Origin: Phycisphaeraceae bacterium
GTDB lineage: Bacteria; Planctomycetota; Phycisphaerae; Phycisphaerales; UBA1924
Assembly: GCA_019636795.1 (NCBI GenBank)
Contig: JAHBWW010000001.1
Coordinates: forward strand, 1 to 64,000
Direction: 5' to 3'
Length of the DNA: 64,000 nucleotides
The notes below the pieces were generated by a model. It searched no databases. It saw nothing but the letters and a program-made list of their open reading frames with translations, and was not told the DNA's origin. Position numbers and translations under genes: made by a program. This document shows positions 1 through 64,000 of this stretch, piece by piece (the first letter of the stretch is position 1; each line of letters opens with the position of its first letter).

Positions 1-44
1 TGGGTTTTTTTCCCCCGGTTTTTTCCCCCCCCCCCCCCCCCCCC
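1..44. other. Homopolymer run, probable assembly edge artefact
   Basis: The window opens with alternating T, C, G and T runs followed by an uninterrupted C run of about 20 bases. Nothing else in the window looks like this. It resembles a read-end or contig-end artefact rather than biology. The normal sequence begins at about base 45. Confidence 0.7.
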
Positions 45-87
45 GAGTACGATTTGCGTCGGACACAAACCTGACTGGAGGTTTTTC

Positions 88-1209
88 GTGTCGGAGCGAG
101 CCTGCAACTCTTGGAGCCTCGTGAGCCTTTCACTCCTTGTAGTGGCAACGGCGTGCGCCGGTGCCCAGGAACTCGGTTCACTCGAATGGTTCAAAGCCAA
201 GTGGGCACAGGCTGAGATCCGCCCAATCCCTGACAACACCTATATTGAATACATCATCGAGTCCCCCGTTCCCGGCGGCGAAGACGAGCTCAATCGCCTG
301 CGAGCACTTGTTGATGGCAAGCCTGACCATCCGCTTCGCAGGCAATTTGAAGACCTGCAATGGCAAATGACCAATGGTGCAAAGTCTACTCGGCATCGAC
401 TCTGGTACAGCAATCCAAACCTCTGGCGATTGAGTCAGGATTATCACCATCAGATTCCGATTCCCTTTGTCGATCGGGCTGTACACGGTCGCGAAGCATG
501 GCAACTTACGAATAGAGATCTGAGCCTTGTCAATCCCCGAAACCCTCCGCCCGACCGGAACCCCGCAGAAGCCCTCAGTGCGCTTCCATTCTACTTACAA
601 GGCTGGCTCCATCCCGGAATGAGCCCGGGAAGCCCTCTTCGGCTTCAACCAACTGACGCAAAACTGCAAGGCAATAACTGGTCCGGTACAATTCAGTCCG
701 CGGACGGCAATCGTCACTTCCAAATCGCTGGCACCATTATTGACGACGAGTGGATTCGAATTGAATCCAGAACTGTCACACTTTCGTCTGATGAGCCTAT
801 GTGGGAAGGGGCGGTCACCAGATTCTCGGATTGGCGTTATCATGAACTGCATCGCTCTTGGGCGGCACATCGCGTGAGTTCTCTCGACTCGCATGGCGAA
901 CCGGGACAAACGATGATCCTTATCGAAATGCGACCACTCGAACCCGGCGAACTTACCGCCTTGGTGACCACTCCGACCGTCGACGGCTCTGATCCCATTC
1001 GAGGCACTTCGACGTTCACTGCCATCAACGATTTCCGTGACGGCACCAGAACAGATCTTCGTGGTCCCGAACCGGTTACGTCACCCCTCTCCATCGGAGC
1101 CTCGCGCCAGCCTCACCCCGCCTGGCTGACGCAGGCCGGATGGGTATTCGTTGCAGTCATCATCAGCGTCCTCGTCTGGATGCGCCTCAAATCAGCCAGA
1201 AGCCCATAA
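88..1209 (+). CDS. Secreted/membrane-anchored protein of unknown function
   Basis: A 373-residue protein with a GTG start, supported by GGAGG at 77-81, six bases upstream. The first 27 residues form a signal peptide ending near ACAGAQ, and residues about 347-366 form one C-terminal membrane helix followed by a short basic tail (RLKSARSP). It should therefore be exported and anchored by its C-terminus. The middle is tryptophan-rich and mostly beta-predicted, with no motif I recognise. It is followed after 21 bases by another small secreted protein and then a pseudopilin, so it may belong to an envelope or secretion cluster. No function is proposed. Confidence 0.8.
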   Translation: MSERACNSWSLVSLSLLVVATACAGAQELGSLEWFKAKWAQAEIRPIPDNTYIEYIIESPVPGGEDELNRLRALVDGKPDHPLRRQFEDLQWQMTNGAKSTRHRLWYSNPNLWRLSQDYHHQIPIPFVDRAVHGREAWQLTNRDLSLVNPRNPPPDRNPAEALSALPFYLQGWLHPGMSPGSPLRLQPTDAKLQGNNWSGTIQSADGNRHFQIAGTIIDDEWIRIESRTVTLSSDEPMWEGAVTRFSDWRYHELHRSWAAHRVSSLDSHGEPGQTMILIEMRPLEPGELTALVTTPTVDGSDPIRGTSTFTAINDFRDGTRTDLRGPEPVTSPLSIGASRQPHPAWLTQAGWVFVAVIISVLVWMRLKSARSP

Positions 1210-1230
1210 CAACCTCAAAAGGAAAATCTC

Positions 1231-1542
1231 GTGTTGAGACACGACCGGAATTCAAGGACACAAGTTGGCGTCATTGCTCTTGGAGTTGCGATCATAACTC
1301 TTCCTCTTTCCGCACAATGCTGGAACGAACTCTACATGGGTAAGGCCTGCAGCCTTACTGAATGCGATACTACTGGATCTTGTAACGTTGTCGAAACTTT
1401 GCTTGACGAGGATGTCAAGATATCTACAAGCCCGGGACTGCGTGACCGAAGAGATGAAGCAACGTACTTGTGCTGGAAAACGTGGAAGGTTCACAATGAA
1501 TTGGCACAGTGTGTGGTGCGGAAAAATCGCGAGTTACAATAG
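1231..1542 (+). CDS. Small cysteine-containing secreted protein
   Basis: A 103-residue protein with a GTG start preceded by AAAAGGA at 1217-1223. A hydrophobic segment (VGVIALGVAIITLPLSAQC) is consistent with a signal peptide cut after LSAQ. The mature part has six to seven cysteines, which suggests disulphides outside the cytoplasm. It lies between a secreted anchored protein and a pseudopilin on the same strand. Short Cys-rich proteins of this kind often occur beside pseudopilin genes in planctomycetes, but I assign no function. Confidence 0.6.
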   Translation: MLRHDRNSRTQVGVIALGVAIITLPLSAQCWNELYMGKACSLTECDTTGSCNVVETLLDEDVKISTSPGLRDRRDEATYLCWKTWKVHNELAQCVVRKNRELQ

Positions 1543-1555
1543 CCACAAGAATGAG

Positions 1556-1666
1556 GTGGTCGTGCTCTTGCTGCGAAACGTCATCATCATAGTATTGCTG
1601 CTCGCCGGACTCTTGCCAGATCGATGGGTTAATGCTCAACGACCCGCCGCTGTGACTTCTCGATGA
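1556..1666 (+). CDS. Possible tiny exported peptide overlapping the pseudopilin start
   Basis: A reading frame of about 36 codons starts at GTG 1556 or 1562 and ends in the TGA at 1664-1666, overlapping the next start as ATGA. The peptide has a run of Val/Leu/Ile (about 15 residues) and then an NAQ motif like a signal-peptidase site, leaving only about ten mature residues. The stop/start overlap is the main reason to take it seriously. The ribosome site is poor. It may instead be an unused leader. Confidence 0.3.
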   Translation: MVVLLLRNVIIIVLLLAGLLPDRWVNAQRPAAVTSR

Positions 1667-2394
1667 CTTTCCAACGTCACCATCACGCGTACACCCTGAT
1701 CGAGTTACTCCTTGTGGTTTCACTCGTGGGTGTACTTGCTTTTTTGCTACTTCCTGCCCTCAGTGGAATCCGCAATTCGGCAAGAGACCTGGCCTCGATC
1801 GTCAATATGCACTCTCACGCGCAGATTCTCTCTGCGTACGCTGGCGATCACAACGACTACTTACCGGCAATCACGCACCCGAAGGCAACTTGGTCCGTCA
1901 TCCGCGGGTGCGGCTCGATTCATCAGGTGCCATATTTTCATGCCGCATACCTCTGGCATGTAGCGCTGTGCGATTCTTATTACGATGGAAACCCTTCTCA
2001 CGCATCCTTCTCTCACCCCGGATCTCAAGAAGAGTTGCCTGCAAACTCCTACCTCTTGACAGCGTCGTACATGGCAATGCCACAATACTGGAGTGTCGAA
2101 TCCCGATTGGCAGGAAATCAACAGTGGGCACACTCTCGCGTTACCAATACAGTCTTCGCTTCATCAAAGGCTGTTCTTACAGAATGGCACCCGCAAAAAG
2201 AACTTCCATTCCCGTCAACCAATCCATTGCATGTGGGACTCGCATTTATTGACGGCAGCGCAGGGCGCGTTGACGCTGCGGATCTCATCGACCCCTACCC
2301 CCAAGGTGATGGCGGGGGTCACGGTGGATTTCTCCCAATCGGTGTCTATGGCATGCACACCATCGAAGGCTGGCGAGGGCGCGACCGCCGCTGA
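1663..2394 (+). CDS. Type II/IV pseudopilin-like protein (prepilin N-terminal methylation motif)
   Basis: A 243-residue protein. Residues 8-30 are the classic class III signal: a short basic leader, then YTLIELLLVVSLVGVL as the hydrophobic helix. Prepilin peptidase would cut before the aromatic residue, and Glu5 of the mature chain is present (TLIE). The rest is a soluble head with SGIRNSARD, typical of the DUF1559-type pseudopilins that planctomycetes carry in many copies. The C-terminus has a DG-rich display region (INGS-like FIDGSAGRVD). It probably contributes to a type II secretion pseudopilus or is an orphan member of that family. The start overlaps the upstream micro-ORF by ATGA. Confidence 0.85.
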   Translation: MTFQRHHHAYTLIELLLVVSLVGVLAFLLLPALSGIRNSARDLASIVNMHSHAQILSAYAGDHNDYLPAITHPKATWSVIRGCGSIHQVPYFHAAYLWHVALCDSYYDGNPSHASFSHPGSQEELPANSYLLTASYMAMPQYWSVESRLAGNQQWAHSRVTNTVFASSKAVLTEWHPQKELPFPSTNPLHVGLAFIDGSAGRVDAADLIDPYPQGDGGGHGGFLPIGVYGMHTIEGWRGRDRR

Positions 2395-2411
2395 GCATCT
2401 CCCCGTCGGCC

Positions 2412-4094
2412 TCACACCCCACGATCGCTCGACCCCAGCGCATCGAGACCATCGCCATACTGTCCGCGCAGCGGCTCGACGACTTCCGCAATGAAGCGCT
2501 CAGTCTGCTCCACTGCTCGGCCCACATATTTCATCGGGTCCATCAGGTTCGACCAATCGAGCTCGCGCGTCAGCGGGCCGCCGCGGGCGGTGGACCAGAA
2601 GGCCTTGTCGTTCTGCAGACGATCGAGCAGGTCGTTATCGAGCCCTTCGTGCTTGACGCGCATGCCCGCAGCCTGCGCGTGCGCGCGGATGATCTCGTGA
2701 TATTCCTGCCGATCGCCACCCGCCTTGACGGCTTCCATGAGGATATTTTCGGTGGCGAGGAAGGGCAGTTCGGCCATGAGGTTCTTGCGGACCATCGCCT
2801 CATGCACGACGAGGCCGCTGGCGACTTCGTGCATCAGGTCGAGGCAGCCATCGAGCGCGAGAAAGGCCTCGGGCAGCGACAGGCGACGGTTCGAGGAATC
2901 ATCGAGCGTGCGTTCGAGCCACTGCGTCGCAGCCGTGTCGTAGGCGTTGCCCACCAGATTCATGACAAATCGAGCAAGCCCGCAGATGCGCTCGCACTTC
3001 ATCGGATTGCGCTTATAAGGCATCGCTGACGAACCAATCTGCTTCTCACCAAACGGCTCGTCGATCTCCTTGCGGTTCGAGAGGAGACGAATGTCGGTGG
3101 CGATCTTGTGGAGGACAGCGGCGACGGAGGCGAGGTCGGCGAGAACTTGGACATCAAGCACACGCGGGTAGGTTTGGCCGGTGATCAGCGGCGTCAACCT
3201 GAAGCAGTACTCGCGGCTCTCATGCCACATAAAGTTCTCAACGGTTTGCGACGCATAATCATCTGCCATTCGATCGAAGCCGGCGTTTGCTCGCATCTGG
3301 GCAGCAATTGCATCGCGTCGATCTGCCGCATGCTCAGGCTCGAAATCGACTTCGTCCCCTAGTAGTCGCGCGATCGTTTGAGTTTCAAAACGATCAACAA
3401 GGTCCTCATTGTTATCCAAGAGCGCGAGAAAGGAAGCTTGAGTACCCGTTGCGCCGCGGAACCCGCGAAGCACCGGACTTGAGCCAGCCGGAAGGTCGGG
3501 CGCGTGGATCAGGCGAGTCGCAGCAAGGTAAAGGTCGTATCCCCAGTTTGCGAATCGACGCCCTACGGTAATCGGCTGGGCCGCCTGATAGTGCGTGAAA
3601 CCCAGCGTCGGAAGGCTTTGAAAGCGATCGGCCCCATCGCCGAACGCGCTCATCACTTGCACAACCTTGGTAATGACGATCTGTATCGTCTCGCCAAGAA
3701 TTGATAAATCCGCATTACACACCACATCCTGACTCGTACACCCCAGATGAATAATCGCCTTGGCCTTCGGGCATTGCTCGCCGAGGCAGTGCACATGCGC
3801 CATCACATCGTGTCGCAGTTCACGCTCAAGTTCCGCCGCCCGCGCGATTTCCGCATCACTGATCCCGCGCTCGACAACCGCTCGCAACTCCTCGACCTGC
3901 TCGGCCGAGACCAGAGGCTGCTGATCGCGCGCCGCAGGCCAGTCCTTCGTCACCTCATGCTGCGCCTCAGCCACCGCCAGCCAGATGCGTCGCCACGTGT
4001 TGAACTTATGCCGAGGCGACCACAGCCGCAGCATCTCCGGGCTGGCGTTACGCGTGGCGAGCGGGCTGGTGTAGGTGTCGTTGGAGTTAGTCAT
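2412..4094 (-). CDS. purB: Adenylosuccinate lyase (animal-like subclass)
   Basis: Catalyses two steps of purine synthesis: SAICAR to AICAR plus fumarate, and adenylosuccinate to AMP plus fumarate, in the cytoplasm as a tetramer. The fumarase-superfamily signature GSSAMPYKRNP is at about residues 355-365, with the catalytic Ser in the loop and the general-acid His in TLGFTHYQ near residue 168. At about 560 residues it is longer than usual bacterial PurB (430-480). It matches the animal enzyme closely (SPLATRNASPEM, ELRHDVMAHVH, ATENILM), with an extra stretch of about 50 residues near 240-300. Start taken at ATG 4094; a TTG two codons upstream (4100) is possible and neither has a clear Shine-Dalgarno. 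Neighbours are unrelated. Confidence 0.95.
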   Translation of the reverse strand: MTNSNDTYTSPLATRNASPEMLRLWSPRHKFNTWRRIWLAVAEAQHEVTKDWPAARDQQPLVSAEQVEELRAVVERGISDAEIARAAELERELRHDVMAHVHCLGEQCPKAKAIIHLGCTSQDVVCNADLSILGETIQIVITKVVQVMSAFGDGADRFQSLPTLGFTHYQAAQPITVGRRFANWGYDLYLAATRLIHAPDLPAGSSPVLRGFRGATGTQASFLALLDNNEDLVDRFETQTIARLLGDEVDFEPEHAADRRDAIAAQMRANAGFDRMADDYASQTVENFMWHESREYCFRLTPLITGQTYPRVLDVQVLADLASVAAVLHKIATDIRLLSNRKEIDEPFGEKQIGSSAMPYKRNPMKCERICGLARFVMNLVGNAYDTAATQWLERTLDDSSNRRLSLPEAFLALDGCLDLMHEVASGLVVHEAMVRKNLMAELPFLATENILMEAVKAGGDRQEYHEIIRAHAQAAGMRVKHEGLDNDLLDRLQNDKAFWSTARGGPLTRELDWSNLMDPMKYVGRAVEQTERFIAEVVEPLRGQYGDGLDALGSSDRGV

Positions 4095-4160
4095 CGACAA
4101 AAGCGTAGGGGCCGCTCAACTTCCTGGGCTTGCCGCATAACCTGTTCCCGACTCACTCAT

Positions 4161-6344
4161 TCATCGGCTTGCTCCGACCAGATCCGCGGTCGTAAACTCG
4201 ACCAGGCTCAGCGCCCCGCTCTCATTGGCCACATACCGATACACCGAACCATCAGCGCTGAACGCACCACCCGCCCGCGCATACGTCTGACTCGGGTGTG
4301 TCTCTGGCTCATTCGTTGCCAGCGGGACAACGTTCAGGGGGGCATAGGCCGGCGGAGGGCATGCAATCGGTCGCCCATTCATATACAGAGTCCAATTCAG
4401 ATTGGTTGAGAAAGACTCGGACGATTCTGGATCCCCTGTACCCAGCCAATGCAGTGTGTTACGTGTGTCGGGTGTAAACGCAATGCCCCGCACCGCCGCA
4501 AAACGTCCCGCCGGACGCCCGCCATAGAGGTCGGCCTGCCACACACCATCACGCAGAATGGCATAGGCATGATTCGACCGATAGCGCAAGTCATGCGTCA
4601 AATTTGCTTTGCCACCTTTGATATCTGTTGGCTCTGCCAACTGGTGTCGCAATTCAATCACAAAGACACTGTGCTCTCCGGTTTCGTCGAGTATCAAATG
4701 CCCATTGAACCCGTGAGAAATCGAGTTTGACAACTGAATCTCGTGAGGCCCGGCCAGAAGCCAGCAGCCTTCAGCCTTGCCTGCCGGCGAAGTTACCATT
4801 CCGCCAAACACCAACCCATTACCGCTGACCGCAAGGTTGCCCAGATGCTCATACTGCGGGCTGACCTCGTCGCCAACCGCCACACGCCACACGCGAGCCT
4901 CAAACGGCCCCCGTGGCGTCTCCTTCATGATCGTTTCCTCGATTCGCACAAGCGTTCCGGGTTCCTTGACCAACGGCATGCTTCGTCCCTGGCCTGAATC
5001 GATCCTGCCTCGGATGCCCTCGGACTCCTCGCCGTTATTTACGCGGTAGACATAGCCGTCCTTCTGTGCCCAATACGAAAGGTCTCCGCTTTCGCTCAGT
5101 CGCAGATAGCCGACCTGTCCATACTCCGCGTCCGTTCGGCCGGCGTGTTCAACGCGCATGCCGCGTTCCAGTTTGCGCACCAGTGCAAAGCCCGAGCCGC
5201 GGTCCGCAAACACAATATCCACGACCTTCAGTGCGTCCTGAGTCGAGACATTGCTCAATCGCAGCACGATCTGGCCTCCAACCACCACAACCGGCACGAA
5301 ATTCGTCGTGTCTCCCTCACTGGCAGCGACATCGGCGATATACCCCCAGTTACTGCCGTCGGGCGCGATCGTGATGCCACGAATGTCGCGCACCACCGGC
5401 CCAACTGGCTTGCCAATCCAGAGCTGCTCACCGCCTTCATCCGTCAGCATCACACCAATCGCTGTACCAAGCGCCTGCTCATGTTCGATCGAATCCGAGT
5501 GATAACTCAAACGCTGCAATCGGACGGGAACACGTTCCTCGCCATACACCATCTGCCGTGCTGGCGAACGCTGCTCTTCATCATTGATCCAGTGTGCATA
5601 CGCAAGTTCCTCCCCGACGAACCGTAGCGTTTCAATTCCGCTCAACGGCCCGATCAGCGCACCGTCGACACACACAAAACCCTGATTCTTCCCACCAGCA
5701 GCTTGGCGAAAGCCACTCGCAGCAACGCGTGCGCCAGACGCACTGAACACCAGCGACTGGCGGTTAATATGCTCGATCCCCTCCCCAACCTGATCGTTGA
5801 CGACGAGATGTTGCAGATCGCCACGCCTGAGCACATACGCCACGGTCGCTCCATCAGGGCTGAACGCGATACCACTGACGACTTCGTCACCCGCAGGCCC
5901 CGCTTTGCCGTTCACAAACACCGCCTGTCGGCTCCCCGAGCGCCCCACCCACGCCGCACGATCAAGCAACGGAGAAAACACCACCGACTCCAGTTTCACA
6001 TCCGCAGGCAGTGTTCCCAGCGGCACCACCCGGCTCGGTTGCACAGAGAGCGCACCCGCTTGCGCAGAACTCGCCTCAGCAACGACCTCGCTCGAAGTTG
6101 ATCCACTTCCCTCGGCTCCGGGCTTAGGCGTTTCCGCAGGTGTCGCTTCGCCATCCTTCTGCGAACCTTGTTTCTCTTTGGCCCCTTCACCCTCGCCGGT
6201 GACATGCTTTTCCACTTCCTTGACCGCTTCCTCAGCCTTTTTCTTGAGCCTGTCCTTGAGCCCATCAAATTGCCCCAGCGCACTTCCAGCAGAAAAAACA
6301 GACACCAGCGAAACTGCAACAACTGAACGATTCAGACTCTTCAT
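4161..6344 (-). CDS. Secreted WD40/TolB-like beta-propeller protein
   Basis: A 727-residue protein. The start at 6344 is chosen because GGAGGTG lies six bases upstream and a signal peptide follows (SVVAVSLVSVFSAGSALGQ). After cleavage comes a charged low-complexity linker (Lys/Glu/Pro/Ser, residues 25-100). The rest has repeated blades such as FSPDGATVAYV, with alternating hydrophobic residues typical of TolB/WD40-like propellers. Mentions of Asp-Gly turns recur about every 45-60 residues. It is likely a periplasmic or surface binding protein; the ligand is unknown. It is transcribed alone, about 156 bases downstream of the cystathionine lyase gene on the same strand. Confidence 0.8.
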   Translation of the reverse strand: MKSLNRSVVAVSLVSVFSAGSALGQFDGLKDRLKKKAEEAVKEVEKHVTGEGEGAKEKQGSQKDGEATPAETPKPGAEGSGSTSSEVVAEASSAQAGALSVQPSRVVPLGTLPADVKLESVVFSPLLDRAAWVGRSGSRQAVFVNGKAGPAGDEVVSGIAFSPDGATVAYVLRRGDLQHLVVNDQVGEGIEHINRQSLVFSASGARVAASGFRQAAGGKNQGFVCVDGALIGPLSGIETLRFVGEELAYAHWINDEEQRSPARQMVYGEERVPVRLQRLSYHSDSIEHEQALGTAIGVMLTDEGGEQLWIGKPVGPVVRDIRGITIAPDGSNWGYIADVAASEGDTTNFVPVVVVGGQIVLRLSNVSTQDALKVVDIVFADRGSGFALVRKLERGMRVEHAGRTDAEYGQVGYLRLSESGDLSYWAQKDGYVYRVNNGEESEGIRGRIDSGQGRSMPLVKEPGTLVRIEETIMKETPRGPFEARVWRVAVGDEVSPQYEHLGNLAVSGNGLVFGGMVTSPAGKAEGCWLLAGPHEIQLSNSISHGFNGHLILDETGEHSVFVIELRHQLAEPTDIKGGKANLTHDLRYRSNHAYAILRDGVWQADLYGGRPAGRFAAVRGIAFTPDTRNTLHWLGTGDPESSESFSTNLNWTLYMNGRPIACPPPAYAPLNVVPLATNEPETHPSQTYARAGGAFSADGSVYRYVANESGALSLVEFTTADLVGASR

Positions 6345-6500
6345 GATGCACACCTCCAGATCGCCTCGGCCGTCCAAACGTCGAACACCGAATGCCAATC
6401 TCCGCTACTGCTCCTGCGACACAATCGCCCAATGTGTGCAACCCTCCAGGAATTTCATCCCGAAGCTGCACAACTTCTGGCCACTTTCATGCTTTGACAC

Positions 6501-7658
6501 TCATCCCAGCGCCCTATCCAAGTCTGCGATCAGATCCGCAACATCTTCAATCCCAACGCTCAGCCGCACCAGCCCATCCGTAATGCCCAGCGCCGCCCTC
6601 TGGTCCGGCGGCACCGAAGCGTGCGTCATGATCGCCGGATGCTCGATGAGCGACTCGACCCCGCCCAGCGATTCAGCCAGACTGAAGATCCGCACGCGTT
6701 CGAGCATGCGCCGCGACGCATCGAGCCCGCCGCGCACATACACCGTCACAATGCCCCCGAACCCGCGCATCTGCTTCTTCGCCAGTTCGTGCTGCGGATG
6801 GCTCGCCAGTCCCGGATAGATCACCCGCTCGATCGCCTGGTGCCTCTCCATATGTTCCGCAATCGTCATCGCATTCGAGCAGTGCCGCTCCATGCGCACA
6901 TGCAGCGTCTTGGTCGATCGCAGGAACAGGAAGCACTCCATGATCCCCGGCACCGCGCCTTCCGAAAGCTGAATGAACTTCAGCCGCTTGTACAAATCCT
7001 CATCATTCACCACCAGCGCGCCGCCGATCGAGTCCGAGTGCCCACCGATGTACTTCGTCGCCGAGTGACACACGATGTCCGCCCCCAGCGCCAGCGGGCT
7101 CTGCAGGAAAGGCGACGCAAACGTGTTGTCCACCGCCACAAGCGCCCCAGCCGCCTTCCCGATCGCCGCCACCGCTGCGATGTCGATAATCTTGAGCATC
7201 GGGTTCGTCGGCGTCTCGAGCCATATCAACTTCGTCTTTGGTGTCACCGCCGCCTTGACACGCGAAACATCGGTCATATCAACCAGTTTCGTCACGATCC
7301 CAAGCTGCGCAAACACGCGATGAAACAGCCGGTTTGTCCCGCCGTACACATCGTCACACAGAATCACCTCGTCCCCCGCTTTGAGCACATGCAATACAGC
7401 GCCCGTCGCTGCAACGCCCGATGAATAGCACAACCCGAACCGCCCGCTTTCGAGGCTCGCCAGGTTCTGCTGCAACGCTTCGCGCGTCGGGTTCGCTGCC
7501 CGCGAATAGTCATATTCGCCCACAATCACGCCCGGCGACTTCTGCACGAACGTTGACGTCTGATAGATCGGCGTCATGATCGCGCCGGTAGTCGGGTCAG
7601 GCACCTGCCCCGCATGAATCGCCCGCGTCCCGAATCCATATGAACTTGCATCACGCAT
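6501..7658 (-). CDS. metB: Cystathionine gamma-lyase / gamma-synthase (PLP enzyme)
   Basis: A 385-residue Cys/Met-metabolism PLP enzyme of normal family length. The PLP lysine is K202 in HSATKYIGGHSD. YDYSRAANPTREALQ and the DNTFASP motif are both typical. It begins 21 bases after the cystathionine beta-synthase gene, so the pair probably performs reverse transsulfuration (homocysteine to cystathionine to cysteine), making lyase activity more likely than synthase activity. Sequence alone does not separate MetB from the lyase MccB/CTH. The intergenic stretch contains a direct repeat of about 14 bases spanning the end of the upstream gene. Confidence 0.92.
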   Translation of the reverse strand: MRDASSYGFGTRAIHAGQVPDPTTGAIMTPIYQTSTFVQKSPGVIVGEYDYSRAANPTREALQQNLASLESGRFGLCYSSGVAATGAVLHVLKAGDEVILCDDVYGGTNRLFHRVFAQLGIVTKLVDMTDVSRVKAAVTPKTKLIWLETPTNPMLKIIDIAAVAAIGKAAGALVAVDNTFASPFLQSPLALGADIVCHSATKYIGGHSDSIGGALVVNDEDLYKRLKFIQLSEGAVPGIMECFLFLRSTKTLHVRMERHCSNAMTIAEHMERHQAIERVIYPGLASHPQHELAKKQMRGFGGIVTVYVRGGLDASRRMLERVRIFSLAESLGGVESLIEHPAIMTHASVPPDQRAALGITDGLVRLSVGIEDVADLIADLDRALG

Positions 7659-7679
7659 CGCTCTTCACCGTTTCTTTCT

Positions 7680-9053
7680 TCACCGTTTCTGCTTCCTGGC
7701 CAAATGTTCGATCAGGTCAATCTCGGTCAGCACCGCCACGATCTTTCCATCCTCGATCACGATCGCCGCCTGATCCGCAGCAAAGACGCCAAACAACTCC
7801 TCGACGCGCGCCTGCGGATACACCAGCCCCCCGATCTTCGTCTCGATCGCGCTCACCGGCGAATCGCCCGTCACCTTCCCAGCCTGCAAACCCCTCAAAA
7901 TATCAACCTCGTGTACCATGCCCACGGGCTTCCCGCTCGCTTCGACCACCGGCACCTGCGAAATGCCCTTGTCGCGCATCACGCGCACCGCCTGCCCGAT
8001 CGAGTCGTCATGCGCCACCGTCACGACCGCACCGCGCCCCGCGATCAGTTCGCCAATGCTCCCCAGCCCGCGCTCCGGCTCCATAAAGCCGTGCATCTTC
8101 ATCCACTCGTCATTCAGATACTTCGTCACATACCGCGTGCCCGAGTCCGGCAGAATCGCCACGATCGTCTTGCCCGCGCCCCATTCGCGCGCCAGCCTGA
8201 GCGCAATGTGCGCCATCCCGCCCGATGATCCGCCGCAGAACAATCCCTCTTCCCGCGTCAACCGCCGCGCCGTCGTGAAACACTCATAATCCGACACCTG
8301 ATACATCTCATCGATCACGCTCGGATCGAACGCACGGCACACAATATCCTCGCCCAGCCCCTCCACCTTGTACACATAAGGCGTGCTCGGCTCGCCCGTC
8401 TTGAAAATGTTATAATGCACGCTCCCCAGCGGATCGACCCCGATGATCTTCGTCTTCGAGCCCTGCTTCTTGAAAAACCGGCCGATCCCGCTCGCCGTGC
8501 CGCCCGTGCCCGTCCCCACCACCACCGCGTCGATCTTCCCGCCATCGGTCTGCCGCCAGATCTCAGGCCCCGTCAACTTCTCGTGCGCCTCGATGTTCCA
8601 CTGGCTGTGATACTGATCCATGTAGAACGACCCCGGCGTCTCGGACGCCACACGCTTGGCCACATTCACATAATGGTCCGGCGAGTCCCCCGGCACATCC
8701 GTAGGCGTGATGATCACCTCCGCCCCGAACGCCCGCAACCCGTCAATCTTCTCCTGGCTCATCTTGTCAGGCATCGTGAACACGCACCGATACCCCTTGG
8801 CCGCCGCCGTCATCGCCGCACCCATCCCCGTATTCCCGCTCGTGTTCTCCACGATCGTCCCGCCTGGCCGCAGCAGCCCTTCCTCAGCCGCCCGCTCGAT
8901 GATGTACGCCGCCATGCGGTCCTTGATCGAACCCGCCGGGTTCATGAACTCGCACTTGACCAGCACCTCCGCCCACCCCGGCTCAACAACCCGATTGAGC
9001 CGCACCAGAGGCGTGTTGCCGATCGCTTCGAGAATACTGCCTTTCACATCCAC
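7680..9053 (-). CDS. cbs: Cystathionine beta-synthase with C-terminal CBS domain pair
   Basis: Condenses serine (or O-acetylserine) with homocysteine to cystathionine. Residues 1-320 are the fold-type II PLP domain: GNTPLVRLN at 12-20, PLP lysine K44 in AGSIKDRMA, NTSGNTGMG, the phosphate loop VGTGTGGTASG and CGGSSGG. Residues about 340-457 are two CBS motifs (ISQVPVVEASGKPVG, AIVIEDGKIVAVLTEIDL), probably regulatory. The open frame continues upstream to 9218, but GTG 9053 is preferred: it has GAGGGG six to seven bases upstream and gives 457 residues, the usual length. First gene of a two-gene operon with the gamma-lyase. Confidence 0.93.
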   Translation of the reverse strand: MDVKGSILEAIGNTPLVRLNRVVEPGWAEVLVKCEFMNPAGSIKDRMAAYIIERAAEEGLLRPGGTIVENTSGNTGMGAAMTAAAKGYRCVFTMPDKMSQEKIDGLRAFGAEVIITPTDVPGDSPDHYVNVAKRVASETPGSFYMDQYHSQWNIEAHEKLTGPEIWRQTDGGKIDAVVVGTGTGGTASGIGRFFKKQGSKTKIIGVDPLGSVHYNIFKTGEPSTPYVYKVEGLGEDIVCRAFDPSVIDEMYQVSDYECFTTARRLTREEGLFCGGSSGGMAHIALRLAREWGAGKTIVAILPDSGTRYVTKYLNDEWMKMHGFMEPERGLGSIGELIAGRGAVVTVAHDDSIGQAVRVMRDKGISQVPVVEASGKPVGMVHEVDILRGLQAGKVTGDSPVSAIETKIGGLVYPQARVEELFGVFAADQAAIVIEDGKIVAVLTEIDLIEHLARKQKR

Positions 9054-9196
9054 GCTTCGCCCCTCATTCTCTCGCTGCACCAACTCATGGCCGCGCACGG
9101 CAAGCATAGGAACGGGCACACTCAGCCGTGGCCACTCACGACGATACCTGGGAGCACAGACCCGACGCGTTTCTTTCCTGTACACTCGGCAAAGCG

Positions 9197-9931
9197 ATGA
9201 TGCCCGCCCTCCTCCCAATCCTGTTCATGTTCCTTTTCTTCGTGATCCCAGGCATCCTGCTCGGCCTGCGTATCCGAATCATCCTCAAGCCCGGGCCTTG
9301 GACCGAATGCCCCCATTGCGACTACAGCCTCGATGGACTCGCACCTGACGCCCCATGCCCCGAATGCGGATTGCAAGATCCCACTCACACGCCACGAAAG
9401 CTCCGTCGCCCCGTTTATAAGTGGTCCGGCGCAGCGATTCTGTGCTTCGCCGCCGCTGGCCTGCTCACCCTCGTGCTCATCGACGCCTCGATCTCAAGCG
9501 GGCTTCGATGGAGCTGGTCCGCATTGCGCAAAGTCGATCCCAACCGCCCCTTTCTCCACCTGCACGCACTCGCTACACCAATCAGTGTCACCCTCGCAGG
9601 ATCGCTGTCAATCGCAGCAGCCGTCTTGACCTTCTTCCGGGCACGCGGCAAAACCACAATCCGCATCAGCCTGCTCGAACTCGCCGGTCTCGCAGCCCTT
9701 CATCTGCTCCTCTCCGTCGGAGGCTTCATGACCGGATTCGTCATCGCCTGGTACGACAACGCCAACTGGCATGCCCGAACTTGGCTATGGGTGTATGGCT
9801 GCACCATTCTGGGCGGCGTGCCTGCGCTCGCATTCCTGACGGTGCTCGTAAGATCGCGACGACGCATGGCCGATATACCTCATACGTCTGTTTCCCCGCC
9901 CTGTCCCCATGAACCTCCACTTGATCAATGA
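9197..9931 (+). CDS. Zinc-ribbon multi-pass membrane protein (paralogue 1)
   Basis: Start at tandem ATGs 9197/9200, giving about 244 residues. One N-terminal helix (LLPILFMFLFFVIPGILLGL) is followed by a cytosolic zinc ribbon with two C-x2-C pairs, CPHCDYSLDGL and CPECG, then three further hydrophobic helices. The C-x2-C-(D/N)Y-x-L-x-GL...CPECG knuckle recurs in the next gene and in a third protein at 16944-17597, so this is a local paralogous family. Metal binding is a safe inference; function is unknown. The gene diverges from the cystathionine beta-synthase gene. Confidence 0.75.
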   Translation: MMPALLPILFMFLFFVIPGILLGLRIRIILKPGPWTECPHCDYSLDGLAPDAPCPECGLQDPTHTPRKLRRPVYKWSGAAILCFAAAGLLTLVLIDASISSGLRWSWSALRKVDPNRPFLHLHALATPISVTLAGSLSIAAAVLTFFRARGKTTIRISLLELAGLAALHLLLSVGGFMTGFVIAWYDNANWHARTWLWVYGCTILGGVPALAFLTVLVRSRRRMADIPHTSVSPPCPHEPPLDQ

Positions 9932-9970
9932 CATCGATCACAAATCCCAAACCAATTCAGCTGCCCAACC

Positions 9971-10702
9971 ATGGCCTGCGTATTCACCGCCTTCATCATC
10001 TGTCTCATCCTCATCGTCATCCCGACGATCGCGCTGACCTTCGAGCGACGCAATTCCCCACCCGAGTCCGGCTGGGATGACTGCCCGCAGTGCAACTACA
10101 ACCTTCAAGGCCTGCCCCCGCCCGCCCCATGCCCCGAATGCGGGCTCGAGCTCCCCCGCTTCGCCATCGCCAGACGCGGCAAACTGCACATCAAATCAAC
10201 CGCCGCCTTCACATGGCTCGTCGCGCTGACGTCCTGGACCATCTTCGCCGTCGCTGCCGTCAGCACGGAAGCCTTCGTCGCCGACATCTGGCGACTTCTC
10301 AACCGCTGGACCGCGCACCCAAAGCCGCTCCACTTCGTCGCGATTCCACTTCCTTCACCCCTGCTCGTCTTCATCGTTGCCTTCGGACTCACCGCCGCCC
10401 TGACCTTTGTCGCGGTCGATCATTCCAAACAACGCATCCCCTTCCGCATCATCGTCTTCAGCACGATTCGCTCGAGCGCACTGCTCACACTCGCATTCGC
10501 AGCCGCCTTCACATGCACATGGTTCGACACGCACCAGCACTACGCCCGCGCACCAATCTGGCTCGGCATCACCGCCATTCCGGTCATCTTCATCACCAAC
10601 TACCTGCTCTGGCGCGATCTACTCCCCTACTCCATCTTCGCAACGCCGCCCGATCCCGATCCCCATCAACCCTCCCACAATGCGCATCCTTCCGACCTGT
10701 GA
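9971..10702 (+). CDS. Zinc-ribbon multi-pass membrane protein (paralogue 2)
   Basis: A 243-residue relative of the preceding gene: N-terminal helix, zinc ribbon CPQCNYNLQGL / CPECG near residues 38-60, then three to four hydrophobic helices (FTWLVALTSWTIFAVAAV, LVFIVAFGLTAALTFVAV and others). The spacing of 39 bases suggests co-transcription and tandem duplication. The last codons overlap a vestigial surE 5' end beginning at 10680. Function unknown; the conserved knuckle argues for a structural metal site rather than catalysis. Confidence 0.75.
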   Translation: MACVFTAFIICLILIVIPTIALTFERRNSPPESGWDDCPQCNYNLQGLPPPAPCPECGLELPRFAIARRGKLHIKSTAAFTWLVALTSWTIFAVAAVSTEAFVADIWRLLNRWTAHPKPLHFVAIPLPSPLLVFIVAFGLTAALTFVAVDHSKQRIPFRIIVFSTIRSSALLTLAFAAAFTCTWFDTHQHYARAPIWLGITAIPVIFITNYLLWRDLLPYSIFATPPDPDPHQPSHNAHPSDL

Positions 10703-10742
10703 CGGCAGCATCCGCGCCCCGGGGCTCTTCAGCCAATATCAC
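10680..10742 (+). pseudogene. Vestigial 5' end of a surE-like gene
   Basis: Starting at ATG 10680, 21 codons align without gaps to the first 21 codons of the intact surE at 12533. Shared residues include MR, IRAPGL and the Tyr at codon 20. The metal-binding NDDG is changed to CDGS, and homology stops near 10742. It overlaps the end of the upstream membrane-protein gene. I read it as a decayed partial duplication, not an expressed gene. Confidence 0.5.
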
Positions 10743-10745
10743 GTC

Positions 10746-11354
10746 CTATTGAACCATGACACTGATCAAGGCTGCCTCAAAATTCGTAATATTGGATTGT
10801 GTCCACTCACAAAACGATCCCGCTTTGAGCGGGCACTCGTCAGTGTTATCACAATTCAACGCAAGGCATCCATGCGCGGCAAGCGGAATTGTCCGACACC
10901 GACAAACCGAAGCCACAAGCTGCGGACCGCTGCTCGAAGGCAACTTGAACTGCACATAAGTGTCATCAGCCTCAAGCTCCATCCACAACTCGCCGTAATC
11001 GTTCAGATAAAGCCACCCGATCAGCCCCGCATCCTCTTCCGGGCCGTACGTTCCCTTCCCGGAAAACGCACAGAATGACAAAACCTCCGGATCCTCAGAA
11101 TCCCACCACTGCACCACATCCGTCACGATCTCTTCTTCGATCTCGAGCCAGACGAACTCCCCGTCCCATGATATAACAACACTCAGATCACCGATATGAC
11201 CATCGTACAGAGTCTCCCGCGCGTTCATCACCGAAGTCAGGGTCACCTGAGGTTGCATGGCGGTACGCAGTTCTGCACGCCAATCCCCATAGGCCATCGG
11301 AAACAGCCCCGCAACAACCATCAAAATGATGACGAAAAGGTACGAACGGCTCAT
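10746..11354 (-). CDS. Secreted protein of unknown function, second gene of a lipoprotein pair
   Basis: A 202-residue protein with a clear signal peptide (LFVIILMVVAGLFPMAYG) and a strong AGGAGG at 11361-11366. Its ATG overlaps the stop of the upstream lipoprotein gene as ATGA, so the two are translationally coupled. The mature part is acidic and Trp/Glu-rich (EFVWLEIEEEIVTDVVQWW), with a Cys cluster at the C-terminus (CRCR, CLALNC, ECP, FCEW) suggesting disulphides. No known family recognised. Confidence 0.65.
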   Translation of the reverse strand: MSRSYLFVIILMVVAGLFPMAYGDWRAELRTAMQPQVTLTSVMNARETLYDGHIGDLSVVISWDGEFVWLEIEEEIVTDVVQWWDSEDPEVLSFCAFSGKGTYGPEEDAGLIGWLYLNDYGELWMELEADDTYVQFKLPSSSGPQLVASVCRCRTIPLAAHGCLALNCDNTDECPLKAGSFCEWTQSNITNFEAALISVMVQ

Positions 11355-12256
11355 TCGTGCGCCTCCTTCTTTGCAGTTGCCGCCAGCGAGTCAGCGGAGC
11401 CTTCCACCTCATCACAGGTTGCGAATGCTGAACACTCGTTGTCATTGGACAAGACAGGCTTTGAAACCAATTGCGGAACGAGCGGCCACACATCCCAGTT
11501 GGACACCCGCTCCCGGCTCCCCACCTCCATCACCGAGTACTCGCGCGTTTGCACATCGTCGTTGCGAATCGAATCCCATCGGCGAACAACAAACTGCTTC
11601 GTATCAATGTAATACACATGCCGGAGATGAAGCGGCGATTGCTCCTCGTTCCCCTCAAAGTATCGATCCCACTCCACCACATAGCAAATAATTTCGCCAA
11701 TCTGCTGATTCCGCACATGACGCCCATTGCGGATGTTTTCGCCAAATTTCAAGATCGACTTCGGCCCGACCCACAACCCAAACTGCATCCCATACAAACA
11801 ATCAAGCGGCCTCGTATACACAAGATTCCCCACCTGATCGTCATACTCGCCGTCATACATCAGCACAAGCCGCTGTGGATGCCCAGGTACAAACTCCTGA
11901 ATCCGCCCACGGTCATATGAAAACAGCCCGTACACCTCGCCGTTGTACATGCACAGCGTCCGCAGAGCCTCAGGCGTCCCATCGTATGTGAACTCCAGCC
12001 GATGCCCTGCCCGCTCCGTCACTCCCTCGCTTCGAATACTCTTTGCCTCCCGATACCGTGCCTCAACACGATCACCGATCTCCTTGACCGAAAGCACCGC
12101 AACCTCGCTGGGGTTGTTGGCAATGTGCGATATCGACGCTGATGTACGCGGTTCACCCAGTTGATGACCGCCTCCGATCACCTGCGGCACGCAGCCGTTC
12201 AAACACACACTCGCGCCGAAGATCATGGAGACCGAGAGAACCGCTTTCTTCGCCAT
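11351..12256 (-). CDS. Putative lipoprotein, possibly LolA-like
   Basis: Start placed at 12256 because GGAG lies eight bases upstream and a lipoprotein-type leader follows (AVLSVSMIFGASVCLNGC); an in-frame ATG at 12331 lacks a ribosome site. The mature chain of about 280 residues alternates beta-strand patterns (RLEFTYDG, LVLMYDGEYDD, ICYVVEWDRYF, HVYYIDTKQFVVRRWDS), resembling LolA/DUF2092-type outer-membrane lipoprotein-sorting folds. That resemblance is an inference. Coupled by ATGA to the following secreted protein. Confidence 0.65.
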   Translation of the reverse strand: MAKKAVLSVSMIFGASVCLNGCVPQVIGGGHQLGEPRTSASISHIANNPSEVAVLSVKEIGDRVEARYREAKSIRSEGVTERAGHRLEFTYDGTPEALRTLCMYNGEVYGLFSYDRGRIQEFVPGHPQRLVLMYDGEYDDQVGNLVYTRPLDCLYGMQFGLWVGPKSILKFGENIRNGRHVRNQQIGEIICYVVEWDRYFEGNEEQSPLHLRHVYYIDTKQFVVRRWDSIRNDDVQTREYSVMEVGSRERVSNWDVWPLVPQLVSKPVLSNDNECSAFATCDEVEGSADSLAATAKKEAHE

Positions 12257-12532
12257 TGCCGACTCCTTGCCTTGAAGGATCATGACCACACTCGACAAAG
12301 CGGCAAAGCACACCAAACAGATAAGACGCATTCACCGCAACAGTTGTCCGGTATCGCGCCGTCCGTGGCGATAAGGCATATCCAGACTACCGAATATCGA
12401 CTACGCCTGTCAAGGGAATTGAACTTACCCCGGGTTGTCCACACCAAAATAGGTATTTACCCCCACATTTTGCCCCGTTTCTACCTGCCATACCCGCTGT
12501 GAACAACATTTGCCCCCACCTACCCTCACCCC

Positions 12533-13423
12533 ATGCGCCTCCTTCTGACCAATGACGACGGCATCCGCGCCCCGGGCCTCCTCGCCCTCTACCGCGCCAT
12601 CAAACCCATCGCCTCCGACATCCTCATCGTCGCCCCACTCACCGTGCAATCCGCCACCAGCCATGGCGTCACCTTCCACCAACCCCTCATGACCGAACCC
12701 GTCGAAGTCGATGGCGCCATCGGCATCGCCGTCGATGGACGACCCGCAGACTGCGTCAAACTCGCGCTCGCAAACCTCTGGCCACAACGCATGGGCGGCC
12801 AGCCCGACCTCGTCGTCAGCGGCATGAACGCCGGTGCCAACGTCGGCATCAACGTCATCTACTCCGGCACCGTCGCCGCCGCCATCGAAGCCGCATTCCT
12901 CGGCGTCCCCTCAATCGCCGTCAGCATGCACCTCGGCCGAGGACGCCCCCTCTACGACATCGCCGCAACACACGCCGCAACCGCCATCAAACGCCTCATC
13001 GCCCAAGGCCTCCCCTCGCCCCACGCCTGCCTCAGCATCAACATCCCCCGCTGCGAATCCTCACCCGCCGAAGCACAACTCCCCGCTGCATCTTCCCCCT
13101 CAACCTCGCCACCCGCATCCACACGCCCCCTGCGCCCCCTGCCAAACCTCCCGCCGATCGACAACCCCGCCGCACCCCTCCCCATCGTCGTCTGCCCCAT
13201 GAATGTCCATGGCCTGGCCGACCGATTCGAAGAACGCGCTGCCCCCAGTGGCCAAACCTATTACTGGTCCGCCGCCAGCGGCTTCGACTTCCACAACACC
13301 GATCCCGGCAGCGATGTCGATCTGCTCATGAAACGCTGCATCACCGTCACCCCCCTCCACTACGACCTCACCGATCGCTCCCAACTCGACCACTGGGCAA
13401 CCCGCCTCTCCACAGAAACCTGA
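12533..13423 (+). CDS. surE: 5'/3'-nucleotidase SurE
   Basis: A stationary-phase survival phosphatase that dephosphorylates nucleoside monophosphates with a divalent metal. The signature NDDGIRAPGL is at residues 7-16 with the metal ligands Asp8/Asp9. The SGMNAGANVG loop around residue 96 holds the third ligand Asn, and YSGTVAAAIEAA follows. At 296 residues it is 40 longer than usual, owing to a Pro/Ser-rich insert near residues 180-215. There is no Shine-Dalgarno; ATG follows a C-rich stretch, as for several genes here. It is third-position C-rich although on the + strand. Confidence 0.95.
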   Translation: MRLLLTNDDGIRAPGLLALYRAIKPIASDILIVAPLTVQSATSHGVTFHQPLMTEPVEVDGAIGIAVDGRPADCVKLALANLWPQRMGGQPDLVVSGMNAGANVGINVIYSGTVAAAIEAAFLGVPSIAVSMHLGRGRPLYDIAATHAATAIKRLIAQGLPSPHACLSINIPRCESSPAEAQLPAASSPSTSPPASTRPLRPLPNLPPIDNPAAPLPIVVCPMNVHGLADRFEERAAPSGQTYYWSAASGFDFHNTDPGSDVDLLMKRCITVTPLHYDLTDRSQLDHWATRLSTET

Positions 13424-13439
13424 TTCCAAAACCCAGTGC

Positions 13440-13814
13440 CTACTGCCCAACTCCCGAACTATCAACCACCTTCACCTTCTTCACCCCCACCCTCACCCTC
13501 GCCACAAACTCCCGCTGCCCGCCGCCGCGCAGCCACTGATCCACGCGCGACCGCCACGCCGCCCCGCGCGCCGCGATCGTCAACGTCCCGCGGCTCAACC
13601 CCACCGGCCACGCATGCTCCGCGATCTCAGCCGGCACAATCTGCCGCCACACTTCCGCAATCTCCACGTTACCCCGCGCACGCTTGAGCACATCCTTGCT
13701 CACATGCTCGATCTCCCCACCAAGCGCCTCCGCCCGATCCCCAGGCGACGCCCGAATGTCCCGCACCCGCGCAAGCCTCGCCTCAAGCCCCCGCATGTCC
13801 CCAGGCCTCTCCAT
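13440..13814 (-). CDS. dciA: DciA/DUF721 family protein (replicative helicase loader type)
   Basis: A 124-residue protein. Residues 50-115 match the DUF721/DciA core: VWRQIVPAEIAEHAWP, then a beta segment GTLTIAARGAAW and a basic Arg-rich end. DciA proteins load or assist the DnaB helicase in bacteria lacking DnaC and bind DNA through a KH-like fold. In many genomes the gene sits in the dnaA-dnaN-recF-gyrB neighbourhood; here it is about 6 kb from parS/parB, which fits an origin-proximal location. Convergent with surE (16-bp gap). Confidence 0.75.
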   Translation of the reverse strand: MERPGDMRGLEARLARVRDIRASPGDRAEALGGEIEHVSKDVLKRARGNVEIAEVWRQIVPAEIAEHAWPVGLSRGTLTIAARGAAWRSRVDQWLRGGGQREFVARVRVGVKKVKVVDSSGVGQ

Positions 13815-13852
13815 GCAACCAGTCTATCCCCTCTTCCCTACCATCCCCCCGC

Positions 13853-14941
13853 ATGTCCACCACCATCGCCATCAACGCCCTCGCCAAACACTACCCCCCA
13901 CGCGCAGGCCAGCCTCTGACCAAAGCCGTCGACGATGTCTCCCTCACCATCAACCCCGGCGAACTCTTCTTCCTCCTCGGGCCCTCCGGCTGCGGCAAGA
14001 CCACCCTACTCCGCATGATCGCCGGTTTCATCGACCCCACCAGAGGCTCCATCCACTTCGACCAGACCGACGTCACACACATGCCCGCAAACAAACGCGA
14101 CACCGGAATGGTCTTCCAGTCCTACGCACTCTGGCCCCACATGACCGTCGCCCAGAACGTCGCCTTCGGCCTCGATGTCCGCAAAACCCCCGCCGAAGAA
14201 AAATCCACCGCCGTCGCCGCAGCACTCGACGCCGTACAAATGACCCAATACGCCGACCGCAAGCCCACCCAACTCTCCGGCGGACAGCAACAGCGCGTCG
14301 CCCTCGCCCGCGCCCTCGTCGTCCGCCCGCGCGTCCTCCTCCTCGACGAACCCCTCTCAAACCTCGATGCCAAACTCCGCATCGAACTCCGCTCCGAAAT
14401 CCGCCGCATCTGCAAAGACGCAGGCATGACCACCGTCTACGTCACCCACGACCAGAAAGAAGCCCTCTCCATGGCCGACCGCGTCGCCATCATGCGCGAC
14501 GGCCAGACCCAACAGATCGGCACCCCCGAAGACCTCTACCGACGCCCCACCAACCCCTTCGTCGCTTCATTCCTCGGCGAAACCAACCTCCTCACCGCCA
14601 CCATAGACTCCATCAACCGCGACCTGGCCACCCTCTCAACCCCCGCCGGCTCATTCGCTGCACGCATCCCCGCCCACCTCCAACTCACCCCCGGCACATC
14701 CATCACCGTCTCAATCCGCCCCGAAGCACTCCGCATCAATCTCAACAGCGACGCACCCTCCCTCAAAGGCACCCTCACCCACACCACATACCTCGGCGAA
14801 GTCGCTCAGCACATCATCACTGCCCAAGGCCTCCCCGCACTCCACGTCTGCGAACTCAACCCCCGCGAAGCCCGCTCGCTCGAGTCCCGCCCCGTCGCCC
14901 TCACCGCAGACCCCGACGACATCGCCATCGTCGCTTCCTGA
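13853..14941 (+). CDS. ABC transporter ATP-binding protein (PotA/FbpC/UgpC-like)
   Basis: A 362-residue importer ATPase. Walker A is GPSGCGKTT near residue 43, Q-loop FQSYALWPHM, signature LSGGQQQR, Walker B LLLDEPLSNLD, switch His in VTHDQKEAL, and a C-terminal TOBE region from about residue 240 (FLGETNLL, ISVSIRPEAL). This arrangement is that of spermidine/putrescine, iron(III) or sugar importers; the substrate cannot be read from the ATPase. No permease or binding-protein gene is nearby, so it is an orphan. Divergent from dciA with a 38-bp gap. Confidence 0.92.
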   Translation: MSTTIAINALAKHYPPRAGQPLTKAVDDVSLTINPGELFFLLGPSGCGKTTLLRMIAGFIDPTRGSIHFDQTDVTHMPANKRDTGMVFQSYALWPHMTVAQNVAFGLDVRKTPAEEKSTAVAAALDAVQMTQYADRKPTQLSGGQQQRVALARALVVRPRVLLLDEPLSNLDAKLRIELRSEIRRICKDAGMTTVYVTHDQKEALSMADRVAIMRDGQTQQIGTPEDLYRRPTNPFVASFLGETNLLTATIDSINRDLATLSTPAGSFAARIPAHLQLTPGTSITVSIRPEALRINLNSDAPSLKGTLTHTTYLGEVAQHIITAQGLPALHVCELNPREARSLESRPVALTADPDDIAIVAS

Positions 14942-14942
14942 C

Positions 14943-15527
14943 TCACGCCGCATAAGGCCCATTGTCCGGCTCGGCCTTGGCATACGGCAGATCATTTCGA
15001 GGTCCCTGCCACTTGTACTCCCGCCTCACCTCCAGCGCAATATTCAACCCACTCGCAGCCGCCTTCTCCTGAATCTCACTCAACCTCGAATCCTGCAACT
15101 CGATCAGTTCCATCGCGCCCGCAATCTTCTCCTTCTCATCCGTCTCCAGCCCAACCTCCCGATACCACATCGCATCCGTCTTGCGCACCGTCGAGTGACA
15201 CCCCGCAGCCAGCATCGCAAGCTCCGCACTCTTGCCCTCAAACTTGAACGCAGCCTCAAGCCCCGCAAGCATCGTGATGCTCACCCCCAGAAACGCAAAC
15301 GCCAGAAACGCATACTCCTTATACCCCGTAAACGCCTGCTCGAACACACTCTGCGACGCCGCCAGCGCACCGCACACAATCAGCAGCACACGCACCCACC
15401 CCGAAATCCGCTTGAACCGCTGCGCCTCCCGCGCCAGTACATCCGCCACACGCTGCAACTCCGCCTGACGCTGCGAAATCCCTTCCTGCACCATCTCAAT
15501 CGGCGAACCATGCCCCAGCGCTGCCAT
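14943..15527 (-). CDS. Two-helix membrane protein, SLATT/DUF4231-like
   Basis: Start at ATG 15527, with AAGGAG at 15535-15540 seven bases upstream; 194 residues. An N-terminal coiled region (ISQRQAELQRVADVLAREAQRF) leads into two close membrane helices (VRVLLIVCGALAASQSVFE and FLAFAFLGVSITMLAGLEA), then a cytosolic helical tail. This 2TM-plus-helix plan is that of SLATT-type proteins, some of which are effectors in nucleotide-signalling defence systems. No CD-NTase or SLOG partner is visible here, so a defence role is unsupported. It ends one base from the ABC ATPase stop. Confidence 0.65.
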   Translation of the reverse strand: MAALGHGSPIEMVQEGISQRQAELQRVADVLAREAQRFKRISGWVRVLLIVCGALAASQSVFEQAFTGYKEYAFLAFAFLGVSITMLAGLEAAFKFEGKSAELAMLAAGCHSTVRKTDAMWYREVGLETDEKEKIAGAMELIELQDSRLSEIQEKAAASGLNIALEVRREYKWQGPRNDLPYAKAEPDNGPYAA

Positions 15528-15834
15528 CACATTGCTCCTTGTTCAAACTCAGACCGCCCGCCCATACCATCCACAAGCGATGACCAGAACCACCACACAC
15601 GCTAGCCAGCCGGATGCCGTGGCCGCGTGCCGCGGTCATGGCTCTGCATGGCCACGATCAGTGGCAAATGGCCCCAACCGCCACCCTTGATGCACGCCAC
15701 CCGTGCCACCGACCACGGCTCTGAGTGGCGGTGTGCCTTGGTTCCTAACCAAACCACCGTCCAGGCAGGCTCATGGCACCAACCGCAATGAGTGGTCGGC
15801 CGGGTGCCGTGGTCATGGCTCTGCATGGCCACGA
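15528..15834. other. Non-coding stretch holding the first repeat unit
   Basis: Apart from the ribosome site of the 2-TM protein and the tandem repeat starting at 15635, I see no gene. Open frames here run through the repeat on both strands and carry no recognisable domain. Confidence 0.5.
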
Positions 15835-15990
15835 TCAGGGGCAGATGGCCCCGACCGCAACCGTTGATGCATGCCTCCCGTGCCACCGACCACGGCTCTG
15901 AGTGGTCGGTGTGCCTTGGCTCTTTTCCAACCGAACCACCGTCCAGGCAGGCTCATGGCACCAACCGCAATGAGTGGTCGGCCACGTGCC
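15635..15990. repeat. Two-copy 177-bp tandem repeat
   Basis: Unit 1 starts at 15635 and unit 2 at 15812; both begin GTCATGGCTCTGCATGGCCA. They share blocks such as CGTGCCACCGACCACGGCTC and CCACCGTCCAGGCAGGCTCA. Unit 2 runs into the 3' end of the orphan RHS tip, so the RHS stop codon lies within repeat sequence. A 39-bp core from the unit boundary (15798-15836) recurs in inverse orientation at 33847-33885 with about four mismatches, so it is a dispersed genomic repeat. Confidence 0.75.
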
Positions 15991-16536
15991 CGCGAGGTTC
16001 GCGTCGGCCTGCGTCACCTCGCCCTCGCATGTAACATCCCCCGCCGGGATGCCGAACGGCGTGCCATACGGCTCATACCGCACCTGCTCGATCTGGCTCC
16101 CCGCGTGCGAGATGAGGGCGACGATGTCGCTGCGCCAGTTGTGGAGGTAGTAGATGCGCTCGTCGAGCGTGCCGTTGGCCGTCGTGTCGCGGTCGCGGAG
16201 CATCACCGCATCAATATAACTGCCCGAGCCGGTCGAAGCAAGGCCCGCGTTGTGAAATACAAACTGCTCCGTTGGGTCGCTGTTCGCATCTTCGTACCGC
16301 GCGACGATCCGCCAGCGGGCGTCGTAGGCGAAGTGGCTCACCACATCGGCACCGGTGACACCATCCACGCCATTCGTATCGAAGTGGGCGGTGATCCGCT
16401 GATACGCGCGCCTATGACCCCCACCGACGCCGCCAATTGCTTCGGCCATACGCCACGTCATCAGTGAAACCGCTCTGGCCCACGCGAGCCAAGCGGGGCG
16501 GCTGAAGTTTGTGGCCCTCGCCGAGCGTACCCGCAT
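15835..16536 (-). pseudogene. Orphan RHS tip fragment (copy A)
   Basis: Encodes an RHS-core segment (AYDARWRIVARYEDANSDP, YIDAVMLRDRDTTANGTL, QVRYEPYGTPFGIPAGD) but neither the N-terminal YD-repeat shell nor the conserved DPxGxxDGxNLY end. After PAGD it has half a dockerin-like loop and then runs into the 177-bp repeat. Upstream of about 16440 the homology stops. Bases 16040-16248 are about 97% identical to 18678-18886 in copy B. A dead, displaced tip is the simplest reading. Confidence 0.6.
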
Positions 16537-16862
16537 GCGCGGCCACCGGCAGGGGGCGCTGTTCTACTGGTTGCTCAGCAAGACAGCGTACATCACGCAA
16601 GCGGCTGAGGAAGAGGCATGCAGGAGGATCAGGGAGTATCTGTACGGATCGTCGGAGCGCATCGGACAGATCGGCGACGACGAGTCCTGGGGTGGGGCAG
16701 GGGCCAGCCAGCCGAACGGAGCGCACTGACGAGGAGTACTTCGTGCTGGCCTACGTCGAGATCCCGCAGCAGCGCCGGATCGATGATCCCTTCCAAGTCG
16801 CTCGGCACAGGGGCTGGACGCGGGACCGCTGGGGCTTGGCGCTGCGCTCCCACACCCGATGA
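16448..16862 (+). pseudogene. Remnant coding sequence(s), possibly frameshifted
   Basis: The + strand frame from about 16448 to 16729 reads like a helical protein end (ISETALAHASQAGRL, QGALFYWLLSKTAYI, EEEACRRIREYLYG). After its stop, another frame reads EEYFVLAYVEIPQQRR and continues to 16862. Both have codon bias like real genes here. No start codon or ribosome site fits. It is probably the 3' remains of a gene cut by the RHS rearrangement; family not recognised. Confidence 0.3.
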
Positions 16863-16943
16863 GAAAACATCCATGAATCTTGGGAAACGGTCTGATCGGC
16901 TAGGTTCAATGGATCCGGGATAGGTTCTTCATTGAATCGATAC

Positions 16944-17597
16944 TTAGTGTGGTCCGCATTCGGGACATACAGTGCCTATATCCCGCAAAGGATAGCCGCA
17001 CGCCTTGCACCGCCTTTCTTCCTGTCTCAATCTCCGTATTTGCATGGCAATCAAAATTTGCACATGGAGCGGCAGCGAGATTGCCGTTGCGACGACAATT
17101 ATATTTAGATAGAACTCATGCGACAGCGACAATACACTACGAAGCCTCGGACAACGAACTATATAATTATCAAAAGGCCCAATAACAAGAGACTGACCAT
17201 CGGAACGCCATAGTATCGGATCTGCAGGATCACTATTAAGAACGTACCCAACGTCCTCAGAGAGTGACCAAACAAAGGGCCACCCCGTACAATACTGAAT
17301 ATTTTGTATATCAAATCCACAGTGCATCAGACTATCACCCCAAAATTCGGAGTCAAAGTCAGCAACAATAATAATATAAACATGCTTTCCATAAAATGCA
17401 GCGAGCTCAAACTGCGCCCATTCGTGCTTGCCTGTATCTAAATAGTCATATGTCTGTACGCTTGTGGGACAGAGCAGCAGATAAACTAAAAACGCAGTTT
17501 GAATGAGCAAAGCCAATGCCAAGCAGGCTGCCATTTTCCTACCATAGGAGGTCGGGGCACGCCGCGATTCTCTGCACTTTCGTCGAGTGATTAGCAT
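16944..17597 (-). CDS. Two-TM protein with C-terminal zinc ribbon, candidate RHS-linked immunity protein
   Basis: A 217-residue protein 18 bases downstream of RHS tip B. One membrane helix near residues 22-44 (MAACLALALLIQTAFLVYLL) is followed by an extracytoplasmic domain rich in aromatic residues and aspartate. A second helix lies near 165-188 (FYLNIIVVATAISLPL), then a cytosolic C-x2-CGYPLRDIGTVCPECG zinc ribbon of the same type as the proteins at 9197 and 9971. The DNA is visibly AT-richer than its neighbours. Position after an RHS C-terminal domain is where immunity genes usually sit; that role is inference from context only. Confidence 0.65.
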   Translation of the reverse strand: MLITRRKCRESRRAPTSYGRKMAACLALALLIQTAFLVYLLLCPTSVQTYDYLDTGKHEWAQFELAAFYGKHVYIIIVADFDSEFWGDSLMHCGFDIQNIQYCTGWPFVWSLSEDVGYVLNSDPADPILWRSDGQSLVIGPFDNYIVRCPRLRSVLSLSHEFYLNIIVVATAISLPLHVQILIAMQIRRLRQEERRCKACGYPLRDIGTVCPECGPH

Positions 17598-17614
17598 GCC
17601 ACCAATCTGCGATA

Positions 17615-18892
17615 TTACCCTTCACTTGCTTCGTTCTTACACCGTTGCCCTGACCCCTTCATGCAATCCGTCTGAATACTGATGTTTCTGCGTGTCTCTT
17701 CTTCTCGTGATGGCGGAATTACAGGAGGGGTGTTGTTTTGACAGTAGACTTTCTCAAGGGATTCTGCCCAGCACCGATTGCGTTCTCGCAATAGGCAGCG
17801 GCCTTCACGGCATTCGTAGCCTTCATTGCCTTCTGGACAGGAAATGCGTCCAACGCACGCTTCGTACTTCCTCAGGGACAGAGCCTTTCGACACAACGAG
17901 ACTCGAACATTTTCATGCGTCACGTGCGGCTGCTTGTCCGGAAGCCCCGTATACCCTGGGGCACAATCCGTCTGAGAACCATAATTCCATTGATCTAACT
18001 CATACTCACGTTGACACGCGCGAAATGGATCGCCCTGCTCGCCGGGAAGCTCGCGGCCGCGGGTGCGACAAATGCAAACGACAGGCTTTCCTTTATAACA
18101 GTATCCCATTGCTCCTGCGCCACGATTGTCTTGACAGGCCTGTTCGCACGCGGCTATTAGCAAAACCATACTCGGTGTTGTATCATCCGGAATGTCCCCC
18201 CCAGGAGCATCAACAATAGGGATCGATGGGGGAGCAAGCCACGGTGCCATAGGAGTACTGTCTTGAGCAAAGGCACGGTGTGTTCCGTATGTATCGTAAC
18301 CTAAGATCGGCCTTCCCATGACATACTCATACAAACTCACCCCATCGACATACCCCAGCGGATCCCTTCGATTCCAACTCCCAATCTCCGACAGCAGCAC
18401 CCGATTCCTGACATCCCACTTCACCCCGCTGCCTTCGAGTTCAGCCAGGTTCTCATAGCCCGCGTAGCCCTTGCGGCTGCCGATGTGCTCAAGGCTCAGC
18501 ACGCCGCGGCCGGTCTCGTGATTGAGGACCTTGTTGCCGGCAATATATGTAATATCAGAGAGGTTCACCGAGCCGTTCATGTCCAGGTCGGCGCGGACGT
18601 CGTACGCCGAGCCGGAGTACCATGCTGCCGCCTGATCGACATCATCCTGTGTCACCTTGCCATCAGCATCAATATCTCCCGCCGGGATGCCGAACGGCGT
18701 GCCATACGGCTCATACCGCACCTGCTCGATCTGGCTGCCCGCGTGCGAAATCAGGGCCACGATGTCGCTGCGCCAGTTGTGGAGGTAATAGACGCGCTCG
18801 TCGAGCGTGCCGTTGGCCGTCGTGTCGCGGTCGCGGAGCATCACCGCATCAATATAACTGCCCGAGCCGGCCGAAGCAAGGCCCGCACACCT
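17615..18892 (-). pseudogene. RHS tip (copy B) with dockerin-like insert and Cys-rich C-terminal domain, 5'-truncated
   Basis: The frame is open from a stop at 18893-18895; first usable starts are GTG 18847 and ATG 18844. It covers the RHS-core end: QVRYEPYGTPFGIPAGD, then two EF-hand-like dockerin loops (DADGKVTQDDVD, DLDMNGSVNLSD), then the conserved border DPLGYVDGVSLYEYVMGRP. The variable C-terminal domain of about 230 residues has some 17 cysteines and no motif I can name. Homology to copy A stops abruptly at 18886, so the large YD-repeat shell is missing here. It may be a silent toxin-tip cassette rather than an expressed gene. Confidence 0.65.
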
Positions 18893-18981
18893 TCAACTCC
18901 CCTACCCACGCACGCCACCGCCAGGAGCCGATCCGCCCCAAGCGACAAATGCACGTCCCCAACTTATATGGTTATCGGACT

Positions 18982-19752
18982 CTATCCCGCCCGCTTCGCC
19001 GCAGGCAGCACCACCGCCACCGTCGTCCCCGCGCCCGCCTCGCTCGCGATGCTCAGTCTCCCCCCCTCCGCCCGCACCAGCCGATCGCACAAACTCAGCC
19101 CCAGCCCGCTCCCCCGCCCGAGGCTGAACCCCGGCTCAAGTGCCCGCCTCACCGTAGCAGCGTCCATCCCGCACCCGGTGTCCGCAAGCCGAATCTCCAC
19201 GCCTTCATCAACACCCCGCCCCACTACGCGCAGGACCCCCCCCTCTGGCATAGCCCCGATCGCATTCATAGCCAGATTCAGTAGCACATGATCCAAAGCC
19301 GCCTGAGGCATAGCAACCAGAAGCCCCTTCTCAATCTCTGTCTCAAATCGGACCTGCGTCTCCCTTGCTTTTTGCCTCACAAGCGCCTGCACCCGCTCCC
19401 ACGCAAGCCAAGGCTCAGCACACTCCCGCCCCGTGCCCTGACTCGGCATGGCGAGTGACAGGACAATTCGTGCAAAGTCCGCAATGCCCATGGCACTGCT
19501 AGCCGCCATCTCCAGCGCCCGCCTGGTAAGCGCAGCATCCTCCGGCTCCCGCAGCGCCATCTGGGCACACGCCGCCACCGGGGTCATCCGATTGCACACC
19601 TCATGCGCGATTGATGCCGCAAGCAGCCCGACCGTGGCGAGCGAAGCCTGAGCTTCCACCTCGCGCTGGAGTTCCGTGACCGCCATCTGCAGGTGGTCGA
19701 GTTCGCGGAGCAGTTGCTCCGCATCCATCGGATTTGGGGGGTTACGGTCCAT
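18982..19752 (-). CDS. Soluble sensor histidine kinase
   Basis: A 256-residue protein with no membrane segment. An N-terminal coiled coil (residues 8-38) leads into a dimerisation/phospho-acceptor helix with ASIAHEVCNRM, His50 being the predicted site. The C-terminal HATPase_c domain has the N box NLAMNAIGAMP, G1 DTGCGM and G2 GRGSGLGLSLC. There is no sensor domain, so the input must come from a partner or from the N-terminal coil. No response regulator is adjacent (orphan kinase). The gene is strongly C-biased on the + strand, in contrast to genes beyond 20 kb. Confidence 0.88.
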   Translation of the reverse strand: MDRNPPNPMDAEQLLRELDHLQMAVTELQREVEAQASLATVGLLAASIAHEVCNRMTPVAACAQMALREPEDAALTRRALEMAASSAMGIADFARIVLSLAMPSQGTGRECAEPWLAWERVQALVRQKARETQVRFETEIEKGLLVAMPQAALDHVLLNLAMNAIGAMPEGGVLRVVGRGVDEGVEIRLADTGCGMDAATVRRALEPGFSLGRGSGLGLSLCDRLVRAEGGRLSIASEAGAGTTVAVVLPAAKRAG

Positions 19753-19798
19753 GGCAGGGATTGCTCACCCCCACCATCGACCAGCAACCAGCCTGACT

Positions 19799-20245
19799 TC
19801 AATCACCCGCGATGGCACTGACCATCGGAATAGGGGATCCTTCGGCACCAGCAACCAACCAGGCCTTGATCTCCGCCGGCCGAATGTCGTCATCCACCAC
19901 TGCTGCCAGGTCCACCCACTCGAACTGAATCTGGGGTTCCTTGGATTCGACCTGAGGCGGCGGCATGGGGTCATCACCAAGGTGTTCCACGTGGAACACC
20001 CAATTCACTTCGTGATGGACCCGTTTGGAATGGAAGGTATTTTCGGAGATGAACAGCAGGGGGCCGACCTTGCAGGAAAGCCCTGCTTCCTCTTCGATCT
20101 CGCGGGCGAGGGCGGTTGCGGCGGGTTCGCCGAACTCGATGTGGCCGCCGGGGAGGAAGCCGTATTTGTGCGCACGGTTGCGGCAGATGAGGACGCAGTT
20201 TCCTCGCATGATGAGGCCTCGGGCGATGAATTCGATCTCTGGCAT
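19799..20245 (-). CDS. Nudix hydrolase
   Basis: Start at ATG 20245 with GGAG seven bases upstream; 148 residues. The Nudix box GGHIEFGEPAATALAREIEE continues into EAGL, matching GX5EX7REUXEEXGU with all catalytic Glu present. Substrate (a nucleoside diphosphate linked to X) cannot be told. Unusual: the coding DNA contains a perfect parS palindrome at 19981-20000, translated as part of VFHVEH, and codon third positions change from C-rich in the 5' half to G-rich in the 3' half. parB is divergent, 62 bp away. Confidence 0.9.
   Translation of the reverse strand: MPEIEFIARGLIMRGNCVLICRNRAHKYGFLPGGHIEFGEPAATALAREIEEEAGLSCKVGPLLFISENTFHSKRVHHEVNWVFHVEHLGDDPMPPPQVESKEPQIQFEWVDLAAVVDDDIRPAEIKAWLVAGAEGSPIPMVSAIAGD
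19981..20000. promoter_or_regulatory. parS: parS centromere-like site
   Basis: A perfect 20-bp palindrome with the 16-bp core TGTTCCACGTGGAACA at 19983-19998. This matches the conserved bacterial parS consensus TGTTNCACGTGNAACA with no mismatch. It lies inside the Nudix coding region, about 310 bp from the start of parB. ParB should load here and spread along the DNA. It also coincides with the apparent change of strand composition. Confidence 0.88.
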
Positions 20246-20307
20246 GGGGGATCTCCGTGCACGGGTGGCGCGAGGGTGGTAGGCTTTGACTATTTGGAGG
20301 ATATCCG

Positions 20308-21267
20308 ATGTCGAACACGCCTGCTGGGAAGTCGAGGAAGTTGGGCAAGGGCCTGAGCGCGTTGATGCAGCCCAAGGTGCCTGCGGAGGTATCGGTGCCT
20401 GTTCCGTTGGAGGGACCTCGGGCAGAAGAGGCTGGGGATCAAGTGGGGCAGGGGGGGCAAGGGGTTTTGATGCTGCCTGTGAAGTCGCTGGTGCGGAGTC
20501 CGTACCAACCCAGACTCTGGTTTGACGAGGAGGAGATGAACAAGTTGGCGCAGTCGATCCGGGCGGCGGGGGTGATCCAGCCGATTCTGGTGCGGACTTC
20601 CCAACAGAACCCGAGTAAGTATGAGTTGATGGCGGGGGAGCGGCGTTGGCAGGCGGCGCAGATGATTGGGCTGGAGACAATCCCTGCGCTGGTACGGGAG
20701 TTATCGGACTCTGACGCGGCGCAACTGGCGCTGGTGGAGAATCTGCAGCGTGTGGATCTGGATCCGATGGAGCGTGCGCATGCGCTGCGTCGGCTGCATG
20801 TGGAGTTTGGGCTGACGCAGGTGGAGCTGGCGGAGCGGATCGGGCTTGAGCGCACGAGCGTGGTGAATCTGATTCGGGTGACGGAGCTTGAGGATTCGAT
20901 TCAAGGTTTCATCGGGCGCAGCGAGTTGTCGATCGGGCATGGGAAGGTGTTGTTGATGCTTGCGCCTGGTGAGCGGCGTGTTCGCATTGCGGCGCGGGCG
21001 GCGAAGAACAAGTGGAGTGTTCGCGAACTGGAGCGGCACCTTCAGGATGGGGCGGAAGGCATCGGGCCGTTTGGCGGGGGCAAGCCGAGCACGACGAACT
21101 CGCCGACGCTGTCGTCACTGGAACGACAACTCGGCGAGCACCTCGGGACGCGGGTGCAGATCAAGGCTTCGAAGAACGGAACGAAGGGGAAACTGGTGGT
21201 TGATTTCTACAGCCTGGATCATTTTGACGGGTTGATGGGGAAGATGGGGTTTGAGGGAGAAGGTTGA
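20308..21267 (+). CDS. parB: Chromosome partitioning protein ParB
   Basis: A 319-residue CTP-dependent DNA clamp. The N-terminus RKLGKGLSALM is the ParA-interacting tail. Residues about 55-150 form the ParB/Srx CTPase domain, with SPYQPR, GERRW and ENLQR. The HTH around residues 165-195 (LTQVELAERIGLERTSVVN) reads parS, and the C-terminal dimerisation region ends VDFYSLDHFDGLM. No parA is in the window. The last 117 bases including the stop are duplicated at 25638-25754, marking the edges of an island; this copy is the intact gene. Confidence 0.95.
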   Translation: MSNTPAGKSRKLGKGLSALMQPKVPAEVSVPVPLEGPRAEEAGDQVGQGGQGVLMLPVKSLVRSPYQPRLWFDEEEMNKLAQSIRAAGVIQPILVRTSQQNPSKYELMAGERRWQAAQMIGLETIPALVRELSDSDAAQLALVENLQRVDLDPMERAHALRRLHVEFGLTQVELAERIGLERTSVVNLIRVTELEDSIQGFIGRSELSIGHGKVLLMLAPGERRVRIAARAAKNKWSVRELERHLQDGAEGIGPFGGGKPSTTNSPTLSSLERQLGEHLGTRVQIKASKNGTKGKLVVDFYSLDHFDGLMGKMGFEGEG

Positions 21268-21268
21268 A
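21152..21268 (+). repeat. 117-bp direct repeat, left copy (3' end of intact parB)
   Basis: Identical at 116 of 117 positions to 25638-25754; the difference is C at 21193 versus T at 25679. The two copies bound a 4.4-kb island and keep parB intact, like attachment-site duplications left by elements that integrate into gene 3' ends. Confidence 0.88.
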
Positions 21269-21290
21269 ACACAGTTCCTCAATACTCAGA

Positions 21291-21515
21291 TTAGGGCTTG
21301 CATTTAAAATGCATTTGAAGCAGTTTGCGTCCAGCCCCCATCTGCACTGGCCTATGAGCATCCGGCAAACGATCCATCGGATCGCCACCTGGCCCAACGG
21401 GCTTCTGGGCCAAACGATCCCGAGTCGAGGTCTTGCTGCGCACGAGACGGGACAGCAGACTTGCCGATATCGACTCTGCTGAAATTTCGCCTGGGCTGAT
21501 TCGTTTCCGCGTCAT
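21291..21515 (-). CDS. Small basic protein coupled to the Ntn-hydrolase gene
   Basis: A 74-residue protein rich in Arg/Lys and Ser (MTRKRISPGEISAES). Its ATG overlaps the stop of the upstream Ntn-hydrolase gene as ATGA, and AGAGGAG lies about eight bases before the start, so translation looks real. No family recognised. With the upstream gene now split by the transposon, its expression may be reduced. Confidence 0.5.
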   Translation of the reverse strand: MTRKRISPGEISAESISASLLSRLVRSKTSTRDRLAQKPVGPGGDPMDRLPDAHRPVQMGAGRKLLQMHFKCKP

Positions 21516-21894
21516 GATCGCAACTCCTCTGAAGTGATTATTGCCGCATCCATTCTCTTATGCCTAACCCATCGAAACGGCCTGTCTGAGGTGATGACTG
21601 CAATTTCGATTGGGCCTCCGCACCAATGCGGCCAGTTAGCAAATTTTGTGCCTCGAATAGTTGTGTGGATGACGGTGTGTACCCAATCAATTGCTTCTCT
21701 AATCGGCAATAGTCGTGGCGTGATAAGCTGATTTCGCACCACGAGATCGATGAGTTCTTCAACCGTGCCTTTCCATTTGCCTGATTTCAGGATCTCCATG
21801 ATTATCGGACTATCAAATCCGAAGACCAGTCGCTCCATAATCTGAGGCACACCCCAGAATATGGGGGCTTCGGAAAGGACGGGGGTGATTTCTG
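21512..21894 (-). pseudogene. C-terminal part of proteasome-like Ntn-hydrolase gene, cut off by transposon
   Basis: This frame encodes the last 127 residues of a protein whose first 168 codons are at 24821-25324. The 8-bp target copy GATTTCTG at 21887-21894 encodes Pro-Glu-Ile in the same frame as the copy on the other side of the transposon. Removing the element and one copy gives one 292-codon frame reading TTPEI-TPVLSEAP. Motifs in this half: RLVFGFDSP and WVHTVIHTTI. Confidence 0.8.
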
Positions 21895-21920
21895 GGTAGT
21901 GGTTCACTTTGAACATGCGG
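21895..21920 (+). repeat. Left terminal inverted repeat of the transposon
   Basis: 26 bp, beginning GGTAGTGGTTCACTTTGA and ending CATGCGG. It contains the stop codon of the transposase gene. The partner, in opposite orientation, is at 24795-24820 and differs at one base (A/G at position 19). Confidence 0.88.
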
Positions 21921-22776
21921 GCAAATACCCGGCCAAGCGGCTACCAAGTCTGGATTCTTCGCCTTCCAGCATCCGAACAAGATCAATCGCGGTCAATGGT
22001 CGATCGGCAAGCCCGTTTGCAACGGCTGGGGTTGTCTTGATTGTGTTGTGCTTGCGGGCGAAGTTGTACCACCAGAAATGCAGGTCCAGCGCGTGAATGT
22101 GGTTCTCGATTTTCTTGCTGAAGGCATTGGTAAGGCGTGTCATGCGTCGGGTCTGCATCCTGATCGTGAGGTTTTGGCGTTCGACGAACGAGGTTGAAAC
22201 ATGCTGGGGATCAGGCGTTCCACAGCGTCGAACAGTGGTAGTGCTGATGCAGACTGGCGGGCTATAACGGCGTTCGGCTTCAAGATCGCGCCCATATTCC
22301 TTGAACAGTTGGGCGAAGTCCACATTGCCCCCAAACGCCTCTTTCACTGCGTCCTTGTACAGTCCATGGCCGTCTGATGTCAGTTGAACACGGGAATCAA
22401 TCCGATCGGAGAGATCCCAGAGGAAGGCCCGGGCGGTGTCTGCATCCCGATTGCCGGTCAAGTGTGCAATGACGATCTTTGAGTCGGCGTCGATTGCTAC
22501 CCATGTCCAAGCCGATCCGTAGGCGTTTGCGCCACCAAGGACGGCTTTGTCCTTTGCTCCGACGAATCCCCAAGCCTCATCCACTTGGACGCGGGCTGGA
22601 TAGAGGTTGCGGACGTGTTCATCGTGGTAACTGGCGCAGAAGGTGCCCACATCGGCCAAGAGTCGAAGGACCGTGATTTTGGACGCGCCAGTCATTCGGC
22701 AAGTTGAGGCAACGGAGTTGCCTTCAACCAGACAAGCCAGAATCGACGCCCGTTGTTCTGTGCTCAGTTTACGCAT
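21904..22776 (-). CDS. IS1-family-like DDE transposase
   Basis: Start at ATG 22776 with GGAG six bases upstream (a TTG at 22800 is less likely); 290 residues. An N-terminal HTH (residues 5-45, CLVEGNSVASTCRMTGASKI) precedes the catalytic core. The acidic triad fits D66 in VQVDEAWGF, D135 in LTSDGHGLY and E199 in STSFVERQN. The C-terminal block HFWWYNFARKHNTIK is typical of IS1-like transposases found as single uninterrupted genes. It should cut and join the inverted repeats flanking it. Its stop lies inside the left repeat, and its promoter overlaps that of the divergent P63C gene. Confidence 0.9.
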   Translation of the reverse strand: MRKLSTEQRASILACLVEGNSVASTCRMTGASKITVLRLLADVGTFCASYHDEHVRNLYPARVQVDEAWGFVGAKDKAVLGGANAYGSAWTWVAIDADSKIVIAHLTGNRDADTARAFLWDLSDRIDSRVQLTSDGHGLYKDAVKEAFGGNVDFAQLFKEYGRDLEAERRYSPPVCISTTTVRRCGTPDPQHVSTSFVERQNLTIRMQTRRMTRLTNAFSKKIENHIHALDLHFWWYNFARKHNTIKTTPAVANGLADRPLTAIDLVRMLEGEESRLGSRLAGYLPACSK

Positions 22777-22790
22777 GCTCTGCTCCGTGC

Positions 22791-22828
22791 TTGACGACAA
22801 GCATACAGCATGTTATACTTGCTGTCAA
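22791..22828. promoter_or_regulatory. Overlapping divergent sigma-70 promoters with dyad symmetry
   Basis: Rightward: TTGACG at 22791-22796, 17-bp spacer, TATACT at 22814-22819, 29 bases before ATG 22849. Leftward: TTGACA (22828-22823), 17-bp spacer, TATGCT (22805-22800), 23 bases before the transposase ATG. The two promoters lie on top of each other, and the region is a dyad (CTTGAC...CAAG...CTTG...GTCAAG), a natural operator layout for shared repression. Confidence 0.75.
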
Positions 22829-22848
22829 GCATATATGGAGCAACAAAT

Positions 22849-23877
22849 ATGACAACTGATCCGAGCGAGATGGGGAAAAAGGGCGGCAAGGCGCGAGCCG
22901 AGAAGTTATCCAAGGAAGAGAAGAGTCGAATCGCCAGCGTCGCCGCCCGTGCGCGATGGGGAAAGGATGCGCCGTCTGGTGCCGAGGATGATGTCCCCGA
23001 AGTGCTTTGTGGTTCGCCGGATCGCCCCATGCGGCTCGGCGAGGTTGAAGTGGCGTGCTATGTCCTCGACGACGAACGCCGAGTGATCATCCAGCGGGGA
23101 ATGATGACCGCCCTCGACATGGCCCAAGGGACTGCTGGTCGCGGGGACGGTGATCGTCTGTCTCGTTTTTTAGCAACAAAGGCACTCAACAGCCTTGTTT
23201 CCAAGGAGTTGCGCGATGTGATCACAAGCCCCATCCGGTTCAAAACGGGGTCGTCGCTTGCGTATGGGTATGAGGCCACCGTGCTGGCGGATATCTGCGA
23301 TGTTGTGCTCCAGGCCCGCAAAGACGGCACACTCCACTACCAGCAAGAACACATTGCCGATCAGTGTGAGATGCTGCTCCGGGCGTTCGCCAAAGTGGGC
23401 ATCGTCGCCTTGGTTGACGAGGCCACCGGCTATCAGTATGTGCGCCAGCGAGACGCACTGGAGCGACTCCTGGAGGAGTTTTTGTCGGAGGAACTTCGCC
23501 GATGGGTCAAGACCTTCCCCGGTGCGTACTTCCGCGAACTTTGTCGGCTTCGTGGGGTGCCATTCCGGCCGGACATGCGCCTTCCGCAGTACTTTGGACA
23601 TCTAACGAACGACATTGTCTACAAGAGACTCGCCCCGGGCGTTCTACAGGCCCTTCAGGAGCGGAGCCCGAAGAACGACCAAGGCAATCGTCCCAACAAA
23701 CTGCATCAGTGGTTGAGCGAAAACATGGGCCACCCGAAACTCATTCAGCACCTTGGCGCGGTAATCGCACTCATGCGAGTATCCGAGGACTGGGCCTCAT
23801 TCAAGAAGTTGCTCGACCAAGCCGCCGCGATTCCTGACGCCCATCAAGGCGGACTCTTCAATCAAGACGATGATTGA
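22849..23877 (+). CDS. P63C-domain protein (transposon passenger)
   Basis: Start at ATG 22849 with GGAG eight bases upstream; 342 residues. The N-terminus has a GKKGGKARAEKLS stretch like a small basic DNA-binding motif. Residues about 210-320 match the P63C domain of phage proteins: FPGAYFRELCRLRGVPF, LTNDIVYKRLAPGVL, NKLHQWLSENMGHPKL. The middle (EHIADQCEMLLRAFAKVGI) is helical. The role of P63C proteins is not known; they occur in phages and mobile elements. Divergent from the transposase and sharing its promoter region, so it may regulate or accompany transposition. Confidence 0.82.
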   Translation: MTTDPSEMGKKGGKARAEKLSKEEKSRIASVAARARWGKDAPSGAEDDVPEVLCGSPDRPMRLGEVEVACYVLDDERRVIIQRGMMTALDMAQGTAGRGDGDRLSRFLATKALNSLVSKELRDVITSPIRFKTGSSLAYGYEATVLADICDVVLQARKDGTLHYQQEHIADQCEMLLRAFAKVGIVALVDEATGYQYVRQRDALERLLEEFLSEELRRWVKTFPGAYFRELCRLRGVPFRPDMRLPQYFGHLTNDIVYKRLAPGVLQALQERSPKNDQGNRPNKLHQWLSENMGHPKLIQHLGAVIALMRVSEDWASFKKLLDQAAAIPDAHQGGLFNQDDD

Positions 23878-24053
23878 CGGCCCGTATCCCATCCAGCCTC
23901 AAATGCCGCCCGCAGCAGCGTCCATCCACGCTCATCCACGCCCTTGATAGCCTTCGACCACTCCGCCCACGCAGCCTCAAGATCGGGCGGGAGTGACTTT
24001 TCCTTGGTGGTCTCTCGGACCACGCGGGCGGCTTCGGTGTTTGGATCGGTCAT
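23862..24053 (-). CDS. Small passenger protein of unknown function
   Basis: A 63-residue, mainly helical protein (LPPDLEAAWAEWSKAIKGV, GWTLLRAAFEAGWDTGR) starting at ATG 24053. The W/A-rich end resembles small phage-borne proteins. Its 3' end overlaps the P63C gene by 16 bp convergently. Ribosome site weak. Codon bias supports coding. Confidence 0.5.
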   Translation of the reverse strand: MTDPNTEAARVVRETTKEKSLPPDLEAAWAEWSKAIKGVDERGWTLLRAAFEAGWDTGRQSSS

Positions 24054-24081
24054 CCACTACAGTATACACTGACACGAAGAA

Positions 24082-24462
24082 ATGTTCGACTTGCGCGATG
24101 GGCGCAGAAGAACGGACTTTGCGGTATCGGTAGCCCGGAGCGATGCAATGCTGACATGTCTCGACAAACTCGACATGCCGCTTGATGAAGGAATAGCGCA
24201 GTATGTGCGCATCCTCTGTGCTGCGGGAATCGAAACCTACGAATCATGCGAAGGCGGCGATGGACACTGCTACCCCGAGCCAACCGTTCGATTTCACGGA
24301 GATCGGTCAGAGGGAATGCGAGCACTGGCCGTTGCACAACAGCAAGATCTTCCTGTATTGTCGGTTCGGCGGGCGTGGCCGATCATCGACGGCGAGCCCA
24401 CAGGACCGACTTGGGAAATGACTTTCTGGAGGAAGGCAAACGCTATTTCCCCTGTGCGTTGA
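24082..24462 (+). CDS. Hypothetical passenger protein with CEGGDGH motif
   Basis: A 126-residue protein. Near residues 50-73 it has ETYESCEGGDGHCYPEPTVR, a Cys-Glu-Gly-Gly-x-Gly-His motif seen in small uncharacterised phage and mobile-element proteins, possibly metal-binding. Weak ribosome site (AAGA) and a TATACA-like -10 shortly upstream. Ends 20 bp into the convergent 53-residue gene. Function unknown. Confidence 0.55.
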   Translation: MFDLRDGRRRTDFAVSVARSDAMLTCLDKLDMPLDEGIAQYVRILCAAGIETYESCEGGDGHCYPEPTVRFHGDRSEGMRALAVAQQQDLPVLSVRRAWPIIDGEPTGPTWEMTFWRKANAISPVR

Positions 24463-24604
24463 GCCGTGCGCAGTGGTCGCACAGCGGCCTACCGCCAGTG
24501 CCGCTCACATGGTTGCGATGCTCAATGTTGTTCCCCTCAGTGCATTTCGTGTTGTTGTGGTGAACTTGCGAATCCTTTGCGTGCCACGGACTGGTCTTTG
24601 CCAT
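24443..24604 (-). CDS. Small conserved protein (HHNNT / EGNNIE motif)
   Basis: A 53-residue protein starting at ATG 24604 with AGAGGT five to six bases upstream. The motifs VHHNNTKCTEGNNIE and GTGGRPLCDHC belong to a widespread small-protein group of unknown function; Cys and His residues suggest a zinc site. Last gene before the right inverted repeat. The 190 bp upstream (24605-24794) show no other gene. Confidence 0.6.
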   Translation of the reverse strand: MAKTSPWHAKDSQVHHNNTKCTEGNNIEHRNHVSGTGGRPLCDHCARLNAQGK

Positions 24605-24794
24605 TGTGTACCTCTTTCTCGCGACTTGGCGCGAAAACAACACAGACCAGCCGCCCGCGTGTACCTGCCCGGCGTGTGCGGTCGGCTTGGTCTGGTTGCA
24701 TATCTTGTGGTTAGCCGGGCAGGCAACCATAGGACACTAGGCAATTGTTTGGCGCAAGTCAAGTCCACCCAAACATGGCGATAGGGCGTTTTCG

Positions 24795-24820
24795 CCGCAT
24801 GCTCAAAGTGAACCACTACC
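24795..24820 (-). repeat. Right terminal inverted repeat of the transposon
   Basis: Reverse complement of the left repeat with one mismatch in 26 bp. Immediately followed by the second target copy GATTTCTG at 24821-24828. Confidence 0.88.
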
Positions 24821-25324
24821 GATTTCTGGCGTGGTCTTATCCACACCCCACAAAATCTGTTGCGCCTCACACGCACCGAAATCGTCCGTTCGCCCTGCCA
24901 AGCAGTAGCCTCCAGACAGCCGCCCCCGAAGTTCATTGATTTCCTTCGTCTCATCTTCCTCCAAATCAGTGTAACCCGCCTTTTCCTCAAGCTCCCGATA
25001 ACGTGCGATCTCAATCGAATAGGCTTTCTCAAATGCTCTGCCAAGATCCTCAGACAGGTAGGTTGCCATCTTCCCCAGCGAGTCAAATGGGGACTTGGCG
25101 TGTGCATTGCCTAGTCTCGCTGCAATTGTTCGGTGGCTTTCATCGCCAATCTGACCCAATCCCCAAGTCACCAGCCCAACAGAGGCTCCTTCAGGGCCAA
25201 CTTCGAAGATCTTCTGAGCGAAATCGAGGTGACATGTGCCATCAGGACCACCGTTCAACGTCGTTGCGCTGTCGGCACCTAAGACAACGCCTTCTGGCGA
25301 CAAATGACACGCAGCGATTGTCAA
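24821..25324 (-). pseudogene. N-terminal part of proteasome-like Ntn-hydrolase gene
   Basis: Codons 1-168 of the split gene. Start is TTG 25324 with GGAGG six bases upstream. The sequence MTIAACHLSPEGVVLGADS has the proteasome-beta pattern: Thr2 would become the N-terminal nucleophile after Met removal. Asp18 (GADS) matches proteasomal Asp17, and Lys38 (FAQKIFEV) is placed like Lys33. Gly-rich VGLVTWGLG follows. The frame now runs 15 bases into the inverted repeat and stops. The intact 292-residue ancestor was probably a self-processing or standalone peptidase-like protein of unknown target. Confidence 0.8.
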
Positions 25325-25637
25325 TTGAATCCTCCCAAAGAATCCAGATCATTGTTCTTCTACGCGAATTCATCATATCAATTTCTTCGAGCGGCCAACT
25401 GCCTACATCTGTGGGGGGTACGAACACGATCCAAATACAGCAGTCAACTCCCGGATCCTAACTCGTCTCAAACCATCACGACCTTTGTCCGGCTTGAGTT
25501 TGGTGCATTTAGGCAAGTTCACAGGAGTGCCATTTATGGACCATTGCACTTGGCTCCAGTAGCGGAATGACTTCGCAATCGGACTATGAGGGACGAGTCA
25601 TGGACGAATCAGGAGGTCACTCTTTGACTCAGCAGAG
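25325..25637. other. Intergenic part of the parB island
   Basis: 313 bp between the Ntn-hydrolase start and the right 117-bp repeat. No convincing gene. On the minus strand a weak promoter may exist: TATGAT at 25377-25372 with TTGGCC 15 bp further upstream. A + strand frame of 88 codons across it lacks a ribosome site and any motif. Confidence 0.4.
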
Positions 25638-25754
25638 GGGTGCAGATCAAGGCTTCGAAGAACGGAACGAAGGGGAAATTGGTGGTTGATTTCTACAGCC
25701 TGGATCATTTTGACGGGTTGATGGGGAAGATGGGGTTTGAGGGAGAAGGTTGAA
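25638..25754 (+). repeat. 117-bp direct repeat, right copy (detached parB tail)
   Basis: The last 38 codons and stop of parB without the rest of the gene. One mismatch to the left copy at 21152-21268. Its downstream flank (from 25755) is presumably the original sequence after parB before the island came in. Confidence 0.88.
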
Positions 25755-25980
25755 TGGAGTTTGTTGAACGCTGATTGCTCGGGTGGTTGAATTGGAATGG
25801 ATGCTTTTAGAAGGTGGGGGCGTGGCGAGGTGGGCAGCACGAACAATGAGCGGCATTCTCATAATGTCGGAGTGTTGTGTGGTCGTGACAATTGAGTAAA
25901 GACTTGCTATTGTTCATTGGATCTGGGGGAGCACGAGTTGCGCCGCATGGCGCCCAATGAGGAACAGCAAGGAGCATGTG

Positions 25981-26457
25981 ATGGCAAAGCGTAGGAAAGG
26001 CAGCGCGTTATCTAGAATTTCGACGGCAGATCTGGCGCGCGAGATTGAGAAGCGGCAATCGGAAGTGACGAAGTTGATTGATCGGCGGGACCGGCTTGCG
26101 AAGGAACTTTCGGAACTGGAATCGCAGATTTCGCTGCTTGCGCCGAGTTCGGCAGTGGTGAGGCCGGTACCCACAGTGGCTTCGAAACCTGCTCGTGGCA
26201 AGAAGCCTGGCGCGAAGAAGGGGAAGATCGGAAAGGGTGCTCCGGGCCGGAAGCGTCCGCACAATGATCTGAACCTTGCCGAATCGCTACAGAAGGTTCT
26301 GAAGAACAAGACGATGTCGGTGACGGAGGTGACGGCGGAGGTTCAGAAGGCTGGGTACAGGACGTCGGCGGAGAATTTCCGTACGATCGTGAACCAGACA
26401 CTGATTCGAGATTCCCGATTTAAGAAGGTATCGCGCGGGAAGTACACGGCTGCATGA
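25981..26457 (+). CDS. Coiled-coil protein with HARE-HTH-like DNA-binding domain
   Basis: Start at ATG 25981 with AAGGAG 6-7 bases upstream; 158 residues. Residues 15-55 are a coiled coil (REIEKRQSEVTKLIDRRDRL). Residues 65-95 are a Lys/Arg/Pro/Ala-rich flexible tail like histone H1 (GKKPGAKKGKIGKGAPGRKR). Residues 100-157 resemble a winged helix of the HARE-HTH type (LAESLQKVLKNKTMSVTEV, GYRTSAENFRTIVNQTL, FKKVSRGKYTA). It probably binds DNA non-specifically or acts as a regulator. Ends at a strong terminator (26529-26562). Confidence 0.75.
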   Translation: MAKRRKGSALSRISTADLAREIEKRQSEVTKLIDRRDRLAKELSELESQISLLAPSSAVVRPVPTVASKPARGKKPGAKKGKIGKGAPGRKRPHNDLNLAESLQKVLKNKTMSVTEVTAEVQKAGYRTSAENFRTIVNQTLIRDSRFKKVSRGKYTAA

Positions 26458-26528
26458 CGCGTACTGAAGAGGCAGAAGTTGCGCGTTTCGTGGTTATGTG
26501 ACTTAGAGGTTGCATGATGTTTGGTGTT

Positions 26529-26562
26529 TGAGTTGGGGTGTGGACCTCAACTCATTTTTTTT
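26529..26562 (+). terminator. Rho-independent terminator
   Basis: An 11-bp stem (TGAGTTGGGGT / ACCTCAACTCA, one G-T pair) with a 4-base loop, followed by eight T residues at 26555-26562. Placed 72 bases after the HARE-HTH-like gene. Confidence 0.85.
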
Positions 26563-26633
26563 GTGTGCTGGTTTGAAAGTGTGAGGGTTAGAAGTCCGAT
26601 GGTGAGGGGAGACCCATCATTGGAGAGGCACGC

Positions 26634-27515
26634 ATGAGCGCGACAGTTGAGCAGCGAGAGCAGGTTGTATCGGCGGCGATTCGCGAGATCAGCCATATCG
26701 CGACCTTGCCGGAGATCACGCTGAAGATCATTGATCTTGTGGAGGATCCGAAGTCGACGGCGCAGGACCTGAACGGGGTGATTTCGAATGATCCCGCGTT
26801 GTGCAGCCGCATTTTGAAGGTGGTGAATTCGAGTTTTTATGGTCTTCCCGGGCAGATCGGGTCGATCAACCGTGCGATTGTGATGCTCGGGCTCAACGCG
26901 GTGAAGAACATTGCGATTGCGGCGAGTCTGGCGAAGTTGTTTCGTGGTGGGGATCTGACGCCGAGTTTTTCAGCCCGGCATTTGTGGAATCATGCGAACA
27001 TGACGGCAGCGGGCGCGAAGATGATCGCGGACACGCTGCGTCTTGGGCTTGGGGATGAGGCGTATCTTGCGGGGCTGATGCATGACATCGGGATCATGGT
27101 GGAGATGCAGTTTGATCGCAATGCGCTGATTGAGGTGGTGCAGGCGATGGGTCCTGGGGCTGATGGTGCTCCGGTGGCGGACATGCTGAAGGTTGAGGCG
27201 GAGATTTTTGGGGCCGACCATCAGGACTTCGGGCAGGCGTTGTGCAAGAAGTGGAAGTTCCCGGAGACGTTTGTGCGTGTGACGGGGTATCACCACCGCC
27301 CGCTGGAGCTTGCGGCGCAGATTCGGACGATTGCGACGGTGGTGCATGTTGCGGACCGTCTGGTGGGGGATTTTAAGGATGGATTCAGGCTGGATCTGCC
27401 TTCGCTGGAGGTTGGTCCTGATGTGCTCGATGCGTTGAAGATGACGTCGGAGCAGTTGGCGGACGTGAGGTCACGTCTTGCGGAGGCTGTGACGACGATT
27501 GATCTGAGTATGTAA
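26634..27515 (+). CDS. HDOD-domain signalling protein
   Basis: A 293-residue cytosolic protein made almost wholly of an HDOD domain: LPEITLKIIDLVEDP, SRILKVVNSSFYGLPGQI, SINRAIVMLGLNAVKNI, then LMHDIGIMVEMQF near residue 150 and GYHHRPLE near residue 222. HDOD proteins are non-catalytic relatives of HD phosphohydrolases acting in signal output; this one keeps an HD pair. No receiver or GGDEF domain is fused. Good GGAGAGG at about 26620. Single gene between two terminators. Confidence 0.9.
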   Translation: MSATVEQREQVVSAAIREISHIATLPEITLKIIDLVEDPKSTAQDLNGVISNDPALCSRILKVVNSSFYGLPGQIGSINRAIVMLGLNAVKNIAIAASLAKLFRGGDLTPSFSARHLWNHANMTAAGAKMIADTLRLGLGDEAYLAGLMHDIGIMVEMQFDRNALIEVVQAMGPGADGAPVADMLKVEAEIFGADHQDFGQALCKKWKFPETFVRVTGYHHRPLELAAQIRTIATVVHVADRLVGDFKDGFRLDLPSLEVGPDVLDALKMTSEQLADVRSRLAEAVTTIDLSM

Positions 27516-27534
27516 GGCGTGGTGTGGCGGTGCA

Positions 27535-27570
27535 AGAAAGGCGGCTGCGCGGTGGCGCGGTCGCCTTTCT
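27535..27570. terminator. Hairpin terminator-like inverted repeat
   Basis: AGAAAGGCG at 27535-27543 pairs with CGCCTTTCT at 27562-27570 across an 18-base GC-rich loop that can itself pair. No long T-run follows. It lies just after the HDOD gene. Confidence 0.5.
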
Positions 27571-27603
27571 GCAATTGTGTGGGGGCGGGTATACTTGGGC
27601 CTT

Positions 27604-27858
27604 ATGCTTGAAGCTTCGGCAAACATCAAGGTTGGGCAGCGAGTGCGCGTGATTGGGCAGATTGCGAGGCCTTCGGGCGCTCTGGTGAGCACTGTGGAGG
27701 GGGTTGTGCTGCGCATTGGGCAGCAGAAGACCGGATCGTGGTTTGCGCATGCGCTGGACAAGAAGTTGTGGATCGATCGCGTGGAGTTGCGCAAGGATGA
27801 CGGGGAGATTGTGGTGCGCAATCTTGATGCGATGACGCGGGTCGAGGTGGTGGAGTAG
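27604..27858 (+). CDS. Small conserved protein, SH3-like beta-barrel type
   Basis: An 84-residue protein from ATG 27604. It is nearly all beta: KVGQRVRVIGQIA, STVEGVVLRIGQQKTGSWF, KLWIDRVELRKDDGEIVV. The GQ(Q/K)KTGSWFAH motif recurs in small planctomycete proteins of unknown function. Fold resembles KOW/SH3 barrels. Cytosolic. No role proposed. Confidence 0.7.
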   Translation: MLEASANIKVGQRVRVIGQIARPSGALVSTVEGVVLRIGQQKTGSWFAHALDKKLWIDRVELRKDDGEIVVRNLDAMTRVEVVE

Positions 27859-27954
27859 GGCGGGGGAGCGGGGGCAAGGGGCGCCTGGGCCTTTGTTTTG
27901 CGCTTTCGTTTTGAGCTCTCGCTTGTGCCCTCGCTTGCGCTCGGGCCTCTTTTG

Positions 27955-29028
27955 TTATAGGAGTTGATCGACGGCGGCGATAACTTCGTCGAGCGTGATG
28001 CGATCGATGCGCGAAGTGTGCGGGAAGTCGTTGGCGGACTGCTCTGGCGTGAGATCCTTGTTGGCGATAAGGATGATTTCGGGTGCGTCGGGATGGGTGG
28101 GGATGGTGGTCCAGCGTGGGTCGGTCGGGCCAAAGAGGGTGACCAGGGGAACGCGCAAGGCGGCGGCGATGTGGCGTGGCCCGGTGTCGTTGGTGATCAT
28201 GATGGCGGCGCGAGCGACGAGTGCTTTGAGCGAGCCGAGGGAGATGCCCAGGTCGGGCAGGATGGTGCAGGGCGTGGTGGTGCTGCGTGCGATGGCGTGT
28301 GCGAGATCGCGTTCGGCGGGGGAGCCATTGATGAGAATGGCGAGGTGGTGCGAGCGAGCGAGGTGATCGGCGAGTGCGGCGAAGCGTTCGGGGGGCCAGC
28401 GTTTTGCGGGGTTGTTGCCTCCGGGGTTGAGGATGGCGTATCGCGTGGAGATTCCTGCGTGTGCGAGGAGGGTGGTAGCGGCGGCGTGCTGATCGGGCGT
28501 GGGGGCGAGTTCGAGGAGTGTGTGTGGCGGGAGGTCGAGGGGGGCGTGTGTGAGGCTGGTGAGGAGCGGTGGGGTGAGGGTGAGGGTCTGCCCGAGCATG
28601 ATGCGTGCGAGGTGGATGTAATATTGCACTGCGGGGATGATGGCCCAGTGGTTGGGGGTGCGCGGGGCTTGGATGCGTTCGGTGAGGAGAAGGCTGCGGT
28701 GATCGCGGGCGTAGCCGATGCGGCGTGGTATGCCGGCGAGGGCGACGGTGAAGGCGGTGGAGAAGGAGTTGGGAAGGATGAGGGCGGTGTCGAAGCGGTG
28801 GTTTTTGAGAGTGCGTGCGACGTGCCAGGGGCCGAAGAGGCCGCGTGCGTCGGCGATGAGGTAGTCCTGGACGAGGGCGGTGCCGACGAGGAGTTCGTCG
28901 AGGCCTGGGCGGAGCATTGCGGTGAGGTGAGAGTCGGGGAGTGCGTCGCGGATGAGTCGGAGGGCGGGCGTTGCCATGATGAGATCGCCGACCCATGATG
29001 GCATGACGATGAGGACTCGTTCATGCAT
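27955..29028 (-). CDS. Glycosyltransferase family 9 (heptosyltransferase-like)
   Basis: A 357-residue ADP-heptose:LPS heptosyltransferase-type enzyme, adding heptose or a related sugar to a lipid core on the inner face of the inner membrane. The N-terminus RVLIVMPSWVGDLIMATPAL is the hallmark of WaaF/WaaC proteins. The C-terminal donor site has LNPGGNNPAKRWPPERFA and NDTGPRHIAAAL. Start at ATG 29028, overlapping the upstream GmhB-like gene by 8 bp, so they form an operon for heptose supply and transfer. Confidence 0.88.
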   Translation of the reverse strand: MHERVLIVMPSWVGDLIMATPALRLIRDALPDSHLTAMLRPGLDELLVGTALVQDYLIADARGLFGPWHVARTLKNHRFDTALILPNSFSTAFTVALAGIPRRIGYARDHRSLLLTERIQAPRTPNHWAIIPAVQYYIHLARIMLGQTLTLTPPLLTSLTHAPLDLPPHTLLELAPTPDQHAAATTLLAHAGISTRYAILNPGGNNPAKRWPPERFAALADHLARSHHLAILINGSPAERDLAHAIARSTTTPCTILPDLGISLGSLKALVARAAIMITNDTGPRHIAAALRVPLVTLFGPTDPRWTTIPTHPDAPEIILIANKDLTPEQSANDFPHTSRIDRITLDEVIAAVDQLL

Positions 29029-29995
29029 TTCGGTCACCGTGATCGTCGGTGTCGGGATCGTCTTCGGGGTCGTGGCCCTGGAACCAGGAGGATGAATCCC
29101 ATGGTTCTTCGGGAATGTCGTCGGTGGGGGAGTTGTTGGTGTCGGGGCGGGGGTCATCGCGCCAGAGCGGGCGGCCGAGGCGTGTGCGTGCCCAGTGGTT
29201 GGTCTGTCGGCGGAGTTCGGCGGCGAATCCGAGTGCAGCCAGGCGGTGTGTGGCGAGTGTGGCGATGAGCCGTGGGCCGACGAGTTCGAGGCGGAGCATC
29301 TGGACGCCGGTGCGTTCGGCGATGGCGCTTGCGGCGGCGCGAATGGTTGGCCAGACTGAGCCGAGGAGGGCGATGTCGTCGGCTTCGAGGCTGACGGTTG
29401 ATGCGGGGACGATGTGTGGCGGCGGCGTGGGGGCGAGTGATCGCTCGATGTGGGCGGCGGCGGCGGCGAGGTCTTCGAAGCGCTGGCCGGGGCCGATGCG
29501 GAGGCAGTGTGTGGGGTTGAGGCCTGCGGCGATGCCGGCTTCGACATCGCGGGGTTTGTCGCCGATGAACCATGAGCGAGCGAGGTCGAGAGAGAGTTCG
29601 CGTGCGGCGGCGAGAACCATGCCGGGCTGGGGCTTACGCCAGTTTTCGTCGATGGCGAAGCGTGGGTCGGAGCCACCGATGTGGTGGGGGGCGGCGTAGG
29701 AGGCGGTGATGAGCGGGCGGCCTTGGTGGGTCAGGAGTTGGCTGAGGCGGTCGTTGCAGGCTTCGACATCGCGGAGTGTTCCGCCGCTGAATGCGACGCC
29801 GCCTTGATTGGTGACGAGGACGAGGGTGAGGCCGAGCGATTGCAGTCGGATGCAGGCTTCGAGTGCGCCTGGAAGGAGACGGACGAAATCGGGATTGAGG
29901 AGGTCGCCGGGGCGTGCGTGGCCCCAGGCCTCGGGCGGGAGGTCGGCGTTGCGGCAGAGGGTGTCGTCGCGGTCGAGGAAGACGGCGGGGGGCAT
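29021..29995 (-). CDS. gmhB: HAD-IIIA phosphatase, D-glycero-heptose bisphosphatase-like, with C-terminal extension
   Basis: Residues 1-190 are a HAD phosphatase: motif I FLDRDDTLC, motif II LVLVTNQGGV, WRKPQPGM, and motif IV FIGDKPRDVEAG. The order and length are those of GmhB, which removes the 7-phosphate from heptose 1,7-bisphosphate. The four Cys/His zinc ligands usual in GmhB are missing (loop reads SYAAPHHIGGSDPRF). Residues 195-324 are an extra alpha/beta region plus an acidic tail (DPEDDPDTDDHGD) without known match. Overlap with the glycosyltransferase gene supports a heptose pathway role. Confidence 0.8.
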   Translation of the reverse strand: MPPAVFLDRDDTLCRNADLPPEAWGHARPGDLLNPDFVRLLPGALEACIRLQSLGLTLVLVTNQGGVAFSGGTLRDVEACNDRLSQLLTHQGRPLITASYAAPHHIGGSDPRFAIDENWRKPQPGMVLAAARELSLDLARSWFIGDKPRDVEAGIAAGLNPTHCLRIGPGQRFEDLAAAAAHIERSLAPTPPPHIVPASTVSLEADDIALLGSVWPTIRAAASAIAERTGVQMLRLELVGPRLIATLATHRLAALGFAAELRRQTNHWARTRLGRPLWRDDPRPDTNNSPTDDIPEEPWDSSSWFQGHDPEDDPDTDDHGDRNA

Positions 29996-30067
29996 GAGGA
30001 GAGGGTAGGGATGGAATTAGTGAGCCATGTGCGCGCTGATTGTGTGCGAAGGGCGCGTGCGGTGCGA

Positions 30068-30532
30068 TCAGAACCCGGCTTCGGCTGCGGCTTTGGCCAT
30101 TTCTTCGGGTGAGAGGTCTTTGAGGTGTGTGGCGAATGACCAGACGTGGCCGAAGGGGTCGGTGACGACGGCGTAGCGGTCGCCCCAGAACATGTCGGCG
30201 GGGGGCATGGTGACGGTGGCGCCGGCGCGGGTGGCGCGATCGACGGCTGCGTCGCAGTTGGTGACGTACTGGTGGAGGTTGGTCGGTGAGCCGCCGAGGG
30301 AGGTGGCGCTGCGCGACTTTCCGCCGCAGTATTCGGGGAAGTCGTCGGCGAGGTAGAAGATGTTGCTGCCGATGCGCATCTCGGCGTGCATGAGTCGGCC
30401 GTCGGGCGCGGGCATGCGGCAGATTTCCTCGGCACCGAATGCGGTCTTATAGAAGTCCATGGCTTTGGCGCAGCCAGCGACGACGAGATGCGGGATGAAA
30501 CCTTCGCAACCTTCTGGGATGGGCTTGGTCAT
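30068..30532 (-). CDS. VOC-family protein (PhnB/glyoxalase-like)
   Basis: A 154-residue protein with the paired beta-alpha-beta-beta-beta units of the vicinal-oxygen-chelate fold: FIPHLVVAGCAKAMDFYKTA and a second half ending DRYAVVTDPFGHVWSFATH. This pattern is that of PhnB-like/3-demethylubiquinone-type VOC proteins. Substrate unknown. AAGGAA precedes the ATG at 30532. It lies 138 bp downstream of nuoG on the same strand. Confidence 0.85.
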   Translation of the reverse strand: MTKPIPEGCEGFIPHLVVAGCAKAMDFYKTAFGAEEICRMPAPDGRLMHAEMRIGSNIFYLADDFPEYCGGKSRSATSLGGSPTNLHQYVTNCDAAVDRATRAGATVTMPPADMFWGDRYAVVTDPFGHVWSFATHLKDLSPEEMAKAAAEAGF

Positions 30533-30670
30533 TGGTGGTTCCTTTTGTGTGGTGTGAAGAGGATTGTAGGGGTGGGGGAGACCCGGACCTTTGGGCTTGG
30601 GGGCGAGGGGACGAATGAAGCGCAGGGTGCGCCTAAAAGATCCGGCGTCTGGAAGGCGAATGCAGACGGA

Positions 30671-32434
30671 TTAAAGGGCGACCAGTGGCATGTCGCTTTC
30701 GATCGCGCGATCGGCGGCGGGGGTGAGGACATCGGTGATGAAGACCGAGAGGGCGGGGTTGGCGGTGGCCATGGCGGTGCGGGTGTCGGCGGCGTTGTAG
30801 AGGGTGGCGCGTTCGACGGCGACTGATGCGGTGGCGGCGGGGACCTGGCCCGGGCCTTCGTCGACGATGAGGTCGGCGTAGCCACTGGCGGGGCTGGCGA
30901 GGACTTCGCCGGCGAGGACGGCTTCGAGGTCGAGGGCGATCTGGGCTTCGGACTTGGAGTGGCCGACGACAGGAATGGCCTGCTCGAAGGCCTGGATGAG
31001 GTTTCGGGCGTTTTCAAAGGTGCCGGCTTTTTCGGCCCAAGTGGCGGCGGGGAGGACAAAGTCGGCGGCTTCGGCGAGGGGGCTTGCCAGAGTGTCGATG
31101 AGGATGAGCGTCGGACGATGCAGGGCGTTGATGACGCGGTCGGTGGCCCAGACGCTCGGATAGTTGCCGGTTGCGATGACAGCGGAGATCGCGCCGGATT
31201 CGGCACCCTTGAGCAGGTCGTCGAATGAGGTGGTGGGGCCCAGGGCGTCGATGACGCGGCAGACGCCTCGGGCGTTGGGGGCCTTCTCGGCGTACATGGT
31301 GAAGGCGTTGGTGTCGGTGGGGCTTGCGCCGGGCGGGAAGGTTTTGTCGTGGCCATCGGTGGGCACGGGGCCAAGCGCGATGGCAGCGTTGGGGTCGATC
31401 TGGCGAGCGACGCGGGCGAGGTGGTAGGCGTCTTCGCAACTGAGCATGGGGCTGAGGATGAGGCCGAGGCGCTTGCCCGATTCGGCGGCGCTGCGAAGGG
31501 CTGCGGCGGCCAGGTCAAGCGTGCGCTGCCAAGTGCTGGGGACGAGTGCGGCGTGCTGACGGCGAAGGGGCTGCGTGAGGCGGGCATCGGAGTGGATGAA
31601 CTTCCAGCCGTAGCGGACTTCGTCGGTGATCCACCATTTGTTGATGGCGAGGTTGGTGCGTGGTTTGATGCGGTAGACGCGGCCTTCGTTGTGTTCGAGG
31701 TAGATGTTGTCGCCCGAAGCGGTGATGCCGTCGATCGAGGGGGTGCGCTTGAGGAACCAGACGCGCTGGGCGAAGAGGAAGTCCTTGTCGAGGAGGGCGC
31801 CGACGGGGCAGAGATCGACGACATTGCCGGCCAGTTCGTTGTCGAGGGCGACGCCGGGGAAGATGTCGATCTGGCTCTGGTTGCCGCGGCCTTCGATCAT
31901 GAGTTCAGCGGTGCCGGGGACTTCGCGGGCGAAGCGGACGCAGCGTGTACACATGATGCAGCGGTCGGAGTAGATGTAGATGGTGGGGCCGAGGTCTTTT
32001 TTGGGCTGTTTGACTTTTTGTTCTTCGAAGCGGCTTGCGGAGCGGCCGTATTTGTAGGAGAAATCCTGGAGGGTGCATTCGCCGGCCTGATCGCAGACGG
32101 GGCAATCGAGCGGGTGGTTGATGAGGAGGTATTCCATCACCGCTTTCTGGTTGGCGACGGATTTTGGCGAGTCGGTGTAGACGACCATGCCATCGGTGCA
32201 GTCGGTGGCGCAGGTGGGGAGGAGTTTGCCGCCCATGAGGGGCTCGAGTTTGTTGTCGTTGCGGGGGTTGGGGGCCCAGACTTCGGCGAGGCAGATGCGG
32301 CACTGGGCGGGGATGGAGAGGCCGGGGTGGTAGCAGTATTGGGGGATTTCGAGGTCGGCGTTGTTGGCGACTTCGATGATTTTTTGCCCCGGGGTGAAGG
32401 GGAATGTTTTGCCATTGATGGTGATGCTGGGCAT
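30671..32434 (-). CDS. nuoG: NADH-quinone oxidoreductase subunit G (NuoG-like)
   Basis: Start at ATG 32434 with GAGG seven bases upstream; 587 residues. Iron-sulphur ligands: Cys34, 45, 48, 75 (2Fe-2S); His107-Cys111-114-120 (4Fe-4S); and Cys159-162-165 with CPVGAL (4Fe-4S). Residues 215-560 are a shortened molybdopterin-oxidoreductase-like domain without cofactor residues (TASGDNIYLEHNEGRVYRI). It would carry electrons in the peripheral arm of complex I. No other nuo gene lies in the window, so it may serve a dispersed complex I or another oxidoreductase such as a hydrogenase. Confidence 0.88.
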   Translation of the reverse strand: MPSITINGKTFPFTPGQKIIEVANNADLEIPQYCYHPGLSIPAQCRICLAEVWAPNPRNDNKLEPLMGGKLLPTCATDCTDGMVVYTDSPKSVANQKAVMEYLLINHPLDCPVCDQAGECTLQDFSYKYGRSASRFEEQKVKQPKKDLGPTIYIYSDRCIMCTRCVRFAREVPGTAELMIEGRGNQSQIDIFPGVALDNELAGNVVDLCPVGALLDKDFLFAQRVWFLKRTPSIDGITASGDNIYLEHNEGRVYRIKPRTNLAINKWWITDEVRYGWKFIHSDARLTQPLRRQHAALVPSTWQRTLDLAAAALRSAAESGKRLGLILSPMLSCEDAYHLARVARQIDPNAAIALGPVPTDGHDKTFPPGASPTDTNAFTMYAEKAPNARGVCRVIDALGPTTSFDDLLKGAESGAISAVIATGNYPSVWATDRVINALHRPTLILIDTLASPLAEAADFVLPAATWAEKAGTFENARNLIQAFEQAIPVVGHSKSEAQIALDLEAVLAGEVLASPASGYADLIVDEGPGQVPAATASVAVERATLYNAADTRTAMATANPALSVFITDVLTPAADRAIESDMPLVAL

Positions 32435-32597
32435 GGGAAGCCTCGGTACAGACACACAGCGCCCCGGACCGGCCCGGGGGGAGAGAGCATGGTAGGGGAG
32501 GGGGAGGGGCAGGAGGCAGGCAGGCCACGCGACAGGACGGGGGTGGATGGTGCGCGATCGCGGGTGTGGGCGATGGGTCCCGGGTACAGTCTCACGC

Positions 32598-33662
32598 ATG
32601 ACACGAATGGCAACAATTTTGAGCGTGCGGGGCTTGCATGTACTGGGCTTGGGTGTGCTGGCGCTCGGCCTTGGCGGGTGTGCGGGGCGTCGCGTTTCAC
32701 AGGGCCCCGCGCCCGAGCCGATCGCGATGAGCGGCAATCCTGTGTTCGAGGGTTGGTACGCCGATCCTGAGGGCATGATTTTCGGCGATCGGTACTGGAT
32801 CTTTCCCACCTTTTCCGCGCCGTACGATCAGCAGTTGCACTTCGATGCGTTTTCCTCGCCGGACCTGGTGACATGGACGAAGCACGAGCGCGTGCTGACC
32901 TCGGCGGACATCACCTGGGCGCGACGCGCAATGTGGGCGCCCGCTGTCATCGAAAAGGACAATCGTTTTTTCCTGTTCTTCGGCGCGAACGATATTCAGA
33001 GCGACCAGGAATTGGGCGGGATCGGCGTGGCCGTTGCGGACAAGCCCGAGGGGCCGTACCGCGATCTGCTCGGCAAGCCGCTCATCGATCGCTTTCACCA
33101 CGGCGCGCAGCCGATTGATCAGTTCGTGTTTCGTGACAGCGACGGCACCGACTATCTCATCTACGGCGGATGGCGCCATTGCAACATCGCGCGGCTGCGC
33201 GATGACTATCGCGGCTTTGAAGCGTTTGACGACGGAGAGATCTTCAAGGAAATCACGCCCGAGGGGTACGTCGAAGGGCCTTTCATGTTCAAACGCGATG
33301 GGCGATACTACTTCATGTGGTCCGAAGGAGGCTGGACGGGGCCTGACTATCGCGTTGCGTACGCCATCGCGGATTCGGTGATGGGGCCGTGGCAGCGCAT
33401 CGGGGTGGTGCTGCAGCAGGACCCGGCCATCGCGACCGGTGCCGGGCACCACAGCGTGATCCGCAAACAGGGGCGCGGCGGCGAAGCCGGGCGCGGCGGC
33501 GATGAGTGGTTCATCGTCTACCACCGTCGCCCGCTCGGAGAAACGGACCGCAATCACCGCGTCGTGTGCATCGACCGGATGGAGTTCGATGAGCATGGGT
33601 TCATCAAGCCGGTCAAGATCACGTTCGAGGGCGTCCCGGCGTCGCCGCTGAAGCCGAACTGA
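32598..33662 (+). CDS. GH43-like glycoside hydrolase lipoprotein
   Basis: About 354 residues; start at ATG 32598 (or 32607), with a lipobox LGGC at Cys28. The five-bladed propeller begins GNPVFEGWYADPEG, the usual GH43 opening, with Asp56 as catalytic base. IDQFVFRDSDG supplies the pKa-tuning Asp and YVEGPFMFKRDG the acid Glu. WARRAMWAPAVI is also typical. It should act outside the cytoplasm on arabinose- or xylose-containing glycans. Sole gene of its transcript; divergent from nuoG. Confidence 0.88.
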   Translation: MTRMATILSVRGLHVLGLGVLALGLGGCAGRRVSQGPAPEPIAMSGNPVFEGWYADPEGMIFGDRYWIFPTFSAPYDQQLHFDAFSSPDLVTWTKHERVLTSADITWARRAMWAPAVIEKDNRFFLFFGANDIQSDQELGGIGVAVADKPEGPYRDLLGKPLIDRFHHGAQPIDQFVFRDSDGTDYLIYGGWRHCNIARLRDDYRGFEAFDDGEIFKEITPEGYVEGPFMFKRDGRYYFMWSEGGWTGPDYRVAYAIADSVMGPWQRIGVVLQQDPAIATGAGHHSVIRKQGRGGEAGRGGDEWFIVYHRRPLGETDRNHRVVCIDRMEFDEHGFIKPVKITFEGVPASPLKPN

Positions 33663-33977
33663 TCCAGACGCGGGCTAACGCGGGCCAACACGGAACCACG
33701 CGCGCACCTGAACCGCACGTCGGCGGGCAGCGTGATCATGGTGCTCTGGGCATGGGCTCACATGCGTACCCGGTCTGTGATGCAGCCGGGCGCTCTTGCC
33801 ACTGCGCAGAGTGGCGAGTTTTTGTGGTGCGCCATGATCGGTTCGAGATCGTGGTCACGCAAAGCCATGGCCACGGCACCCGGCCTGTGATGCGGTGTTC
33901 GCTCCAATGTCCATGCTCAAGGATCAGAGCCTCTTTGAGCATGCCACCCGCCCAACCAGCCGAAAACTCAGTACAGG
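33663..33977. other. Intergenic stretch with dispersed repeat
   Basis: 315 bp without a convincing gene. It contains an inverse copy of the 39-bp core of the 15.6-kb tandem repeat (33847-33885). A 68-codon frame through it on the minus strand is explained by the repeat. Confidence 0.5.
33847..33885 (-). repeat. Dispersed 39-bp repeat core
   Basis: On the minus strand this reads GGCCGGGTGCCGTGGCCATG and onward to CACGATC, matching 15798-15836 (+ strand) with about four differences. A third, partial copy is at 15627-15659. Confidence 0.6.
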
Positions 33978-34907
33978 TCAGGCATCAACGCTTGTGAGAC
34001 TCAGCCGATCAGGCGGCAAGGTGACACGAGCATATGCAACTTCGGGATTGACACTTTGAGCACCCAAGAGCACTTTGCTGGCAAGGTCGACATCCGCGCG
34101 ACAACCAGAGACCACAGATACCAACGCTCCAGCAGGGAAGGGAATGTCTTCGTGGGTCTGTGGGCCGTGCGAATCCGCGGCCAGTACAAATCGCCACTCC
34201 CGTTCGTATCGCCAGTCGGAGTGTTTGACCAACGCCCAACGGCGATCCACTATGGAGGGACTTGGTGTGCCGAAAACTATGGCACGATTCCACTCCTCGA
34301 GTTCAATGATTTTGGGAAGATCTTCTCGGTACTCAATGGGCTCAAGCGGCCGCTGCCATTTTCGCTCAAGAATGCTTGAGTCAAATCCCAATACAAACCC
34401 GCGATGCTGATCTCCGTAATGGGACCACATCAAGACAGACAGATGGTCCTCACAGAAACAGCAAACTCTCATTCGTCGGTGAAGTTGTCGCAGTTGCTCC
34501 CTAAGGCCCGGGGGCGGGTCTGCTCCATCGTCTCCCACTTCGGCGACTATCTCTGCGATCCTCGTTTCACGTTGACACATGGGCAGTGTTGTTATCTCCG
34601 CCCTCATCGCTCTTAGCCCTAGCAAGTGTGTTGGGTCTGCATTGGAGGGGACTGATTCGGGGTTGCGAAGCGCCAGTTGAAGCAGGCCCCTTCGTTCCGC
34701 TGCGGCTGATCGCGTGCAAAGATGCCAGAAAGGGTCCCATTGTGAATCAAGGGGATCATTGAATTCGATCGGGGATCGAAACCGAAGGCGACCTGATGAT
34801 AAGATATTTTTTGCAATCTCTGCGGTCACATATTTATAGATAATAACAGGAGGAGCCTTTCCCCTGCCTTGTACATGCAACTCGAACTCATGGCTGCTTT
34901 TTGCCAT
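33978..34907 (-). CDS. DUF2971-domain protein
   Basis: A 309-residue cytosolic protein. Family motifs in order: YKYVTAEIAKNILSSGRLRF and SPIEFNDPLDS near the N-terminus, CCFCEDHLSVLMWSHYGDQH in the middle, GFVLGFD, then DWRYEREWRFVLA. DUF2971 proteins are widespread in variable genome regions and sometimes near phage-defence genes; the biochemical role is unknown. The gene stands alone between a dispersed repeat and hisS, with a 212-bp gap to hisS. Composition is somewhat less GC-rich than neighbours, suggesting acquisition. Confidence 0.8.
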   Translation of the reverse strand: MAKSSHEFELHVQGRGKAPPVIIYKYVTAEIAKNILSSGRLRFRSPIEFNDPLDSQWDPFWHLCTRSAAAERRGLLQLALRNPESVPSNADPTHLLGLRAMRAEITTLPMCQRETRIAEIVAEVGDDGADPPPGLREQLRQLHRRMRVCCFCEDHLSVLMWSHYGDQHRGFVLGFDSSILERKWQRPLEPIEYREDLPKIIELEEWNRAIVFGTPSPSIVDRRWALVKHSDWRYEREWRFVLAADSHGPQTHEDIPFPAGALVSVVSGCRADVDLASKVLLGAQSVNPEVAYARVTLPPDRLSLTSVDA

Positions 34908-35119
34908 GGCGACCCTGGCCCTCTGTTACCGAGGCCTGAGTTTAGCTCGATTGAGCTCCGAGATTTTTCGCGCAGCAGTGGCTACTCCGGCAAGAACGAC
35001 CTGTCCGGAGTGCCGACTCAACTGCTGCTTGCGCCGTACGAAACGGTTCGCTCGGTGTCCTCCCACGTAGATTGGTGGCTGAGGTCGAGCCTCCCGTTGC
35101 CCCCTAACCTTCCCCCACG

Positions 35120-36664
35120 ATGAGTGACCGCAAGATCCCCGCTCCGACTGGCACGCGCGACTTGTACCCTGACGATGTTCTGGCGCGGCGATACCTCACG
35201 CAGACGTGGCGCGATACGGCCATTCGTTGCGGGTTTGAGGAGATTGAGGGGCCGACGTTTGAGCATCTGGACCTGTACACGATCAAGAGCGGCGAGGGGA
35301 TCGTCAGCGAGTTGTTCAGTTTCAGGCGCAGCGGGGGGGAGAAGGATTATGCGTTGCGGCCGGAGTTCACGCCGACGCTGGCGCGGATGTATGCGGCGCG
35401 GGCGCAGCAGTTGCCCAAGCCTTGCAAGTGGTTCACGGCGGGGCCGTACTTTCGTGCCGAGCGGCCACAGCGGGGGCGGTTGCGGGAGTTTTTGCAGTGG
35501 AACATGGATTTTCTGGCTGATGACGGCTCGCCTGCGGGGCGTGCGATGGCCGAGACGGAGATTGAGCACGCGATTTTGTCGTGTTTCATGACGCTGGGGC
35601 TTGGGCCGGGCGATGTGACGCTGCGGCTGAGCCATCGGACTGCGACGGCGAACATTCTGCGGTTCTGTGGGGTGCCTGATGACAAGGTGGAGGCGTGGTT
35701 CGGGCTGCTGGATCGGGCGCAGAAGATTCCGTTCGAGACGTATGTTGAACTCGCGCGGGCGCTGGGGGCTGAGGAGCCGACAGCCCAGCGTGTGCGGGCG
35801 GCGATCGAGTCGAAACTTGAAGGCGATTCGGAGGATGCGACGTTGATCGGTCGGTTGTTTTCGCGTGATCCTTCGTCGCTTTCGGCGGCGGAGCGGCAGT
35901 TTGCGGCCGAGCAGGTGGTGCCGTATGTGCGGCAGTTGGCGTCGACGTGGGTGAATCTTGGGCTGGTGGGGGTGTCGCCTTCGCCGGTGCGGATTGATTT
36001 TCGTGTGGTGCGTGGGCTGGCGTATTACACGGGGCTGGTGTTCGAGGCCACGGCCGAGGGCGAACGGGCGGTGTGTGGTGGTGGTCGGTATGACGGATTG
36101 GTGGAGTTGTTTGGTGGGCCTGCGACGCCAGCGGTGGGGTTCGGGATGGGCGACGTGGTGCTGGGGTTGCTTCTGGCGGAGCGGGACTTATGGCCGAAGG
36201 GTGCGGAGTTGGCCGATGCGGTGAGTCGTGCTCCGGCGAGCGCGAGGCCGGAGGTTTTTGTGATTTCGGCGGATGACGAGGCGACGGATCCGATCGAGCG
36301 TGGGCTGGTGCTGATGCTGCGATCGGGGATCGAGAGCATGGCCTACCGCGAGCGGCGCGGCAAGCCCTGGGAGCGTGATCGGTATGAGGCGAGGTCGGGC
36401 GGGGTGAGGCCGATGCACGCTCGGCAGAGTTACAAGAGCACGCGGAATCTGAAGAAACTGCTGGCCGATGCAGAGCGGCAGCAGGCGAAGTTTGCGGCGA
36501 TTGTGCACGGGCTGGAGCGGGTGCAGCTCAAGGATCTGGATCGGCGGGTGGATCTGACGCCGGCGGATCTTGGGGTGGGGTCGATAGCGGAGTTCAGTGC
36601 TGTGCCGACGAGCCCGGTGTATGTGGGGCGTGCGGCAGCGGCGCTGGTTGATGCTGTTCGTTGA
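35120..36664 (+). CDS. hisS: Histidyl-tRNA synthetase
   Basis: A 514-residue class II aminoacyl-tRNA synthetase. Opening PAPTGTRDLYPDDVL, motif 2 FRAERPQRGRLREFLQWNMD, His-specific loop VRGLAYYTGLVFE, motif 3 VGFGMGDVVLGLLL. The C-terminal anticodon-binding domain starts near residue 375. It is 80-90 residues longer than E. coli HisRS, the extra length being a helical insert (residues 210-260) and a longer C-terminus. Preceded by about 200 bp of AT-richer DNA likely to hold the promoter. Confidence 0.95.
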   Translation: MSDRKIPAPTGTRDLYPDDVLARRYLTQTWRDTAIRCGFEEIEGPTFEHLDLYTIKSGEGIVSELFSFRRSGGEKDYALRPEFTPTLARMYAARAQQLPKPCKWFTAGPYFRAERPQRGRLREFLQWNMDFLADDGSPAGRAMAETEIEHAILSCFMTLGLGPGDVTLRLSHRTATANILRFCGVPDDKVEAWFGLLDRAQKIPFETYVELARALGAEEPTAQRVRAAIESKLEGDSEDATLIGRLFSRDPSSLSAAERQFAAEQVVPYVRQLASTWVNLGLVGVSPSPVRIDFRVVRGLAYYTGLVFEATAEGERAVCGGGRYDGLVELFGGPATPAVGFGMGDVVLGLLLAERDLWPKGAELADAVSRAPASARPEVFVISADDEATDPIERGLVLMLRSGIESMAYRERRGKPWERDRYEARSGGVRPMHARQSYKSTRNLKKLLADAERQQAKFAAIVHGLERVQLKDLDRRVDLTPADLGVGSIAEFSAVPTSPVYVGRAAAALVDAVR

Positions 36665-36679
36665 TGCAGCGGCTCTCGA

Positions 36680-36846
36680 TCAGTCCGGCTTTTCGGGAAG
36701 GCGGTAGCGGAGCATGAGCGAGGTCGGGCTTGGCGGGTAGTGCAGTTTGACACGGAAGCCATGGAACGCGCCGATGTCCGAGCCGAGGCGGGCGTGAATG
36801 GCGCGGAGCAGGGATTTGTGGCTTGGGAATTCGGGAGTGACGGGGG
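36680..36846 (-). pseudogene. 3' remnant of an unidentified gene
   Basis: On the minus strand the frame ending at TGA 36682-36680 reads as about 55 well-formed codons with high third-position GC (SHKSLLRAIHARLGSDIGAF, VKLHYPPSPTSLMLRYRLPE). Upstream of about 36850 composition and codon bias change and no start fits. It looks like the C-terminus of a gene whose front was lost when the sulfotransferase region was joined to it. Confidence 0.4.
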
Positions 36847-36987
36847 CTGTGCGTACTGCAGAACGATCGCAACTCCCACCAGGCTGTTGTCTCGGACGAG
36901 AGACAAGAGGTCAGCCTTTTCTTTGCGGTGGAGTGATCAATGCGCTGCGCGACCTCACAGCCTGCTCGGCGTTGTCTAATCCCAATT

Positions 36988-37848
36988 TCAAACTGTCGAT
37001 CGAGGTGAGCGTCGCACCATTGCAGCGAGGGATTCAAGACGTCGGTTCGTTGCGACGTAGCGGGCCAGTCGGGCTGCGAATCGTTCGCCAGCGGCAGCGG
37101 TGCTCGCTTCAAACTGTGAGACTGCTTGCTTGTACAGCACGTCGTCAAGTGCGTTTCGTTTTCGAATTTTCTCTAGGAGTTCGGGATCGGGTGCAGGTTC
37201 CAATTCCCCGCGCCTGCTGACACGGGTGCGTACGCAGGGCAGTGGCTTCCAGCCGAGCTTGTCGGTCAGCAGAAGCAGAGATTCGTCGAATCGCTCGGTC
37301 AAGCCGGTAAACCAGAGTTCGTGCTTGATGCGGTGCAAGGCGCGATCGAGTGCCGCATCAGGACAGGAACCTGGCGGCCCATCGACAAAGCGACCCTCCT
37401 CTGCACCAAGGTAACGGACCATGGCGTTGTCAACAAAGTATGGATGAATCTGAGTTTGGCCCAATGCAAAATCGGCAAGTGAAAGCGCCGGATCGATTGC
37501 GCGGCAGTCCCGCAGATACCGCCAAGCCGAGATGACACGACTGACGGGATCGCGCAGCATCGTCATGACGTGTGCTGGCGCGGGTAACTGTTGCACGATC
37601 GGAAATCCAACATGTGCGGCGAAATAGCGCACACGGCGTCGTTGCGGCTCAGTCAGACCAGCGATGCGCTGGCACCGGGCGTCGAGGTGTTCCTGGTTCG
37701 AGTAGCCGAGTCGGTAATAGCCGAGCGTCTGATGGTGGCGCAGCCAGTGAATGGGCGGCCAAACGGAGAGGCGAATTCGCAACCATCTTCCGAGCGTTGT
37801 TCCGCCCGTTTTCGGGATGTGAAGCAGAATCAGCAGGGGATCATTCAT
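36988..37848 (-). CDS. Sulfotransferase family protein
   Basis: A 286-residue PAPS-dependent sulfotransferase-like protein. The 5'-phosphosulfate loop is LLHIPKTGGTTLGRWL at the N-terminus and the 3'-phosphate motif is MLRDPVSRVISAWRYLRD near residue 95. These match the Sulfotransfer_2/carbohydrate type, so a glycan acceptor is plausible. Start at ATG 37848, whose ATGA overlaps the stop of pfkA, coupling translation of two genes with no obvious shared pathway. Confidence 0.85.
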   Translation of the reverse strand: MNDPLLILLHIPKTGGTTLGRWLRIRLSVWPPIHWLRHHQTLGYYRLGYSNQEHLDARCQRIAGLTEPQRRRVRYFAAHVGFPIVQQLPAPAHVMTMLRDPVSRVISAWRYLRDCRAIDPALSLADFALGQTQIHPYFVDNAMVRYLGAEEGRFVDGPPGSCPDAALDRALHRIKHELWFTGLTERFDESLLLLTDKLGWKPLPCVRTRVSRRGELEPAPDPELLEKIRKRNALDDVLYKQAVSQFEASTAAAGERFAARLARYVATNRRLESLAAMVRRSPRSTV

Positions 37849-38963
37849 GAGTCGCCAAAGCATGTGTAGACGCTGCGTGCGGCTTCGATGAGCGGGTCGT
37901 CGGGCGGGACGAGGCGTTGTTTGTCGGCGGCGGCGGTGATTTCGACATCGCCGAGGATGCCGCCCTGCATGACGACGAGGCGGTTTCGTTTGCCGGTGTG
38001 GAGCATTCGCATGGCGTGGTCGCCGAGGAGTGTTGCGAGGATGCGGTCGCCGGGGACGGGGGTTCCGCCGCGCTGGACGTGGCCGAGGACGACGTAGCGT
38101 GATTCGATTTCGGTGCGTTGTTCGACTTCGTTGGCGAGCCACTTTCCGATGCCGCCGAGGCGGATGGGGTCGGGGCTGGTGGGGTCGTAGCGTTCGACGA
38201 TCTGCTTGCCGCCTTTTGGTTTTGCGCCTTCGGAGGCGCAGATGATGCTGAAGCGTTTGCCGCGTTGGTTGCGCCAGAGGCAGTAGTCGCAGACGACATC
38301 GAGATCGAATGGGATTTCGGGGATGAGGATGACGTCGGAGCCGCTGGCTACGCCGGCGTGCAGGGCGATCCATCCGGCGTTGCGGCCCATGACTTCGACG
38401 ACCATGACGCGGTGATGGCTTGCGGCGGTGGTGTGGACGCGGTCGAGGGCGTCGGTGGCGACGGCGACGGCGGTCTGGAAGCCGAAGGTGATGTCGGTGC
38501 CCCATAGGTCGTTGTCGATGGTTTTGGGGACGCCGATGCAGTTGATGCCGCGATCGGCGAAGGGTTTGGCGGCGGACATGGTGCCGTCGCCGCCGATGAC
38601 GACGAGGGCCTGAATGCCGTGGATCTCGAGGTGGGTCATGCAGACATCGGTCATGTCGCGCCAGATGGGTGTGCCATCGGGGTTTTTGCCGACGGCGAAT
38701 TTCTGGGGGTTGGCCTTGTTGGATGACCCGAGGATGGTGCCTCCAACGCCGAGGATGTTGGAGACGTCGTCGTTGGTGAGTGGTCGGATGCGGTCTTCGA
38801 TGAGGCCGAGGAAGCCGTCTTCGATGCCGAAGACTTCCATGCCGTGGAAGAGGGCGTCCTTGGTGACGGCTCGGATGACGGCGTTGAGTCCTGGGCAGTC
38901 GCCGCCTCCGGTGAGGACGCCGATGCGGGTGATGCCGGAGGCGGAGACACGATCGGTGGGCAT
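37845..38963 (-). CDS. pfkA: 6-phosphofructokinase, mixed-substrate group III type
   Basis: A 372-residue glycolytic enzyme phosphorylating fructose 6-phosphate. N-terminal GVLTGGGDCPGLNAVI is the nucleotide loop. VVIGGDGT (residues 122-128) has Gly where PPi enzymes have Asp, pointing to ATP. PKTIDNDL has Lys147 where E. coli PfkA has Gly. This Gly/Lys pair is that of the mixed-substrate group III (TIGR02483) and leaves the phosphoryl donor unclear. The catalytic base is Asp150 and MGRNAGW binds substrate. Overlaps the sulfotransferase start by 4 bp. Confidence 0.93.
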   Translation of the reverse strand: MPTDRVSASGITRIGVLTGGGDCPGLNAVIRAVTKDALFHGMEVFGIEDGFLGLIEDRIRPLTNDDVSNILGVGGTILGSSNKANPQKFAVGKNPDGTPIWRDMTDVCMTHLEIHGIQALVVIGGDGTMSAAKPFADRGINCIGVPKTIDNDLWGTDITFGFQTAVAVATDALDRVHTTAASHHRVMVVEVMGRNAGWIALHAGVASGSDVILIPEIPFDLDVVCDYCLWRNQRGKRFSIICASEGAKPKGGKQIVERYDPTSPDPIRLGGIGKWLANEVEQRTEIESRYVVLGHVQRGGTPVPGDRILATLLGDHAMRMLHTGKRNRLVVMQGGILGDVEITAAADKQRLVPPDDPLIEAARSVYTCFGDS

Positions 38964-39086
38964 GGTGGAGTTATCGGCACAGAAGGGGAGGAGCCGCGAA
39001 TCGGGGGCGGAATGTCCGCAATAGGGGAGAGGGATAGAGCGTTGTGCGAAGGCGAATCAAGATCGACTCTTTTGAGAGGTATCAAG

Positions 39087-39503
39087 ATGATGCGATTTGT
39101 GCTTTGTGGGCTGTTTGGGCTTCTGATGTGTGGCATGGCGCAGGCACAGGTTGGTGTGCGTGAGGGTGGGGAGAAGTCCCGTCCGGCACGTGGGCCTGAG
39201 TTGCGCGAGCGTGTGCGAAGCGAAGCCGTCAAGCGTTTTGATAAGGATGGGGACGGGAAGTTGTGTGGCCAGGAGCGTGGGGAAGCCCGCGCTGCGGTGC
39301 GTGAGCGTCTTGAGGCCCGGCGTGCGGAGTTGGTTGCGGAGTTTGATGCCAATGGCGACGGGAAACTCGACGAGACTGAGCGGCGCGCGGCGTTTGAGGC
39401 CCGCGGCTGGGGTGATCGGGCGCGTTTTGGAGCAAAGGAACGTGGCGAGCGGGGGCGTGTGCTTCGCGAGCGCCAGCGTGGCGCGAAGCCTGCGCGTGAT
39501 TGA
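39087..39503 (+). CDS. Secreted EF-hand protein
   Basis: A 138-residue protein starting at ATG 39087 (or 39090) with GAGAGGT upstream. Signal peptide MMRFVLCGLFGLLMCGMAQA. Two calcium-binding loops follow: DKDGDGKLCGQE near residue 52 and DANGDGKLDETE near residue 87, 35 residues apart. The tail is very Arg/Glu-rich. Likely a periplasmic calcium-binding protein. Followed by a terminator at 39559. Confidence 0.82.
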   Translation: MMRFVLCGLFGLLMCGMAQAQVGVREGGEKSRPARGPELRERVRSEAVKRFDKDGDGKLCGQERGEARAAVRERLEARRAELVAEFDANGDGKLDETERRAAFEARGWGDRARFGAKERGERGRVLRERQRGAKPARD

Positions 39504-39558
39504 TTGACGAGAAATAAAGGAAGAGACCTCGCTCGCGCGAGGAGGGGTTTCGGGGAAG

Positions 39559-39592
39559 GCCCGGTCGAAGAGGATTCGGCCGGGTTTTTTTG
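39559..39592 (+). terminator. Rho-independent terminator
   Basis: GGCCCGGTCGAA and TTCGGCCGGGT pair imperfectly around a short loop and are followed by seven T residues (39586-39592). A second hairpin (CCTCGCTCGCGCGAGG) precedes it at about 39526. Separates the EF-hand gene from the DUF58 operon. Confidence 0.8.
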
Positions 39593-39651
39593 GTTGGCGA
39601 GTTTTCGGGGCGGTGCGCGGCTGCGAGGTTTGGCGACGGTACGATCCTGCA

Positions 39652-40665
39652 ATGGCGAGCGATGAAACCCGGCCCATCTCTGATCGGCCTCCGTCTGACC
39701 GGCCTGATGCGTCGATGTATCTGCACCCGCAGACACTGGCGCGGCTGGGGAGTTTCGAGTTGCGGGCGAAGATGATCGTCGAGGGCGTGATGAGCGGCCA
39801 GCACCGCTCGCCGTATCAGGGCGTGAGCGTTGAGTTTGCGCAGCACAGGCCGTATGTGTCGGGCGATGACATTCGACACCTGGACTGGAAGGTCTTTGGT
39901 CGCACGGACAAGTTGCACCTGAAGCAGTATCAACAGGAAACAAACCTCGATGTTGTGGTGATGGTGGATGCGTCGGGGTCGATGGATTACGGCTCGAGGT
40001 CGTATCAGGAGGCGTCGGGCGTGGGGCGAACGACTTCGCCGGACGGGCGTGTGTACTGGTCGAAGTTTGACCACGCGACGGCGGTGGCGGCGGCGATGAG
40101 TTACATCACGTTGCGGCAGGGGGATCGCGTGGGGCTGGTGGTGTTCGCCGACGAGGTGCGGCGGATTGTGAGCCGATCGAGCCAGCGTGGGACGTGGCGG
40201 CAGGTTGTCGAGGCGTTGAGCACGCACCCGGTGGATCGGCCAACGGACCTGCTGCGCGTGGTGGATCAGATTCTGGGCAAGGTGTCGAACCGATGTCTGT
40301 TTGCGATTGTGAGTGATTTGTTTGTGGAGCCGGAGGTCTTGCAGACGGCGCTTGCACGTCTGAAGCATCGGGGGCACGATGTGATTCTGTTCCAGGTGAT
40401 GGACAGGGCGGAGCTCGAGTTCGACTTCGATGCGATGTCGCGTTTTGAAGGGCTTGAGGGCGAGGCGCGGATCGCGGTCGATCCGCGAGCACTGCGCGAC
40501 GGGTATCTTGAGGCGCTGCGTGAACATCTGGAGAAGGTTGAGAAGACGGCGCGTTCGTTTGGTTTTGATTATGAGAAGGTGAGTACGCATGAGTGGCTGG
40601 GGCCGACCCTTGCGTCATTTGTGGCTCATCGCAACGCGCAGATCAAGCGCCGGAAGTACGGGTGA
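39652..40665 (+). CDS. DUF58 protein with vWA-like domain (first gene of BatA-type operon)
   Basis: A 337-residue cytosolic protein. The DUF58 signature runs SPYQGVSVEFAQHRPYV, SGDDIRHLDWKVFGRTD and LKQYQQETNLD at residues 53-100. It is followed by a von Willebrand A-type site VMVDASGSMD (MIDAS). Such proteins work with MoxR AAA+ ATPases in envelope assembly or metal insertion. No moxR is upstream; the preceding gene is the EF-hand protein behind a terminator. Seven bases separate it from the next gene. Confidence 0.88.
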   Translation: MASDETRPISDRPPSDRPDASMYLHPQTLARLGSFELRAKMIVEGVMSGQHRSPYQGVSVEFAQHRPYVSGDDIRHLDWKVFGRTDKLHLKQYQQETNLDVVVMVDASGSMDYGSRSYQEASGVGRTTSPDGRVYWSKFDHATAVAAAMSYITLRQGDRVGLVVFADEVRRIVSRSSQRGTWRQVVEALSTHPVDRPTDLLRVVDQILGKVSNRCLFAIVSDLFVEPEVLQTALARLKHRGHDVILFQVMDRAELEFDFDAMSRFEGLEGEARIAVDPRALRDGYLEALREHLEKVEKTARSFGFDYEKVSTHEWLGPTLASFVAHRNAQIKRRKYG

Positions 40666-40671
40666 CGCATC

Positions 40672-42924
40672 GTGTGGCCTTCGTTTGCCCATCCTGCGAT
40701 CCTGACGGCGGGTCTGGCGTGCGTCGCTGTGCCGATTCTTGTGCATTTGCTGACGAGGCGGCGGCGGAAGGTTGTGCGATGGGCTGCGATGCGGTTTCTG
40801 CTCGAGGCGTATCGGCGTCAGCGACGTCGGTTGCAGATGGAGCAGTTGCTGCTGCTCGCTGCGCGATGCCTGCTTGTGGCGCTGATCGGCATGGCGATCG
40901 CGAGGCCATACTTTGCGGGATCGGGTGCGGAGGCGAGCGGGGCGCGAACAGTCATTGTCGCGATCGACAACAGCCTTGCATCAAGCGTACGTGATGATGA
41001 TGGAAGCATGGCGCTCGATCGGCTCAAGGCTGAGGCGCGTGCGCTTGTTGGTTCGCTCAATGCGGGCGCGGGCGATGTGGTTGGATTGATCGCTCTGGGC
41101 GGTCCGGCACAGGCGCTGGTGATGCCCCCGAGTTCGGATCTTGCGGCGGTGCTGCGATTGATTGACGAGTTGACGCCGACGGATTCGGCTGCTGATGTTG
41201 CGGGCGCGCTGCTGGAAGTTGACGCCATGGAGAGTGTTGGTTCTTCGAGGCTGATTTCGCTGGTGCTCCTGAGCGAGTGGTTGGCGGGGTCGGTCGCGCT
41301 GGATCGGTCGTTGAGGCCTTTGCGGCGTGCGGTGGAGGTGGTGGGGCGTGAAGTGCGTACGACTGGGCCGATGAATGTTGCGGTCACGCATGTTGAACCG
41401 CCGCGGTCGTTGCTGGTGCGTACGGGGCTTGGATCGGCGGATCTATCGAATCCGATTCGGGTGGTGCTGCGTCGGAGCGGCAGCGGGATTGATGAGCCGA
41501 GCGTGACCCAGGTTCGGGCACGGATCGAGGGCGCGAGCGGCGATCCGGTGGAGTTGGGGACTGCGGTGGTGCGTTGGGAGATGGGGCAGCGCGAAGCGGT
41601 GGCGACGATTGCGGTGCGAAGTTCGGCGCTGGCATCGGCTGGAGCGATGGGGCTGCTGAGTGTCGGGATTGATCGTGATGCGATCGAAGGCGACAACGAG
41701 TGGCGTGTGCCGGTGGAGTTGCGTGATGCCATTCGTGTTGGCGTGGTTGCGCCTGCGCGGTTTGGTCGGCAGGTGGGTGTGGGGCGATTCGAGGCGTCGG
41801 ACTGGGTGATGCTGGCGCTGGTGCCGACGGCAGAGAGTGCGAGCGGACTTGAGATTGTCGAGGTGCTTCCGGGTGCGATTGATCGGCCCAGGCTTGGGTC
41901 GCTTGATGCGGTGATCGTGCTGCGGCCGGACATGGTTGACGTTGGGTCGTGGGCTCTGCTGCGCGAGGTGGTGGATCGTGGTGGGCTGGTGGTGGTGGCG
42001 CCGCCGATCGAGGCGCAGGTGCATACGTGGCCGGATGCAATGGTGTCGGCATTCGGGCTGGAATGGCAGATCGGGCGCGAGGTTCGCACGCTGGAGCCTT
42101 CGGAGACACTTGCTCGGCCCGGAGCAAGCGAGGCTTCGCTGTTGCGTGTCATAGCGGGTGAGTTGCCGTATCTGGTCGAGTCGGTGCGGGTGTCGAAGTT
42201 GCTGGACGTGACGGTCGGGCAAAGGCAGGAAGGAAGCTCATCGCTGGCAGGTGATCGGCTGGAGTCTGATCCGATCGTGTCCGGGGAAGTGGGATTGCGA
42301 ACGGCGAGCGGAAAGCCGGTGCTGCTGATCGGTGTGCCCGAGGGCTCGCGTGGGGTTGTGGTGTTGTTGTCGACAGCACTGGACCCGACATGGACGGATC
42401 TGCCGGCCAAGCCGTTGATGGTGCCGTTGATGCAGGAAGTGGTGCGGCAAGGTGTGGCGCGAGGATCGCAGGGCTTGATGTTGGTGAGCGGCGTGCAGGC
42501 ACCTCGACCGAGCGGCGTGGTGGAGTTGGTGCCGGCTGGTCTGGGTCCGCGCGTTTCGTTGCGTGATGGTGCGCCGACGGCTGTGCTGCGGCATGTGGGG
42601 GTGTGGCGTGCGGTCGACGCATCGGGTTCGCCGCGGGTGACGGTGGTGGCCAATGCCGATCATGCGGGCTCGGATACGTCGGCGTTGAGCGAAGGCGCGG
42701 TGGCGGACTGGTTGCGTGGTGTGACGGATTCGCCGGTGCGACTGGTCGCGGGTCGCGATGTGGCTGGCGCCCTTGCGGCGAGCGGTGAGGCTGGGGAAAC
42801 GCGCGGGGCTGGTTTTGCGTGGATGCTGCTGTTTGCGGCGGCGGCATTGGCGGCGTTGGAGATGTTTGCTGCGCGAGTTGCGAGTCACGCGGGCGTGTCG
42901 GTTGCACCCGGAGGTGCGGCGTGA
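40672..42924 (+). CDS. BatA-like membrane protein with vWA-like region
   Basis: A 750-residue protein with a GTG start. The N-terminus is the BatA domain (TIGR02226 type): FAHPAILTAGLACVAVPILV, LLTRRRRKVVRWAAMRFL and a second helix near residues 60-78. A degenerate vWA-like domain follows (VIVAIDNSLASSV), then long beta-rich periplasmic regions and a final helix near 725-745. It is probably a scaffold in the complex served by the DUF58 protein. Its stop overlaps the next GTG by 4 bp. Confidence 0.82.
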   Translation: MWPSFAHPAILTAGLACVAVPILVHLLTRRRRKVVRWAAMRFLLEAYRRQRRRLQMEQLLLLAARCLLVALIGMAIARPYFAGSGAEASGARTVIVAIDNSLASSVRDDDGSMALDRLKAEARALVGSLNAGAGDVVGLIALGGPAQALVMPPSSDLAAVLRLIDELTPTDSAADVAGALLEVDAMESVGSSRLISLVLLSEWLAGSVALDRSLRPLRRAVEVVGREVRTTGPMNVAVTHVEPPRSLLVRTGLGSADLSNPIRVVLRRSGSGIDEPSVTQVRARIEGASGDPVELGTAVVRWEMGQREAVATIAVRSSALASAGAMGLLSVGIDRDAIEGDNEWRVPVELRDAIRVGVVAPARFGRQVGVGRFEASDWVMLALVPTAESASGLEIVEVLPGAIDRPRLGSLDAVIVLRPDMVDVGSWALLREVVDRGGLVVVAPPIEAQVHTWPDAMVSAFGLEWQIGREVRTLEPSETLARPGASEASLLRVIAGELPYLVESVRVSKLLDVTVGQRQEGSSSLAGDRLESDPIVSGEVGLRTASGKPVLLIGVPEGSRGVVVLLSTALDPTWTDLPAKPLMVPLMQEVVRQGVARGSQGLMLVSGVQAPRPSGVVELVPAGLGPRVSLRDGAPTAVLRHVGVWRAVDASGSPRVTVVANADHAGSDTSALSEGAVADWLRGVTDSPVRLVAGRDVAGALAASGEAGETRGAGFAWMLLFAAAALAALEMFAARVASHAGVSVAPGGAA

Positions 42925-45254
42925 GCGGGTTTCTGGACACACTTTTTGGGCTTGATGGGCTGGGGTTCTCGGATCCGGAGGCGGTGTTCGGATTCGCCAG
43001 GCCGGTGCCCGCCTGGGTGTGGGCGATTGTTGTGGCGGTTGTTGTGGCGATTGTCGCAAGTTCGTATGCGCGGCTGAGTGTTTCGCGTCCCGTCCGAGTA
43101 GCGCTTGCGAGCATGCGCGTCGTGTTCATCATGGTGCTGCTGGTGGTGGCGTGCGGTCCGGAGTTGCGTAAGAGCAATGAACGTGTGGAGCCCGACTGGG
43201 TTGTGATGATGATTGATCGGTCGCAGTCGATGATGATTGCGGACGCGGGGGTGCGGCCGGCGCTGGTGTCGCGCGAGGAGCAGTTGCAGGAGATTCTGGG
43301 GGCGTCCAGGCCTGTGCTGGTGTCGATTGACGCGAACAAGCGTGTGGTGTGGCTCGGGTTTGATTCTTCGGTGTACGAACTTGATGGCCGCCTCTTGGAG
43401 GAGCCTGGGCTGCAGGGTGTGCCGGAAGGTCGGAGCACTGCGATCGGGGCATCGATGGAGGCCGCGTTGCAGCGTGTGGCTGCGAGGCCTTTGTCGGCGA
43501 TTGTGCTGTTCTCCGATGGGCAGTCGGTGGATGCTGTTTCGCGTGCGGTGCGGCGCTCGCTTGAACGGCAGCGTGTGCCGGTGTATGCGGTGGCGCTGGG
43601 CAGCGCAGACCCGATTTCGGATATGTCAATTCGGCGTGTGGTGGCACCGGAGGTGGTGTTTGTCGATGATGTCGTGACCGTCGGCGTGGAGATCGAGCAT
43701 CGAGGTGCGACTTCGGGGCGGGCGCGGTTGCAGTTGCGCGATGCGGCGACGGATGAACTTGTCGACGAGCAGGAAGTTGAGGTCGCGGCGGATGGTACTG
43801 CGACGGTGCGTCTTTCGACGCAGCTCTCCGAGGCTGGGGGCCGGCGATTGACGGTGACGCTGATCCCGGAACAGGATGATTTGATCGCGGACAACAACAT
43901 GGCGCAGGTTTCAGTGGAATTGGTTGATCGGCCGTTGCGGGTGCTGTATGTGGATGGGTATCCGCGGTGGGAGCATCGCTATCTGAAGACGCTGCTGTTG
44001 CGCGAGCGGTCGATTCGGTCGTCGTCGCTCTTGTTGTCGGCGAACAGGCGGTATTTGCAGGAGGGAGATGTCGAGATCGACGCGCTGCCGCGATCTGTAG
44101 AGGAGTGGGCGGAGTACGACGTGGTCGTGATTGGCGACTTGAGGCCAGAGTTGATCGGCGAGGACACTCTCATCGATCTTCGGCAGCACATCGCCGAGCG
44201 TGGTGCGGGGCTGATCTGGGCGAGCGGGCCTGGTGCGGTGCCTCTGGCATGGCGAGGGACGGCACTGGCGGACCTGCTACCGATGTCGCTCGATGTCGAA
44301 CAGGCGGTGCGGGTGTGGCGCGAGCCGGTGACGATGCGGCGAACCGTGGCGGCTGCGGACCTTTCGCTGCTCGAAATGAGCGATGCCACGAGCGCGACAT
44401 CGGGGGATGCGGGGTGGCCTGAGATATTGTCGGACCACAATACAGGATGGGCGAGGCTGCACTGGGCGCAGCAGATCGCGCCCGCTGCGATCAAGCCTGG
44501 TGCGGTGGCGCTGGCGACGTTCGAGACGGAGCGCGGCGCTGCGGATGGAACTTCGCCAGCGGTGCTGATGATGCGTTTTGGAGCGGGGGTGAGTGTGTAT
44601 ATCGCGACGGACGAGACGTGGCGATGGAGGTATGGGCGTGGCGAGGATCTGAGTGAGCGGTTCTGGGTGCCGATGATCAGGCAGTTGGGGCGGGCGAGTC
44701 TGGCGCGCGGCGATCGTGCGGTGCTGCTGACCGCATCGCCCGAAGCTGCGTTGGTGGGCCAGCCTGTCCGGATCGGGGTGGAACTGCTGGATCAATCGCT
44801 GATCGATTCAAGGGCTTCGGCAGTGTCGGTGCGCGTGGGTTCGGAGACATCGGGGATCAGGGTGACACTCGATCCGCAGGCGGACGGACGCGGACGGCAC
44901 TTTGGTGGGACTTGGGTGCCCGATCGACCGGGGCGGTACGTGGTTGCCATTGATGACCCGCTGATACCCACAACCGGGGAGGGTCGGGTTGTAACGGTGG
45001 TGTGGCCGGACGATGAATCGCGCACGCCTCAGACGAATCACGAACTGTTGCGCGAACTGGCGGAGTCGACGGGTGGAAGCATTCTGACGGCGGATGGGTT
45101 GGCACAATTGGAGGCCAGTCTCCCGAACAGGGCGGTGACCATTGCGGGAGAGCCTGAAATCCGGACGCTGTGGGACAGACCCCTTGTTTTGGTGGTCTTA
45201 ATGGTCTTGTTGGCGTTGGAGTGGGTTGGGAGGCGTGTGGTGAGGCTGGCGTGA
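42921..45254 (+). CDS. Membrane protein with vWA and glutamine-amidotransferase-like domains
   Basis: Start GTG 42921, overlapping the previous stop as GTGA, with GGAGGTG just upstream; 777 residues. Two N-terminal helices (VWAIVVAVVVAIVASSYA, VVFIMVLLVVACGPEL) lead into a vWA domain (MMIDRSQSMMIAD; LFSDGQSVD). A beta-sandwich follows, then a class I amidotransferase-like domain (LRVLYVDGYPRWEHRYLK), and a final helix near 755-773. This architecture is common in planctomycetes beside BatA proteins. Function unknown, likely protein scaffolding at the membrane. Confidence 0.82.
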   Translation: MSGFLDTLFGLDGLGFSDPEAVFGFARPVPAWVWAIVVAVVVAIVASSYARLSVSRPVRVALASMRVVFIMVLLVVACGPELRKSNERVEPDWVVMMIDRSQSMMIADAGVRPALVSREEQLQEILGASRPVLVSIDANKRVVWLGFDSSVYELDGRLLEEPGLQGVPEGRSTAIGASMEAALQRVAARPLSAIVLFSDGQSVDAVSRAVRRSLERQRVPVYAVALGSADPISDMSIRRVVAPEVVFVDDVVTVGVEIEHRGATSGRARLQLRDAATDELVDEQEVEVAADGTATVRLSTQLSEAGGRRLTVTLIPEQDDLIADNNMAQVSVELVDRPLRVLYVDGYPRWEHRYLKTLLLRERSIRSSSLLLSANRRYLQEGDVEIDALPRSVEEWAEYDVVVIGDLRPELIGEDTLIDLRQHIAERGAGLIWASGPGAVPLAWRGTALADLLPMSLDVEQAVRVWREPVTMRRTVAAADLSLLEMSDATSATSGDAGWPEILSDHNTGWARLHWAQQIAPAAIKPGAVALATFETERGAADGTSPAVLMMRFGAGVSVYIATDETWRWRYGRGEDLSERFWVPMIRQLGRASLARGDRAVLLTASPEAALVGQPVRIGVELLDQSLIDSRASAVSVRVGSETSGIRVTLDPQADGRGRHFGGTWVPDRPGRYVVAIDDPLIPTTGEGRVVTVVWPDDESRTPQTNHELLRELAESTGGSILTADGLAQLEASLPNRAVTIAGEPEIRTLWDRPLVLVVLMVLLALEWVGRRVVRLA

Positions 45255-45351
45255 ATCGGGGTTGTGGGTGATGCCGATAGGGGATGATGGGACGTTCGGA
45301 CTTTTGTTTGGGGAACCCGCGCGGGGGGAATGGGAATAGACATAAGTAAGG

Positions 45352-48300
45352 ATGGAGACCGACGTGAACGAGGCGGAAGAAACCCGGGTTGAGGCGTTGC
45401 GATCGCTGGAGCGGTCGTTGCACACGATTCGGGTGCGGGCGCGGGTCCTGCTGGTTTCGCGGGTGCTGCTGCTGGGTGTGGCGTGTGCAGTGGCGGCGGT
45501 GATGGTCGGAGCGATTGCGGATTTTGTGTTGCGTTCGCCCATGGCGGTGCGGGTGGTGGGGTTGTGCGCGGCGTTGGTGGTGGGGGTGTGGGGATTTCTT
45601 CGTTTTGTGTGGCCTGCGGTGAAGTTCAATCCCTCGTTGTGTGAGCTCGCGCTGCGTGTCGAACGGCAACCCTTGGGCGAGGGGGGCGAACTGCGTGGGT
45701 TGCTGGCGTCGGCGCTGGAATTGGCGGACGAAGAGAGACACGGGCATGAATCGGCGGAGATGCGGGCGGCGGTGATAGCTGAGGCACTTCGGCGGTGGGA
45801 TGACGGGTCGAAGGTGCGTGTGTTTCGCAAGAGGCCTGCGCTGCGGGCAGCGGGGATCTTTGGCGCGACGATGGTTGTGCTGATGCTGAGCGTGGTGGTG
45901 CAGCCGACGCTTTCGCGTATTGGTGCTGAGCGCATGCTCATGCCTTGGACTGGGGTTGACTGGCCCAAGCGGCAGTGGGCGGTGGATATCACGTCGACGG
46001 AAACGCACGCGATTGACACGGCCTTGCCGATGCGGAGCGCGATTGTGCGAACGAACCGGGGGCAAGGCAAGACGCCGGTGCGTGTGCGCTATCGCGGGGT
46101 GGTTGAGGATCAAGTGGGGGCTTGGCGGACGAGCGCGCTGACGGGACAGGATCGCCGGGTTGATCTTTCGCCTTATGGAATTCGACAAACTGGTTCTGGC
46201 GAGTTGTATGAGCGCCTGCTGGACCCGATGGAGGTTTTGGCGACGACTGGCGCGACGGCTGAGGGCGGGTGGATCGAGTATCAGTATCTGACGGAGGATG
46301 ATGAGACGGTGGTGCGTCGCGTGCGTGTGGTTTCGCCGCCGGCGATTGCGTCGGCGATGGTGCGGATCGTGCCGCCGGAGTATGCGCTGCCTGACGCGGC
46401 GGTGGCGGGATTCGCGGCGAGTGATGGGCGCGACCTGGGGCGGGGACAGGATGAGCGTGCGGTGGTCAGCCGGGTGCTTGCGGGTTCGCGGGTCGAGATG
46501 ACGATTCTTTCGAACAAGGAACTGCCGATTGCGCTCGGTGGTCGATTGGCGGATTGGCTTGAGCCTCTGCGCGAGCGGTCGCAGGACGTGACGGTGGATC
46601 ATGTGGGCAAGCGCATTGTGATCGGCGCGACGCTGGTCGAGTCGGTGAGGCTGCGTGTGGAATTGGTCGATGAGTTCGGGCTGCACAATCGTGATGATGC
46701 GGTGTTTTCGTTTGACGTGGTGAAGGATGGCCCGCCGGAGGTGGTGGTGGTCGAGCCCGGGTTCGATGAACAGTTGCTTGCGGGGGCGGTGGTTGGGCTG
46801 TCGGCCGAGGCGCGTGACGATCTTGGGCTGGTGGAATTGTCGATCGAGACGATGGTGGCGCGTCGGCTTGCGGGGTCGGAGGGCGGAGGGCCTGAAGCGA
46901 GCGGAGAGTGGCGTGAGCTCGATCGCGTGGAAGGGCGGCTGGGGCGTGAGGCGAGCGCGAAGGCTCAACTGAAAGTGGCTGAGTCGGGCGCGGCAGCGGG
47001 GGATGAGGTATGGGTGTCGAGCGTGGCGCGCGACACGCTGGGGCACGCAGGGTTCTCGGAGCGAAGCGAGGTGCGATCGACAATTCGGCGTTTGAGGATT
47101 ATCAGCGAGACGGAGTTGCTCGAACAGATTCGGGCCGAGTTGTCCGGGCTTCGGCAGACGGCGATGCGACTTGACGAGCAGCAGGCGCGGCTGGCGCAAC
47201 GACGGAGCGAACAGGGGGCGAGCGAGGCTCTTGCGCGGGAACAGGCGGAGTTGACGGACCGCATCGCGGCGCAGAGAGGAACTGTATCGAGGCTTGAACA
47301 ACGTCGGCAGCGGAATGCGCTGGCGGACGGGGCGATCGAGGGGCTGTTGAGTGATGTTGGTGCGGCGATCGGAGAAGCAGCTTCGGCATCGGATGAAGCG
47401 GCTCAGGCGTTGGCGGAGGCGGGTGAAGACGATCGTGGGGCGGGTGAGGCCGAACAGCAACGTGTGCGCGATGAGCTCTCGAATCTGATTCGGCAACTGG
47501 ATCGGGGCGAAGATGGATGGGTTGCGAGGCGTGCGCTCGAGCGCGTGGTGGAAGAGCAGCGTGCGCTGATTGAAGAGACACAACGGACGGGCTCGCGCAT
47601 GATCGGGCGCGATCGCAGTGAACTATCGCCGACGGAGCGGACTGAACTGGATCGGATAGCGGATCGGCAGCGGCAGGCGGCGCGGCAGGCGGCGGAGGCC
47701 ATTGAGGAGTTGTCGCAGCGCAGCGAACAGTTGAGGCAGGCCGATCCGTCGCAGGCGGCGGCGATGGCTGAGGCGTCACGGCAAGGGCGGCAGGAACAGG
47801 TGGCCCAGCAATTGGAAGAGGCTGCGGACAACATTCAGCAGAACCAGACTTCGAGTGCTCGAGGCGAACAGCAGCAGGCGCTCGAGGCCCTTGAGCGGAT
47901 GCTCGATGAGATCAACAACGCGCAGCGGAACCGCAATGCGGCGCTGCTGCGGCAACTGGCGAGTCTGCTTGAGTCGATCGAGTCGCTTATTGAGGCGCAG
48001 GAGATTGAAATCGAGCGCCTTGCCGAGGCGCGGGTGAAGAGTGTTGCGGGGCTTGATCGCGGGATGATGCGTTTACGCGACAACACGCTTGCGGTGCAGG
48101 TTGAGGCGCGCGATCCGGAGCTGAGTGTGGTGGGCGGGCTGCTCGATGATGCGCAGATTGCTCAGGCGAGCGCGATTGCTGCGTTGCGGGCCGAGCCGCA
48201 GAATCTTGATGAGGCTGAGCGGCGTGAGCGCGAGAGCCTGTCGCGATTGCGTGAGGCGCGTGCGGAGGCGCAGAAGCTTGAGGAACAACTGGAGCAGCAG

Positions 48301-48969
48301 GAACGCGAACAGGTTATTCGTGAACTGCGCAGCGCGTACCGCGAGCAACTCGAACAGCAGATTGTGGTGAGCGATGAGTCGCGGCTGTTGGTGGGCGAGG
48401 TTTTATCGAGGCGCGATCGCGCGACGGCGCGCGGGCTTGGGCAGCGTCAGGAGACCATTCGCACTTCGTTGGATGATCTGCTCAAGGGCACGCAGGGGTT
48501 AGTGGATGCGGCTGTGTTTGAGTTTGCCCACCGCAGGCTGAATCGACTGACCGAGCGGGCTGCGAGCGATTTGTCGGCTGGCGAGGTGTCCACATCGACG
48601 ATCCGTGCGCAGGCTGAAGCGGTGGAACTGCTGCGGGTGCTGGTTGAGGTGCTTTCGGACATGCCTTCACCTGATCGGGATTTTGATGAGGGTGCGGACG
48701 GTGCTGGTGGTGGGGGAGGCGGAGGAGGTGGCGGTGGAGGAGAGAATGAGCCTTTGCTTCCGCCGATGGCGGAGTTGAAGTTGCTTCGCTCGATGCAGGC
48801 GGTGGTTGCACTGCGGACGCGCGAACTGCATGATGTGGGCGGCGGGGCGGAGATCGAGGACCTTGCGGAGATGCAGGATGAACTGGCGCGTCAGGCGAAA
48901 TCGCTGATCGAGCGAGTGCAACAGCAACAGCAGGGGCCGAGCCGGCCTCGAGAAGGAGGCTCGCCATGA
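45352..48969 (+). CDS. Giant coiled-coil membrane protein (DUF4175-like)
   Basis: Up to 1205 residues from ATG 45352; a GTG at 45364 has a better ribosome site (GGAG six bases upstream). Three N-terminal helices (LLVSRVLLLGVACAVAAVMV; MAVRVVGLCAALVVGVWG; AAGIFGATMVVLMLSVVV) precede an Ig-like beta region. Residues about 570-1110 then form a long Gln/Glu/Arg-rich coiled coil. A run of about a dozen Gly lies near residue 1122 before a short helical end. The layout matches DUF4175-like proteins found next to BatA operons. Probably periplasmic and structural. Confidence 0.8.
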   Translation: METDVNEAEETRVEALRSLERSLHTIRVRARVLLVSRVLLLGVACAVAAVMVGAIADFVLRSPMAVRVVGLCAALVVGVWGFLRFVWPAVKFNPSLCELALRVERQPLGEGGELRGLLASALELADEERHGHESAEMRAAVIAEALRRWDDGSKVRVFRKRPALRAAGIFGATMVVLMLSVVVQPTLSRIGAERMLMPWTGVDWPKRQWAVDITSTETHAIDTALPMRSAIVRTNRGQGKTPVRVRYRGVVEDQVGAWRTSALTGQDRRVDLSPYGIRQTGSGELYERLLDPMEVLATTGATAEGGWIEYQYLTEDDETVVRRVRVVSPPAIASAMVRIVPPEYALPDAAVAGFAASDGRDLGRGQDERAVVSRVLAGSRVEMTILSNKELPIALGGRLADWLEPLRERSQDVTVDHVGKRIVIGATLVESVRLRVELVDEFGLHNRDDAVFSFDVVKDGPPEVVVVEPGFDEQLLAGAVVGLSAEARDDLGLVELSIETMVARRLAGSEGGGPEASGEWRELDRVEGRLGREASAKAQLKVAESGAAAGDEVWVSSVARDTLGHAGFSERSEVRSTIRRLRIISETELLEQIRAELSGLRQTAMRLDEQQARLAQRRSEQGASEALAREQAELTDRIAAQRGTVSRLEQRRQRNALADGAIEGLLSDVGAAIGEAASASDEAAQALAEAGEDDRGAGEAEQQRVRDELSNLIRQLDRGEDGWVARRALERVVEEQRALIEETQRTGSRMIGRDRSELSPTERTELDRIADRQRQAARQAAEAIEELSQRSEQLRQADPSQAAAMAEASRQGRQEQVAQQLEEAADNIQQNQTSSARGEQQQALEALERMLDEINNAQRNRNAALLRQLASLLESIESLIEAQEIEIERLAEARVKSVAGLDRGMMRLRDNTLAVQVEARDPELSVVGGLLDDAQIAQASAIAALRAEPQNLDEAERRERESLSRLREARAEAQKLEEQLEQQEREQVIRELRSAYREQLEQQIVVSDESRLLVGEVLSRRDRATARGLGQRQETIRTSLDDLLKGTQGLVDAAVFEFAHRRLNRLTERAASDLSAGEVSTSTIRAQAEAVELLRVLVEVLSDMPSPDRDFDEGADGAGGGGGGGGGGGGENEPLLPPMAELKLLRSMQAVVALRTRELHDVGGGAEIEDLAEMQDELARQAKSLIERVQQQQQGPSRPREGGSP

Positions 48970-49652
48970 GATGGACCATCGTGCTTCTTGCGGGGATGCT
49001 GATGGCGGGCGCTGGGTGGGCACAGGATTCTGACGAGCAGCCTCGGCCGAGCAGGGCGAGGATGCCGAGTCTGGAAGAGCTTCTGGGGCTTGAGGGCGCT
49101 TCGGCGCGCGAGGGCGAGGCGGGTCGCAGTGCGGTGGAGGAACTTCTGACGGACCCGAGCCGTGTGGCACTGGACCGCACGCTCACAGCGGAGGAAGCTC
49201 GCGAGCGATTGGCGCAGGCTGCGGACCTGATGGGGGACAGTGCAGAGCGATTGATGCGTGGGAAGGACACGGGTGTGCAGACGCAGAGGCTGCACGATGA
49301 GATCCTGAGCAGGCTTGATGAAGTCATTGCGTCGGCGCGCGAACAGGAAAACCAGCAGCGATCGAGACGGTCGTCGTCGAGTCAGCAACAGCAACAGCAA
49401 CAACAGCAACAACAGCAGCAGCAAAGGCAACAGCAACAACAGCAGACGGGCGATCCGGATTCGGCGGAAGAAAGCCCGTCGAGGCAGGATGGCGATCTGC
49501 GGCCCGATGCACCTGCGGGGAGTGCGGCGTGGGGACGTCTGCCGGATCGTGTGCGCGATGCTCTGATCGAGGGCGTGTCGGATCGGTACAGTTCGCTGTA
49601 CGAGAGGCTGACAGAGGCATATTACCGCAAACTGGCGGAGGATCGACGATGA
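48966..49652 (+). CDS. Secreted protein with poly-glutamine tract
   Basis: A 228-residue protein with AAGGAGG upstream and a 4-bp ATGA overlap with the previous stop. Signal peptide MRWTIVLLAGMLMAGAGWAQ. A helical region (TAEEARERLAQAADLMGDSA) precedes a tract of about 20 Gln interrupted once by Arg, encoded by mixed CAG/CAA codons. A C-terminal domain follows (LPDRVRDALIEGVSDRYSSL) resembling those seen at the end of similar operon proteins. Likely partner of the coiled-coil protein. Confidence 0.8.
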   Translation: MRWTIVLLAGMLMAGAGWAQDSDEQPRPSRARMPSLEELLGLEGASAREGEAGRSAVEELLTDPSRVALDRTLTAEEARERLAQAADLMGDSAERLMRGKDTGVQTQRLHDEILSRLDEVIASAREQENQQRSRRSSSSQQQQQQQQQQQQQQRQQQQQQTGDPDSAEESPSRQDGDLRPDAPAGSAAWGRLPDRVRDALIEGVSDRYSSLYERLTEAYYRKLAEDRR

Positions 49653-50743
49653 AATGCGGGGCGTTGCGTTGGACTCAGGCGTGCAGTGTGTGTGCGCTGG
49701 CTGGGCTGGCGATGGCACAGGATGCCACCAACGGCAGCGGACAGCCCGAAGTGCGCGAGCGACAGAGTGCGGCGAATGTTGCGGCTGCGGACGAGATGAC
49801 GCCGGCGATGGATCGTGCGGTCGAGCGCGGGCTTGCGTATCTGGCGAGCCAGCAGCAGCCGGACGGGTCGTTTGCGGGTGGACGATTTGGGCGTAATGTT
49901 GCGATAACGGCGTTGTGCAGCCTGGCGTTCATGGCTGACGGGCATGTGCCTGGGCGTGGAATTTATGGCGACGTGATCGATCGCGGGGTTGATTTTATTG
50001 TCGCCAACAGCGCGGAGAATGGGTTGATCGCTGCGGAGGCTGCCAATGGCCCGATGTATGGGCATGGGTTTGCGGCTTTATTTCTGGGCGAGGTGTATGG
50101 GATGACGCAGGGCGGGGGTGATACTGCGCGCGCGGCGCGCGTGCACGAAGCCCTGGTGAAGTCGGTGAGGCTCATCGAAAGAACGCAGAACGATGAGGGA
50201 GGCTGGCGCTACAACCCGGTGCCGTATGACGCGGATGTGAGCGTGACGATCTGCCAGATCATGGCGTTGAGGTCGGCGCGCAACGCCGGGATTGAGGTCT
50301 CCAAGGATGTGATCGACAAGGCGGTCGAGTATGTGCGGCGGTGCCAGAACCGCGATGGCGGATTCCGGTATCAGACGGATCTTGGCCCGAGCGCGTGGCC
50401 GAGGTCGGCAGCGGGTATTGCCAGTCTGTTTTATGCGGGCATCTATACGGATCAGGCGATTGATGCGGGGCTTGCGTATCTGCGTGATAATGCGTCGCCT
50501 GGTGATGCGCGGGTGTCGCGAGCGCACTATTTTTACGGGCATTACTATGCAGTGCAGGCGATGTATCTCGCGGGGGGGCAGGATTGGTCGGCATGGTGGC
50601 CTGCGATTCGCACCGAGTTGCTCGACACGCAGTTGTCGGACGGGAGTTGGGTGGATCGGAGTGTCGGCAGTTCGTACGGCACGTCGATGGCGCTGATCAT
50701 CCTTCAGATGCCCAAGCGTTACCTTCCGATTTTTCAGAAATGA
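49649..50743 (+). CDS. Secreted alpha/alpha-toroid protein (prenyltransferase/squalene-cyclase-like repeats)
   Basis: Start ATG 49649, overlapping the previous stop; GGAGGATC upstream; 364 residues. After a signal peptide ending LAGLAMAQ come repeats of the terpenoid-cyclase toroid type: QQPDGSF, RTQNDEGGWRY, CQNRDGGFRYQ and QLSDGSW. There is no DCTAE or DXDD catalytic motif, so enzyme activity is unlikely. Such proteins in planctomycetes accompany vWA/BatA clusters and probably bind partner proteins. Confidence 0.85.
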   Translation: MKCGALRWTQACSVCALAGLAMAQDATNGSGQPEVRERQSAANVAAADEMTPAMDRAVERGLAYLASQQQPDGSFAGGRFGRNVAITALCSLAFMADGHVPGRGIYGDVIDRGVDFIVANSAENGLIAAEAANGPMYGHGFAALFLGEVYGMTQGGGDTARAARVHEALVKSVRLIERTQNDEGGWRYNPVPYDADVSVTICQIMALRSARNAGIEVSKDVIDKAVEYVRRCQNRDGGFRYQTDLGPSAWPRSAAGIASLFYAGIYTDQAIDAGLAYLRDNASPGDARVSRAHYFYGHYYAVQAMYLAGGQDWSAWWPAIRTELLDTQLSDGSWVDRSVGSSYGTSMALIILQMPKRYLPIFQK

Positions 50744-52002
50744 GGGTGCGCATGTTTTTTCGACGGATGGTTGTGGGTTTGATGGTGGCAGCGGGGATTG
50801 CACCCGCCGCGGATGACAGTGGCTGGATCATCTGGGATCGGGATCTGAACGTGACTCGCGGCAGGCTCGTGTCGCTCGGTGAATCTGGAGTTCAGATCGA
50901 AGATCGTGATGGAGTGCGGCATGTGTTGACGATGGACCGCATCGCGGCACTGGTGGACGCTGACCCGCAACACTGGACGGTGGAAAGTGGGAGTCTGAGC
51001 GACTTGCGCGTCGGATCGGGAGTGCCCGTTGCGCTCGAACTGACGGACGGGCAGCGATGGATGGGTCAGTGGCTTGAATCGGAGGCGGAGGCGGCGGAGG
51101 TGCTGCGCGTTCGGATCGTGCGCGTGGGCGAGATTGAGATTCCACTCGATCTCGTGGCGAGACTGGCGTTTCGCGAGCGAGAAGATGCAAGGCCGGCAAG
51201 ATTGCCCGATGTTGACGTTGTGCACCTGGTCAATGGCGATCGGCTGCTGGGCACTGTGATTGGTGTCGGGCGCGAAGTGGAGATCGAGAGCGAAGGCAGC
51301 GTAGTGAGCGTACTGCGGAGCAGTGTTGCGGAGATCGAGTTTTCGAATCCGGCGTCGGTGGGGCCTCCGATGCGGGTGTGGCTATCGGGGTCGCGTGTGT
51401 TTGGTGCGGCGGCAATAACGGGGATTGGGCTTTCCGATGCTGCCATTCGGGCGGTGGGTCCGAAGTGGGGGAGGCAGGAGGCGGCGACGATTGGCGCGGT
51501 GCGGCTGTGGGAGCCCGAGCGCGATTCTGTTGTCGTCGGCATGGAGTTTGTGCCCGCACAGTTGGTTGCGTGGTCGTCGCTGCCGATCGCTTCGGTCGTT
51601 CCCGAGGCGGGGCGACGCTGGACGCGCGATGTAGAGCGAGTAGAGCCCTCGAAACTTGGGAGTCAGACTTTGCGGCTTTCTGGTCCGATGGCGGTGACGT
51701 GGCGTCTGCCGCCGCACGGGCAGCGAGCCAGCGGCGTGTTCTCACTCGGGGAAGGGGCGGGCGAATGGGCGGACTGCGTTGTGCGCGTCGAACAGGGCGG
51801 AAACGTGCGGTGGGAGTCGCGTCTGCGGCCAAGCGAGGCAACCGCAGCGTTCACGATCGATCTGGCGGGTGACCGCGAGATCACGGTGCGGGTGGTGTCA
51901 GGGGCGTTTGGACCGATCCAAAATGAGATCGAGTTGCGATGGGGATGGGTGCTGGTGCCGAGTGCTGACGAAAGTGACGGGCGGACACTCCCAAGAAGGT
52001 GA
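50740..52002 (+). CDS. Secreted protein of unknown function in the BatA-type operon
   Basis: 420 residues from ATG 50740 (4-bp overlap with the previous stop) or 408 from ATG 50752, which has GAGGGTG upstream. Signal peptide MFFRRMVVGLMVAAGIAPAA. The rest is beta-rich with repeated patterns such as WDRDLNVTRGRLVSLGESGV and VHLVNGDRLLGTVIGVGREV, like the Sm/SH3-type repeats in other exported planctomycete proteins. Possibly a periplasmic adaptor of the same complex. No family name assigned. Confidence 0.72.
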   Translation: MRVRMFFRRMVVGLMVAAGIAPAADDSGWIIWDRDLNVTRGRLVSLGESGVQIEDRDGVRHVLTMDRIAALVDADPQHWTVESGSLSDLRVGSGVPVALELTDGQRWMGQWLESEAEAAEVLRVRIVRVGEIEIPLDLVARLAFREREDARPARLPDVDVVHLVNGDRLLGTVIGVGREVEIESEGSVVSVLRSSVAEIEFSNPASVGPPMRVWLSGSRVFGAAAITGIGLSDAAIRAVGPKWGRQEAATIGAVRLWEPERDSVVVGMEFVPAQLVAWSSLPIASVVPEAGRRWTRDVERVEPSKLGSQTLRLSGPMAVTWRLPPHGQRASGVFSLGEGAGEWADCVVRVEQGGNVRWESRLRPSEATAAFTIDLAGDREITVRVVSGAFGPIQNEIELRWGWVLVPSADESDGRTLPRR

Positions 52003-52032
52003 TGGGGCCATGGCCTCTGAAGGGAGCGCACG

Positions 52033-52275
52033 ATGCATACGCCTAAGGAACCTGCGATTGGATACCTGTTGTGGCTGTTGGGGCTGATTGGATTTTGTGG
52101 GATTCACCGGTTCTACATGGGCAAGTGGGTGACGGGCCTGCTGTGGTTCTTCACGCTTGGGCTGCTTGGAATCGGTCAGTTGATTGACCTGATCCTGATT
52201 CCGTCGATGGCGGCTTCAACGAATTGGCGCCATGCGGTGCGCGGAAGGCTTGTGGGTCAGCCTTTGCCGGCGTGA
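52033..52275 (+). CDS. TM2-domain protein
   Basis: An 80-residue protein with AGGGAG upstream. Two membrane helices with the TM2 motif: YLLWLLGLIGFCGIHRFYMG, then KWVTGLLWFFTLGLLGIGQL and IDLILIP. The HRFYMGK turn is diagnostic. Role unknown. Last gene of the + strand block, convergent with the amidohydrolase-like gene. Confidence 0.88.
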   Translation: MHTPKEPAIGYLLWLLGLIGFCGIHRFYMGKWVTGLLWFFTLGLLGIGQLIDLILIPSMAASTNWRHAVRGRLVGQPLPA

Positions 52276-52292
52276 GGAATCCGGGCGACGCT

Positions 52293-53651
52293 TCAAGGGT
52301 TGCGCTGATCGAGTGCATCGAGTTGGCGGTACTTCTCGATGTACTTGTCGCGCAGTTGTGTCTGCTTGTTGGACAGGTCAATGTGTCGGCCATCGATGAA
52401 GGCGTGTGCGACATTGGTTGTGATTTCGAGGGGGCTGCCATCGGTGATGATGATGGTGGCTGCCTTGCCGGGTTCGAGTGAACCGAGCAGATGCCCCACG
52501 CCGAGAATCTGTGCGGGGGCGAGTGTGATGGCGCGAATGGCGACATGCGGGTCGAGGCCGTGGGCGACCGCCATCGCGGCGTCGTAAGGGAGATTGCGAA
52601 CGTTGGCATCGGTGTCGGCGGGCGCGAAGCACCAGGCGACTCCGGCGGCTTCGAGGCGAGCGGGATGAGTGAAGGCTTCGTTGTGGTCGGCGTCGGCACG
52701 GCGCGGGAAGCCGAGCGGGTCGGTCAGGATGACTGGGACGTTGTGTTCTTTGAGCAAATCTGAGCAGAGGTGGGCATCGCGTCCGCCGACGATGACTGGC
52801 CGAAGCTCGCTGGCCAAAGCCCACTCGACAGCGGACGTGATGGCGCTGAGTTCGGACGCGGCGATGAAGACCGGGCGTTGTTCGTGGCCTGAGCGGAGTT
52901 GAGGCTCGACGGCTTCGAGCCGAAGATCGATGGTGCGATTTTCCTGTGCGTGGGAGTGGTAAGAGCGTGCGTGAGCAAAGAAATCGGAGATGGTGCGCAG
53001 GCGGTCCTTGGCGCGATCGTTAGCGTCGGGCTTGCCGGTCCAGCGGTTGGGTGCGCGGTAGGTTTGTGGCCAGTTGATGCAGAGGCCGGCGGCATCGAGG
53101 ATGGTCAGATCTTCACACGTCCAGCCGTCAAGACGGATGACGGACGCGCGGCCTGGGATTAGCCCGCCTGCGGGGAAGACGGCGGCGGTGAGGACGCCGT
53201 TCGTGCGGGCGACGGGAATGAGAGTTGAATCAGGATTGATGCTGACGGCGGCGCGGACTTCGGGTGTGATGTCTCCGACTTCGCGTGTGTCGCGCATGGC
53301 GCGAACGGCGGAGATTTCGGTGAGGCCGAGCTCGGTCTTGGCAGCGATGAGGCCGGGATAGATGTGGAAGCCCGAGACGTCAAGAGTCTGGGTGCCGGTC
53401 GGGAGGGGCGGGGCGGCGGAGCGCGGGCCGATGTAGGTGATTCGGCCATTTTCGAAAAGGAGCATCGCATTGTCAATGTGTGGCGAAGAGATTGGGTGTG
53501 CCGTCGCCCCAATCAGCGCGATGGGGTGGGCTTGCGGCGGGGAGGCGGGAATCAGGTCTTGAGCGATTGCGGGAGTGAGCGAAACCAGAAAGGTCAAAAG
53601 GAGGCCGACGGCGCGCGAAGTGCTGGTGAAAAGCGTGGCATGGTTTTGCAT
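52293..53651 (-). CDS. Secreted amidohydrolase-like protein, metal site degenerate
   Basis: About 452 residues from ATG 53651 (an ATG at 53672 is also possible). Signal peptide with LLLTFLVSLTPAIAQ. It has the amidohydrolase frame: LDVSGFHIYPGLIAAKTELG at the first-strand position, AITLAPAQILGVGHLLGSLE and PGKAATIIITDG near the end. The HxH after PGLI is replaced by AKT, so zinc binding there is lost. This subtype is known from planctomycetes and Bacteroidetes and may bind rather than hydrolyse. Confidence 0.85.
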   Translation of the reverse strand: MQNHATLFTSTSRAVGLLLTFLVSLTPAIAQDLIPASPPQAHPIALIGATAHPISSPHIDNAMLLFENGRITYIGPRSAAPPLPTGTQTLDVSGFHIYPGLIAAKTELGLTEISAVRAMRDTREVGDITPEVRAAVSINPDSTLIPVARTNGVLTAAVFPAGGLIPGRASVIRLDGWTCEDLTILDAAGLCINWPQTYRAPNRWTGKPDANDRAKDRLRTISDFFAHARSYHSHAQENRTIDLRLEAVEPQLRSGHEQRPVFIAASELSAITSAVEWALASELRPVIVGGRDAHLCSDLLKEHNVPVILTDPLGFPRRADADHNEAFTHPARLEAAGVAWCFAPADTDANVRNLPYDAAMAVAHGLDPHVAIRAITLAPAQILGVGHLLGSLEPGKAATIIITDGSPLEITTNVAHAFIDGRHIDLSNKQTQLRDKYIEKYRQLDALDQRNP

Positions 53652-53722
53652 GAGCGAAGTGTAAGGGATCATCGAAGGCGGAGAAGTCTGCGCGACTAAA
53701 GTATGGGCACGAAAATCGGACG

Positions 53723-55393
53723 GTGGGTGTGTGGCGGAGCGATCCCTTGCTGAATTGGCTGTCTCGCGTGATTCGTGTGGTGGTGGGGCTGGTGCTGCTG
53801 GCGACGGCGCTGGCGTTCTTTGCATGGATGGCGAGCGGGCGAGAGCAGCCGGAACTCAAGGCGGAGGTGATTTCGCCGCTGCTGGTGCGTGGGCTGGTCA
53901 TCGAGCCTCAGGAAGTCAGCCGCACCTGGAATGGGTATGGCACAGCCCGGGCGATGGTGAGCGCCGATGTGGCGTCGGAAGTGGCGGCACGTGTGGTCGA
54001 GCGTCCGGAGTGGCTCGAACCGGGAGCGGAGGTCAGGGCGGGGCAGGTGCTGCTGCGGCTGGACCGGATTGACTTCGAGATTGCGGCTGCTGGCGCGCAA
54101 CAGAGTATCGAATCGCTTGTGGCGCAGATCGAAGCGTTGACGATCGAAGCGGCATCGCTTGAGCGACAAATCGTACTGGCGGCGGAAGAGACAGAGATTG
54201 CGCGTCGAGACGCGCAGCGGGCGCGCGATGCTATCGAGCGTGGCGCGGGGAACTTGAGCGAGATCGACCAGTGGCTCAGCTCGCAGCGACGAGCCGAACG
54301 CTCGCTGGTTGCACTCGAGCAGCAGCGCGACTTGATTCCATCGCGCGTCCGCGATCTCGAGGCTCGCGTCGAATCGCAACGTGCGACACTACGGCAGGCT
54401 CAGGAAAATCTTTCGCGCACTGTGATCTCGTCACCGATTGATGGCGTGGTGCAGGACGTTGCTGTCAAAGCGGGCGAGTGGACGGCAACGGGGCGCACGG
54501 TGCTGCGGATCGTGGACCTGCGACGCATCGAGGTTCCGGTGAGGCTTGCTCCTGAGGCTGCTCAAACGGTGCGGCCCGGGGATGTTGCGGAGCTTCGACA
54601 GCGGGCCGAGAGCGAAATTTCATGGGTCGGGCGCGTTTCGCGCATTGCACCCGAGTCGGACGAACGCACGCGATCGATCGTGGCGTTTGTCGAAGTACAG
54701 CAGAGCGAGCCTCTCATCTTGAGGCCAGGGCAGTTTGTGGTGGTGTCGATTGAAGAGCAGGGCACATCGTTGCGAACGGTTGTGCCGAGACGGGCGATCC
54801 GAGGCGGGCGTGTCTTTGTGGCCACGAAGTCGGACGCACCGGAAGCGGCGATCTGGCCCGTCGCATCACGAATTGCCAATGCTATCGCGCGCCGTATCGC
54901 GGCGAGTTCATCGCTTGAGCAGGCTATCGAAACTGACCTTGATCTGCGTTTGCGCGAACACGCGCGGCTCGAAGTCGGGACCAGGGGTGATGAAATTGCG
55001 CAAGCTGCATCGCAACTCACGCGAGCGTGGATCGGCGAGGGCGGGTCGGAGTCACTGAGTCGCCAGATGATTGAATCGCTTGCTGCTGCTTTGACACCGG
55101 TTGTAGCCCAGTGGCTCCTCGCTACGGATCCGGCACTGCTGCCCGACTCGCTTCGGGATGATCTTGAAGTAGTACAGCGGTTGTCGGTTGCACATATGGT
55201 CGAAGTGGATATCGACTTTTCGGTTGAGACGTTGTTCGACACGCTCGACCCGATCGAAACACAATGGGCGATCGTGCGCCGTCGCGATGGGGAGTCGCTG
55301 GCGGGTTCGGTGCTGCTCGTGTCGAATCTGGAGCAGTTGGTCGAGGGCTCGCTGATTGAGATCGCGCTGCCGCAGAGCGAGGGGGCGCGGTGA
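53723..55393 (+). CDS. RND efflux periplasmic adaptor (HlyD/AcrA type), extended
   Basis: A 556-residue protein with one N-terminal membrane helix (VIRVVVGLVLLATALAFFAW). The lipoyl halves flank a coiled-coil hairpin (residues 120-230: SLVAQIEALTIEAASLERQI), followed by SPIDGVVQDVAVKAGEWTA and a beta-barrel. From about residue 370 on there are some 180 extra residues of helical character not usual for adaptors. It should link the inner-membrane pump encoded next to an outer channel. GTG start; stop overlaps the pump start by 4 bp (GTGA). Confidence 0.9.
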   Translation: MGVWRSDPLLNWLSRVIRVVVGLVLLATALAFFAWMASGREQPELKAEVISPLLVRGLVIEPQEVSRTWNGYGTARAMVSADVASEVAARVVERPEWLEPGAEVRAGQVLLRLDRIDFEIAAAGAQQSIESLVAQIEALTIEAASLERQIVLAAEETEIARRDAQRARDAIERGAGNLSEIDQWLSSQRRAERSLVALEQQRDLIPSRVRDLEARVESQRATLRQAQENLSRTVISSPIDGVVQDVAVKAGEWTATGRTVLRIVDLRRIEVPVRLAPEAAQTVRPGDVAELRQRAESEISWVGRVSRIAPESDERTRSIVAFVEVQQSEPLILRPGQFVVVSIEEQGTSLRTVVPRRAIRGGRVFVATKSDAPEAAIWPVASRIANAIARRIAASSSLEQAIETDLDLRLREHARLEVGTRGDEIAQAASQLTRAWIGEGGSESLSRQMIESLAAALTPVVAQWLLATDPALLPDSLRDDLEVVQRLSVAHMVEVDIDFSVETLFDTLDPIETQWAIVRRRDGESLAGSVLLVSNLEQLVEGSLIEIALPQSEGAR

Positions 55394-58300
55394 GTCTTCC
55401 TTCGTTTGGTGTGCGCAATCCGGTCGTCGCTAATCTGACGATGTTCGCGATCATCGCGGCCGGGTTGATCTTTGGCCTGACGCTACGGCGGGAGTTCTTT
55501 CCGGAGGTCGCAGCTCGGCAGTTGATTGTGGTTGCGCCGTATCCTGGCGCGGCACCCGACGAGATCGAGCGAGCGCTGGCGATCAAAATCGAGGATCGTT
55601 TGGCCGATCTCAAAGGTGTCAAGGAGATCAACACGACGGTCAACGAAAGCCTCGCAACTGTGCGTATTGAGTTTCGTGAGGGCGTGGATATTGATGAAAT
55701 GGTGGCTGAAGCCAAGCGTGAGATCGACGCCTTGCAGGATCTGCCCGATCAGGCCGACCGGATCACGATTTCGAAGATCGAGCCATTGCTTCCGGTCATC
55801 ATTGTGACGATCTTCGGCGATGGCGACGAAATGTCTCTCAAGGCTGCGATCAGGCAGGTCGAGGATGATCTCAAGTCGATCCCCGGCATGGGTGATATTG
55901 CGATTGGTGGTGTGCGGCGCGACGAGATCGCTGTCGAGGTGCGGCCCGAGGCGATGCTGGAATATGGGCTGAGCCTGACCGATGTCGCTGATCGGATTCG
56001 CAGCGCGATGATTGAACTGCCCGGCGGGAGCGTGCGCTCGACCACGCAGACACTGGGTGTGCGCGCGGTGGGAGTCGAAGAGCGTGCGGCTGCGATTCGC
56101 GAGATCGTGGTGCAGGCTTCGGCGGGGGGATCGGTGGTCCGTCTGGCGGACATCGCAGATGTGCGAGATGCGTTCGTGGATCAGGACCGGCGGTTTCGAT
56201 TCAATGGCAAGCCAACGGTTTCGGCGACGGTGTTCAAGAAGGGGGATCAGGACATCGTGAAGATGTCCGAGATTGTGAAGGCGTATGTGGCGGGGCGGCG
56301 TGGAGAGCCGCTGAAGATGACGCTGAGCGATCGGTTGATGGCTGGCGCGGGCGGCCAGGCCGGGGCTGCGTCTGCGCGCGTGCAGGCGTATCAACTGGGG
56401 GTGCAGCGTGGGCCCCCGCCGGGGGAGATTGCGACGACAACGGACCTTGCTCGTTTTGTCGTCGGGCGACTCGACTTGCTGACCCGCAATGCGCTCTGGG
56501 GCGGGATGCTTGTGTTCATCACGCTCGTGCTGTTGCTCAACTGGCGCGTGTCGTTCTGGGTTGCGGTGGGGTTGGTTATTTCGCTGCTTGGAACGCTTGT
56601 GGTGATGAGGGCTGCTGGAATCACGCTGAACCTTCTGACGATGTTCGGGCTGATTATCGTGATCGGAATTCTCGTTGACGATGCGATTGTGGTTGCTGAG
56701 AACATTACGGCCAAGCATGAGCAGGGCCTGTCATCGAGTCAGTCGGCGATCGAAGGAACGACGCAGGTGGCGTGGCCTGTGGTGGCGACGGTCCTGACGA
56801 CGGTTGCGGCATTTCTGCCATTGGCGTTGATCGGCGGGAGCATCGGCGACTTCATGCGTGTGCTTCCGATTGTGGTGGCCTGCTCATTGTTCGTGTCGCT
56901 GATCGAGAGCCTGTTTATTCTTCCGGCGCATATGTCGCATTCGCTTCGTGCACGCGACACCAAGCACAGCGGCCTGCGCAAGGCACTCGGGTCGATCGAG
57001 AAGCGCTGCGATACAGCTCGCGATGCGCTGTTTTCGCGGTTCATCACGCCGCTGTACACCCGATCGTTGCGCGTCGCGTTGCGGCATCGCTACCTGAGCC
57101 TGATCGCTGTTGTTTCGATTGCCGTGGTTTCGGTCGGGCTGGTGGCGGGTGGGAAGCTTGAGTTCATTTTCTTCGAAACCGATGACAGTGAAACGTTGAA
57201 CATCGAACTGCGCATGCCGGTCGGAACGCCAGTTTCGGAAACCGACAAGTACATACGGCTGATCGAAGCGGCGGTGGTCAAGCAGCCGGAAGTGTTGACT
57301 GTGTTTTCGCAATCGGGGGAGATCGGTGACATCGACGGGAGCGGCGGAGGTGCGTCGTCGGGGCATGTCGGGCAACTCATACTTGAGCTGCGGCCCGTGG
57401 AAGAGCGACTGAGGCTCGACCAGCGCAAGAGCGAGGACGTGATGCTGTCGATCCGCTCGGAAGTCGGCGCGTTGCCAGGGATCAAGAGCCTGCGGATGCG
57501 TGGAGTCTCGGGCGGCCCTGGTGGGGCCAATCTGACGTTCACGGTTACGGGGCGCGACCGCGAACAGATCATGGTGGCTGTGGATCGGATGCAGCATCGT
57601 CTTGCAGAGTTTGCCGGCGTCTTTGACATCTCGAACGATACTGATTCGGGTCAGCGTGAGTTGCGATTCACGCTTCGCGATGGCGCGACGGAGCTGGGTT
57701 TTACGCGTGCCACGCTCGGCCGACAGATTCAGGGTGCGGTGTTCGGGATCGATGCTTACACGTTTGCGGGGTTTCGCGAGGATGTGGATGTGCGCGTGAT
57801 GTTGCCGCGAGCGATCCGACAGAGCGAAGAGGCGATCGAGAATCTGCATGTCTTTACGCCCGCGGGTGTCCCGGTGCAGATCAAGGACGTGGCGCACATT
57901 GAAGAGAGGGAATCGTTCTCGACGTTGCGTCGGCTTGATCGCAGGCGCGCTGTGACCGTGACGGCAGATGTTGACCGCGGAGTCGGTGCGAACCCTGAGT
58001 CTATTGCGGCAAACCTTCAGCCATTCCTTCGTCAACTGGAGCGAGAGCACCCTGGCGTGCGAATTCTGGAGCGTGGGCGGCAAAAGGACTTCGCCGAGTC
58101 GATGAGCACGTTGCCTCTGGGCATGCTGGTGGCGTGCGGGTTGATTTATCTTGTTCTGGCGTGGCTTTTTGCGTCGTATGTGCAGCCTCTGGTCGTGATG
58201 AGCGCGATTCCATTTGCGACAATCGGAATGATCTGGGGACACTTCGTTCTGGGCTATGACCTGACATTTCTGTCGCTGATCGGTTTTGTGGCGCTTACCG

Positions 58301-58791
58301 GCGTCGTCGTGAATGACTCATTGATTTTCATGGAGTTCTTCAATGGTGAACGCCGACGAGGGCTTGGCGTCGTGGAAGCATCGATCGCAGCGGGTCGGGC
58401 GCGCATTCGCGCGATTCTGCTCACAACGATCACGACGGTTCTGGGATTGATGCCGCTGATTCTCGAGAAGAGTTTTCAAGCGCGGTTTCTCGTGCCGATG
58501 GCCATCACGATCTCGGGCGGATTGATCTCTGCAACGGTGATTATTCTGATGCTCCTGCCGTGTCTGCTGCTGATTGTCGATGACTGCAAGCGCCTGCTGC
58601 GTGCGCTCTGGACGGGCACCTGGACTCCCTCGCCCGACCCGATGGGGGTTCTGGTCGGAAGTGTCCCGACGCGGCACAACGCAACCGGGACAGGAGATTT
58701 CAGCGCCAAAGCCGATTCGAACGCTCCAGTCGCAAAAGGCACGGAATCGCGTGAGGCGCTCGATTCCGGTGAAGTGCGCGATACGGAGTGA
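55390..58791 (+). CDS. RND-family efflux transporter (AcrB/MexF-like)
   Basis: A 1133-residue inner-membrane proton-driven pump. The N-terminus SLPSFGVRNPVVANLTMFAI gives helix 1; then two periplasmic porter domains (PYPGAAPDEIERALA). The TM4 proton relay pair Asp430-Asp431 lies in GILVDDAIVVAENI. The second half repeats the plan and ends in helices with VVVNDSLIFMEFFN. A 60-residue hydrophilic tail is extra. Export substrate unknown; the proton pair predicts active transport. Operon with the adaptor; no outer-membrane channel in view. Confidence 0.93.
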   Translation: MSLPSFGVRNPVVANLTMFAIIAAGLIFGLTLRREFFPEVAARQLIVVAPYPGAAPDEIERALAIKIEDRLADLKGVKEINTTVNESLATVRIEFREGVDIDEMVAEAKREIDALQDLPDQADRITISKIEPLLPVIIVTIFGDGDEMSLKAAIRQVEDDLKSIPGMGDIAIGGVRRDEIAVEVRPEAMLEYGLSLTDVADRIRSAMIELPGGSVRSTTQTLGVRAVGVEERAAAIREIVVQASAGGSVVRLADIADVRDAFVDQDRRFRFNGKPTVSATVFKKGDQDIVKMSEIVKAYVAGRRGEPLKMTLSDRLMAGAGGQAGAASARVQAYQLGVQRGPPPGEIATTTDLARFVVGRLDLLTRNALWGGMLVFITLVLLLNWRVSFWVAVGLVISLLGTLVVMRAAGITLNLLTMFGLIIVIGILVDDAIVVAENITAKHEQGLSSSQSAIEGTTQVAWPVVATVLTTVAAFLPLALIGGSIGDFMRVLPIVVACSLFVSLIESLFILPAHMSHSLRARDTKHSGLRKALGSIEKRCDTARDALFSRFITPLYTRSLRVALRHRYLSLIAVVSIAVVSVGLVAGGKLEFIFFETDDSETLNIELRMPVGTPVSETDKYIRLIEAAVVKQPEVLTVFSQSGEIGDIDGSGGGASSGHVGQLILELRPVEERLRLDQRKSEDVMLSIRSEVGALPGIKSLRMRGVSGGPGGANLTFTVTGRDREQIMVAVDRMQHRLAEFAGVFDISNDTDSGQRELRFTLRDGATELGFTRATLGRQIQGAVFGIDAYTFAGFREDVDVRVMLPRAIRQSEEAIENLHVFTPAGVPVQIKDVAHIEERESFSTLRRLDRRRAVTVTADVDRGVGANPESIAANLQPFLRQLEREHPGVRILERGRQKDFAESMSTLPLGMLVACGLIYLVLAWLFASYVQPLVVMSAIPFATIGMIWGHFVLGYDLTFLSLIGFVALTGVVVNDSLIFMEFFNGERRRGLGVVEASIAAGRARIRAILLTTITTVLGLMPLILEKSFQARFLVPMAITISGGLISATVIILMLLPCLLLIVDDCKRLLRALWTGTWTPSPDPMGVLVGSVPTRHNATGTGDFSAKADSNAPVAKGTESREALDSGEVRDTE

Positions 58792-58838
58792 GTGCTCGCT
58801 GGTGATACAAGCGTGTCGCTGGGAGTGTTGCGAAGACC

Positions 58839-60275
58839 TCACTCGCGCACGACGATGAACCCTCGCCGCAAGCCTCGGATGACCTGAAAACGCACCCCCT
58901 CGCGGAAGTTAACGCGGTCGATGAGTTGTTTGAACTCATCGACAGAGCGAACCTGGTAGTTGGCCACGCCGTAGATGATGTCGTCGGGTTCGAGGCCTGA
59001 GCGTGCGAGCGGGCTGCTCGCGCGCAGATCGGTGATAAGCACGCCGGAAATGTCATTGCCCTGATACCCAAGTTCGCGGCTGATGTTTTCGGTGACGGTG
59101 GCGACGGTCACTCCGAGGCGATCGACTTCGAGCCCGCCGAAGACCTTGGTGTTGCGCTCGCCGCGATCACCGATGACAGCGTTGATTTCTCGCTGCTTGC
59201 CTTCGCGATAGATCGAAAGGCTCGTTTGTGTGCCGGGCGGCGTGATCTCGACGCCGGTGATGAGCGAGGCGGCGCCACTGACGGCGCGGCCGGCGATCGA
59301 GACGACAACATCACCGGACTTGAGTCCAGCAGCTGCAGCCGGGCTGTCCGCGAGGACTTCTGCGATGAGCACGCCTTTCTGATCTGCCGGCATACCAAAG
59401 GATCGGGCCAGATCTGGCGTGAGATCCTGCATGGTCACCCCGAGCCATCCGCGCCCGACGCGCCCGACTTCGATGAGGTTGCGCATGACACTTTTGACCA
59501 GATCGATTGGGATGGCGAATCCGATGCCAACCGAGCCGCCAGATTGCGAGGCGATGGCGGTGTTGATGCCGATGACGCGACCTTCGAGGTCAATGAGCGG
59601 ACCACCGGAGTTTCCGGGGTTGATTGCGGCGTCGGTCTGAATGAAGTCTTCGTAGTCCTTGAAGCGTTCGCTCACCAGTCCGATGCCGCGGCGACCCTTG
59701 GCACTGATGATGCCGGCTGTGACTGTGTTACTGAAACCGAACGGGCTTCCGATCGCCAGCACCCACTCGCCAACCTGAAGCGAACTCGATTCGCCGAGCG
59801 TGGCGGGCTGGAGGTTGTCGGCGTCGATTTTAAGGACTGCCAGATCGCGCTGGGGATCGGAACCGACGATGGTTGCCTGAAACTCTCGCCCGTCGGACAG
59901 CCGCACGACGAGTATGTCGGCCTGTTGGACGACATGGTTGTTGGTGAGGATCAGCCCGTGCTCGTCGGCGATGACGCCCGACCCCAGGCCTGTGGGCCTG
60001 AGAGTATCTGGCTCGAAAAGCCTGCGGCCAAAGAGATCGCGTCGAACACTCGCAACGCGCGACTGCGTTGTGATATGCACAACAGAAGGCTCAACACGCT
60101 CGGCAGCACGCTGAAACGCATTTGACAGGCTGCGGGCGTAGCGCAGTTCGACTTCGGCTGCGTCGTCACTTTGTGTCGCGTTGGACACGGCCCATGCGCT
60201 CGGTGTCAACACAAGCGAGCAGGCAGCCAGCAATGCGCACATTGGGCGAAGAATTCGGTCACGGGTTCTGGGCAT
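58839..60275 (-). CDS. degP: HtrA/DegP-like serine protease
   Basis: Start ATG 60275 with GGAGG 7 bases upstream; 478 residues. Signal peptide with CALLAACSLVLTPSAWA. Catalytic triad His114 (LTNNHVV), Asp144 (PQRDLAVLKI), Ser223 (NPGNSGGPL). Two PDZ domains follow, at about 290-380 (GWLGVTMQDLTPDLA) and 385-478. It degrades or refolds damaged periplasmic proteins. Upstream sit three tandem 11-bp repeats (60331-60363), likely a regulator site. Confidence 0.95.
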   Translation of the reverse strand: MPRTRDRILRPMCALLAACSLVLTPSAWAVSNATQSDDAAEVELRYARSLSNAFQRAAERVEPSVVHITTQSRVASVRRDLFGRRLFEPDTLRPTGLGSGVIADEHGLILTNNHVVQQADILVVRLSDGREFQATIVGSDPQRDLAVLKIDADNLQPATLGESSSLQVGEWVLAIGSPFGFSNTVTAGIISAKGRRGIGLVSERFKDYEDFIQTDAAINPGNSGGPLIDLEGRVIGINTAIASQSGGSVGIGFAIPIDLVKSVMRNLIEVGRVGRGWLGVTMQDLTPDLARSFGMPADQKGVLIAEVLADSPAAAAGLKSGDVVVSIAGRAVSGAASLITGVEITPPGTQTSLSIYREGKQREINAVIGDRGERNTKVFGGLEVDRLGVTVATVTENISRELGYQGNDISGVLITDLRASSPLARSGLEPDDIIYGVANYQVRSVDEFKQLIDRVNFREGVRFQVIRGLRRGFIVVRE

Positions 60276-60330
60276 GAAACGTCCTCCAGTTTTCACTTAT
60301 GCTTATAGGGAAATCCGCGTGCATAGGTTT

Positions 60331-60363
60331 GGTCGTGACAGGGGCGTGACAGGGACGTGACAG
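60331..60363. promoter_or_regulatory. Three tandem 11-bp repeats upstream of htrA
   Basis: GGTCGTGACAG, GGGCGTGACAG and GGACGTGACAG follow each other without gap (consensus GGNCGTGACAG; eleven bases is about one helix turn). They lie 56-88 bases upstream of the htrA start, ending two bases before the queD stop. A cooperative binding site on one face of the DNA is the natural reading. Confidence 0.6.
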
Positions 60364-60365
60364 TT

Positions 60366-60851
60366 TCAAAGCCCGTATTCGGCCCAGGAACTGCTCGTTT
60401 CTCCGACGCGAACACGCTCGAGCGTCAGATCCGTCCGCAGGCGATAGGCATTGCCCAGGCGATCGGTATATGTTCGCCCCTGGCCGATCTCGCGGGCGAG
60501 TCGCTCGAAGATGTGTCGTGCAAGCACCTCGGTCGTAGGGTCGATCGAGTCGAACTCGATGACGCGCGCTCCGGCGATCTGCTTGAGCGGGCCGGCAATC
60601 GGATCGTCGCTGTTGATGGCCAGGGCGTGGTCAAACTGGTCCAGAAACTCGCCGATGGCCAGTTTGATGGCCTTGAAATCGCACACCATGTCGTTCTCAT
60701 CGAGGTGCTCGGCCGAGAGCACGATCTCGATGCGGCGAGAATGCCCGTGCGGGTATCGGCAGCGATCGGGATGCTTGAAAAGCATGTGCCCGCTCTCGAC
60801 TTCAAAGGCTTTGCAGATGCGGTACTTCATCGGGCGATGATATGTCAGCAT
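60366..60851 (-). CDS. queD: 6-carboxytetrahydropterin synthase QueD
   Basis: 154-161 residues; ATG 60830 gives MKYRIC, ATG 60851 adds seven residues, and neither has a ribosome site. Numbered from 60830, zinc ligands are His15 (ESGHMLF), His28 and His30 (PHGHS), with catalytic Cys24 (RCRY). It turns dihydroneopterin triphosphate into 6-carboxytetrahydropterin, the first committed step toward 7-deazaguanine (queuosine). Third gene of queC-queE-queD, 10 bp after queE. Confidence 0.92.
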   Translation of the reverse strand: MLTYHRPMKYRICKAFEVESGHMLFKHPDRCRYPHGHSRRIEIVLSAEHLDENDMVCDFKAIKLAIGEFLDQFDHALAINSDDPIAGPLKQIAGARVIEFDSIDPTTEVLARHIFERLAREIGQGRTYTDRLGNAYRLRTDLTLERVRVGETSSSWAEYGL

Positions 60852-60860
60852 CGGCAGGAC

Positions 60861-61568
60861 TCACGTCCCCCTGCGGTTCCCGAACACATCGATATGGACA
60901 CGGGGGCAATACCGCCAGTTGCGCTGGATGCACGCGTCAACGATCCACTGTGTCTGCCCTGGAGTTTTTGGCTTGACGCCTTCGGGCATGAGCAGCACAT
61001 CGCCGGGCGCGACGCCCGCGATCTGGTTCACTACGCGCTCGATTTCAGTCAGATCGTCGGGTGTGCAGACCACGAACTTGAGTTGGCAATCGAGGCCTGC
61101 GCGAAGCAATGTACGCAGCGCGTCGAAGTTGAGGCGGCGCTGCTCGTGCCGCTCGGTCCATTGGCCTGATGGATCGCGCGGGTCGTTTCGCGGTGTGGAG
61201 TTGGCTAGTTTTGGACTGATGCTCATCAGATCGCACACGATATCGGGCGCAACCGTGCCTGCGGTCTCGATCGTGACATGAAGACCGGCCTCGCGCAAGC
61301 GCTGGTTGAGTTCGACACTCTGTGAAAAGATCAAGGGCTCGCCGCCGGTGAGCACGACATGCGCCGCGCCCGACGCGCGCACTTCATCGAGCAGGCTGTC
61401 GATGGAACGTGCTGTTTGCTCGGGCGCCCAGCTCGCATACGGAGTATCGCACCACGAACAACGCAGGTTGCACCCGGACACCCGAATGAAAAACGACGGC
61501 ACGCCGGTGAGTTTGCCCTCTCCTTGAATCGAGAGAAAGGTCTCGGAAATAGGCATGGTTGTGGTCAT
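60861..61568 (-). CDS. queE: 7-carboxy-7-deazaguanine synthase QueE
   Basis: A 235-residue radical-SAM enzyme. The cluster ligands are Cys33, Cys37 and Cys40 (CNLRCSWC), preceded by ETFLSIQGEGKLTGVPSFFI. VLTGGEPL is the SAM glycine motif. It rearranges 6-carboxytetrahydropterin to CDG. The ATG overlaps the queC stop as ATGA. Confidence 0.95.
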   Translation of the reverse strand: MTTTMPISETFLSIQGEGKLTGVPSFFIRVSGCNLRCSWCDTPYASWAPEQTARSIDSLLDEVRASGAAHVVLTGGEPLIFSQSVELNQRLREAGLHVTIETAGTVAPDIVCDLMSISPKLANSTPRNDPRDPSGQWTERHEQRRLNFDALRTLLRAGLDCQLKFVVCTPDDLTEIERVVNQIAGVAPGDVLLMPEGVKPKTPGQTQWIVDACIQRNWRYCPRVHIDVFGNRRGT

Positions 61569-62248
61569 GGTGAGTATCGCGTCGGGTCAGGAATGCCGGC
61601 CTGCTCGAACCCGCGGCTGCGCAGGACACAGCTGTCGCACACGCGGCACGCCAGGCCGCTGGACGACGGGTCATAACAACTGTGCGTCAGCGCGTAATCG
61701 ACACCCATCGCTGTGCCGCGCGCGATGATCTGCGCCTTGGTTAGTGATGCGAGCGGAGCGATGATCCGGATCGGCGAGCCTTCGACGCCCTGCTTTGTGC
61801 CCAGAGTGAGCGTGCGCTCGAACTGTTCAATGAACTCAGGCCGGCAATCCGGGTACCCGGAGTAATCAATGGCATTGACGCCAATGAATATCGCTTGTGC
61901 TGCGAGTGATTCGGCCATGGCGCCCGCAATCGCAAGAAAAACTGTGTTGCGCGCAGGAACGTAGGTCGCGGGGATGCCCGCCTGCTCGGCATGCTTCGGG
62001 ACAGCGATATCAGCAGTCAGCGCACTGGCGCCAAACAGTCGCAAGTCGAGAGGCATGATCGTCAACGAGGCAGTACCGATCTGTTCGGCCACGCGGCGTG
62101 CTGCGTCGATCTCGTGACGATGGCGCTGGTTGTAGTCGATGACCAGGGCGTGACACACCCATCCCTCTTGTCGCGCGATGGCCAGCACGGTAGCACTGTC
62201 AAGGCCTCCGGAAAGCAGGATCACCGCGTTGCTTTGGGGCGTGTTCAC
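61565..62248 (-). CDS. queC: 7-cyano-7-deazaguanine synthase QueC
   Basis: A 227-residue ATP pyrophosphatase-like enzyme converting CDG with ammonia to preQ0. PP-loop SGGLDS at residues 13-18; YVPARNTVFL and GVNAIDYSGYPDCR are typical. Zinc is held by Cys191, 201, 204 and 207. First gene of the queuosine operon. No queF is in the window, so preQ0 use (tRNA or DNA modification) is not shown here. Confidence 0.95.
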   Translation of the reverse strand: MNTPQSNAVILLSGGLDSATVLAIARQEGWVCHALVIDYNQRHRHEIDAARRVAEQIGTASLTIMPLDLRLFGASALTADIAVPKHAEQAGIPATYVPARNTVFLAIAGAMAESLAAQAIFIGVNAIDYSGYPDCRPEFIEQFERTLTLGTKQGVEGSPIRIIAPLASLTKAQIIARGTAMGVDYALTHSCYDPSSSGLACRVCDSCVLRSRGFEQAGIPDPTRYSP

Positions 62249-62276
62249 GCGCGATCATAGCAATCGACACGCACGT

Positions 62277-63551
62277 TCACGACGCCTGAGAAAGAGGAGG
62301 TTCATTGAGGTCGGATGCGCGATTGATCATGGCCCGCGCAATCCCCGGCAGATCGAACCGCAAGGTCTCCGACGGGTAGAAATTCTCGTCACGGACGTCC
62401 TGATCCTGCCACAACACAACGCACAGATCGCGTCGTTCGTTGAGGTCAATCTGCTCTCCGGTCGCGTACTGATCGGGATCATTGAGGTTGCCGATCTCTC
62501 TCACCACCGGGCGGCATGGGTCGGCAGGTCGCCATTGCACCACTACGCCACGCACGCCATTGGAGAGTTCGACGATCGAACCCGGAGCGTACGGCGGAAC
62601 CACGGCACACAGGCCGAGGAAAATGACGGGGTCGATCCAGTCGCTATACGGCTGTTGCTGCATAAGGCGAAGAACGCGGACGGGAGGCAGAGGGAGCGGA
62701 GCCTCGATGTCATCGGGCGCAAGTGGCAAGCGAAGCGACTCATAGAGTTCGGCCGCTGCCGCGATGCGTGCGAAGACATGAATCGCTGTGCCGTGCAGTG
62801 CTACCAACCCTGTGCCCGTCATTTGACGCGGGAACCCGCTGCCATCGAATCTTTGGTGATGGTGCAGCACGACAGCGGCAGCAGAGGGATCGACCTCGCC
62901 GCGCACGATGTCAAACCCGAGTTGCGTGTGCTGCTGCCATGGGGGATCGCTCTCGTCATGGGTTGCAAGATACCGTTGAATGACTTCGGGATCGAGTCGC
63001 ATGTATCCGATATCGCGCAGGAGTGTTCCGACGCCCAGCGGGCTGACATCGCGGGCCCGGGCCGGGTCGAGGCGCGACCGCTGATGTTCGAGGTAGAAGT
63101 CAAGTTTGAGCCCGATGAGCACCGCGATGTAGGCCACATTGGTGGCGAAGCGCAGCATCGGCGAGCCACAGCCGTTCATTTCCTGTATGTAGAACGCGGA
63201 GTGCGGATAGTCGGCAAGGCGGTCGATCAGATCGACCACAGCCCGACGAAACACGCGATAGTCGAGCTGCGGATCAACACCGGTGCGTGCCTGATCGAAT
63301 GGTTCGGCGAGGACACTGGTCAGTGCCGCGCGGGCCATGCAGACCTCTTGGCTGACGCATTCGGCAATTTGTTCGAGCCCCGGATACGCGATCCACAACT
63401 CATCGATACCGAACTGCTGGAGGCGCGCGATGACATGCGGCTCGAGAGTCGCCCCGGCCTTGAGCAAGATCGTCGACGGGTGCTTGGGATGAAGCACGGG
63501 CATCGCGAGTTGCATGCCTGGTTTTGCGTGTATGGCGCTCAGTCTCAACAT
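62277..63551 (-). CDS. HD-GYP-type protein with degenerate catalytic site
   Basis: A 424-residue protein. Residues 1-130 resemble the N-terminal module before HD-GYP domains (GMQLAMPVLHPKHPSTILLK). The HD-GYP core follows, but the HD pair is altered to Arg-Asp (LLRDIGYM) while the second signature survives as HHHQRFDGSGFP. A C-terminal PilZ-like or beta region follows (VELSNGVRGVVVQWR). Loss of the His metal ligand suggests it no longer hydrolyses cyclic di-GMP but may bind it. It lies 28 bp beyond the queC start. Confidence 0.82.
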   Translation of the reverse strand: MLRLSAIHAKPGMQLAMPVLHPKHPSTILLKAGATLEPHVIARLQQFGIDELWIAYPGLEQIAECVSQEVCMARAALTSVLAEPFDQARTGVDPQLDYRVFRRAVVDLIDRLADYPHSAFYIQEMNGCGSPMLRFATNVAYIAVLIGLKLDFYLEHQRSRLDPARARDVSPLGVGTLLRDIGYMRLDPEVIQRYLATHDESDPPWQQHTQLGFDIVRGEVDPSAAAVVLHHHQRFDGSGFPRQMTGTGLVALHGTAIHVFARIAAAAELYESLRLPLAPDDIEAPLPLPPVRVLRLMQQQPYSDWIDPVIFLGLCAVVPPYAPGSIVELSNGVRGVVVQWRPADPCRPVVREIGNLNDPDQYATGEQIDLNERRDLCVVLWQDQDVRDENFYPSETLRFDLPGIARAMINRASDLNEPPLSQAS

Positions 63552-63641
63552 ATGGCAGTCTCGCCCCCGCGCATGAAGTCCTCTGGCGAGATCATCGACG
63601 ATTTGGGGGCACTTCTTGGGCGAAATCGCACAGGATTCTGC

Positions 63642-64000
63642 CTACATCAGCGCACTGATGAACAGGTATCCGGCATACACCAGATACAGGGAAACCAGCA
63701 CCCCGCCCTCAATACGCCCGATGCGCGATCGGCTTGCGATTATCGGAATGATAATCGCAATGGTCACCAGCATCGCCGGAATATGGATCGTCAGCATTTC
63801 CGAAGAAATCGCGATCGGTCTGGCAGCGGCAGCGGCTCCAAGCACGACCAGAAGATTGAACACATTGGACCCGAGGATGTTGCCGATTGCGATATCGGAC
63901 TCTTTGCGTATGGCGGCCTGGATGGAAGCGGCAAGCTCGGGGACTGAAGTTCCAAAGGCGATAACCGTCGCGCCAATGACGATCTCAGAAACGCCCATCG
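63642..64000 (-). CDS. Na+/Ca2+ exchanger family protein, 3' part only
   Basis: The window ends inside this gene; 118 C-terminal residues are seen. The alpha-repeat motif GATVIAFGTSVPELAASIQA and GNILGSNVFNLLVVLG are characteristic of CaCA antiporters (YrbG type). Three to four membrane helices follow (MLVTIAIIIPIIA, GVLVSLYLVYAGYLFISAL). The first repeat should lie beyond 64000. The ATG at the very end is probably internal. Confidence 0.85.
   Translation of the reverse strand, partial: MGVSEIVIGATVIAFGTSVPELAASIQAAIRKESDIAIGNILGSNVFNLLVVLGAAAAARPIAISSEMLTIHIPAMLVTIAIIIPIIASRSRIGRIEGGVLVSLYLVYAGYLFISALM

Follow-up and report, generated by a model that had tools for sequence, protein, structure and literature searches.

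Copy B, a minus-strand piece of Rhs-related DNA in a Phycisphaeraceae bacterium, is best explained as an orphan Rhs tip module whose core DNA would serve as a homology arm for tip swapping with the full-length Rhs gene R1, and the neighboring copy A as a decayed fragment of the same core; the probability of this combined reading is put at roughly 0.78. It draws on the homology of both copies to R1, the abrupt end of that homology at the core/tip boundary, the single occurrence of the R1 shell, mosaic patterns among the copies and the presence of the same boundary in related genomes.

Two copies of an Rhs core end and the full-length gene R1

The window analyzed here is the whole 64,000-nucleotide stretch at the start of contig JAHBWW010000001.1 of GenBank assembly GCA_019636795.1. 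Copies A and B both lie on its minus strand, and each encodes sequence from the terminal region of an Rhs core. Direct comparison of 16040-16248 with 18678-18886 gives 7 differing positions in 209, in agreement with an earlier note on this DNA that had described a shared block of 209 bp with about seven mismatches; when extended by the repeat finder the pair covers 241 nt at 93% identity and is the longest repeat family listed in the window. The absence of a large Rhs shell from both copies, also claimed at that time, is confirmed. The further claim that both copies are cut at a common 5′ point does not hold, since copy A reaches 153 bp further 5′ than B: position 18886 is the start of homology for B only, and the core of A goes on to 16401. 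The 209-bp block is simply the overlap of the two copies, bounded on its 5′ side by the start of B and on its 3′ side by a point within a dockerin-like stretch where A diverges.

A search of the organism's own genome (3.49 Mb, 8 contigs) with window positions 16008-16460 returned five places: besides A and B themselves there were three matches, one of them weak and the other two, both strong, on contig C2. The full-length Rhs gene that the earlier note had proposed to look for was found as R1 (C2:317566-324087), encoding a protein of 2,173 aa and holding the same 209 bp with four differences to B and five to A. The match of the query to this full-length gene has an E value of 5.8e-177, which excludes a chance match. 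Over their longer alignments both copies match R1 at about 95% identity, B over 570 bp (18317-18886 against C2:323050-323619) and A over 394 bp (16008-16401 against C2:322897-323290), and because each copy is closer to R1 than to the other, a local duplication by itself does not explain the pair. A search of the genome places the first 983 aa of R1 at a single locus, and R1 is therefore the only shell of its type found.

B lies on contig C1 and its only full-length parent found lies on contig C2; if these contigs belong to one replicon, the coordinates would place B at least about 330 kb from R1, since B lies 16-19 kb from an end of C1 and R1 lies 317 kb from the closer end of C2. The arrangement that the earlier note called typical is thus missing for B, whose parent is on another contig, but the usual layout is present beside R1, where the Rhs orphan o1 (L006:12460-14130, contig C2) lies directly downstream. 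Also downstream of the R1 array, L006:16010-18318 encodes short proteins and a 319-aa frame (17359-18318), products that may be TIR-like and caspase-like.

With TIGR03696 (Rhs-associated core; cut-off 32.5 bits), the protein scores are 31.4 bits for R1 and 27.1 bits for B, and in a scan of the genome 13 of the 14 matches exceed the cut-off, including R1 at 34.9 bits, with B at 29.4 bits the sole match below it. In R1, RHS_repeat is the one family that Pfam identifies. A model of the last 1,190 residues of R1 (mean pLDDT 62.8) matches Rhs, Tc and teneurin structures in Foldseek (best match 7q97, E 5e-29); with no listed TM-score above 0.34, the model supports the fold class and not the domain arrangement.

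Copies A and B are not equivalent: B is a displaced Rhs tip and A is a tipless core fragment. The frame of A leaves Rhs sequence within the dockerin-like stretch and then enters a dispersed repeat, two adjoining copies of which (15621-15992) lie past its 3′ end and stand in place of the remaining core. Copy A is best read as a decayed core fragment, perhaps the remnant of a second module, whose downstream part was lost where the dispersed repeat now sits. The proposal of the earlier note that both copies are silent tips recombining into a full-length gene accordingly fits B, with its truncated core, new C-terminus and missing shell, but not A.

Counting the copies within the window, the dispersed repeat is matched 54 times in the genome, and several copies lie near Rhs arrays (C2:165-178 kb and C4:217-224 kb). 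Elsewhere in the window, the 117-bp end of parB (20308-21267) is present twice at 99% identity (21152-21268 and 25638-25754), the two copies flanking about 4.4 kb that contain an IS1-like transposase gene (21904-22800) and a P63C-domain gene (22810-23877); this 4.4-kb stretch looks like an insertion carrying, or having duplicated, the parB end.

Copy B as a probable tip module

The frame of copy B is intact over 425 codons, joining the core end to a cysteine-rich C-terminus (17615-18316, minus strand; 7.4% Cys) that is a candidate toxin and whose DNA is unrelated to that of the R1 tip. The core-end motif reads DTYG in B and DSDG in R1, and homology between the two stops 33 nt before this motif ends; over the next 250 bp they are 0.52 identical, against a mean of 0.53 for shuffled sequence. 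Starting 17 nt after the stop codon of B, a gene on the same strand (16944-17597) encodes a 217-aa protein with two apparent membrane segments, judged by eye, and a C-terminal zinc-ribbon-like motif that scores below the Pfam cut-off. This candidate immunity partner would probably protect against tip B. Searches of Pfam, NCBIfam and PADLOC returned no toxin-family match over cut-off for the tip and no immunity-family match for the partner, which counts against the toxin and immunity readings, respectively. No relatives of tip B were found in 40 related genomes, in 396 other genomes of the class or in a further contig search. Also counting against the orphan module reading, none of these searches (sets of 41 and 397 genomes, own included) showed tip B attached to a full-length gene. 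The structure model of copy B is poor, with a mean pLDDT of 36.

The idea of a zinc-ribbon membrane protein as the general partner of Rhs tips was rejected, the motif following only 2 of 54 tips, those of B and o1, where about 0.36 is expected from the motif density in the same loci; such a protein stays a candidate partner for these two tips.

The proposed module would comprise three elements: the terminal stretch of an Rhs core, a new C-terminal tip and the closely following membrane-protein-like gene. Its core DNA would act as a homology arm for recombination or gene conversion with the single full-length R1, and such a swap would place tip B onto an exported shell. On its own B, having neither a shell nor an export signal, is probably silent, in the sense that it yields no functional secreted protein. 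A crude hydropathy scan calls a signal-peptide-like start in R1 and none in B; among long genes the same scan calls such starts in 9 of 11, and among orphans in 2 of 44, both of these at locus L007. The two long genes missed are one that extends past the border of the sequence retrieved and a frame of 1,507 aa close to where a contig begins. A separate suggestion, that the genome is without a type VI secretion system, was rejected following strong matches to PF05591 and PF05936 at C3:245-270 kb.

Both copies look mosaic, which suggests exchange among copies. At sites informative for B, those with any difference among B, R1 and o1, it sides with o1 against R1 at 11 of 12 sites within L006 11476-11539 and is R1-like on both sides of this segment. 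Copy A is R1-like at L006 10900-10963 (20 of 21 sites) and o1-like at 10966-11012 (5 of 5) and 11173-11200 (4 of 4). Runs tests for clustering of these labels give p of about 0.0002 for B and about 0.0004 for A, values that serve as illustrations because the sites were picked post hoc and the dockerin block was excluded, the tests having been done on hand-copied labels after the pattern was seen. This mosaicism, rather than an observed event, is what suggests recombination into the full-length gene R1.

The intact frame, the clean core/tip boundary and the partner gene 17 nt on all argue against the leading alternative, in which A and B are plain debris, Rhs fragments that duplication and mobile elements have spread and that serve as no reserve. 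The differences of both copies from R1 are likewise mostly synonymous (17 synonymous and 7 nonsynonymous in 183 codons for B, 10 and 3 in 119 codons for A), however this may reflect constraint before detachment. In favor of debris, A stops short of any tip and passes into a dispersed repeat, and B, which has no shell, lies away from its parent beside a histidine-kinase-like gene. That gene is matched in 5 of 40 relatives, in each case distantly (35-39%). The unlinked position differs from that of described orphans and counts against reading B as a displaced tip, and orphans at loci L007 and L031 are also without a full-length gene in the 12 and 20 kb around them. On balance, plain debris is considered an unlikely explanation for the pair.

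The second alternative is drawn from locus L007 (C2:170-176 kb), where two of three orphans (L007:1683-4052 and L007:4707-6284) consist of truncated cores and tips fused to their own signal-peptide-like starts and are possibly secreted small Rhs proteins; the 12 kb examined there hold no full-length Rhs gene. That B is likewise an independently expressed small Rhs protein is very improbable: in-frame GTG and ATG codons at 18844 and 18841 could allow translation of a 409-aa protein and a same-strand gene (18982-19752) precedes B, but these codons lie inside the conserved core with no obvious ribosome site by eye, the start region has no signal-peptide-like stretch, and no sigma-70-like site was called on the B strand between 15500 and 19900 by a sigma-70-only scan that performs at chance level.

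The core/tip boundary and the dockerin-like insert in related genomes

The orphan module reading of B places weight on a sharp boundary between core and tip, and this boundary recurs in a chosen set of relatives from a family in which 73 of 100 sampled genomes, own included, contain Rhs cores. The own genome contributed nine stretches to the comparison (the window plus eight loci retrieved from it), within which all 14 of its Rhs-core matches lie. A further 20 regions came from the genomes of 18 relatives; they were picked for several or long cores and are not a random sample. After one duplicate was dropped, a motif scan identified 57 distinct core copies in 17 genomes, with cores in 16 of the 18 relatives' genomes; three copies (B, o1 and one in L051) have no recognised core-end motif, and the boundary was fixed for them. 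Where two cores of one genome reach at least 75% DNA identity (54 pairs, 16 genomes), mean identity is 0.90 in the core and 0.57 over the next 250 bp, where shuffled sequence gives 0.53 with a maximum of 0.60. Identity past the core is below 0.65 in 51 of these pairs, the exceptions being a duplicated own-genome pair (1.0) and two pairs in genome G052 (0.89 and 0.66).

Tip segments of long genes have relatives on an orphan of a different genome: the tip segment of a 427-aa orphan at L052 is 51% identical over 67 aa to that of a long gene at L045 (2,519 aa) and 52% identical over 80 aa to that of a long gene at L047 (2,372 aa). In the own genome, locus L031 (C4:361-367 kb) contains four Rhs orphans in 6 kb, with no full-length gene within the 20 kb examined, and two of these orphans share 963 bp at 98% identity that include the start of the tip, after which they differ. 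Contig C4 ends within a long Rhs frame and contig C3 starts with an Rhs core (L033 and L035); these two contigs may be joined inside one Rhs gene.

The core of B also contains a dockerin-like EF-hand pair identified by motif (18497-18675, minus strand, ends approximate), with loops DIDADGKVTQDD and DLDMNGSVNLSD. This insert is located between the YxPYG and GYxGY motifs of the core and has one or two EF-hand loops. Loops were recognized by motif in 42 of the 57 core copies, the own genome contributing 14 of 15 (its one other core is interrupted where a contig ends) and the relatives 28 of 42 (13 of 16 genomes). PF00404 (Dockerin_1) scores over cut-off in 4 of 10 orphan proteins scanned from the own genome, and no Pfam dockerin is called in A, B, R1 or o1, although B has both loops by motif. 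An R1-led profile, A3, was built from 14 aligned proteins; it matches solved dockerins at positions 880-943 (best match 2y3n, E 1.2e-7) and solved Rhs and teneurin-like cores from position 947 on. At the level of sequence, the features of a type I dockerin are found for the core family, not for B taken alone.

No match to cohesin (PF00963) was found at E 0.001 in the own genome, and a cellulosome-like role is therefore unsupported. The insert as a second exchange cassette was rejected as a general feature, its identity falling at least 0.1 below that of both flanks in only 2 of 15 pairs, one of which is B against o1. A limited literature search found nothing that ties dockerins to Rhs proteins, polymorphic toxins or planctomycete toxins, and the embedded dockerin-like stretch represents a new, testable element beside the toxin-holding part of Rhs proteins. 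A broader scheme can be imagined in which the lineage has a chromosome-wide archive of silent tips, some of them unlinked, that rewrites a few exported shells by gene conversion in the manner of antigenic-variation cassettes, and in which the EF-hand pair within the core plug acts as a calcium-dependent lock or surface anchor for tip release; in this extended form the idea is unlikely.

Comparison with known orphan tips and toxin cassettes

The closest described counterpart of B is found in Salmonella LT2, where main and orphan rhs genes that recombined share 522 bp at 95% identity, compared to 570 bp at 95% for B and R1 (Koskiniemi 2014, PMC3967940, for LT2). Like B, the LT2 orphan consists of a truncated core, a new tip and a small downstream gene, with no export signals. 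It differs in that it lies downstream of its main gene, as orphan rhs modules are described in that text, is toxic, and has a fusion evidenced by experiment, whereas B is unlinked, carries a dockerin-like insert in its core and ends in a candidate toxin.

The rhs/cdi orphan arrays (Poole 2011, PMC3150448) are likewise built of modules comprising a core end, a tip and a partner gene, and their tips are common to orphans and to full-length genes of other strains. Homology in those rhs genes reaches the region coding for DPxGL, while that between B and R1 ends 33 nt before the end of a degenerate DxxG motif; for o1 and R1, homology ends roughly 120 nt before the end of the core-end DxxG motif. 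A standalone tip with an adjacent candidate immunity gene also resembles the polymorphic toxin cassettes, whose carriers include planctomycetes (Zhang 2012, PMC3482391); the consulted part of that survey does not mention dockerins, in contrast to the dockerin-like insert present here.

Displaced Rhs tips are therefore already known, and it is the unlinked position and the embedded dockerin-like stretch that set B apart. Copy B shows the main orphan-tip features tested except adjacency to its parent, and adjacency is, in our judgement, usual rather than obligatory. The orphan-tip recombination model, known from enterobacteria, is extended here to a lineage with the same sharp core/tip boundary, and if B can convert R1 from an unlinked site, Rhs tip exchange would need no tandem arrays.
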